Origin: Terrimicrobiaceae bacterium
GTDB lineage: Bacteria; Verrucomicrobiota; Verrucomicrobiia; Chthoniobacterales; JAATET01
Assembly: GCA_028713285.1 (NCBI GenBank)
Contig: JAQTOP010000034.1
Location: 1 to 32,774, forward strand
Reading direction: 5' to 3'
DNA length: 32,774 nucleotides
Of the stretch, positions 1 to 32,774 are shown in pieces (position 1 is the first letter of the stretch; every line of letters starts with the position of its first letter). The notes under the pieces were generated by a model. That model was not told the origin of the DNA. It worked only from the letters and a program-made list of their open reading frames with translations, and did no database searches. Both the position numbers and the translations under genes were made by a program.

Positions 1-1
1 G

Positions 2-142
2 CTCGCCCGCCGCATCGTCGAACTCCTCTCCGACGAGCGGACGCGCGAGCACATGGTCGCCGCCGCCAAATCCATCTCTCCCGATGACTCCGCCGCCAGG
101 GTCGCCGACGTCATCGAGAAATTCGGCGCTCCGCCCGCCTGA
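2..142 (+). CDS. murG: MurG, C-terminal fragment (UDP-GlcNAc transferase)
   Basis: An open frame enters from the left edge and ends at TGA 140-142, giving the last 46 residues of a protein. The tail has the look of the C-terminal helices of MurG, with LARRIVELLSDERTREHM followed by AARVADVIEKFG. MurG is the membrane-associated glycosyltransferase that adds GlcNAc to lipid I to make lipid II. The call rests mainly on position: in dcw clusters murG lies directly before murC, and murC starts 30 bases downstream on the same strand. The catalytic domains lie outside the window, so another GT-B transferase cannot be excluded from this piece alone. Confidence 0.6.
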   Translation, partial: LARRIVELLSDERTREHMVAAAKSISPDDSAARVADVIEKFGAPPA

Positions 143-172
143 CCGCCCGCACGCATCCAATCATCCACGCAG

Positions 173-2458
173 GTGCTCATCCCAAATCTCACCGAAATCC
201 TGACGGGGCCGCCGATCCGCGTGCACCTGATCGGCGTGGCCGGCTCCGGCATGAGCGGCATCGCCGCGCTCGCGCTCGCGCTCGGGCATCGCGTGAGCGG
301 GTCTGACAAGGCCGACACCATCGAGGTCGATCGCCTGCGCAAGAAGGGCCTCGATTTTTCTGGCGCACACCGCGCGGAAGAGGTCAACGACGCCGATCTC
401 GTGATCTACTCGTCCGCGATCAAGCCCGGCAACCCGGCCTACGACGCCGCCCGCACGCTCGGCAAGGCCACCGTGCGCCGCGCCGACGCGCTCGCCGCCA
501 TCATGGCCGCGAAGAAAGGCATCGTCGTCTGCGGCATGCACGGCAAGACCACAACCTCGTCGATGGCCGCGCACGTCCTGCGCACCTGCGGTTTCAAGCC
601 CTCGCACTACGTCGGCGCGGAGATTCCCATTCTCGGCACGAACGCCCGCTGGGATTCCGAGGGGGAGTTTTTCGTCGCCGAGGGCGATGAAAGCGACGGC
701 ACGCTCATCAACTACCACCCCGAGCACGCCATCGTGCTCAACATCGAGCCCGAGCACCTCGATTTCTACAAGGACCTCGCCGCCATCGACGCCGTCTATG
801 CGAAGCTCGCCGGCCAGACGCGCGGGAAGGTCATCTATTGCGCCGACGACGCCGGGGCCAGCCGCGTGTGCGCCGCCCATCGCGGCGCAGTGCCTTGCGG
901 CCGGAACGGAGCCTCGCGCTACCGCCTCGCCGACCTGCGCACCGCGAATTTCCAATCCCACTTCACCGTCCTGCTCGATGGCGTCGAGCTTGGCGAAGTC
1001 GAACTGAACGTCCCCGGCGCGCACAACGCGGGCAACGCGCTCGCCGTCATCGCCCTCGCCCTCGAACTCGGCGCCGCCTTCCCCGCCGTCGCCGATGCAT
1101 TGAAGACCTTCCGCGGCGCCCGCCGCCGCTTCGAGATCAAATACCGCACCGCGCGCAACATCGTCATCGACGATTACGGCCACCATCCCACCGAGATTGC
1201 CGCCACCCTCGCGACCGCCCGCACCGGCGGCTGGAAGCGCACGCTCGTGATGTTCCAGCCGCACCGCTACACGCGCACGCTCGCGCTCAAGGAGGAATTC
1301 GGCCGCGCCTTCACCGACGCCGACGCGGTCTTCATCGCGGACGTCTATCCCGCCAGCGAGAAGCCGATTCCCGGCGTCTCCGGACTCACCCTCGTCGAGG
1401 CGCTCGAGCGCAATGGCCACCCGTTCGCCCGCTTCCAGGCCGAGGTGCCGAAGCTGCCCTGGGAACTCGGCCCCGAGATCGAGGACGGCGACCTCATCAT
1501 GAGCCTCGGCGCGGGCAACATCCACGAATGCGGCGCGCGCCTCAGCGCCGATCTCACCCTGCGCGACACGCTGCAGGCAATCATCGGCCCCGGCGCGATC
1601 CGCCTTTACGAGCCGCTCTCCCGCCACACCACGCTGCGCGTCGGCGGCCCGGCCCAATTCTGGATCGAGCCCGAGACCGAGGAGGGCTTCGCCGAGCTGG
1701 TGCGCTACTGCTTCGACGAGGACGTTCCGTTCATGGTGATGGGCCGCGGCTCGAATCTTCTCGTGCGCGACGGCGGCATCCCCGGTGTGGTGGCGCATCT
1801 ATCGAAGGGCGAATTCGCCCGCCAGCAGGCCGTCGGCGAGGAAATCCACGCGGGCGTCGGCGTGCGATTCAAGCAGCTCGCCGCCACCGCGCGCAACGCC
1901 GGCCTCGGCGGCTTCGAATGGATGGACGGCATCCCCGGCAACCTCGGCGGCGGCCTGCGCATGAACGCCGGCGCGATGGGCGCGCAGACGTTCGACCAGG
2001 TCGTGCGCGTGCGCTTCTGCGACCAGGACGGCAACATCTTCACCCGCACGCCCGCCGAGATGGAGATTCACTACCGCAGCGTGCCGACGCTCATGAAAAA
2101 CTTCGCGCTCTCCGCCGTCCTGCGCGGCCAGCCCGCGCCCGCCGGGGAAATCGAGCGCCGCCTCGCCGAGGCCGAATCGAAGCGGCGGGAGAGCCAGCCC
2201 GTCGCCGCGAGCGCCGGCTGCATTTTCAAGAATCCCGGGGTGATCCCCGCCGGAAAACTCATCGACGAACTCGGGTTCAAAAACTTCACCGTCGGCAAGG
2301 CCCGCGTCTCCGAGGTCCATGGAAATTTCATCGTCAACGACGGCGGCGCGACCGCCGAGGAAATCCTCACCCTCATCGAGGAAATCAAGTCCGCCGCCAT
2401 GCGCGAACGCGGCATCGAGTTGCAAACCGAAGTGCAGATCGTGGGCATGAACGCATGA
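173..2458 (+). CDS. murC-murB: MurC-MurB fusion: UDP-MurNAc--L-Ala ligase / UDP-GlcNAc-enolpyruvate reductase
   Basis: One 761-residue protein carries two successive cytoplasmic steps of UDP-MurNAc-peptide synthesis. Residues 1 to about 460 are MurC: N-terminal nucleotide motif GVAGSGMSGIA (21-31), ATP P-loop GMHGKTTTSS (121-130), and the Mur ligase C-terminal part with DDYGHHPTEI. Residues from about 470 are MurB: FAD-binding GRGSNLLVRDGG, MNAGAMG, a Cys at the usual Ser/Cys proton-donor position (AGCIFKNP), and the closing VSEVHGNFIVNDGGATA. MurB normally acts before MurC, so the fusion order is opposite to the reaction order. The start is GTG 173; no strong ribosome site is seen, and the next in-frame ATG (251) would cut into the nucleotide motif. 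The stop overlaps the ddl ATG by four bases. Confidence 0.93.
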   Translation: MLIPNLTEILTGPPIRVHLIGVAGSGMSGIAALALALGHRVSGSDKADTIEVDRLRKKGLDFSGAHRAEEVNDADLVIYSSAIKPGNPAYDAARTLGKATVRRADALAAIMAAKKGIVVCGMHGKTTTSSMAAHVLRTCGFKPSHYVGAEIPILGTNARWDSEGEFFVAEGDESDGTLINYHPEHAIVLNIEPEHLDFYKDLAAIDAVYAKLAGQTRGKVIYCADDAGASRVCAAHRGAVPCGRNGASRYRLADLRTANFQSHFTVLLDGVELGEVELNVPGAHNAGNALAVIALALELGAAFPAVADALKTFRGARRRFEIKYRTARNIVIDDYGHHPTEIAATLATARTGGWKRTLVMFQPHRYTRTLALKEEFGRAFTDADAVFIADVYPASEKPIPGVSGLTLVEALERNGHPFARFQAEVPKLPWELGPEIEDGDLIMSLGAGNIHECGARLSADLTLRDTLQAIIGPGAIRLYEPLSRHTTLRVGGPAQFWIEPETEEGFAELVRYCFDEDVPFMVMGRGSNLLVRDGGIPGVVAHLSKGEFARQQAVGEEIHAGVGVRFKQLAATARNAGLGGFEWMDGIPGNLGGGLRMNAGAMGAQTFDQVVRVRFCDQDGNIFTRTPAEMEIHYRSVPTLMKNFALSAVLRGQPAPAGEIERRLAEAESKRRESQPVAASAGCIFKNPGVIPAGKLIDELGFKNFTVGKARVSEVHGNFIVNDGGATAEEILTLIEEIKSAAMRERGIELQTEVQIVGMNA

Positions 2459-3372
2459 GCGCCGGATTCCTTCGCAATCAATCCCTGGCTGTGCTCATGG
2501 GCGGCCCCGGCGCGGAACGCGCGGTGTCGCTGAACTCCGGCGCCGCCGTCGCGACGGCCCTGCGCTCGCTCGGCGCGAACGTCGTCGAGATCGACGTCCG
2601 CGACGAGCACTTCGCCGTCCCGCCCGGCGTCGCGCTCGTGTTCAACCTCGTCCACGGCACCTTCGGGGAGGACGGGCAGATCCAGTCGATCCTCGACTCG
2701 CGCGGCATCCCCTACACCGGCGAAGGCGAGGCCGGCAGCCGTCTCGCGTTTGACAAGATCGCCAGCAAGCGCCTGTTCGAGGCCGCAGGCGTGCCGACCG
2801 CGAAATGGGAGATCGTCGCGAAGGGCGACGCCCCCTCGTTGCCGCTCCCGTTCGTCGTGAAGCCGCCGCGCGAGGGCTCGAGCGTGGGCGTGCATATCGT
2901 GCAGGACACCGTCGCACTCGACGCCGCGCTCGAGGATTGCTTCGCGCGCGACCACGAGGTGCTCATCGAGGAATTCATCCAGGGCAGCGAACTCACCGTC
3001 GGAATCGTCGGCGACGAGGCGTTCCCCATCGTCGAAATCGTTCCGAAGGTCGATTTTTACAGCTACGAGAACAAATACACGAAGGGCGCGTCCGAATACT
3101 TCTGCCCGGCCCGCCTCGACGCCGCCACCACTCGGGACGTGCAGGCCGCCGCCCTCGCGGCCCACCGTTCGCTCGGGCTCGAGGTCTATTCGCGCGTGGA
3201 CGTGCTGCTCGATGCGGGGGGCAGGCCCTTCGTGCTCGAAGTCAATACCATCCCCGGCATGACGGAGACCAGCCTCCTGCCGAAAGCCGCCGCCGCGGCA
3301 GGCATCGGCTTCGCCGCGCTGTGCGAACGCATCGCCTCGCTCTCGCTCAAAAAAGGAGGCCCGCTCGCATGA
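2455..3372 (+). CDS. ddl: D-alanine--D-alanine ligase
   Basis: This 305-residue cytoplasmic ATP-grasp enzyme joins two D-alanines for the peptidoglycan stem peptide. Visible family marks are the N-terminal VLMGGPGAERAVSLNSG, the ATP-binding VKPPREGSSVGV, the EEFIQGSELTVGIVGD stretch, and the metal-binding C-terminal FVLEVNTIPGMTETSLLPKA. Length is normal. The ATG at 2455 sits in an ATGA overlap with the stop of the murC-murB fusion, and the 3' end overlaps ftsQ in the same way, so the genes are probably translationally coupled. In Chlamydia ddl is fused to murC; here it stays separate, directly after the MurB half. Confidence 0.95.
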   Translation: MSAGFLRNQSLAVLMGGPGAERAVSLNSGAAVATALRSLGANVVEIDVRDEHFAVPPGVALVFNLVHGTFGEDGQIQSILDSRGIPYTGEGEAGSRLAFDKIASKRLFEAAGVPTAKWEIVAKGDAPSLPLPFVVKPPREGSSVGVHIVQDTVALDAALEDCFARDHEVLIEEFIQGSELTVGIVGDEAFPIVEIVPKVDFYSYENKYTKGASEYFCPARLDAATTRDVQAAALAAHRSLGLEVYSRVDVLLDAGGRPFVLEVNTIPGMTETSLLPKAAAAAGIGFAALCERIASLSLKKGGPLA

Positions 3373-4310
3373 AGCGGCGCGCCGCCAGCCCGCCCGCGCG
3401 GAATCGCCGCGCGCCCGCCGCGCGCTCGTCCCGCGAGCAATTGCTCGACGTGCGCGTGCGCCGCTCGACCGCGCTTCGCCAGCGAAACCATCGCGCGTTG
3501 AGCGTCATTTTCGGCATCGTGCTCTGGGTGGCGCTGGCAGCCGGCACCGTCTTCGGATTTCGCGCCATCACGAATAAATTCTTCCTGGAAAACCCCGAAT
3601 ACAATTTGCGCGTCGTCACCGCAAATCTCGACGATCTCATGAGCAAGGACGACGCGCTGCGCATCTCGGGCATCGTGCCCGGCCGGAATATCTTTCGCAC
3701 GGACCTCGGCGCCGCCGAGCGCGCCTTCCGGGCGATTGACCAGATCGACACGGTCACGATCCAGCGCGACTGGCCCGACACGATCACGATCAAGCTCACG
3801 AAGCGCGCGCCTGTCGCGTGGCTTGCCCGCGCCGGCGGCGATTTCTCCGCCGACCACGCCCTCCTGCTCGATGCCGCCGGCCATACGATGCGGCCCTATC
3901 GCGTCGAGCCCGAATACTGGCGGCTGCCCGTCATCTTCATCTCCGATCCGGCGCTCATCGAGCAACGCGACGCGCTCGCCGTCGCCGACCTCCAGGCCGC
4001 GCTCGACCTCCTCGCCGCGCGCGCGCAACGTCCCGCCTCGCTGCTGGGCATTCGTTCCATTAATGTCACGAAAGGCTACTCGCTCGATGTGACCGACGCG
4101 AATAAGGCAACGATCACCTTCGCTCCGCAAGATCCCGGCCCCCAGCTCGACCGCCTCCAGAAGCTCCTCGAAAACTGCCGCGAAACCGGCCGCCAGCTCG
4201 ACACCGTGAATCTGATTCCGAAAAAATACACCCCGGTTCGCTTCCTGCTCGTCTCGATGCAGGATGCGCCCGCCCCATCCGGCAGGACCAACCGCAAATC
4301 CGCCAATTAA
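3369..4310 (+). CDS. ftsQ: FtsQ-type cell division protein
   Basis: This 313-residue protein has an Arg-rich cytoplasmic N-terminus (about residues 1-42), one hydrophobic segment near 43-62 (SVIFGIVLWVALAAGTVFGF), and an extracytoplasmic part. That part begins with a POTRA-like region (LRISGIVPGRNIFRTDL) and continues with IDTVTIQRDWPDTITIKLTKRAPVAWL, typical of FtsQ/DivIB. FtsQ bridges the cytoplasmic Z-ring and the septal peptidoglycan synthases. The basic tail of more than 40 residues is long. Start ATG 3369 overlaps the ddl stop; the stop TAA (4308-4310) touches the ftsA ATG with no gap. Sequence conservation in this family is low, so the call also leans on its place between ddl and ftsA. 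Confidence 0.88.
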   Translation: MKRRAASPPARNRRAPAARSSREQLLDVRVRRSTALRQRNHRALSVIFGIVLWVALAAGTVFGFRAITNKFFLENPEYNLRVVTANLDDLMSKDDALRISGIVPGRNIFRTDLGAAERAFRAIDQIDTVTIQRDWPDTITIKLTKRAPVAWLARAGGDFSADHALLLDAAGHTMRPYRVEPEYWRLPVIFISDPALIEQRDALAVADLQAALDLLAARAQRPASLLGIRSINVTKGYSLDVTDANKATITFAPQDPGPQLDRLQKLLENCRETGRQLDTVNLIPKKYTPVRFLLVSMQDAPAPSGRTNRKSAN

Positions 4311-5537
4311 ATGTCCAGGGAACGTCTGCTCGTAGGTTTGGAGATCGGCACCTTCAAGGTGTGCGCAGTCGTGGCCGAGTCGCGCCCCGACGGCTCGCTG
4401 CGCATCCTCGGCGTCGGCGAATCAAAATCCGTCGGCATCCGCAAGGGCGAGATCGTCGATTTCAACAGCGCCATCCAGTGCGTGCGCGATGCCATCGCCG
4501 ACGCCGAGGAGAAGGCCGACGCCGAGATCGAGAGCGTGTGGGTCGCGGTCACCGGCTCCCACATCCATAGCTTCAACAACCGCGGCGCCACGCCCATTCC
4601 CGAGGATCGCGGCGAGATCGACGTCGAGGACATTCGCGACGTCGAGGCCAGCGCGAAGGAGGTCAGCATCCCCGATCAGAATTGGTTCATCCACACGATC
4701 ACGCAGCACTACTACGTGGACAACCAGGAGGGCGTCGTGAACCCAATCGGCATGATGGGCCGCAAGCTCGAAGCCGATTTCCACATCGTCCATGGCGTGA
4801 AGACCCGCATTCAAAACACCCTCCGCTGCGTGAAGGAAGCCAGCGTCGCCGCCGAGGAAGTGGTCATCAATTCCGTCGCCTCCGCGCAGGTCGTGCTCGA
4901 CCAGCACCAGAAGGATCTCGGCGCGATCATGCTCGATATCGGCGGTGGCACCACGGACTACATCGTCTATATCGACGGCGCGGTGCAGCACAGCGGCGTG
5001 CTCGCCATCGGCGGCGACCACATCACGAACGACATCTCGATCGGCCTGCGCATTCCCATCGCCCGCGCCGAACGGTTGAAGATCGAGGAGGGCAGCGCAA
5101 ATCCCGACGAAGCCCAGCCCGGCGACACGATCATTCTCAAAAACGACTCCGGCTTCTCCGGCTGCGAAATCGAGCGCTCGAACTTGAACCGCATCATCTA
5201 CGCCCGGGTCCGCGAGTTGTTCGAACTCGTCCGCACGGACATCGACGCGCAATGCGACCTCGATCTCGTTCGCTCCGGCGTGATGCTCACCGGCGGTTGC
5301 TGCCGCATGCGCGGCATTCAGGCGGTCTGCGCCGAGGTCTTCGGCCAGCCGGTTCACTCCGTCGCAGCGCAGGAGGTCACCGGGCCCACTTCGGTTTTTC
5401 AAAATCCGCAATACGCCACCGCGATCGGCGTCGTGAAATACGCGCAGCTCATGCAGATGGACGACGAACCCGACTCGCTTTTTGGCGCCGTCGGGAAAAA
5501 GATCGGCAGCATCTTCCGCCGCCGCGCCAATGCCTGA
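4311..5537 (+). CDS. ftsA: Cell division protein FtsA
   Basis: This 408-residue actin-fold ATPase tethers FtsZ filaments to the membrane. The phosphate-1 region is GLEIGTFKVCAVVAE at the N-terminus, the phosphate-2 region is LDIGGGTTDYIVYIDG, followed by VLAIGGDHITNDISIGLRIP, and the adenosine motif is MLTGGCCRMRGIQAVCAEVFG. The C-terminus (FGAVGKKIGSIFRRRANA) can form a short basic amphipathic helix, as expected of the FtsA membrane-targeting sequence. Length is usual. It starts immediately after the ftsQ stop and overlaps the ftsZ start by eight bases. Confidence 0.95.
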   Translation: MSRERLLVGLEIGTFKVCAVVAESRPDGSLRILGVGESKSVGIRKGEIVDFNSAIQCVRDAIADAEEKADAEIESVWVAVTGSHIHSFNNRGATPIPEDRGEIDVEDIRDVEASAKEVSIPDQNWFIHTITQHYYVDNQEGVVNPIGMMGRKLEADFHIVHGVKTRIQNTLRCVKEASVAAEEVVINSVASAQVVLDQHQKDLGAIMLDIGGGTTDYIVYIDGAVQHSGVLAIGGDHITNDISIGLRIPIARAERLKIEEGSANPDEAQPGDTIILKNDSGFSGCEIERSNLNRIIYARVRELFELVRTDIDAQCDLDLVRSGVMLTGGCCRMRGIQAVCAEVFGQPVHSVAAQEVTGPTSVFQNPQYATAIGVVKYAQLMQMDDEPDSLFGAVGKKIGSIFRRRANA

Positions 5538-6828
5538 TCCCATGCTGGAAATCCCGCGCACCCTGCTCGCCGACGCCACCTCGCAGCCCTCGCGCATCCT
5601 CGTCATCGGCGTCGGCAATGCCGGCGTCGCGCTCATCGACCGGATCACGCTCGCAGGTCCGGGCGGCGCCGCGGACCTCGTCGCGATCAATACCGACGGC
5701 CTCTCGCTCGGCAGCTCCGTCGCCGAAAGGAAAATCCTCATCGGCTCGAAAACCGCGCGCGGCCTGGGCACCGGCGGCGATCCCGAAGTCGGCGCCGAAG
5801 CCGCCGAGGAAGCCGGGGCCGAACTCGCCGAGGCCGTCAGCGGAGCGCCCATTGTGATCGTCTGCGCCGGCCTCGGCGGCGGAGTCGGCAGCGGAGCCGC
5901 CCCCATTGTCGTCGAACTCGCCAGGAATCGCGGCGCCCTCGTCATCGTCGTCGCGACGATGCCGTTTTCCTTCGAGGGGCGCCGCCGCGTCCAGCAGGCC
6001 GCCGCCGCCCGGACGGAACTCACGCGGCTCGCCGACGCCTTCCTGGCCTTTGAAAACGACCGCATGGCGGAACACGCCGAGCCGCTCGCCGGGATGCACG
6101 AGACCTTCGCCGCATCCGATCAGGTGCTCGCCGACACCGTCGCCTCGATCATCCGTTTCACCACGACTTCCGGCCCGATCCGCGTCACGCCCGCCGACCT
6201 GCTCGCCGTCTTCCGCGAACCCGACTCGACCTGCGTGTTCGGTTTCGCGGAGGCCGCCGGGAGCAACCGTGCGAATGAAGCCGTCGAACGCGCGCTGAAA
6301 TCCCCGCTCCTCGCCCGCGGCAAGTCCCTCGCCGGCGCCCGCGCCATCCTCGTCCACGTCGCCGCGCCGCCCGACCTGCACCTCGCGGAGGTCCGCGCGA
6401 TCATGGAGACCGTCGGGCGGCACACGGACGGCCACCTCCATCTCGGCGTCGGCCTCGATCCGAATCGCACGTCCCTCGCCGTCTCCCTGCTCGCCACGTC
6501 GAGCGACGCGACGGCTGCGCGCGCCCCGCGCCCCGCGCGCGCCCGCACGCAGCCTGCGCCCATCGAGGCCGCGCCCGAGCCCGGCGGGGAATCGCCCGCC
6601 GCCGACCCGCATCCTTCCGAGGCCCCGGCGAACGCGAGCGAGCTTTTCGACACCAGCCCCTACGCCGTCGCGAGGGCCGGCGCGAAAAGACCGGCGAAGA
6701 CCGAGCAAAAGACGCTCAGCCTCGACCCCATCGCGCGCGGCCGTTTCGAGAAAAGCGAGCCGACCATCGTCGGCGGCGAAGACCTTGACGTGCCGACCTT
6801 CCTCCGCCAGAAAATCAAACTCCGCTAA
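5530..6828 (+). CDS. ftsZ: FtsZ, divergent cell division GTPase
   Basis: This 432-residue tubulin-like protein should form the Z-ring. FtsZ identity is supported by the N-terminal VIGVGNAGVALIDRI, INTDGLSLG, the TARGLGTGGDPEVGAEAAEE stretch, a C-terminal linker rich in Pro/Ala, and the C-terminal peptide DLDVPTFLRQKIK that normally binds FtsA. Two core motifs are altered. The tubulin signature GGGTGTG reads GGGVGSG (116-122). The T7 loop, usually NVDFAD, reads RVTPAD (218-223), losing the Asn and the first Asp while keeping the last Asp. Start ATG 5530 overlaps ftsA; ATG 5542 is an alternative. The position after ftsA and the intact tail argue for a working FtsZ, but GTP hydrolysis may be slow or unusual. 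Confidence 0.9.
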   Translation: MPDPMLEIPRTLLADATSQPSRILVIGVGNAGVALIDRITLAGPGGAADLVAINTDGLSLGSSVAERKILIGSKTARGLGTGGDPEVGAEAAEEAGAELAEAVSGAPIVIVCAGLGGGVGSGAAPIVVELARNRGALVIVVATMPFSFEGRRRVQQAAAARTELTRLADAFLAFENDRMAEHAEPLAGMHETFAASDQVLADTVASIIRFTTTSGPIRVTPADLLAVFREPDSTCVFGFAEAAGSNRANEAVERALKSPLLARGKSLAGARAILVHVAAPPDLHLAEVRAIMETVGRHTDGHLHLGVGLDPNRTSLAVSLLATSSDATAARAPRPARARTQPAPIEAAPEPGGESPAADPHPSEAPANASELFDTSPYAVARAGAKRPAKTEQKTLSLDPIARGRFEKSEPTIVGGEDLDVPTFLRQKIKLR

Positions 6829-6839
6829 CGACGCACCCC

Positions 6840-7472
6840 ATGTATAAAAAATTCATCGTCGAGTTCATCGGAACGTTCTTCCTCGTCTTCACCGTCGGCA
6901 TGACGGTTCTCCACCAGCCCGACGGCGTCATCCCGCCTCTCGCCATCGGCGCGATCCTCATGACCATGATTTTCGCCGGAGGCCACATCTCTGGCGGACA
7001 CTTCAACCCCGCCGTCACGCTCGCCGTCTTCGTTCGCGGAAAAATCCCCGGCATCGAAGCGGTCGGCTATGTCATTTCGCAGATCCTCGCCGGCGCCGTC
7101 GCCGCCGGAGTCGTGCTGTCACTCAAAGGCGGCCCGGCCACCGGCGCCGCGCCCGCGCAATTGGTTCCGGTTCTCGTCGCCGAATTCCTCTTCACCTTCG
7201 CGCTCGCCTGGGTCGTCCTGAACGTGGCCACGGCAAAAGGCACGAGCGGCAACTCGTTCTACGGCCTCGCCATCGGCTTCACCGTCCTCGCAGGAGCCTT
7301 CGCCGTCGGCTCGATCTCGGGCGCGGCGTTCAATCCCGCCGTCGTCACGGGAGCCACCCTGCTCGGCCTGCTGAATCCCGCCACCATCTGGATCTACTTC
7401 GTTGCAAATTTCGCGGGCGGCGGCGCGGCGGCCATCGTGTTTCGCATCGTCAACGACGAAGCGGCGGACTGA
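6840..7472 (+). CDS. MIP family (aquaporin-like) membrane channel
   Basis: This 210-residue protein has about six hydrophobic segments and two NPA half-helix motifs: SGGHFNPAVT (NPA at 56-58) and SGAAFNPAVVTG (NPA at 165-167). These are the hallmarks of the major intrinsic protein family, which passes water or small neutral solutes through the cytoplasmic membrane. The second NPA is normally followed by Arg, which forms the narrow selectivity filter; here the residue is Val (168). Substrate therefore cannot be guessed and the pore may be wider than in AqpZ. It lies 11 bases after ftsZ, so it may be read from the same transcript. A short hairpin (CCCGC/GCGGG, 7476-7488) after the stop has no T-run. 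Confidence 0.9.
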   Translation: MYKKFIVEFIGTFFLVFTVGMTVLHQPDGVIPPLAIGAILMTMIFAGGHISGGHFNPAVTLAVFVRGKIPGIEAVGYVISQILAGAVAAGVVLSLKGGPATGAAPAQLVPVLVAEFLFTFALAWVVLNVATAKGTSGNSFYGLAIGFTVLAGAFAVGSISGAAFNPAVVTGATLLGLLNPATIWIYFVANFAGGGAAAIVFRIVNDEAAD

Positions 7473-7541
7473 CCGCCCGCTCCGCGGGACCAAATTCCTC
7501 CGTGTTCGCGGCGCGCGCCGTGGTAGAATCGGGCAACTCCC

Positions 7542-10115
<2,574 letters not shown>

Positions 10116-10846
10116 GCCCGGCGCGGATGAAAAAACGAATCCGTGTGTGCCGGTGCGAGCCCGTGGCGGAATTCCCGCCGTGAACCCGGAGCCGTCCCCG
10201 CATATCCGCCTGAAGGACGGCACGCCGGCGCTCACGCGGCCGATCAGGCCCGCGGACGGCGCCGCGCTGTCACGCGGTCTGCGCCGCCTGTCCCCCAAAG
10301 GGCACGCCTACCGCTTCCTCCATTACCGCAAGCGCTTCACCGAGGCGGAGCTCCACTACCTCACGCACTGCGATTTCATCGATCACATCGCTCTCATCCT
10401 CGCGATTCTCGACGAAGCCGGCAACGAACTCGACCAGGTCGGCGTCGCCCGCTGCATCCGCGCGAAGGACGACCCCCAACTTGCCGAAGTCGCCATCGTT
10501 CTCGTCGATGAATGGCAGCGAAAGGGCGGCGGAACAGCCCTCCTGATGCGTCTCGCCCGCCTTGCATGGCACGCCGGCATCCGGCAGTGGAAGGCGCACG
10601 TGCTTCCGGAGAATCTCGCCGCACCCAGAGTGCTGACCGGCATCGGAGACGAGATGGCGCGCACGGCGCCCCGCGCGGGACTTGCGGAGATCGTCTATCG
10701 GCTTCGGCCGCCGGGCGCGGATTGACGGGACGCCTCCACGCATTGCTTCCGGCTGCGCGGAATGCCAATTTCCGGCTGGGAACCGGCAATGCAGGACTTC
10801 CGCGGCCAATGGTTCCGGATAGGATCGGGCTTAAATCAATGCGCCA

Positions 10847-11977
10847 TTGAAAATATCCATTCCCAGCGAAACGCTTTATGGCGAAACGCGCGCGGCGATG
10901 ACGCCTGCCGGCGCCGCCAGGCTGGTCAAGCTCGGCGCACAGGTCGAAGTCGAGGCCGGCATCGGGCTCGGCGCGGGTTTTTCGGATGAAGCCTACCTCA
11001 AAGCCGGAGCCACGCTGTCCGGCGATCATCGGAGTCTCCTGGAATCCGCCGACATGGTCCTGCGCCTGCGCAAACCGCCATCCGGAGAAATTCCTTTTCT
11101 CAAGCCGGGTTGCATCCACGCCAGCCTGCTCGATCCCTTCGACGGGAGGGAACTGATCGAAAAACTGGCCGCGCAGGGCGTGAGCGCGATCGGCATGGAG
11201 TTCATTCCGCGCACCACCCGCGCGCAGAAAATGGACGTGCTCTCCTCGCAGGCGAACCTCGCCGGCTACGAGGCCGTTATTCTCGCCGCGCGTTACTCGA
11301 ACCAGATCCTGCCCATGATGACCACGGCCGCGGGAACGATCCTCCCCGCGAAAGTCTTCGTCATCGGCGTCGGAGTCGCCGGCCTGCAGGCCATCGCCAC
11401 CGCAAAGCGGCTCGGAGCAAAGGTAACCGCCTACGACCCCCGGCCCGAAGTCGAGGAGCAGGTCAAATCCCTCGCCGCGCAATTCCTGAAAATCGACCTC
11501 GGCGAAATCGGAAGGACGAAGGACGGCTACGCGAAGGCGCTGACCGCGGAGCAGATTCAAACGCAGCGCGACGTGATGAAAAAAACATGCGCCGATTCGG
11601 ACATCGTGATCACCGCCGCGCAGGTGTTTGGAAAACGCGCGCCGATTCTCGTCACCGCGGAAATGCTCGACGCCATGAAGCCAGGCAGCGTCGTCGTCGA
11701 TCTCGCCGTGGAAACCGGCGGCAATGTCGAAGGCCTCGAATACGACCAGGTGACCGATCGCAAGGGCGTGAAGATCGTCGGCATCGCCAACCTTCCGGGG
11801 CGTGTTCCGCTCCACGCGAGCCAGGTCTATGCCGCCAACCTCGTCGGCCTCGTGGAGGAATTCTGGGACAAGGAAAGCAACGCCTTCGCGCTCAAACTCG
11901 ACGACGAGATCATCCAGGGCTGCCTCGTCACTCACGCCGGAAAAATCGTAAACCCCAAACTCGCCATCGCGAACTGA
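10847..11977 (+). CDS. pntA: NAD(P) transhydrogenase subunit alpha, part 1 (NAD(H)-binding)
   Basis: This is a 376-residue soluble domain I of the proton-translocating transhydrogenase, which binds NAD(H). The N-terminus KISIPSETLYGETRAAMTPAG is the usual opening. RARs-type loop residues include SQANLAGYEAVILAA, the nucleotide fold is VFVIGVGVAGLQAIATAKRLGAKVTAYDPRPEVEEQVKSL (read as separate blocks), and the C-terminal FALKLDDEIIQGCLVTHAG is typical. It ends before the membrane segments, which a separate gene supplies five bases downstream. The start is TTG 10847; no nearby ATG gives the conserved N-terminus. The 121 bases upstream hold an imperfect GCATTGC/GCAATGC hairpin (10740-10792) of unknown meaning. 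Confidence 0.93.
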   Translation: MKISIPSETLYGETRAAMTPAGAARLVKLGAQVEVEAGIGLGAGFSDEAYLKAGATLSGDHRSLLESADMVLRLRKPPSGEIPFLKPGCIHASLLDPFDGRELIEKLAAQGVSAIGMEFIPRTTRAQKMDVLSSQANLAGYEAVILAARYSNQILPMMTTAAGTILPAKVFVIGVGVAGLQAIATAKRLGAKVTAYDPRPEVEEQVKSLAAQFLKIDLGEIGRTKDGYAKALTAEQIQTQRDVMKKTCADSDIVITAAQVFGKRAPILVTAEMLDAMKPGSVVVDLAVETGGNVEGLEYDQVTDRKGVKIVGIANLPGRVPLHASQVYAANLVGLVEEFWDKESNAFALKLDDEIIQGCLVTHAGKIVNPKLAIAN

Positions 11978-11981
11978 GCCC

Positions 11982-12257
11982 ATGGATGCCAACGTCCTCT
12001 TCATCTTCGTCCTCGCGATCTTCGTGGGCTTCGAAGTCGTGTCGAAAGTCCCCTCGATGCTGCACACGCCGCTCATGTCGGGCACGAATGCGATCCACGG
12101 CATCATCCTGTTCGGCGGCATCCTCGTCCTCGCGGATGCGGACACCACCCTTGCGCGATCGGTCGGATTCGCCGCCGTGATTTTCGGCGCCGCGAACGTC
12201 TTCGGCGGCTTCATGGTCACCGATCGCATGCTCCAAATGTTCCGGAAAAAGAAATGA
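11982..12257 (+). CDS. pntAB: NAD(P) transhydrogenase subunit alpha, part 2 (membrane)
   Basis: This 91-residue protein has three hydrophobic segments: LFIFVLAIFVGFEVV, GIILFGGILVLADA and GFAAVIFGAANVFGGFMV, and a basic end RKKK. The motif KVPSMLHTPLMSGTNAIHGI is characteristic of the membrane part of PntA, which helps build the proton channel with PntB. Splitting alpha into two short subunits is known from Rhodospirillum-type transhydrogenases. It sits five bases after pntAA and overlaps pntB by four bases (ATGA), so the three subunits are coupled. Confidence 0.93.
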   Translation: MDANVLFIFVLAIFVGFEVVSKVPSMLHTPLMSGTNAIHGIILFGGILVLADADTTLARSVGFAAVIFGAANVFGGFMVTDRMLQMFRKKK

Positions 12258-13669
12258 GTTCCGCGATCGCTCTCGTTTTCATCGGCGTCTCCGTCCTGTT
12301 CCTCGCCGGCATCAAGCTGCTGAGCTCGCCCAGAACCGCGCGCATCGGCAATCTCGTCGCCGCGACGGGCATGCTCATCGGGCTTTTCGCCCTGCACGAT
12401 CGCGCCGGAAATTCCGTCTGGGCGCACGGCTGGAATTTCAACTTCACCCTCATCGCCCTCGGCATCGTCGTCGGATTGCTCGTGGGCGCGGCCGGCGCGT
12501 ATTCCGTAAAGATGACCGCGATGCCGCAGATGGTCGCGCTCTTCAACGGCCTCGGCGGCGGCGCGGCCGCGCTCGTCGCCGGCCTCGAGTTTCTCCCCGG
12601 CGCGCGCAGCCCGTCCGGCATCGCGGCGTTCACCGCCGGTTCCATGCTCTTCGCCACGGTGATCGGCTCGCTCTCGTTCTCCGGCAGCATCGTCGCGTAT
12701 CTGAAACTGGAGGGAAAATTCGAACGCCCCTGCACGTTCCCGGGGCTGAATATCCTCAACGGCGCGATCCTGCTGGCGATCCTCGCGCTGTGCGGCTGGC
12801 TCACGTTCGAGCCCGCGGACAGCCGGGCCGCCGCCGTGTTCGTCGGGATGTTCTCGCTCGCGGTGTTCTTCGGCGTCGCCATGGTCATGCCCATCGGCGG
12901 CGCGGACATGCCGGTCGTCATTTCGCTGCTCAATTCCTTCACCGGCCTCGCGGTCGCGGCGGACGGCTTTGCGATCAACAACCTCGCCATGGTCGTCGCG
13001 GGAACCCTCGTCGGCTCCTCCGGCACCCTGCTCACGCTGCTCATGTGCCGCGCCATGAACCGCCCGGTGACGAACGTCCTGTTCGGCGCGTTCGGCTCCG
13101 GCGGCGGCGCGCGGGCGGCGGCGGGCGGAGTCGCGGGAGCGATCAAGCCCATCCAGGCCGACGAAGCCGCGCTGCTGCTCGTCTATGCGCAGCGTGTCGT
13201 GATCGTCCCCGGCTACGGCATGGCGGTCGCGCAGGCCCAGCATCAGGTGCGCGAACTCGCCGACGAACTCGGCAAACGCGGCGTGGAAACGCAATTTGCC
13301 ATCCATCCCGTCGCCGGCCGCATGCCCGGCCACATGAACGTGCTGCTCGCCGAGGCGAACGTCTCCTACGAGCAGCTCTGCGAAATGGAGGCCATCAATC
13401 CCACGATGGACCGCGTGGACGTTTGCCTCGTAATCGGCGCGAACGACGTGGTGAACCCCGCCGCGCACGAGGACAAGACCAGCCCGATCCACGGCATGCC
13501 GATCATCGAAGCGGAGCGCGCAAGGAACGTCATCGTGATGAAGCGCTCGATGGCCGCGGGATTCGCAGGCATCGAGAACCACCTCTTCTCCCGCGACAAC
13601 ACGCGCATGCTCTTCGGCGACGCCAGGGCCTCCCTCAGCGAGATCGTCGCCGCGGTGAAGATGAGTTGA
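12254..13669 (+). CDS. pntB: NAD(P) transhydrogenase subunit beta
   Basis: This 471-residue subunit combines the rest of the proton channel (about nine membrane segments, residues 1-260) with the NADP(H)-binding domain III. Family marks are GAAGAYSVKMTAMPQMVALFNG (read as adjacent blocks), a membrane run through FGVAMVMPIGGADMPVVISLLNS, then VIVPGYGMAVAQAQHQVREL, FAIHPVAGRMPGHMNVLLAEA, DVCLVIGANDVVNPAA and the ending RDNTRMLFGDA. The complex uses the proton gradient to make NADPH from NADH. It is the last gene of the pnt operon. Confidence 0.96.
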   Translation: MSSAIALVFIGVSVLFLAGIKLLSSPRTARIGNLVAATGMLIGLFALHDRAGNSVWAHGWNFNFTLIALGIVVGLLVGAAGAYSVKMTAMPQMVALFNGLGGGAAALVAGLEFLPGARSPSGIAAFTAGSMLFATVIGSLSFSGSIVAYLKLEGKFERPCTFPGLNILNGAILLAILALCGWLTFEPADSRAAAVFVGMFSLAVFFGVAMVMPIGGADMPVVISLLNSFTGLAVAADGFAINNLAMVVAGTLVGSSGTLLTLLMCRAMNRPVTNVLFGAFGSGGGARAAAGGVAGAIKPIQADEAALLLVYAQRVVIVPGYGMAVAQAQHQVRELADELGKRGVETQFAIHPVAGRMPGHMNVLLAEANVSYEQLCEMEAINPTMDRVDVCLVIGANDVVNPAAHEDKTSPIHGMPIIEAERARNVIVMKRSMAAGFAGIENHLFSRDNTRMLFGDARASLSEIVAAVKMS

Positions 13670-13707
13670 CGCGTCGTCACCTGGTCAGGACGAGCCTTGA
13701 TCAATCC

Positions 13708-13736
13708 TTCACAACGAAGAATGTAGGACTTTTAAT
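13708..13736 (+). promoter_or_regulatory. Candidate sigma70-type promoter for vapBC
   Basis: A TTCACA hexamer (13708-13713) and a TTTAAT hexamer (13731-13736) are separated by exactly 17 bases. Each matches the E. coli consensus at five of six positions. The stretch is clearly richer in A/T than its surroundings, lies between the pntB stop and the vapB start, and would place the transcript start near 13743, about 30 bases before the ATG. This is a consensus match only, and sigma preferences of this organism are unknown. Confidence 0.5.
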
Positions 13737-13773
13737 TTTTGACTTACTTTCGAGCGCGAGTCACCTTTTCTCC

Positions 13774-14010
13774 ATGGCAACCGCGGAATCCGTCACGTTC
13801 ACGACGAAGGGCCAGGTCGTCATCCCCGCGCGCCTGCGCCGGCAGTTCGAAATCAAGGCGGGCACGCAGGCGACCGTCGTCGCCACGCCCGACGGCATCC
13901 TGCTCAAGCCCATCACCCGCGCTTACATCCACAGCCTGTCCGGTTCATTGAAAGGCAAGGGCATCTTGAAATCGCTCACTGCCGACCGCCAGCGCGAACG
14001 GGATCTGTAG
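13774..14010 (+). CDS. vapB: AbrB/MazE-type antitoxin (VapB-like)
   Basis: This 78-residue protein opens with the SpoVT/AbrB swapped-hairpin DNA-binding domain: VTFTTKGQVVIPARLRRQFEIKAGTQ (two adjacent blocks), then VVATPDGILLKPIT. The charged C-terminal tail (about 48-78, ending TADRQRERDL) would wrap around and neutralise the toxin. The PIN toxin gene starts two bases downstream. As in other TA pairs, the protein complex probably represses the promoter at 13708-13736. Start ATG 13774 gives the canonical N-terminus. Confidence 0.9.
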   Translation: MATAESVTFTTKGQVVIPARLRRQFEIKAGTQATVVATPDGILLKPITRAYIHSLSGSLKGKGILKSLTADRQRERDL

Positions 14011-14012
14011 CC

Positions 14013-14420
14013 ATGGCGCGACGGATTCTGGACAGTTGGGCGCTCATCGCCTTCTTCGAGGACGAATATCCCGCCGTCACCGCAGCGGTCGCCGGGATGC
14101 TCGACTCCGCCTCAAGAGGAACCGACCAGCTCGCCATGAGCATCGTAAATTGGGGCGAGATTTATTACACCGTGATGCGGGAAGTCTCGCAGCAGTCCGC
14201 CGACGAGCACGCGGCAAAAATCGCCTCGCTCCCGATCGAACTCGTTCCCGCAGACCGGGCGCTCACCCAGCTCGCCGCGACATTCAAGGCCCGCCACCGC
14301 ATTTCCTATGCCGACGCCTTCGCCGCCGCGCTGGCAAAGGAGCGCAAGGCCGAAGTGGTCACCGGCGACCCGGAGTTCAAGGCGCTCAAAGGCGAAATCG
14401 CCATTCACTGGCTGAAATAG
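14013..14420 (+). CDS. vapC: PIN-domain ribonuclease toxin (VapC-like)
   Basis: This 135-residue PIN-domain protein has the metal-binding acidic residues in place: D7 (ILDSWALIAFFE), E49 (SIVNWGEIYY), D101 (ISYADAFAAALA) and D119 (VVTGDPEFKAL). Such toxins cleave tRNA or rRNA when freed from their antitoxin. The gene follows vapB with a two-base gap. No residue expected for activity is missing, so the pair looks intact. The target RNA cannot be told from sequence. Confidence 0.92.
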   Translation: MARRILDSWALIAFFEDEYPAVTAAVAGMLDSASRGTDQLAMSIVNWGEIYYTVMREVSQQSADEHAAKIASLPIELVPADRALTQLAATFKARHRISYADAFAAALAKERKAEVVTGDPEFKALKGEIAIHWLK

Positions 14421-14474
14421 GTTCCCGCGCCGGCGGTCCTGCAGATTCCGGTTCCTGGCATCTCCCTGTTTTGG

Positions 14475-14501
14475 GGCTGATACGTTCAGGTTTTATCAGC
14501 C
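14475..14501 (+). repeat. Perfect 8-bp hairpin downstream of vapC
   Basis: The arms GGCTGATA (14475-14482) and TATCAGCC (14494-14501) are perfect complements around an 11-base loop, 54 bases after the vapC stop. The T content lies in the loop and just upstream rather than after the stem, so it is a poor intrinsic terminator in either direction. It may be an RNA-stability element or a remnant of a small mobile repeat. Together with the terminator at 14586 it accounts for most of the 226-base gap between vapC and the DUF3800 gene. Confidence 0.4.
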
Positions 14502-14585
14502 AAGACTTTGAACTATCGCCAAAACCCGATCCCAAGCCCGGCTTGACACCACGGCCATGGCGGCTGATGTTTCCACCGGATTAAA

Positions 14586-14648
14586 CCCCGGCCCGAACTG
14601 GCACCGTATGGTGAGCTTTCCGCAAGGATAGGGCCGGGGTCTTCTTTT
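14586..14648 (+). terminator. Bidirectional terminator with a structured loop
   Basis: CCCCGGCCC (14586-14594) and GGGCCGGGG (14631-14639) form a perfect 9-bp stem. It is followed on the + strand by TCTTCTTTT and on the - strand by TTTAAT. It lies between the convergent vapC and DUF3800 genes and touches the DUF3800 stop codon, so it can end transcription from both sides. The 36-base loop is itself structured: CACC/GGTG around GTAT, and CTTTCC/GGATAG (one U-U mismatch) closed by a GCAA tetraloop. That makes a three-way-junction-like RNA, more elaborate than a normal terminator. Confidence 0.6.
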
Positions 14649-15276
14649 ACTTCGGCCAGAATTGCACTGAAAATTCGCGATGCCGGATGATCCTTCGATA
14701 ATTCTGCGCGTCGCTTTTCTCCCCGTAACTCCGCGCCAGTGCGCCGCACACCATGTCCGCCAGTTGGAGCAGATTGTTCCGCCTCGAATCCTGGATTTTC
14801 ACCTTTCGGATCGCGCGACTTGGAGACTTGGGATCGTTCACGCGCCTGCGCAGATAGGTTACCAGTTGCTGCCGAAATTTCTCGGAGCCGCTGCCATCAA
14901 TGACGACCGTCGCAGCGTCAAGATACGGCTTTGCGTTCTCAAACACCAGACTGCACGCGTATTTGTAAAACGAATCCCGAAACTGAAATCCCGGCCCCGC
15001 CAACTTCATCTTGTTGATGACGATTCCAAAATAAAGGAATTCGTAGGGCGAAACCGCCGCGAGAAACTGCTCCCGCAGGTCGCCGCGCAGCTTGTTGAAG
15101 TGGAACTCGAAACCCTCCGCGAATCGCCACTCCCGCCTCAGCAGACCGATTCGCTGATCGGCGGCGACAGCCTCCTCATGATCTTCAAAAACCACCATCG
15201 CGACGGTGAAATACAGCGAGGATCCCTCAGCCAGCTTCATTCCCGGATCGCCGGATTCGTCGATGAAGACCAGCAT
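14647..15276 (-). CDS. DUF3800 family protein
   Basis: This 209-residue protein begins MLVFIDESGDPG, the defining N-terminal motif of DUF3800. It also has the central VVIDGSGSEKF and the C-terminal DSRRNNLLQLADMVCGALARS, which supplies further conserved Asp residues. From memory the family is thought to have an RNase H-like fold and is frequent in accessory regions and near defence genes, but no activity is established. The start at 15276 gives the canonical opening. The gene is alone on its strand and converges on vapBC. Function unknown; the family call is firm. Confidence 0.88.
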   Translation of the reverse strand: MLVFIDESGDPGMKLAEGSSLYFTVAMVVFEDHEEAVAADQRIGLLRREWRFAEGFEFHFNKLRGDLREQFLAAVSPYEFLYFGIVINKMKLAGPGFQFRDSFYKYACSLVFENAKPYLDAATVVIDGSGSEKFRQQLVTYLRRRVNDPKSPSRAIRKVKIQDSRRNNLLQLADMVCGALARSYGEKSDAQNYRRIIRHREFSVQFWPK

Positions 15277-15330
15277 TACCGAATGTTATCGGCGCCGCCG
15301 ATTTGAATCCATCGTTTTGCTCCTCCTCGT

Positions 15331-15359
15331 CGCCAGAGCCACCAAACCCATCTCTGGCG
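15331..15359 (+). repeat. Perfect 8-bp inverted repeat in the DUF3800/XRE gap
   Basis: CGCCAGAG (15331-15338) and CTCTGGCG (15352-15359) pair perfectly around 13 bases. The feature lies in the 217-base space between two divergently read genes (DUF3800 to the left, the XRE regulator to the right). It could be an operator for the XRE protein or a simple hairpin. Nearby, TCGGC/GCCGA (about 15289-15301) forms a shorter hairpin beside the DUF3800 start. No convincing small ORF was found in the gap, including any HigB/RelE-like toxin. Confidence 0.35.
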
Positions 15360-15493
15360 GACCTTCAGCGCAAGACCTTCCTCCCTGCACGCCTTCGCGT
15401 GATCCCATCTCCATCGACTTTGCCGAAAAATCCACCCCCGGGTAACCTCCGGTTGAAAATTCCTGCCGCCGACTGGATGAGAAGGAATCCGAA

Positions 15494-15859
15494 ATGAAAA
15501 AGACCAATTTTGACCGCTACCTCGAAGAGCAACTGGCGGACCCCGCATTTGCCTCCCGCTTCAAACAAGCCGGCGAGGCATGGGATGTCGCCCTCCAGAT
15601 CGCCGCCGCCCGGACCCGGGCCGGCCTTTCCCAGGGGGAGCTCGCCCGCCGGCTCAAGACCTCGCAGCAACAAATCAGCCGCCTGGAATCACCCGGCTAC
15701 GAAGGCCATTCGCTGAGCATGCTGCGCCGCGTGGCGGCCGCCCTGAACGTCCGCGTTCGCGTCCGCTTCGAGCGGGAAACTCAATCCCCGCGCGTCGCCG
15801 AAAAGGCGACCCGCTACGCCGTCAAACCCCGGACCAAAGACCGGTCCCGAAAGGGCTGA
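15494..15859 (+). CDS. XRE-family helix-turn-helix protein (HigA-like)
   Basis: This 121-residue protein has a Cro/C1-type HTH at about residues 34-88: ALQIAAARTRAGLSQGELARRLKTSQQQISRLESP (adjacent blocks), then SLSMLRRVAAALNVRVRVRFE. The N-terminal helix segment and basic tail match HigA-type antitoxins, in which the HTH protein is preceded by a RelE-fold toxin. No toxin frame is visible upstream, so this is an orphan antitoxin or a free-standing regulator. It has one of the better ribosome sites in the window, GAAGGA (15481-15486), seven bases before ATG 15494. Confidence 0.8.
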   Translation: MKKTNFDRYLEEQLADPAFASRFKQAGEAWDVALQIAAARTRAGLSQGELARRLKTSQQQISRLESPGYEGHSLSMLRRVAAALNVRVRVRFERETQSPRVAEKATRYAVKPRTKDRSRKG

Positions 15860-16041
15860 AAGACGGCCTGCAAAAGCACGCGACAAGCGCAAAAGACTGC
15901 GACCGACGAGCTCGCTATCGGTGAACTCCGGCGGCACCCACATCGGCGACTGCTTGTGCCTTAAGATGCTCAGCCGCATGGTTGGGGCGAGCTTCACTTT
16001 TGTAGCCTATCGTCCACAGACGAGACGGCATTGTCGGGCGC

Positions 16042-16281
16042 ATGATGCACCGCATGCCCCTTCGCGACCGGACTCTTTCCGCTTTCGGTAGAAACGTCGC
16101 CAAACTCCGCTCCGACCGCGGCTTTTCTCAGGACAGACTTGCCGAAAAGTCAGACCTGGATCGGACCTACGTGAGCGGCATTGAGCGCGGTGTTCGGAAC
16201 CCGGGAATCAAGACAGTCCTGAAAATCGCGAAGGCTCTAAATGCCAGCCTTGACGACCTCTGCAAGGGAGTATCCGCGTGA
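16042..16281 (+). CDS. Small XRE regulator, controller-protein-like
   Basis: This 79-residue protein is essentially one Cro/C1-type HTH domain: AFGRNVAKLRSDRGFSQDRLAEKSDLDRTYVSGIERGVRNPGIKTVLKIAKALNASLDDL (adjacent blocks). The DRTYVSGIERG recognition region is close to that of many R-M controller proteins and of HTH proteins next to 5mC methyltransferases. Its stop overlaps the methyltransferase GTG by four bases, so the two are coupled and it probably controls the operon. ATG 16042, 16045 and 16054 are all possible starts. A small inverted repeat, CGTC-CACA-GACG (16011-16022), lies 19 bases before the start and is a weak operator candidate; the rest of the 182-base gap from 15860 shows nothing clear. 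Confidence 0.85.
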   Translation: MMHRMPLRDRTLSAFGRNVAKLRSDRGFSQDRLAEKSDLDRTYVSGIERGVRNPGIKTVLKIAKALNASLDDLCKGVSA

Positions 16282-17930
16282 CTCCCCCTCCAACATTCAT
16301 CGATCTATTTTGCGGTTGCGGAGGTTTCTCGCTCGGTATGGAGCGCGCGGGATTTCGTTGCATTGCGGCGGTCGATTTCAACGAGGAAGCCATCGCAACT
16401 TTCAAAGCCAACTTCCGCCGCGACATTCACGTAACGTGCAAGGATCTGTCCAAATATTCCCCCGCGAAACTGGCGGCGAAACTTGGAACGAATACTGTCG
16501 ACGTCATTGTCGGTGGCCCACCCTGTCAGGGATTCTCCACCGTGCGGCAAGCGGACTCCGCCAATCACGGCTCTCGTGTCCGCCGCGATAAACGCCGTTA
16601 TCTCTTTCGCATTTTTCTGGAATACGTTGCCGCATTCAGGCCGCGAATTTTCGTGATGGAGAATGTGCTTGGCATCCAGAGCGCAGCCAAGGGCAAGTTC
16701 TTCACCCTCGTCCAGTCGGAAGCCCGCGCGCTCGGATACCGCGTTCAAGCGCAGGTGGAGCAAGCCTGGCATCTTGGAGTGCCTCAAAAGCGCCGCCGCC
16801 AATTGATCATCGGCGTGCGCGCAGATATTCCCGGCTATTTCCCAAGCGAGCTCCGCCCTTCTTCCCGTGTAGGCGAGCATGTTTCCCCAACACTCTGGGA
16901 CGCAATCGGCGATCTTCCGCCCCTCTTTGCCGGCACAGGCATTGAGGAATGCGAATACGATCTCGCCCGCCGGGCTACAATTCTGAGCAGCCGGGGCGAG
17001 ATCGCCAGACACTATCTCGAAGACATTCTCGAAGTTTCAAAAGCGAAATCTCTTACGGCTCACCGCGCCCGCCCACACAGCGACCGTGATCTTCGGGATT
17101 TCAGTCTCCTACGGGAAGGCGAGCATTCCGGGGAAGCTGAGGCCCGGGGAGTGTCGATGGAATTTACCTACACCCGCACATGCTTTACTGACCGCTACAA
17201 ACGCCAGCATCGCGAGGATCAGTGTTCCACCATCGTTGCGCATCTGAGCAAGGATGGCTTGGGATTCATCCATCCAAACCAGCTACGCTCTCTCACTCCG
17301 CGTGAAGCGGCCCGTGTGCAAAGTTTTCCGGATTGGTTTAAGTTTCCGGTCGCTCGCACCCACCAATTTCGATTGATTGGCAACGCCGTGCCGCCACTTG
17401 TCGCCGAAGCTGTAGGCGAGGAGCTTAAAGCGTTTCTTGCCGGCGAAACAATCGAAGACAATTCGAGCCAATGGGGTGACGATGCATTTCCGCAGAGCGA
17501 GGCACAAGCTGTAGCATGGCTTAAGCCTTTGTTTGACCTTCCGCCCACAGCACTTCGGAAACTGGGCGACGAAACATTTAAACGGGCGTGGTCCGCAATC
17601 TCTTTTATATATGCAGGTTTGCATCCGGACGGCGCGCTCGATCACGGGGATGCAATCAGCCGCGATGGATTTGAAGATTATCCGCCTATAAGCGATTTGG
17701 AACCTCGTCTGCTAGCGCCCTACTACGAGCGCAGTGGATGGCCGGTAATTCTCGCCCCGATTGCTCGTGAGGCTTGGCGCCGCTTTCGAAATGAACAGTT
17801 AACCGATGAGGCGTTTTACTGCTGCGAAGCGCAGAAAGCGGGTATGAGCCATCGCGATCAAAAAAAACATCTCGTGTTGCGAGCAGTCTCGCATCAAGTG
17901 CTTCCCGCCCAACTACACCAAAACAACTAA
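16278..17930 (+). CDS. DNA (cytosine-5)-methyltransferase with C-terminal extension
   Basis: The 550-residue enzyme has all core C5-methyltransferase motifs in order: motif I FIDLFCGCGGFSLG (7-20), motif IV GGPPCQGFS with catalytic Cys83, motif VI ENV (129-131), motif VIII QKRRR (170-174), a target-recognition region about 190-335 (ARPHSDRDLRDF, STIVAHLSKDGLGFIHP), motif IX LTPREAARVQSFPDWF and motif X GNAVPP (368-373). The catalytic part ends near 390; about 160 extra residues follow, helical in look and of no family I recognise. It transfers methyl from SAM to C5 of cytosine in a target that cannot be read from sequence. GTG 16278 overlaps the regulator stop. Base composition is less GC-rich than the flanks. 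Confidence 0.95.
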   Translation: MTPPPTFIDLFCGCGGFSLGMERAGFRCIAAVDFNEEAIATFKANFRRDIHVTCKDLSKYSPAKLAAKLGTNTVDVIVGGPPCQGFSTVRQADSANHGSRVRRDKRRYLFRIFLEYVAAFRPRIFVMENVLGIQSAAKGKFFTLVQSEARALGYRVQAQVEQAWHLGVPQKRRRQLIIGVRADIPGYFPSELRPSSRVGEHVSPTLWDAIGDLPPLFAGTGIEECEYDLARRATILSSRGEIARHYLEDILEVSKAKSLTAHRARPHSDRDLRDFSLLREGEHSGEAEARGVSMEFTYTRTCFTDRYKRQHREDQCSTIVAHLSKDGLGFIHPNQLRSLTPREAARVQSFPDWFKFPVARTHQFRLIGNAVPPLVAEAVGEELKAFLAGETIEDNSSQWGDDAFPQSEAQAVAWLKPLFDLPPTALRKLGDETFKRAWSAISFIYAGLHPDGALDHGDAISRDGFEDYPPISDLEPRLLAPYYERSGWPVILAPIAREAWRRFRNEQLTDEAFYCCEAQKAGMSHRDQKKHLVLRAVSHQVLPAQLHQNN

Positions 17931-17932
17931 AT

Positions 17933-19777
17933 ATGGAACTGAGCTTCCCTCCTCTCAGTGGCGGAACAGTCAGCGGATTAAATGACGCAGGCATAGAGAC
18001 CTTTGAAGGAGACTTCGCGAGGAACGTCGTCCGTGAGTGTGCGCAAAACTCGTTGGACGCAGCGCCGAATCCTAGTGGCCACGTCGTCGTGCGCATCCAG
18101 CGGGCTTCATTGGAGCCACGCGAACTACCGTTCATTCCCGCACTGCGCGACATCCTCCGTGCCTGTCGCGATTACTGGAGCCAGCATGGAAAAGCGGCGC
18201 GGTTCTTTGAGGCGGCGATGGCTTCGGTAGGCCATGCGCACATTGACGCCTTGCGAATCTCAGATTTTGGCACGACTGGCGTCGATGGTTCAGACGAGGA
18301 CAACACAGGCCGTTGGTTTGGTTTGGTAAAATCACGCGGGGTCTCGAATCAGAAAGGCGCGGAAAGCGGTGGGGCATTTGGTATCGGCAAAGATGCGCCG
18401 TTAGCGGGATCGGCGGTTCGCACCGTTTTGTATTCGACCCGGACAATCAAAGGAGACGTTGCCCTCCAAGGTGTATGTCGGCTTGTAACCCACGAAGGCC
18501 AAAACGGTGAACTCACACAGGGAACGGGTTTCATTGGTGAGTTCGATCCTCGGAACAAAGTTTACCGCGCAATTCGCGATGCCAACTCGATCCCCGATCG
18601 GTTTCTGCGAACGGAGCCGGGTCTCGACGTATGGATTCTTTGCTCGCGGCATTTGGACAATAATTGGGCTCAACCTTTCATCCGGTCAGCCTTGGCGAAC
18701 TTCTGGCCTGCAATTGCTGACGGAAAAATCACCTTTCAGATCGGTGACGAAACCATCGACACCTCGTCCCTCGGTGCAGCCATGCGAGCGGAAAGATCCG
18801 ATGATCACGTCGCTGAAGCATGGCCTTTCTATCAGGCGTTGGTCGATCAGCACGCCAAGGCTTTTTCAAAAAAGCTTCCGACGGCAGGCGACTGCCGCCT
18901 TCACCTTTTGCTTGCTCGGCGCGATCTACCGAAACGGATATGCATGGTGCGGCGGACAGGCATGGTCATTGAAACTTATGCACCACGAGTCGGTTTCCTT
19001 CCGTTTGCCGGCCTTTTTATCTGCGAAGGACACGACGGAAACCGATTACTTCGGTCGCTTGAGCCCCCGCGACACGATAGGTGGGATGCAGAACGCTCCG
19101 AAGGACCTAATGCAGCAACAGCACTAAAGGAAATCAAAGATTGGATTCGTGATGTTCTGAAGAAACAAACGCCACATGCTGGTGAGGACCAGTTCAACGA
19201 ATCCGAGGTGCCCGCGGATTTGCTTGAGGACGTGCCCGAAAACCCAATCACCGATCCAAGTTCCGAAAGCGAACCGGACCTCGGCGGCAATCCCAAGGAT
19301 GCATCACCATCCGAAAAGGTAAAAGTGCGAACCCGAACGATGCGGAAGACGACGGAGCCCGGCAAGAAAGACACCGAAAGCGGCGACGACGACGTTGATG
19401 CCCCCAAGAAAGGTGACGACAAATCAACGGGGGGACGTAAAGGACGACAAGGAGAAAACTCGGGCGATTCGTCCGTCGCCCCGAAGGTTCCGTCGCTCTT
19501 TACACGCGCATTCTGCCCGTCCGACAGTCAAGATGCGGTCGAATTGGTTTTGCGGTCGGATGGCGATTACGAGGGAAATATTTGGATCGAAGGACTGGGA
19601 GACGATGGGGCGGCGGAAAATCTTGTCTTGGAATCGGCTGAAATTGTGGGGATCGGACCAGCCGAGGTCGAGCAAAGCAAAATCAAGAACGTAACGCTCA
19701 CCACAGGCCAAGCCGTTCGCGTCCGTGTGTTCCTCAAACAACCCGGCAAATACGCCGTCCGCGCAACTCTCTCATGA
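17933..19777 (+). CDS. GHKL ATPase, MutL/MORC-like
   Basis: This 614-residue protein carries a Bergerat-fold ATP site near its N-terminus. N box: VVRECAQNSLDA (E35, N39). G1: RISDFGTTG (D111-G116). G2: ESGGAFGIGKDAPLAG (GGAFGIGK at 146-153), followed by VRTVLYSTRT. This arrangement fits MutL/MORC/Hsp90-type ATPases rather than histidine kinases. A middle region runs to about 400. About 405-520 is a charged, low-complexity linker (EPDLGG, TRTMRKTTEPGKKD, DDKSTGGRKGRQG), and 521-614 look like a small beta domain. It starts two bases after the methyltransferase stop and overlaps the next gene by four bases. MORC/MutL homologues with methyltransferases and Vsr nucleases have been predicted to act in restriction-type systems; that role is inferred here. 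Confidence 0.85.
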   Translation: MELSFPPLSGGTVSGLNDAGIETFEGDFARNVVRECAQNSLDAAPNPSGHVVVRIQRASLEPRELPFIPALRDILRACRDYWSQHGKAARFFEAAMASVGHAHIDALRISDFGTTGVDGSDEDNTGRWFGLVKSRGVSNQKGAESGGAFGIGKDAPLAGSAVRTVLYSTRTIKGDVALQGVCRLVTHEGQNGELTQGTGFIGEFDPRNKVYRAIRDANSIPDRFLRTEPGLDVWILCSRHLDNNWAQPFIRSALANFWPAIADGKITFQIGDETIDTSSLGAAMRAERSDDHVAEAWPFYQALVDQHAKAFSKKLPTAGDCRLHLLLARRDLPKRICMVRRTGMVIETYAPRVGFLPFAGLFICEGHDGNRLLRSLEPPRHDRWDAERSEGPNAATALKEIKDWIRDVLKKQTPHAGEDQFNESEVPADLLEDVPENPITDPSSESEPDLGGNPKDASPSEKVKVRTRTMRKTTEPGKKDTESGDDDVDAPKKGDDKSTGGRKGRQGENSGDSSVAPKVPSLFTRAFCPSDSQDAVELVLRSDGDYEGNIWIEGLGDDGAAENLVLESAEIVGIGPAEVEQSKIKNVTLTTGQAVRVRVFLKQPGKYAVRATLS

Positions 19778-20637
19778 ACTTCAACCGTATGAGATCGTGG
19801 CCGCATCCGGTCGTCTCGCCCTTGTGCGATGATGTCGCACCCAATGCCTTCGATTTCCGACTGGATGTTCTTCCTGAACACCACCGGTGGATTCTCGGAG
19901 TGGAAGTCACGGCGGAGGACGCGACGCTTGCCAACTACGTCCAAGCCGGAAAGGCGTGCTATCTCTTGCATGTGGAGTGCAAGCGGACCAACTACCGCGG
20001 AACCCTCGTGAGCAGCACATTGCGGTTCGAGATGTCGATTGGTGGCGATCTGCTGTTTGGTCTAGTCGAGGTGTCACTTCTCGTTGTCGCAAAGAAGGAC
20101 TTGGAAGGATATCGGCATCCCGGCCAGCACGCGGACTATCGCAATAGCGCGTTCGACATCAATCCCGGCGAGCCGCTGGCGGTGGCCGCGAGCAAAACCT
20201 TTGACGCATTCCTTGAAGTGGACCCAATCCTCAAGTTGTCCTCGATACTCGACATCAAACGAGGCGAGGATGACCTCCGTCGAATGCAGGTGAGTTGCTT
20301 CGGAGATCGTATTCTTATTGAGCTGCCATTGGCAGAGTTTGATCGCTATAGGGAGTTGCGTGCTGATCCTCCGATCCGTGGCCTTTTGGCGACGACGGTC
20401 GTCCTGCCGGCCCTGCTGGATGCGTTCTTTTACCTCCGCACTCCCGACCTTGATCTCGATGAATTCAAGGCGAACCATCGTTGGTGTCGATGCGTGCTGA
20501 ACAGGCTGGAGCGACTAAAGGTCGATCTCGTCAACCCGAATGCCGAGAGCGGCATATGCCTCGAGGCGGCCCAGATGCTTTTACGTGAGCCGCTGCAGCG
20601 CGGTCTGGAAGACTTAAGTCAACTTTACAAGACATGA
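19774..20637 (+). CDS. Unrecognised protein of the methyltransferase-GHKL-Vsr operon
   Basis: I do not recognise this 287-residue protein. The N-terminal 160 residues look all-beta: WILGVEVTAEDATLANYV, ACYLLHVECKRTNYRGTLVSS, LRFEMSIGGDLLFGLVEVSLLVVAKKDLEGY (alternating hydrophobic strands). The C-terminal part is helical, with IRGLLATTVVLPALLDAFFYLR, FKANHRWCRCVLNRLERLKVD and a Leu-rich end. VECKR could be read as the E-x-K half of a PD-(D/E)XK nuclease, but no convincing partner Asp motif is seen, so I do not claim nuclease activity. There is no signal peptide or membrane anchor. Overlaps of four bases on both sides (ATGA) tie it to the GHKL gene and to the DUF6339-like gene, so it is a component of the same system. 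Confidence 0.8.
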   Translation: MNFNRMRSWPHPVVSPLCDDVAPNAFDFRLDVLPEHHRWILGVEVTAEDATLANYVQAGKACYLLHVECKRTNYRGTLVSSTLRFEMSIGGDLLFGLVEVSLLVVAKKDLEGYRHPGQHADYRNSAFDINPGEPLAVAASKTFDAFLEVDPILKLSSILDIKRGEDDLRRMQVSCFGDRILIELPLAEFDRYRELRADPPIRGLLATTVVLPALLDAFFYLRTPDLDLDEFKANHRWCRCVLNRLERLKVDLVNPNAESGICLEAAQMLLREPLQRGLEDLSQLYKT

Positions 20638-21395
20638 GCCTCGAATTCCTGTCTCGCGAAGCGACCGACAAACTCGCACACGAAGTCGGCACGAACATCG
20701 AAGCTTACCGCGCAGAAAAGACGGTTGACCTGATTCGAACGGGCGACTGTCGGATGTCGCGCGTCGACGCCGTAGCACCACCTGATTTGCTCGATACAAA
20801 AGGTGATTACAAACCCGACGCCGAGGCTTCCCAGCTCATTTTTCAATGGCTCTCGAACCTCACACCAGTGCAGGCGGCGGATGAACGCCTATGGGTTCTT
20901 CTCACTCATTCGACGTTTTCCGAATATGTCCACAAACGCTGGGGCGACAGCTTGGAACGCTCAGAGAAGCCAACGGAACTTATCTTGGATCGTTGGTTTT
21001 TCCGTGGGATCGGCCTTCGCAGACTTTTCCACAATGGTATTTCCCGTTTGTGGTGGTTCGGCTGGGTAACCCACGACAACCAGCGTGCAAACCCGTTCGA
21101 GCTGACCGATGCGCTACTCTCATTACAGGAAATCCAAGTGGCGTTCTTGGAGCGCTCTATTGGGAGCTGCAAGCCGCTCCTTCGCGTAGTGCTTGAAACG
21201 GTAAAAAAGCATGAGGCAGCGCTCCGCTCCACCCCGAAAAGGGGTGACGTTATCCAAGGGTGGGCCAAAGAAATCCGTCTCTACGGAGGTGCGTATTTGC
21301 TTGATGCTGTGCCGCCGGACCGGCTGGCGTTCGTCGTGGAACGGATGCTGCGTTCGCGATTAAAAGTCCCCGCCGCTATCGCGTCAGATGCCTGA
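20634..21395 (+). CDS. DUF6339-like protein
   Basis: This 253-residue soluble protein resembles, from memory, the DUF6339 family, which often sits next to Vsr and C5-methyltransferase genes. The central core is the recognisable part: ERLWVLLTHSTFSEYVHKRW, then RWFFRGIGLRRLFHNGISRLWWFGWVTHD, then NPFELTDALLSLQEIQVAFLERS (each as adjacent blocks). The rest is helical, with a Trp/Arg-rich centre that could bind nucleic acid or protein. No catalytic motif is visible and no function is known to me. It overlaps the unknown gene upstream by four bases and vsr downstream by eight. Confidence 0.75.
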   Translation: MSLEFLSREATDKLAHEVGTNIEAYRAEKTVDLIRTGDCRMSRVDAVAPPDLLDTKGDYKPDAEASQLIFQWLSNLTPVQAADERLWVLLTHSTFSEYVHKRWGDSLERSEKPTELILDRWFFRGIGLRRLFHNGISRLWWFGWVTHDNQRANPFELTDALLSLQEIQVAFLERSIGSCKPLLRVVLETVKKHEAALRSTPKRGDVIQGWAKEIRLYGGAYLLDAVPPDRLAFVVERMLRSRLKVPAAIASDA

Positions 21396-21807
21396 CGTCT
21401 TCAGTCCCGAGAAGCGCAGCGCGGTCATGGCGCTCGTTCGCGGGAAGGGAAACAAAGATACAGAACTGCGGCTGATCGCGTTGTTTCGTGCGCACGGCAT
21501 CACTGGCTGGCGGCGGAATCACAAACTACCCGGCAAGCCGGACTTCGTTTTCCGAACGCAGCGCATCGCGGTCTTTGTCGATGGATGTTTCTGGCACGGC
21601 TGCCCGAAGCCGAAACATGCGCCGCTCCCGAAAACCCGCGCGGAGTGGTGGGCAACGAAGCTGGCCCGAAACAAGGCTCGCGACCGCGAGGTGAACCGGC
21701 TCCTGCGCAAGGCCGGCTGGCGGGTGATCCGGGTGTGGGAATGCGAACTCACGCGGGCGAATGCGCCGCGCGCCGTCCGGCGGATTCAAAAGGCGCTGGA
21801 TGGCTGA
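21388..21807 (+). CDS. vsr: Vsr-type (very short patch repair) endonuclease
   Basis: This 139-residue nuclease has the full Vsr pattern: RSAVMALVRGKGNKDTELRL (E26), LPGKPDFVF with the catalytic Asp (D52), IAVFVDGCFWHGCPKP with the zinc-linked Cys/His set, and the closing GWRVIRVWECEL. Classical Vsr nicks DNA at T:G mismatches that arise when 5-methylcytosine deaminates, protecting methylated sites from mutation. As the last gene of an operon that has a 5mC methyltransferase but no obvious restriction enzyme, it could instead be the nuclease of the system. It overlaps the DUF6339-like gene by eight bases. Its 3' 100 bases recur in decayed form at 22618-22720. Confidence 0.93.
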   Translation: MPDVFSPEKRSAVMALVRGKGNKDTELRLIALFRAHGITGWRRNHKLPGKPDFVFRTQRIAVFVDGCFWHGCPKPKHAPLPKTRAEWWATKLARNKARDREVNRLLRKAGWRVIRVWECELTRANAPRAVRRIQKALDG

Positions 21808-21849
21808 AGGTTCGGCCTCACGCGAAGCCGCGAAGATGATGCGGAGGGA

Positions 21850-21992
21850 CTCACGCAGAGGCGCGGAGGCGCGGAGGCAATGCGAAATGATTTTGCACAG
21901 GAGAAAACCGAGGATGAAAAACTCCGTTTCACCAAACCCCGTGAAGGTGCCATGACGTTTCCCCCTCTGAGATCTCCGCGCCTCTGCGTGAG
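21850..21992. repeat. Inverted-repeat element, copy 1
   Basis: CTCACGCAGAGGCGCGGAG (21850-21868) and its exact reverse complement (21974-21992) bracket about 105 bases. A preceding block with TTCGGCCTCACGCGAAG (21811-21827) is also shared with copies 2 and 4. The whole element fills the 190 bases between vsr and the first DUF4926 gene. It is non-coding; frames through it are artefacts of the repeat. Related GCAGAG-type dispersed repeats are, from memory, common between genes in Verrucomicrobiota and several other phyla. Confidence 0.8.
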
Positions 21993-21997
21993 CCTCA

Positions 21998-22243
21998 TCA
22001 CGCCGCGACGGCGGCAGGGGCGTCGTGCAGACGAATCAGCCCGGCCACGGGGATGGGCAGCAACGCGAAGGCGCGCCCCCTGGCATCGGAAAACTCCACC
22101 TCGAAGGCGGAGCCGTCGTAGGTCATCACAACGGTGCCGATCTGGCCGCGGGGAAGCGTGAGCGGGGCGCCTGTCACGAAATCGCGCGCCGGCACTTCCT
22201 GCAGCAGCGCCACGAGATCGTGCATCTGGATTTCCGTTTTCAC
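21998..22243 (-). CDS. DUF4926 family protein, copy 1
   Basis: This 81-residue protein matches the small beta-barrel-like DUF4926 family: MHDLVALLQEVPARDFVTGAP, then PRGQIGTVVMTYDGSAFEVEFSDARGRAFALLPIP (adjacent blocks). The pattern G-x-x-G-T-V, a strand ending EVEF, and GR-x-x-ALL are the recognisable marks. It is the downstream partner of a DUF6883 gene, four bases away on the same strand. Such pairs recur in accessory regions and have the format of a toxin-antitoxin or immunity pair, but no activity is known to me. Confidence 0.72.
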   Translation of the reverse strand: MKTEIQMHDLVALLQEVPARDFVTGAPLTLPRGQIGTVVMTYDGSAFEVEFSDARGRAFALLPIPVAGLIRLHDAPAAVAA

Positions 22244-22247
22244 AGCG

Positions 22248-22580
22248 TCACACGATATAGCAGGTCGTCAGCCGTGGAAAGTCTTCTCCGTGCCGGACAA
22301 TCCATGCCGTAAGAACCACCGCACTGCCAGCCGCGGTTTGCATGGGAAAGCGCATCACAAGGACTTCGCCGAAACCGTTGTCGCCACGAGATTCCACATC
22401 GTCCGAGGCAATTGCGGCCTCCGGCACGGCGCGGCGAAGCACGTCCATATTTTCGGAGGCGATCCCCAACGCGGAGAGAAAGACGCGCGCCTTGTGCCGG
22501 CCCTCGAAATGGCGGGCATTCAGCGAATAGTCTTCGAGCTTGTTGCCGATATCCGCGCAAACTGCGTTGGGCAGTTTCAT
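22248..22580 (-). CDS. DUF6883 family protein, copy 1
   Basis: This 110-residue protein fits the DUF6883 family: MKLPNAVCADIGNKLEDYSLN, GRHKARVFLSALGIASEN, a middle VLVMRFPMQTAAGSAVVLTAWIVRHGEDFPRL, and the terminal TCYIV. The ending T-A-W-I-V with a following P-R-L-T-T-C-Y is the strongest mark. The start codon at 22580 lies inside a 75-base block that is almost identical in front of the second DUF6883 gene, although the two proteins have little in common beyond the family pattern. Function unknown; it pairs with the DUF4926 gene four bases downstream. Confidence 0.72.
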   Translation of the reverse strand: MKLPNAVCADIGNKLEDYSLNARHFEGRHKARVFLSALGIASENMDVLRRAVPEAAIASDDVESRGDNGFGEVLVMRFPMQTAAGSAVVLTAWIVRHGEDFPRLTTCYIV

Positions 22581-22644
22581 GGGGACATTTCATTACCCTG
22601 CCCATGGGGCAGGTCGAGCCCTGGGCAAGGCGGGCGGTTGATCC
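22570..22644. repeat. 75-bp block shared by both DUF6883 modules, copy A
   Basis: This block matches 23506-23580 at 73 of 75 positions with no gaps. It spans the first bases of the DUF6883 gene (minus strand) and its upstream region, so it should hold the promoter and leader of the module. Within it CTGCCC-ATG-GGGCAG forms a hairpin in this copy only; one of the two substitutions in copy B breaks that stem. The right half (from about 22618) is itself a decayed relative of the vsr 3' end. Confidence 0.85.
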
Positions 22645-22720
22645 GTGTGGGGGAATGCGATCTCATGCGGGCGAACGCGCCGCGCGCCGTCCGGCGGATT
22701 TAAAAGACGCTGGTAGCTGA
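22618..22720 (+). pseudogene. Decayed 3' end of a vsr gene
   Basis: About 100 bases align with the last 108 bases of vsr (21700-21807), including the stop region. From GAATGCGA onward the two differ at roughly six of 68 positions, plus small indels. The reading frame is broken by frameshifts, and no upstream vsr sequence remains. The similarity continues past the stop into the inverted-repeat element (CGATTCGG-TCTCACGCGAAG here). This is a duplicated vsr tail plus repeat element. A shorter relative, with about 70 bases deleted, lies at about 23554-23600. Confidence 0.75.
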
Positions 22721-22770
22721 CGATTCGGTCTCACGCGAAGGCGCGATGCCGCGGAGAAGATGCTAAGGGA

Positions 22771-22933
22771 CTCACGCAGAGACGCAGAGACGCAGAGGCG
22801 CGGAGCCCATGCGGAATGGACGAAGAGATTTTGAATCTGGAACTCAGAAAATCGGGAACGAAATCTCAGCCTCACAGAATCCTCCCGGCGGATCGGAAAA
22901 CTTCCTTCTGCGAACTCCGCGCCTCTGCGTGAG
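22771..22933. repeat. Inverted-repeat element, copy 2
   Basis: The left arm (22771-22805) begins CTCACGCAGAGACGCAGAG and holds extra tandem GACGCAGA units before ending GGCGCGGAG. The right arm CTCCGCGCCTCTGCGTGAG (22915-22933) is identical to that of copy 1. The upstream flank with TCTCACGCGAAGGCGCGATG (22730-22749) and the inner segment GGATCGGAAAACTTCCTTCT are shared with copy 4, which shows these are members of one family rather than chance hairpins. With the vsr remnant it fills the 358 bases between the two DUF modules. Confidence 0.8.
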
Positions 22934-22938
22934 CCGCA

Positions 22939-23184
22939 CTATGCCGCGGTTGCGAGGCGCCGCACGCTGAATACCTCGTTGGAAAGGAGGGATGCCAGCG
23001 AAGATTCCGGCACAGAGGTCACCGCGATGGTGTCGCCGAGGGCATTGAATACCTCGATGGAATAACCATCCTCGCCACCCGGCACCGGGTGGTGATCCAC
23101 GATCTTCACGACATCTCCGGCGCACAGCCCATCGCCGGGGATGTCCCGTGTGAGCGCAGCATCGATGTAGAGTTGGAACTTCAT
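22939..23184 (-). CDS. DUF4926 family protein, copy 2
   Basis: This 81-residue protein is a second, strongly diverged DUF4926 member: AALTRDIPGDGLCAGDVVKIVDHH (adjacent blocks), then EDGYSIEVFNALGDTIAVTSVPESSL. Compared with copy 1 the shared features are the D-I/V-P start, the G-D-V-V or G-T-V-V turn, the strand before EVF/EVEF, and the final hydrophobic strand. Its start overlaps the stop of the second DUF6883 gene by four bases, so the two are translationally coupled. Function unknown. Confidence 0.72.
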   Translation of the reverse strand: MKFQLYIDAALTRDIPGDGLCAGDVVKIVDHHPVPGGEDGYSIEVFNALGDTIAVTSVPESSLASLLSNEVFSVRRLATAA

Positions 23185-23516
23185 TCGGGCAACGTCTTTT
23201 CCGGGATCAACGTAACAAACTTCGTCCGTTGCGACAAATGTTCCGTCATCCAGATGGTTCGAATCCGCAGGGTCCGGCCATTCGGCCCCGTGAGCAGGGA
23301 TCGGATCTGATGATATTGTCCATACTCTGTGCGGTGTAGTTCTTCGGCGTCGCCGGGCAAAACCTGCCCCCGAAGGTCTTCCAATAGCTGATCAGCTTGG
23401 TTGAGGTCGTAACCGGCTTTGGCCAAAAAGCGGGATTTGTCGCCCTGGGCGAGCGGAACAAGCAGGTAATGCGTGAGTTTGCGCCGTGCAATAATGGCGT
23501 CCGCCGGCAGTTTCAT
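23181..23516 (-). CDS. DUF6883 family protein, copy 2
   Basis: This 111-residue protein fits the other common DUF6883 subgroup: MKLPADAIIARRKLTHYLLV, GDKSRFLAKAGYDLNQADQL, HRTEYGQYHQIRSLLTGPNG and RIRTIWMTEHLSQRTKFVTL. Apart from the first four residues (MKLP) it shares little direct identity with copy 1, yet the upstream 75 bases are nearly the same in both. That contrast points to exchange of the coding payload behind a constant leader, or to much stronger change in the protein than in the leader. Function unknown. Confidence 0.75.
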   Translation of the reverse strand: MKLPADAIIARRKLTHYLLVPLAQGDKSRFLAKAGYDLNQADQLLEDLRGQVLPGDAEELHRTEYGQYHQIRSLLTGPNGRTLRIRTIWMTEHLSQRTKFVTLIPEKTLPE

Positions 23517-23580
23517 GGGGACATTTCATTACCCTGACCATGGGGCAAGTCGAGCCCTGGGCAAGGCGGGCGGTTGATCC
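23506..23580. repeat. 75-bp block shared by both DUF6883 modules, copy B
   Basis: This is the second copy of the block described at 22570-22644, again covering the DUF6883 start and leader on the minus strand. Immediately to its right the vsr-like tail is shortened: after GTTGATCC the sequence jumps to TGGTGACTGGCGATTCGG, which matches the end of the decayed vsr copy plus the repeat flank. So copies A and B descend from one arrangement, with a deletion of about 70 bases in B. Confidence 0.85.
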
Positions 23581-23600
23581 TTGGTGACTGGCGATTCGGC

Positions 23601-23627
23601 CTCACGCAGAGGCGCAAAGACGCAGAG
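23601..23627. repeat. Inverted-repeat element, copy 3 (single arm)
   Basis: Only a left-type arm is present, beginning CTCACGCAGAGGCGCAAAG and ending GACGCAGAG. No matching right arm precedes the zeta-like gene; the only similar bases (CGCCTTTGCGTGG, from 23830) are inside the coding end of that gene. The copy is fused directly to the GATTCGG flank, so the usual CACGCGAAG segment is missing. It looks like a truncated member of the family. Confidence 0.6.
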
Positions 23628-23678
23628 CCGAGGCGGAAAAGGGGAAATAACGAACGCGGGAGCGGGGAGAAATCGGGA

Positions 23679-23820
23679 TCAGCGGGCGGGTGCAGAGCGG
23701 CGGGCCCTTTTTGCCGAGACGACGAGCGGCAGGCCGAGGCGCTTGTTTTCCGCCGTCACCTGCCGCGCAACACGGTGCATCGCCGCCTCGGCGAGCAGGG
23801 CAAATTTCGAGAGACGGCAC
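23679..23820 (-). pseudogene. Possible remnant of the antitoxin partner of the zeta-like toxin
   Basis: Just downstream of the zeta-like gene (six bases after its stop) a GTG opens MPSLE, and after a frame change the next frame reads KFALLAEAAMHRVARQVT, then AENKRLGLPLVVS, ending soon after. This resembles small antitoxins that accompany zeta-type kinases, whose usual pattern is an Ala/Arg-rich helix followed by R-L-G-L-P-x-V-V and a short basic strand. No single frame joins a start codon to the motif, so it is called a broken gene. The match is by eye and the call is weak; the rest of the 310-base gap from 23517 is repeat and vsr remnant. Confidence 0.35.
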
Positions 23821-23826
23821 GCACCG

Positions 23827-24393
23827 TCAGTTCGCCTTTGCGTGGATTTTTTCATAGCTTTTGGCTTCGAGCACGCGGGCATGACCTTGATGCCATTCTA
23901 CCAATAGCGCAGGCGGCTGCAAGGCGGCATCGTAGAGCAGGGTTTCGTCCGCAAGCGGAAGATAGAGCTGGAAGAAGTTTCGCACGCTGGGCAGGAAGCG
24001 GCGTTTCAAATCCGGCAGCGGCACGTCGTGGCCGCCTTTGCGCACGCGTTCCCGCACACGGCGCACCGAGAGCTGCACCGAGTCGAGAGCGAGGTAGCAG
24101 AGGCGAATGGAATAACCCCGGGCCTTCGCCTCGCGGAGCATCGCCGCGTAGGTGCGCCCGCTGATCGTGGACTCGAACGCGAAGTCGTCACCGCATTCGA
24201 CCAATTCCTTCCAGCGCGTCAGCAACAGGCGCGCTGCGCGAAGGCGTCCGGCGGGTGGATCGAGAGGCGACAGTCCGGCTGCAATGGAGTCGGCATTGAG
24301 GAATTCGCGGATGCCCGCCGCGGGTAGAAATTGCCGTGCAAAGGTCGTCTTTCCGGCGCCGTTCGGTCCGGCGATCACGTAGAGCGCAGGCAT
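23827..24393 (-). CDS. Zeta-toxin-like P-loop kinase
   Basis: This 188-residue protein begins MPALYVIAGPNGAGKTTFARQFLP with Walker A at 9-16. It continues with FLNADSIAAGLSPLDP, DDFAFESTISGRTYAAML, IRLCYLALDSVQLSVRRVRERV, RKGGHDVPLPDLKRRFLPSV and ends with DETLLYDA and EKIHAKAN. These blocks are characteristic of the zeta-toxin/AAA family found in bacterial TA loci, where zeta phosphorylates UDP-sugars and blocks cell-wall synthesis. Start ATG 24393 is chosen because it gives exactly the family N-terminus; the frame continues upstream only as noise. No intact antitoxin gene is adjacent. It lies between repeat elements 3 and 4. Confidence 0.85.
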   Translation of the reverse strand: MPALYVIAGPNGAGKTTFARQFLPAAGIREFLNADSIAAGLSPLDPPAGRLRAARLLLTRWKELVECGDDFAFESTISGRTYAAMLREAKARGYSIRLCYLALDSVQLSVRRVRERVRKGGHDVPLPDLKRRFLPSVRNFFQLYLPLADETLLYDAALQPPALLVEWHQGHARVLEAKSYEKIHAKAN

Positions 24394-24489
24394 GCCGGCA
24401 GAAGACCGGAATTCATTGAATGATACAAGCCACCGACCCGGAAATGCGGCCTCATGCGAAGGCGCGATGCCGCGAAGAAGAGGCAGGGG

Positions 24490-24615
24490 CTCACGCAGAG
24501 CCGCAAAGCCGCAGAGACCATCCGGAATCGACGCGGACGCTTTGATCCTGGAACGCATAACCGCCCCGACGGACATCGGAAAACTTTTCTCTGCGGCTCC
24601 GCGCCTCTGCGTGAG
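24490..24615. repeat. Inverted-repeat element, copy 4
   Basis: The left arm begins CTCACGCAGAGCCGCAAAG (24490-24508) and runs to 24516. The right arm (24589-24615) ends CTCCGCGCCTCTGCGTGAG. The upstream flank GCGGCCTCATGCGAAGGCGC (24447-24466) and the inner CATCGGAAAACTTTTCTCTG parallel copy 2. The arms pair imperfectly because they carry different unit variants. The element fills most of the 312 bases between the zeta-like gene and the uracil-DNA glycosylase gene, and could form a long hairpin at the end of neither transcript. Confidence 0.75.
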
Positions 24616-24705
24616 CCTCGCTCTGACTGCCGCCTGCTGACGGATCGACTTCGATCCGGAGTGCGATTCTTCGTGACCTGCGCGGCCTTCTGTCAAAACT
24701 TCCCG

Positions 24706-25332
24706 ATGCCCGTTCCAACCGCACCGCCGCACGCGATCGAGCCGCACCTTGCGGCGCTGCGCTCGTGCGACATCTGCCCGGGCATGCACAAGCCCGCGGT
24801 GGTCGGGCGGCCCGTCGGCAGCCGCATCCTGCTCGTCGGCCAGGCTCCCGGCGTGAAGGAGCCCGTGCTCGGGCGGCCGTTCGCATGGACCGCAGGAAAG
24901 ACGCTCTTCAAATGGATCGAATCCGCGCTCGGCTGGCCGGAGGACGAGGCGCGGGAGCGCATTTACTTCGCGGCGGTCTGCCGCTGCTTCCCCGGCAAGA
25001 ATCCAAAGGGCGGCGACCGGGTGCCCGATCCCGCCGAGATCGCCAACTGCGCGCAGTGGCTGCGGCGCGAGTTTGAAATCCTCCGGCCCGCGCTCATCCT
25101 GCCGGTCGGCAAGCTCGCGATCTCGCAGTTCCTCCCTTTTGGCACGCTCGCGGAGGTCGTGGGCCGCGCCTGGCCGGTCATCTACGCGGGCCATGCGTGC
25201 GATCTGCTGCCGCTGCCGCATCCCTCGGGCGCCTCGACGTGGCATCGCATGGAGCCGGGCCGCACGCTGCTCGCGCGGGCGCTCGATGCGCTGGCGGCGC
25301 ATCCGGCGGCGGGTGAACGGCAGCGGAGCTAA
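24706..25332 (+). CDS. Uracil-DNA glycosylase, family 4-like (iron-sulfur)
   Basis: This 208-residue enzyme removes uracil from DNA and starts base-excision repair. Marks are ILLVGQAPGVKEPVLGRPFA followed by TAGKTLFKWIESALG (active-site block), and LLPLPHPSGASTWHR (second active-site block, HPSG). The Cys pattern of the 4Fe-4S cluster is visible: SCDIC (C21, C24), VCRC (C92/C94) and NC (C115). The position usually Glu in family 4 (GEAPG) is Gln here (GQAPG), so subfamily and exact substrate are open. ATG 24706 is chosen because the frame further upstream runs into the repeat element. The 3' end overlaps the convergent EamA-type gene by four bases. Confidence 0.82.
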   Translation: MPVPTAPPHAIEPHLAALRSCDICPGMHKPAVVGRPVGSRILLVGQAPGVKEPVLGRPFAWTAGKTLFKWIESALGWPEDEARERIYFAAVCRCFPGKNPKGGDRVPDPAEIANCAQWLRREFEILRPALILPVGKLAISQFLPFGTLAEVVGRAWPVIYAGHACDLLPLPHPSGASTWHRMEPGRTLLARALDALAAHPAAGERQRS

Positions 25333-25769
25333 CTCCGGTTTCCGAGGAAAACCACGCCGACGCCGGTGAGAATCAACGCCGCGCCCGCGACCGTGGCGGC
25401 ATTGAGCTGCGTCTCGCGAAAAAACAGCCACACGAAGAACGCAACGAAGAGCGGGTAGGAAATCTCGATGAGCGAGGCGACGGTGGCGTTTTTTCCGCCA
25501 ATCGCCATGTAGATGAGCAGCGCGCCGAGGCCCGAGGTAATCACCGCCACGGCCAGCCAGAATCCATCCCGCCCCAGGTCGCGCAGCTCCGCGGGCACCG
25601 AGCCGAGCCTGCCCGTGGCGGCAAGTCCGCCGAACCCCATCACCGCTCCCGCGGTGGTGTAGAGCGTGAAGAAAACCAGCGGCGAAACGCCCCGTTCGAT
25701 CACACGTCCGCTCGCCGCGTAGCTGATGCCCCAGATCACCGCGGCGGACAGCGCATAGACGAACCACAT
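25329..25769 (-). CDS. EamA-type (DMT superfamily) membrane protein
   Basis: This 146-residue protein is almost entirely hydrophobic, with about five membrane segments: WFVYALSAAVIWGISYAASG, LVFFTLYTTAGAVMGFGGLA, FWLAVAVITSGLGALLIYMA, ISYPLFVAFFVWLFF and AATVAGAALILTGVGVVFLG. It corresponds to one EamA unit; many relatives have two, so it probably works as a dimer. Substrate is unknown. It is the last gene of a minus-strand run, ten bases after the subtilase-like gene. Start ATG 25769. Confidence 0.82.
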   Translation of the reverse strand: MWFVYALSAAVIWGISYAASGRVIERGVSPLVFFTLYTTAGAVMGFGGLAATGRLGSVPAELRDLGRDGFWLAVAVITSGLGALLIYMAIGGKNATVASLIEISYPLFVAFFVWLFFRETQLNAATVAGAALILTGVGVVFLGNRS

Positions 25770-25779
25770 GGCAGGGTTT

Positions 25780-27579
25780 CTAGCGCGGGCGCGCCGCGAT
25801 GCAAAGCCTGCTCCGCCATCGCAGCGCCGCCATCGCGAAGAGCACCAGCCCGACTGCGCCGCCCCATTCCGCCGGCTCCGGCACCGCGGCGGCCTCCCAG
25901 GCCAGGCCGTAGGTCTCGCTCGTGAGCGAGCTGGTGAGATCGTAGAGCACGCCGGCAAAACTCACGCGCAGCCCGTAGGAGCCGCCATCCAACTGGAAGC
26001 GCAGGAACTCGGAATTTCCGTAGATGCTTTCCGAGACGGCCACTTCCCGGCCAAACGTCCCGCCGGTAACGGTCCACACGCCGAGGTCGAGATTCGCAAA
26101 GCTCCCGTATCCCGGCAGCCCGGTCGCGTCGTCAAATGCGCCGTTCACAAACCAGTTCAACGAAACCGTCAACTCCGTTTCGCCATCGAACGAGAGGTCA
26201 AAAAAATAGTCGTTCGCCGCGCCGATGCCGACCGATCCGATGTCCCAGCCGAGCGGGGCGATGGTTCCGCCACCGGCGCCCGGCACGTCCGTGGTGCCGC
26301 CAACATAGATCGCCACCGCGGCGGCGAGATCGAGCCGGCCCGCGCCCGTCGCGAAATCGAGCGCCTGCGTGGTCGTCACCACGCCATCCACGACGTGCTG
26401 CCCATTGTCCCAGCCGGTCGTGACGGTGGCGCCGGCCTGGATGACCGATTTGATCACGCGCGTGTCGCGCGCCTCCGGCTCTCCATCCAGATACACGCCG
26501 CCATACGATACGTCCTTCAGCAGCGCAATGCCGCCCGCGACGACGGGCGAGGAGAAGCTCGTGCCCGATTGATTGAAGAGAAAATATTTGTCCGTCGCGG
26601 GATCGCCGTCGCCCACGAGGTCTGCGAGCGCCCCGGACTTCCCGCCGTAGTAGGCGAGCGCGAATTGCTCCCCCGGCGCGGCGATGGCCACCGCCGCACG
26701 CACGCCGGTGAGCGTGATCCCGGTGGCGGGGTTGAAAAAATCCGCCGCGCCGCCGGAGGTGAAGGTCGAGGGCCGCAGATACGGCTGCGCGTCCGTGCTG
26801 CCGCCGAGCGATCCGACCGTAATGCCGTTGAAGCCGGAGCCCGGGCCGCCCGGCGGCGCAGCGAGACCGCCATTGCCGGCGGACTTCACGAGCGTGACCG
26901 TGGGATTCGCCGCCGCGAGCCCGTCGAGAATGCGGGTCTCCTTCGCCGTGGCCGCGGGATCGTCGAATCCCCAACTGCTGTTGATCACGTCCGGCTTCGC
27001 ACCGGGCGCGCCCTCGAAAAATGCCTGATAGGGCGCGAGAAACGAAGCGTCGGATATCTCGAAGGATCCGATATTCGCCTCCGTGCGGTCGAAGGTCGTC
27101 GCGATCGCGCCGGACCAGAGGGTCGCGAGCGGGGCCATGCCCGCGCCGAGCAGCGAGAGATTGCCATTGCCGACGTAGCCCGTGCCGGCCAGCACGTGGC
27201 CGACCATGGTGGCGTGAAAGTCGATGTCGCCGAGATCGGGGGCGGTGACCGGATCGCGCGGGGCGTTGAACGTGAGGGCCGGCGAATTCGGCAATCCCAG
27301 CCCCGACCGGTCGAAGACCTCGTGCCCGCCCCACACGAGGCCCGCTTCGACATTCGCGACAATCGTGCGCTGGCCGAGGTAACCGGCTTGATAAAGGGTC
27401 TGCGCGCCGACGAGGAAATTGACGACTTCAAAGGAACCGGGCGTGCCGTCGTAGGCGCCCGCGAGGATGTCGTCATGCGCCTCCAGCGCGCGGGCGGGAG
27501 AGCCGCCCAGCAGCAGGCCGGCGAGCAGAGCGGCGCACGTCAGATGGCGGATTGAAACCGGGGGGGGAAGTTTCCGCAT
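25780..27579 (-). CDS. Subtilase-like secreted protein with PEP-CTERM tail
   Basis: This 599-residue exported protein has a signal peptide (basic start, then LTCAALLAGLLLGG, cleavage near ARA). A peptidase S8 domain covers about 70-430, with His (FHATMVGHVLAG, H122), oxyanion Asn (SAGNGG, N236) and nucleophile Ser (GTSFSSPVVAG, S341). The usual catalytic Asp motif D-T/S-G reads VEAG, with Glu at 78. A beta-rich region follows, then a PEP-CTERM sorting signal: VPEPAEWGG, a membrane segment and RWRSR. Such proteins are sorted by exosortase to the cell surface or matrix. The unusual Glu suggests altered or absent proteolysis. It lies 25 bases after the glycosyltransferase gene. Confidence 0.85.
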   Translation of the reverse strand: MRKLPPPVSIRHLTCAALLAGLLLGGSPARALEAHDDILAGAYDGTPGSFEVVNFLVGAQTLYQAGYLGQRTIVANVEAGLVWGGHEVFDRSGLGLPNSPALTFNAPRDPVTAPDLGDIDFHATMVGHVLAGTGYVGNGNLSLLGAGMAPLATLWSGAIATTFDRTEANIGSFEISDASFLAPYQAFFEGAPGAKPDVINSSWGFDDPAATAKETRILDGLAAANPTVTLVKSAGNGGLAAPPGGPGSGFNGITVGSLGGSTDAQPYLRPSTFTSGGAADFFNPATGITLTGVRAAVAIAAPGEQFALAYYGGKSGALADLVGDGDPATDKYFLFNQSGTSFSSPVVAGGIALLKDVSYGGVYLDGEPEARDTRVIKSVIQAGATVTTGWDNGQHVVDGVVTTTQALDFATGAGRLDLAAAVAIYVGGTTDVPGAGGGTIAPLGWDIGSVGIGAANDYFFDLSFDGETELTVSLNWFVNGAFDDATGLPGYGSFANLDLGVWTVTGGTFGREVAVSESIYGNSEFLRFQLDGGSYGLRVSFAGVLYDLTSSLTSETYGLAWEAAAVPEPAEWGGAVGLVLFAMAALRWRSRLCIAARPR

Positions 27580-27604
27580 TTTCGAGCCTCCTGCGCGCAG
27601 GCTG

Positions 27605-28381
27605 CTACCGACCGTATTTCACAATCGCCACGAGCGCGCGCACGCCGTCCTTCCAGCCGATCTTCTTGCCTTCGGCGTAGGTGCGTCCGCGGTAGCTCAC
27701 GCTCACCTCGTAAATGCGCACGCCGAGCCGCGCGACCTTCGCCGTGATCTCGGGCTCGATGCCAAAACGATCCTCCTCGATGGTGAAGCGCTCGACGACG
27801 GAGCGGCGGAAGACTTTGTAGCAGCACTCCATGTCGGTGAGGTTCATGTTCGTCACCATGTTCGAGAAGAGCGTGAGCAGGTTGTTGCCGAGCGAATGCC
27901 AGAAATAGAGAACACGATGCGCCTCCGATCCGATGAATCGCGAACCGAAAACCACGTCGGCGTCGCCCTCGAGGATCGGCTGGATGAGCCGGGGGTAGTC
28001 GGCGGGGTCGTATTCCAGATCGGCGTCCTGGATGAGGACGATCCCTGCGGTCGTCCGTCCGAGGCCCGTGCGCACCGCGGCGCCCTTGCCGGAATTCCTC
28101 TCGTGCCGCACCGCCTCGACGCGGGAATCCGCCTCCGCCAGACGGCGCGCGGCCTCGTAGGAGCCGTCGGTCGAGCCGTCATCGACGATGATCACCTGCG
28201 CGACGCAGGGCTGGGCGAGCACGGCGCCGACGACCTGCCCGAGCGTTCCCGCCTCGTTGTAGAGGGGAATGACGACGCTGACACAGGCCTGCGCGGAAAC
28301 TGGAATCGACGGATGCAGTGCGCAACGATGCCAATTGCACGAATTTTTGCAAACCGATGATTTATCACGGACCCCGGCCAT
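27605..28381 (-). CDS. Family 2 glycosyltransferase (dolichol-phosphate-mannose-synthase-like)
   Basis: This 258-residue protein has a GT-A fold: VSVVIPLYNEAGTLGQVV, VIIVDDGSTDGSYEAA, RNSGKGAAVRTGLGRTTAG, the metal-binding IQDADLEYDPADY, FGSRFIGSE and the C-terminal YRGRTYAEGKKIGWKDG. These blocks match enzymes that load a sugar onto a polyprenyl phosphate for later transfer in the envelope. No membrane tail is seen. ATG 28381 is the only nearby in-frame ATG; it adds about 40 poorly conserved residues, and its CAT shares bases with the ATG of gluQ on the other strand. A non-ATG start closer to VSVVIP is possible. It heads the minus-strand run with the subtilase-like and EamA genes. Confidence 0.88.
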   Translation of the reverse strand: MAGVRDKSSVCKNSCNWHRCALHPSIPVSAQACVSVVIPLYNEAGTLGQVVGAVLAQPCVAQVIIVDDGSTDGSYEAARRLAEADSRVEAVRHERNSGKGAAVRTGLGRTTAGIVLIQDADLEYDPADYPRLIQPILEGDADVVFGSRFIGSEAHRVLYFWHSLGNNLLTLFSNMVTNMNLTDMECCYKVFRRSVVERFTIEEDRFGIEPEITAKVARLGVRIYEVSVSYRGRTYAEGKKIGWKDGVRALVAIVKYGR

Positions 28382-29204
28382 GAGCGCATATCGCGGGCGC
28401 ATCGCGCCGACTCCCACCGGCCTGCTTCACGCGGGACACGCCGCCACCTTCCGCACCGCGCACGCGCGCGCCGCCGGCGGCCATCTCATCCTGCGCGTCG
28501 AGGATCTCGATCCGCAGCGCTGCCGCGAGGAATTCACCGAGGCCTGCATCGAGGATCTCCGCTGGCTCGGCATCACCTGGGACGAAGGTCCGCTCCGCCA
28601 AAGCGCGCGGCGCGAAATCTTCCTCGACGCGTGGCGCCGGCTGCGCGGCGGCGGATTCATCTACCCCTCGCCGCAATCGCGCCGCGATGTCGAGCTGGCG
28701 GCGCAGGCGCCGCACGAGGAGGAACCGATTTTTCCAGCCGAATGGCGGCAGCCCGCGGAGGCCGCGATGGAATGGACCGCGCCCGCGGGCACGAACTGGC
28801 GGTTCCGCGTGCCCGACGGCGAGGCGCTCGTTTTTTTCGACGGGCGCTGCGGCCGGGTCGAGCGCGTCGCCGGGCGGGACTTCGGCGACTTCGTGATCTG
28901 GAGGCGCGACGACGTGCCCGCCTACGAGCTCGCCGTCGTCGCCGACGACATCGCGATGCGCATTACCGAAGTCGTGCGGGGCGAGGATCTGCTCACCTCG
29001 ACCGCGCGCCAGCTTCTGCTCCACCGCGCGCTCGGAGCCGCGCCGCCGGCATTCTTCCACTGCCCGCTGATCCGCGACGCGCAGGGGCGGCGGCTCTCCA
29101 AGCGGGACGCGGCCCTCGGCATCCGCGCGCTGCGCGAGGCGGGAGTGCCGCCGGAGAACATCACAAAACATCAAGAACGGACCGCACCGCCCGCGCGATC
29201 CTGA
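28380..29204 (+). CDS. gluQ: Glutamyl-Q tRNA(Asp) synthetase
   Basis: This 274-residue protein is a shortened glutamyl-tRNA synthetase catalytic domain without an anticodon-binding part. The class I signature is PTPTGLLHAGHA, followed by LILRVEDLDPQRC and DLRWLGITWDEGP; the KMSKS-like loop is RRLSKRDAALGIRALREAG. GluQ proteins attach glutamate to queuosine at the wobble base of tRNA-Asp. The zinc-binding Cys cluster usual after the YxC motif is missing (YPSPQSRRDV). The gene is divergent from the glycosyltransferase, with start codons overlapping at CATG, and its last 44 bases overlap the end of pxpA on the other strand. Confidence 0.88.
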   Translation: MSAYRGRIAPTPTGLLHAGHAATFRTAHARAAGGHLILRVEDLDPQRCREEFTEACIEDLRWLGITWDEGPLRQSARREIFLDAWRRLRGGGFIYPSPQSRRDVELAAQAPHEEEPIFPAEWRQPAEAAMEWTAPAGTNWRFRVPDGEALVFFDGRCGRVERVAGRDFGDFVIWRRDDVPAYELAVVADDIAMRITEVVRGEDLLTSTARQLLLHRALGAAPPAFFHCPLIRDAQGRRLSKRDAALGIRALREAGVPPENITKHQERTAPPARS

Positions 29205-29826
29205 CCGCGTTCGGAGAATCGGCGTGCACGCAAATCGTGTCGCCGCGCAGCGCGGGGACGCGCGCCGCCACCTCGCGGAGATTCGCGATTACGCCGCCGG
29301 GCTTTCCGCGCGGGATCAGCGAGCCGTCCGCCCGATAGCCGCGATCCGCGAAAACCTCCGCCAGCACAGGCACGCCATGCCGTCGGGCCTCGCCGATCAC
29401 CCTGCCTGCAGCGAATGCGATGATGGCGACCTTGGGAAACCAGCTCCGCATCGTTGCCGCATAGACCAGGGCGAGTCCGGGAGATTGTTCCACCGCGTGA
29501 TAGAGCGCGCCGTGAAGCTTCACATGATGCAGCTTCGCGCCCTCCGTCCGGCAGATCGCGGCAAATCCGCCGACCTGTTGGAGCATCAGAAGCTGAAATT
29601 CATCGGCGGAAATTGCCGATCGAGTTCGTCCGAAATCGCCGCCGGCCAGCCCCGGATGCGCCCCGACGGCGACATGCTCCGCCAGCGCGGCGCGAATCGT
29701 GCGCGCCATCGTGACGGCATCACCCGCGTGGCCGCCGCACGCGATGTTTGCGAGATCCACCAGCCGCAGCAGCGCGCGCGTGCGGGCCGGCGGCTCGCCC
29801 TCTCCGAGATCCGCGTTGAGAGTCAT
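29161..29826 (-). CDS. pxpA: 5-oxoprolinase subunit A (LamB/YcsF family)
   Basis: This 221-residue protein has the LamB/YcsF marks: MTLNADLGEGE, LANIACGGHAGDAVTMARTI, VAVGAHPGLAGGDFGR, KLHHVKLHGALYHAVEQSP, VLAEVFADRGYRADGSLIPR and the ending GDTICVHADSPNAVRIA. PxpA acts with PxpB and PxpC in ATP-dependent opening of 5-oxoproline (pyroglutamate) to glutamate, a damage-clearing reaction. The start overlaps the pxpC stop by four bases. Unlike the common order with pxpA first, here it is the last gene of the set. Confidence 0.93.
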   Translation of the reverse strand: MTLNADLGEGEPPARTRALLRLVDLANIACGGHAGDAVTMARTIRAALAEHVAVGAHPGLAGGDFGRTRSAISADEFQLLMLQQVGGFAAICRTEGAKLHHVKLHGALYHAVEQSPGLALVYAATMRSWFPKVAIIAFAAGRVIGEARRHGVPVLAEVFADRGYRADGSLIPRGKPGGVIANLREVAARVPALRGDTICVHADSPNAVRIARAVRSVLDVL

Positions 29827-30671
29827 TCGATCAATGCCATTCGGAATCGCACGCCGGGGCGGCATTGCGCCAGCCAGGAAAGCGACCCTTCGTCCACGAT
29901 GCCGATTTTCGGATAGCCGCCGACCGTCGGGCCGTCGCGCATCGTGACGATGGGCAGGCCGTTTGGCGGAACCTGGATCGAGCCGACGAGCACCGGTTCG
30001 CTGCGCATTTCGCCCTCGGGCGGATTCATGCGCGCGCCCTCGAGCCGGTAGCCGGCGCGGTCGCTGTGGTTCGACACCTCCCAGTCCGCGCTGAAAAATC
30101 CCGTTCGCTCCATCTCGTCGAACCATTCCCACTGCGGCCCCTTCCAAATCCGCAGCAAGGGCGGATCCTCGTAGTTCCGCCGTTCGCCCCATGCGACCCA
30201 CCCCTCCCCGACCTTCGCGAAATTCGCCTCCCCCGCGACGGCCAGACGGTCGCCCGCCCGCAACGCGCGCCCGATGCCGCCGCGCGGATAGGTGCTGGCG
30301 CTGCCCATCACACGCTCGACATCAAAGCCTCCCTCAGCGGCGACGTAGGTCCAGAGGCCCTTTTGGTTGCGCGGAAAAACCAGCCGGTCGCCCGGTTGCA
30401 GGGTTCGTGCATGCCACGCCTCGATGCAGGCGCCGGCCTCCGCGCCCGCGACGGCAAACCGCCGCGCCGCCAGCACGAGCAGACCTGCGCCTTGCAAGAG
30501 CAGCTCCAGCACGGGAGCGTCGTCCCGATTGCCAGCGAGCCGGTTCGCCCAGGCGGCGGCGTGCGGATCCATCGCTCCGCTGGGCGGCACGCCGTAGCGC
30601 TTCCATCCGTGGCGCCCGAAATCCTGCACGCTCATGCCGGCGCCGGTGCTCAGGATTTCCAGCGCATCCAT
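29823..30671 (-). CDS. pxpC: 5-oxoprolinase subunit C (biotin-dependent carboxylase-like, AHS2)
   Basis: This 282-residue protein matches the AHS2/PxpC family: ILSTGAGMSVQDFGRHGWKRYGVPPSGAMDPHA (adjacent blocks), AWANRLAGNRDDAPVLELLLQG, FFSADWEVSNHSDRAGYRLEG and PPNGLPIVTMRDGPTVGGYPKIG. With PxpB it forms the ATP-using part of 5-oxoprolinase. Start ATG 30671 lies two bases after the pxpB stop, and the stop overlaps pxpA, so the three genes form one transcription unit. Length is slightly short for the family but no motif is missing. Confidence 0.92.
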   Translation of the reverse strand: MDALEILSTGAGMSVQDFGRHGWKRYGVPPSGAMDPHAAAWANRLAGNRDDAPVLELLLQGAGLLVLAARRFAVAGAEAGACIEAWHARTLQPGDRLVFPRNQKGLWTYVAAEGGFDVERVMGSASTYPRGGIGRALRAGDRLAVAGEANFAKVGEGWVAWGERRNYEDPPLLRIWKGPQWEWFDEMERTGFFSADWEVSNHSDRAGYRLEGARMNPPEGEMRSEPVLVGSIQVPPNGLPIVTMRDGPTVGGYPKIGIVDEGSLSWLAQCRPGVRFRMALIE

Positions 30672-30673
30672 GC

Positions 30674-31321
30674 TCAATCCGCCGGCACGAATTTCACGCG
30701 ATCCCCGGCCCGCAGCAAAAACATCGCCTCGTCGGATGGCTCGCGCCGCGACGGATCGAACAGCCGGACATCCGTGCGCCCGATCCACTGCCATCCGCCG
30801 GGGCTCTCGACGCTGTAGATGCCTGTGTGCGAGCCGCCGATTGCCACGGCGCCGGCCTCCACGCGCGGGCGCGGGTTCGCGCGGCGCGGCGCGTGCAGGC
30901 GCGGATCGAGCCCCTCCAGATAGGGAAATCCCGGCGAGAAACCAAGCAGCGCCACGTCGTAAATGGGCGCCGCATGGAGCTCGACGAACTCCGCGACCCC
31001 GAGACCGCAGCGCGCCGCGAGTTCAGCGAGGTCCGGTCCGTCGTAACGCACGGGAATCTCATACAGCGCCGCCTCTGCGGGCGCCAGCGGATCGAGCGCG
31101 GCGAATTTTTTCATCCAGCCCGCGGATTGCCGCGCATGGTCGATGCCATTGCGGAACTCGAGCAGCACCTTGTCGAATGCGATGGAGAAGTCCTCGATGT
31201 CCCCGCCGCCGCGGGATTCCAGCAGGCGCTGGATCGCCCGTCCGCGGGCGCGAGTGGCATCCGGATCGGGCTCCGCAAACTCGATGAGCACGGCCCGGGG
31301 CCCGAGGGGCGTCCACTTCAT
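30674..31321 (-). CDS. pxpB: 5-oxoprolinase subunit B (AHS1/KipI family)
   Basis: This 215-residue protein has the AHS1 pattern: WTPLGPRAVLIEFAE, then IEDFSIAFDKVLLEF, a YEIPVRYDGPDLAELAARCG block, DVALLGFSPGFPYLEGLDP, RANPRPRVEAGAVAIGGSHTGIY and SPGGWQWIGRTDVRLFDP. These are also found in KipI, but the adjoining pxpC and pxpA settle the role in 5-oxoproline degradation. ATG 31321 is chosen; the frame could begin at TTG 31357 with 12 further residues that are not conserved. It leads the pxpBCA unit, divergent from the peroxiredoxin gene 75 bases away. Confidence 0.92.
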   Translation of the reverse strand: MKWTPLGPRAVLIEFAEPDPDATRARGRAIQRLLESRGGGDIEDFSIAFDKVLLEFRNGIDHARQSAGWMKKFAALDPLAPAEAALYEIPVRYDGPDLAELAARCGLGVAEFVELHAAPIYDVALLGFSPGFPYLEGLDPRLHAPRRANPRPRVEAGAVAIGGSHTGIYSVESPGGWQWIGRTDVRLFDPSRREPSDEAMFLLRAGDRVKFVPAD

Positions 31322-31396
31322 GGCGGGGAGCAAATCAAATTCACCTTGCGAGACCAATCATTCCTTCATTAAGTCGAACTCCACCCTATTACGATC

Positions 31397-31876
31397 ATGG
31401 CTCTCCAACCCGGCACCAAGGCTCCCGACTTCACTCTCAAGACCATGGGCCCCGACGGCCTCGCCGATATTTCCTTGAGCGACAGCGTCGGCAAAACGAA
31501 CACCGTCCTGCTGTTTTTCCCGGCGGCCTTCACCGGCGTCTGCACGACCGAGCTGTGCGAGGTGTCGGGCGGGCTTCAGAAATTTGCGGACCTCAACGCG
31601 AAGGTGATCGGCATCAGCGTGGACACGCCCTTCGCGCAGGACGCCTGGGCGAAAAAGGAAGGGATCACCATCCCGCTCGCAAGCGATTTGAACAAGGAGG
31701 TGACGCACAAGTATGACGTGCTGTTTCCGAATCTCGCCGGCATCGGCGACACGGCGGCGCGGGCGGCATTCATCATCGATGTGGCAGGGCAGATCGTTTA
31801 CAGCGAGCAGACGCCCACGCCGAAGGATCTCCCCGACTTCGCGAAAATCGAAGCCACGCTCAAGGGCCTCGCGTAA
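31397..31876 (+). CDS. Peroxiredoxin (BCP/AhpE-like)
   Basis: This 159-residue thioredoxin-fold peroxidase reduces hydrogen peroxide or alkyl hydroperoxides in the cytosol. The active-site motif is LLFFPAAFTGVCTTELCEVS, with the peroxidatic Cys at 49 and a second Cys five residues on (54), the spacing used for an intrahelical disulfide in BCP-type enzymes. Other marks are VIGISVDTPFAQDAWAKKEG, IPLASDLNKEV and AAFIIDVAGQIVYSEQ. The 75-base gap to pxpB must hold promoters for both directions; only weak matches were seen. Start ATG 31397 gives the usual N-terminus. Confidence 0.92.
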   Translation: MALQPGTKAPDFTLKTMGPDGLADISLSDSVGKTNTVLLFFPAAFTGVCTTELCEVSGGLQKFADLNAKVIGISVDTPFAQDAWAKKEGITIPLASDLNKEVTHKYDVLFPNLAGIGDTAARAAFIIDVAGQIVYSEQTPTPKDLPDFAKIEATLKGLA

Positions 31877-31888
31877 GCCGGCGCAGGC

Positions 31889-32774
31889 TCAGGCGATCGT
31901 GACGTCCTTGCAGAGATAGACATCCTGGATCGTGTTCAGCAATTTCACGCCCTCGGCCATCGGGCGCTGGAAGGATTTGCGGCCGGAGATGAGGCCGGTG
32001 CCGCCGGCGCGCTTGTTCACGACCGCGGTGAAGACGGCGTCCTCGAAATCGTGCTTGCCGCTTGCGCCGCCGGAGTTGATGAGGCCGGCGCGGCCCATGT
32101 AGCAATTCGCGACCTGGTAGCGGCACAGGTCGATGGGGTGGTCGGTCGTCAGCTCGGTGTAGATGCGCTCGTCGAGTTTGCCGTAGCTCGAGCTGCCGGT
32201 GTTCAGCGCCTTGTAGCCGCCGTTGTTCTCCGGGAGTTTCTGCTTGATGATGTCCGCGCCGATGGTCACGCCGAGGTGATTCGCCTGGCCGGTGAGGTCG
32301 GCTGCGACGTGATAATCCTTGTCACGTTTGAACTCGGGGTTCCGCAGGTAGCACCAGAGCACGGTCGCCATGCCCAGCTCGTGCGCGTGGGCGAATGCCT
32401 CGGCGACCTCGACGATCTCGCGATGCGCGTCGTCGCTGCCGAAATAAACGGTCGCGCCCACGGCCGCCGCGCCCATGTCGAAGGCCTGGTCGATGGTGCC
32501 GAAGAGGATCTCCCGGAATTCGTTCGGGTAGGTGAGCAGCTCGTTGTGGTTGATTTTGACGAGGAACGGAATCTTGTGCGCGTATTTGCGGGCGCACATG
32601 CCAAGCACGCCGAAGGTCGAGGCCACGGCATTGCAGCCGCCCTCAATGGCCAGCTTGATGATGCTCTCGGGATCGAAATAGATCGGGTTCGCCGCGAAGC
32701 TCGCGCCGGCGGAGTGCTCGATGCCCTGATCGACGGGCAGGATCGAGACGTAGCCGGTGCCGGCGAGCCGGCCG
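31889..32774 (-). CDS. fbaB: Class I fructose-bisphosphate aldolase (DhnA/FbaB type), 5' end missing
   Basis: The gene enters from the right edge, so its N-terminus lies outside; 294 codons are visible. The first readable part gives [20 protein letters not shown], then [18 protein letters not shown] and [15 protein letters not shown], continuing without a break through the GTG at 32626. Further marks are [48 protein letters not shown] and [20 protein letters not shown]. The family forms a Lys Schiff base and interconverts fructose-1,6-bisphosphate with triose phosphates in glycolysis and gluconeogenesis. It converges on the peroxiredoxin gene with a 12-base gap. Confidence 0.93.

Follow-up and report, generated by a model that had tools for sequence, protein, structure and literature searches.

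Layout and gene content of the operon

The window analysed here spans 32,774 nucleotides, and the locus of interest occupies six consecutive open reading frames of the same orientation at 16042-21807 (Table 1). A check of the open reading frames confirmed the initial annotation of a six-gene operon on one strand, including its coordinates and its junctions, which are in order a 4-base overlap, a 2-base gap and then overlaps of 4, 4 and 8 bases. The gene identities are well supported. Three of the products, here called A, B and C, are encoded in the middle of the operon.

Table 1. Genes of the operon, their positions in the window and the matches on which their identities rest
Product	Position	Strand	Evidence
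HTH regulator, 79 aa, like control proteins of restriction-modification systems	16042..16281	+	HTH_3 3e-15; PADLOC Control_protein PDLC03665 6e-17 (best); 4-base overlap with next gene
C5-cytosine DNA methyltransferase, 550 aa, GTG start	16278..17930	+	DNA_methylase 1.5e-64; dcm 195.7 bits (cut-off 100.65)
A: GHKL ATPase of putative paraMORC2 type, 614 aa	17933..19777	+	PDC-M33A 8.5e-125; conserved motifs
B: 287 aa, predicted Ig/FN3-like beta sandwich followed by helices	19774..20637	+	PDC-M33B 6e-55; AlphaFold2 pLDDT 93
C: DUF6339 protein, 253 aa, predicted all-helical	20634..21395	+	DUF6339 2.1e-44; PDC-M33C 9e-47; AlphaFold2 pLDDT 90.5
Vsr very-short-patch-repair endonuclease, 139 aa	21388..21807	+	TIGR00632 117.7 bits (cut-off 97.85); aligned to E. 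coli Vsr 1cw0, 3.4e-20

When the region upstream of the HTH gene was searched for a C-protein operator, only inverted repeats of up to 6 bases were found, and none of these short palindromes was convincing. A consensus promoter scan of the locus was uninformative.

The methyltransferase contains the complete set of catalytic motifs (DLFCG, PPCQ, ENV, QKRRR and IGNAVPP) and is extended at its C-terminus by about 160 aa. No cognate restriction endonuclease accompanies it: profile searches detected neither a restriction endonuclease nor a helicase in the operon, and PADLOC detected none among ten further proteins of the window, in agreement with the earlier statement that a conventional restriction enzyme is lacking. 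With type II restriction-modification (RM) systems that include Vsr, the operon shares the C5-methylase, a Vsr with intact active site and the C-protein-like regulator, but where those systems have the restriction endonuclease it encodes the ATPase and two proteins whose folds are not those of nucleases. The methylase also matches DrmMII of DISARM (5.7e-77) and DruM of Druantia (2.4e-77), whereas its match to ordinary type II methylase profiles is better (1.2e-90). Core genes of DISARM (DrmA, DrmB and DrmC with DrmMII) or Druantia were not found among the scanned proteins; membership of DISARM class 2, for which only the similarity of the methylase spoke, was rejected.

In an alignment to E. 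coli Vsr (1cw0), the Vsr of the operon keeps the catalytic and zinc positions E26, D52, H70, C67, C72 and C119. The genome has its own MutL, which ruled out that A stands in for a missing MutL in support of Vsr; MutH was not found in the genome.

The operon was acquired horizontally. At 16-21 kb the GC content is 0.54-0.58, compared with about 0.65-0.70 in the flanking DNA, and genome G314, of the same genus, has no A. No clean empty site could be identified in G314, whose left flank is different and in which pntB was not detected.

A paraMORC2-type ATPase and its two partners

The residues expected of a GHKL ATPase are conserved in A. E35/N39, D111-T114-G116, G147-G150-G152 and the ExxxH motif are present in 92-93 of the 93 core relatives (E377 in 92 and H381 in all 93), and the same residues, E377 and H381 included, occur in 10/10 proteins of a sister family, except for D111, which is kept in 8/10. 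Since A matched no Pfam family at E<=1 and thus neither MORC nor any other GHKL family, it was filed as a putative paraMORC2 rather than a MORC proper; the GHKL assignment is based on motifs, and ExxxH is placed in the S5 domain by position only. NCBIfam likewise returned nothing, and a profile search against solved structures gave a weak match to Mlh1 (E=0.82). A four-sequence alignment was used, one of 11 sequences being too diverse. A scan of genome contigs with A as a single protein returned no relative.

Iyer, Abhiman and Aravind 2008 (PMC2292703) predicted that bacterial restriction loci include MORC-like ATPases as ancestral components, tied MORC-like families to restriction-modification loci and grouped paraMORCs with Vsr-type nucleases; their paper also defines the ExxxH motif for paraMORC2 and treats a neighbouring superfamily II helicase as a common, non-defining theme. 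The locus studied here agrees with that family in its intact GHKL motifs, the conserved ExxxH in the C-terminal part and the neighbourhood of C5-methylase and Vsr. It differs in that neither the superfamily II helicase nor the restriction-fold nuclease, the partners stressed there, is present in the operon, and B, C and the small gene D (see below) do not appear in the consulted passages of that description.

B contains a patch, H66-E68-T72-R75, conserved at 91-98%, and S157 and W237 are conserved as well. Searches of Pfam and NCBIfam gave nothing above chance for B, and candidate relationships to PQQ_syn (E ~0.1) and Cas11 (E 0.014) were discarded as chance-level. Foldseek matched the AlphaFold2 model of B only to beta-sandwich domains, with TM <0.3 on the query. 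In C, the residues W87, E84, R85, R102, W140 and W141 are strongly conserved. The AlphaFold2 model of C had no match below E=0.3 in PDB or BFVD, so that its predicted fold appears to be one without a known relative. In the sister family, C' is probably related to C by sequence (hhalign probability 58%, E=1e-4); B' was dismissed as a homologue of B, no kinship being detectable, and the B proteins of loci L028, L039 and L040 align weakly to B (probability 25%).

The three genes correspond, over the whole length of the profiles and in the usual order, to M33A, M33B and M33C of PDC-M33, a candidate phage defence system of PADLOC-DB 2.0. The operon is a variant of this known candidate, in which A-B-C is immediately preceded by the HTH gene and the C5-methylase and immediately followed by vsr, all in a single overlapping transcription unit. 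A literature search found no paper naming PDC-M33 or DUF6339, no experiment on M33, no tested system equal to it and no established mechanism for the bacterial paraMORC2 ATPases.

Recurrence of A-B-C and its neighbours in other genomes

The association of A, B and C is beyond chance, since the three genes are adjacent and in the same order in 89 other loci of many phyla, wherever the contig is long enough; all exceptions lie at contig ends. These loci span Bacillota, Actinomycetota, Deinococcota, Pseudomonadota, Spirochaetota and others, and across 66 loci the sequence distances of the A, B and C proteins track one another with correlations of 0.88-0.90. The sequence distances of A and of the methylase correlate more loosely (r=0.49).

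Neighbourhoods were counted in 87 non-redundant relatives of the locus. A C5-methyltransferase lies within 6 kb of A-B-C in 45/87, against a background of about one in each genome (with any present in 50 of 96 genomes); a rough binomial estimate puts the probability of this enrichment far below 1e-50. The link predicted earlier between a MORC-like ATPase and methyltransferases was thus borne out, by the paraMORC2 signature of A as well as by this enrichment. In 33/87 loci neither a methylase nor a Z gene could be recognised within 6 kb, a count that includes some short flanks and may miss other RM types. The neighbours vary, from C5-methylase/Vsr to a Dam pair with an AlwI-type enzyme, N6-methylases, a type III-like set, MutH/Sau3AI and GmrSD, and six Selenomonadales loci adjoin the housekeeping genes queA/tgt. 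Some other M33 clusters hold a recognisable nuclease, namely HNH (L043), MutH/Sau3AI (L022) or GmrSD (L048). Operons of A-B-C and methylase without recognised restriction enzyme recur in L026, L117 and L120 and, in the sister family, in L027, L028, L029, L035 and L040.

Vsr belongs to a family of mismatch nickases. It was found near A-B-C in 11 of the 45 loci with a C5-methylase and in 0/42 without (Fisher p=0.0005); since it is present only where the methyltransferase is, Vsr looks like the repair companion of the methylase rather than a cutter. Separation of the four downstream genes in other genomes, which according to the initial annotation would speak against one joint system, was observed for Vsr, missing from 76/87 loci, and not for the ATPase, B and the DUF6339 protein, which are inseparable across loci. 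To call the locus a minimal variant for want of a helicase was misleading, as one was seen in only a few M33 loci; the gene that it lacks, and that roughly half of the related loci possess, is D, which lies directly upstream of A in 48/93 core loci and of which no copy was detected in the window or the rest of its genome. In many loci small proteins precede A.

A possible clamp guarded by methylation, and its alternatives

Our best explanation, to which we give a probability of roughly 0.4, is that a laterally acquired PDC-M33 (paraMORC2) module, combined with C5-methyltransferase, Vsr and HTH control in one transcription unit, acts as an ATP-driven DNA clamp guarded by methylation, possibly without cleavage. 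The methyltransferase would mark the host DNA, and A, B and C might assemble into a dimeric clamp, gated by ATP, that is either excluded from marked DNA or discharged by it. On unmarked incoming DNA the clamp would close, trap or compact it and block its use, as eukaryotic MORCs do, while Vsr would repair T:G mismatches arising from deaminated 5-methylcytosine. The defence role, the discrimination by methylation and the action without cutting are what we infer, clamp action of A being suggested by family analogy: MORC2 is reported to be a DNA-compacting ATPase (PMC12216690). A GHKL ATPase in anti-phage defence has been shown by experiment for VcSduA, a Shedu protein of Vibrio cholerae (PMC12137116), but VcSduA is one protein with its own Shedu nuclease domain, whereas M33 consists of three proteins in which no nuclease was recognised and, in this operon, comes together with a methylase. 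Given the 33 loci without recognised methylase or Z gene and the six at queA/tgt, a guard by methylation cannot apply to all M33 loci.

With six compact genes, among them one MORC-like ATPase and just one methylase but no restriction enzyme, the operon poses the questions of whether self and non-self are told apart by methylation and whether cutting is needed, and this compactness makes the question directly testable for a MORC-like protein. In eukaryotes, gene silencing by MORCs works through the compaction of DNA. A bolder proposal, which we regard as doubtful, is that the ATPase and its two partners themselves read the 5-methylcytosine pattern and silence or topologically trap unmarked invader DNA without a cutter; if true, this would be a prokaryotic counterpart of MORC-based transposon silencing and a bacterial immunity without a cutter.

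RM loci without recognised nuclease have repeatedly proved to hold one, and the enrichment of C5-methylases, the patch of B and the conserved residues of the all-helical C could accordingly mark a new nuclease forming the restriction half of an ATP-dependent RM system. We consider this unlikely. Neither Pfam nor the structural comparison of the confident AlphaFold2 models revealed a nuclease in B or C, so the hidden nuclease proposed earlier gains no support from them, and no PD-(D/E)xK, HNH or GIY-YIG motif was recognised in the alignments. MutL stimulates Vsr in E. coli, and cutting might instead be done by Vsr, recruited or activated by A-B-C on unmarked DNA. The vsr gene closes the operon with an 8-base overlap to C, and its product has kept the active site; paraMORCs were grouped with such nucleases by Iyer et al. 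(PMC2292703), and the gene orders A-B-C-methylase-Vsr (L028) and methylase-Vsr-methylase-A-B-C (L103, L120) recur. Its absence from most loci and its restriction to those with C5-methylase, as expected of a mutation-avoidance partner, together with the MutL encoded by the genome itself, make Vsr, one of two possible cutters in the initial annotation, quite an improbable effector.

The clamp is also weighed against roles that do not involve reading a mark. A-B-C could act as a second line of defence or an abortive system, monitoring the resident modification systems and halting the cell upon their defeat, in keeping with the same A-B-C beside such different systems as C5-methylase/Vsr and GmrSD and with the loose correlation between A and methylase. 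This is improbable, as A-B-C, both here and in several related loci, is apparently co-transcribed with one methylase and there is no restriction enzyme to watch, and a toxin-like domain was not recognised. Relatives of A occur in 24 plasmid records, A-B-C lies beside integrases in L023 and L042 and near a probable integrase close to guaA in L120, and the small proteins ahead of A would also suit a module of mobile DNA that serves regulation or maintenance, moves together with modification genes and has no part in defence. Such a role seems very unlikely, because the module is repeatedly sited among restriction and abortive-infection genes and PADLOC-DB lists it as a defence candidate.

Composition of the operon

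The six ORFs that the initial annotation had placed at positions 16042-21807 were all found there on the plus strand, separated by junctions of -4, +2, -4, -4 and -8 bases as described. Pfam profiles matched the HTH regulator, the C5-cytosine methyltransferase, the DUF6339 protein and Vsr; in the same profile search, no Pfam family was matched by the 614-aa (A) and 287-aa (B) proteins. In PADLOC-DB gene 3 corresponded to PDC-M33A (8.5e-125), gene 4 to PDC-M33B (6.2e-55) and gene 5, the DUF6339 protein (C), to PDC-M33C (9e-47). Judged by these matches, genes 3-5 jointly represent one candidate phage-defence system already in the catalogue, PDC-M33. The operon is real and coherent, a variant of a catalogued candidate system for which we found no published test, and no open-access paper naming or testing PDC-M33 was found. 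This composition is directly established, and so is the integrity of the ATPase, methylase and Vsr sites. The GHKL motifs of A were complete in alignments (E35 and N39 of the N box, D111-T114-G116, G147-G150-G152) and their residues were kept in 92-93 of 93 core relatives; ten sister proteins, weaker matches to A, kept all of them save D111 (8/10). The motif E377-x3-H381-x2-W384 was kept in 92, 93 and 89 of the 93 core proteins, respectively, and was present in all ten sister proteins. Its ExxxH core is the signature by which Iyer et al. (PMC2292703) define paraMORC2, and A was classed accordingly. Assignment of A as a MORC proper was rejected, because no Pfam family matched.

The A-B-C module and its partners

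The locus set combines 80 further loci from a scan of 84,980 species genomes with loci from plasmids, phage records, viral contigs and the same phylum; seed choice was biased towards Bacillota, so that locus frequencies are not census figures. A, B and C were all present, in the order A-B-C, in 89/89 core loci, four additional A genes lacked B or C solely through contig ends, and in the plasmid collection every DUF6339 and B match was on a record also carrying A. Between A, B and C, pairwise sequence distances correlated at 0.88-0.90 (66 loci), compared with 0.49 for A and the nearest C5-methylase (34 loci); A-B-C thus evolves as a single unit, to which the methylase is more loosely tied. The expectation that the operon families co-occur elsewhere held for A-B-C and only in part for Vsr, which was near A-B-C in 11 of 87 loci. 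Some M33C proteins were much longer (330-520 aa; L052, L055, L067, L096, L101, L121, L123). No Pfam family accounted for the extra C-terminal sequence in L096, the one tested; such additional sequence is possibly an attached effector.

Among 87 non-redundant loci, 45 had a C5-methylase no more than 6 kb from A-B-C, 11 a Vsr, 5 an N6-methylase and 19 a protein of ~1000 aa, usually immediately downstream of C. Since 50 of 96 same-phylum genomes, about half, have any C5-methylase, chance alone would put one beside A-B-C in roughly half a per cent of loci, and the enrichment is directly established. The ~1000-aa protein carries RNA-polymerase-alpha-CTD-like (HhH) repeats, a zinc-ribbon-like start or sigma-70 region 4-like segments, and its distances track those of A (r=0.87, 14 loci). 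In 33/87 loci, some with short flanks, neither C5-methylase, Vsr, N6-methylase nor ~1000-aa protein was recognised within 6 kb. Further neighbours include AlwI-type, MutH/Sau3AI, GmrSD and HNH nucleases and AbiG. In Selenomonadales (L067, L068, L088, L102, L108, L109) A-B-C has queA on one side and tgt on the other, and no modification gene was recognised there; the insertion site is fixed and the module stands alone in these loci. Two betaproteobacterial islands (L103, L120) carry methylase, Vsr, second methylase and A-B-C, all on the same strand and following a probable integrase; that of L120 (Burkholderia multivorans) apparently adjoins guaA.

In 48/93 core loci, and in two of the sister family, a small gene, D (~76 aa, motif KFxRLAExRxNKxIxxIxLLGNxSN), was located immediately upstream of A. 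It matched no Pfam family and is absent from the PADLOC M33A/B/C models, and neither the window nor its genome yielded a copy. The sister family was compared through ten weaker A matches from the same phylum and from archaeal and cyanobacterial plasmids. A'-B'-C'-C5-methylase operons, with or without Vsr, were present in L027, L028, L029, L032, L035 and L040, and in L036 the methylase is on the opposite strand. The two small proteins are about 255-345 and 225-285 aa long; neither PADLOC nor Pfam had a match for those B' and C' proteins that were tested, and by sequence C' probably shares ancestry with C. With sister operons of the same layout, the plan of a paraMORC2 ATPase, two small partners, one C5-methylase and optional Vsr, with no recognised restriction enzyme, is a recurring one, and the sister operons may constitute an uncatalogued defence system. 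The recurring architecture (methylase, optional Vsr, and D in others) goes beyond the A/B/C catalogue entry.

Possible modes of action

The methylase would mark self DNA, A-B-C would act against incoming DNA without the mark, Vsr would guard methylated sites from mutating, and the HTH gene might time expression in the fashion of C proteins. For A-B-C we favour, by analogy with eukaryotic MORC, an ATP-gated clamp that would trap or compact DNA, because no cutter was recognised in A-B-C and none beside many loci. PMC12216690 describes MORC2 as a machine for DNA compaction, and PMC8277788 states that MORC-1 of C. elegans entraps DNA topologically and condenses it. VcSduA, a GHKL ATPase shown in phage defence (PMC12137116), has an attached nuclease domain. 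The main rival of the clamp is a novel nuclease within B or C. The AlphaFold2 model of B (mean pLDDT 93, pTM 0.68) is two-part, joining a predicted Ig/FN3-like beta sandwich to a helical tail, and its Foldseek matches were generic sandwich domains only; that of C is all helical (pLDDT 90.5), with no noteworthy PDB or viral structure match. As modelled, B and C resemble no known nuclease and so lend no support to the hidden nuclease initially proposed. The strongly conserved patch H66-E68-T72-R75 of B may be where it binds a ligand or has its active site.

A guard or abortive role for A-B-C ranks after a novel nuclease, and Vsr as the effector ranks lower still. Vsr repairs T:G mismatches arising from deaminated 5-methylcytosine. 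A C5-methylase was present in 11/11 Vsr-bearing loci and Vsr in 0/42 loci without one (Fisher p = 0.0005, with loci not fully independent); being found solely beside a methylase, Vsr follows the methylase, as its repair role predicts. The earlier idea of Vsr as a cutter is weakened by this pattern, but the window protein retains the active-site positions and Vsr may thus have a second role besides repair.

Origin and surroundings

At 16-21 kb of the window GC content is 0.54-0.58, against 0.65-0.70 over most of the flanking sequence; the same-genus genome G314 has no A, and toxin-antitoxin-like genes lie on either side. All of this fits a laterally acquired defence island; a clean empty site was sought and not found. 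PIN genes very similar to that of the window were located directly upstream of sister A in two loci, perhaps likewise in a third, which suggests that the PIN pair and A are repeatedly paired in this phylum.

Coordinates of features in the window and in related loci
Feature	Location	Strand	Remark
MazE/AbrB-PIN toxin-antitoxin pair	window 13774-14420		~1.6 kb upstream of operon
Two tandem DUF4926-DUF6883 gene pairs	window 21998-23516	-	
Zeta-toxin-like P-loop kinase gene	window 23830-24390	-	Zeta_toxin 1.8e-08; further toxin-like island gene
Repeat of vsr 3' end	window 21715-21799, 22629-22713		
78-base repeat	window 22570-22647, 23506-23583		
Dispersed repeat CTCACGCAGAG(g/a)CGC...	window 21850, 22771, 23601, 24490	+	downstream of operon
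Dispersed repeat, same	window 21982, 22923, 24605	-	downstream of operon
PIN gene upstream of sister A	L028:9695-10105; L031:8271-8681		very similar
PIN gene upstream of sister A	L029:9366-9851		perhaps similar
D	L074:6206-6433; L020:7735-7962; L125:7720-7938		
~1000-aa neighbour	L100:4800-8357; L060, L064, L071, L104, L115 and others		mostly <= ~25 bases after C
Long M33C	L096:3673-5220		
Betaproteobacterial islands	L103:6040-13509; L120:4781-12094		

Behind the operon, a second copy of the vsr 3' end lies 914 bases further downstream (89%), and a 78-base stretch recurs at a distance of 936 bases (96%); this region has thus grown by duplication; the second DUF4926-DUF6883 pair seems to derive from a duplication of ~0.9 kb. 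The dispersed repeat forms inverted pairs flanking small genes in several places and is perhaps a REP-like or cassette-like element.
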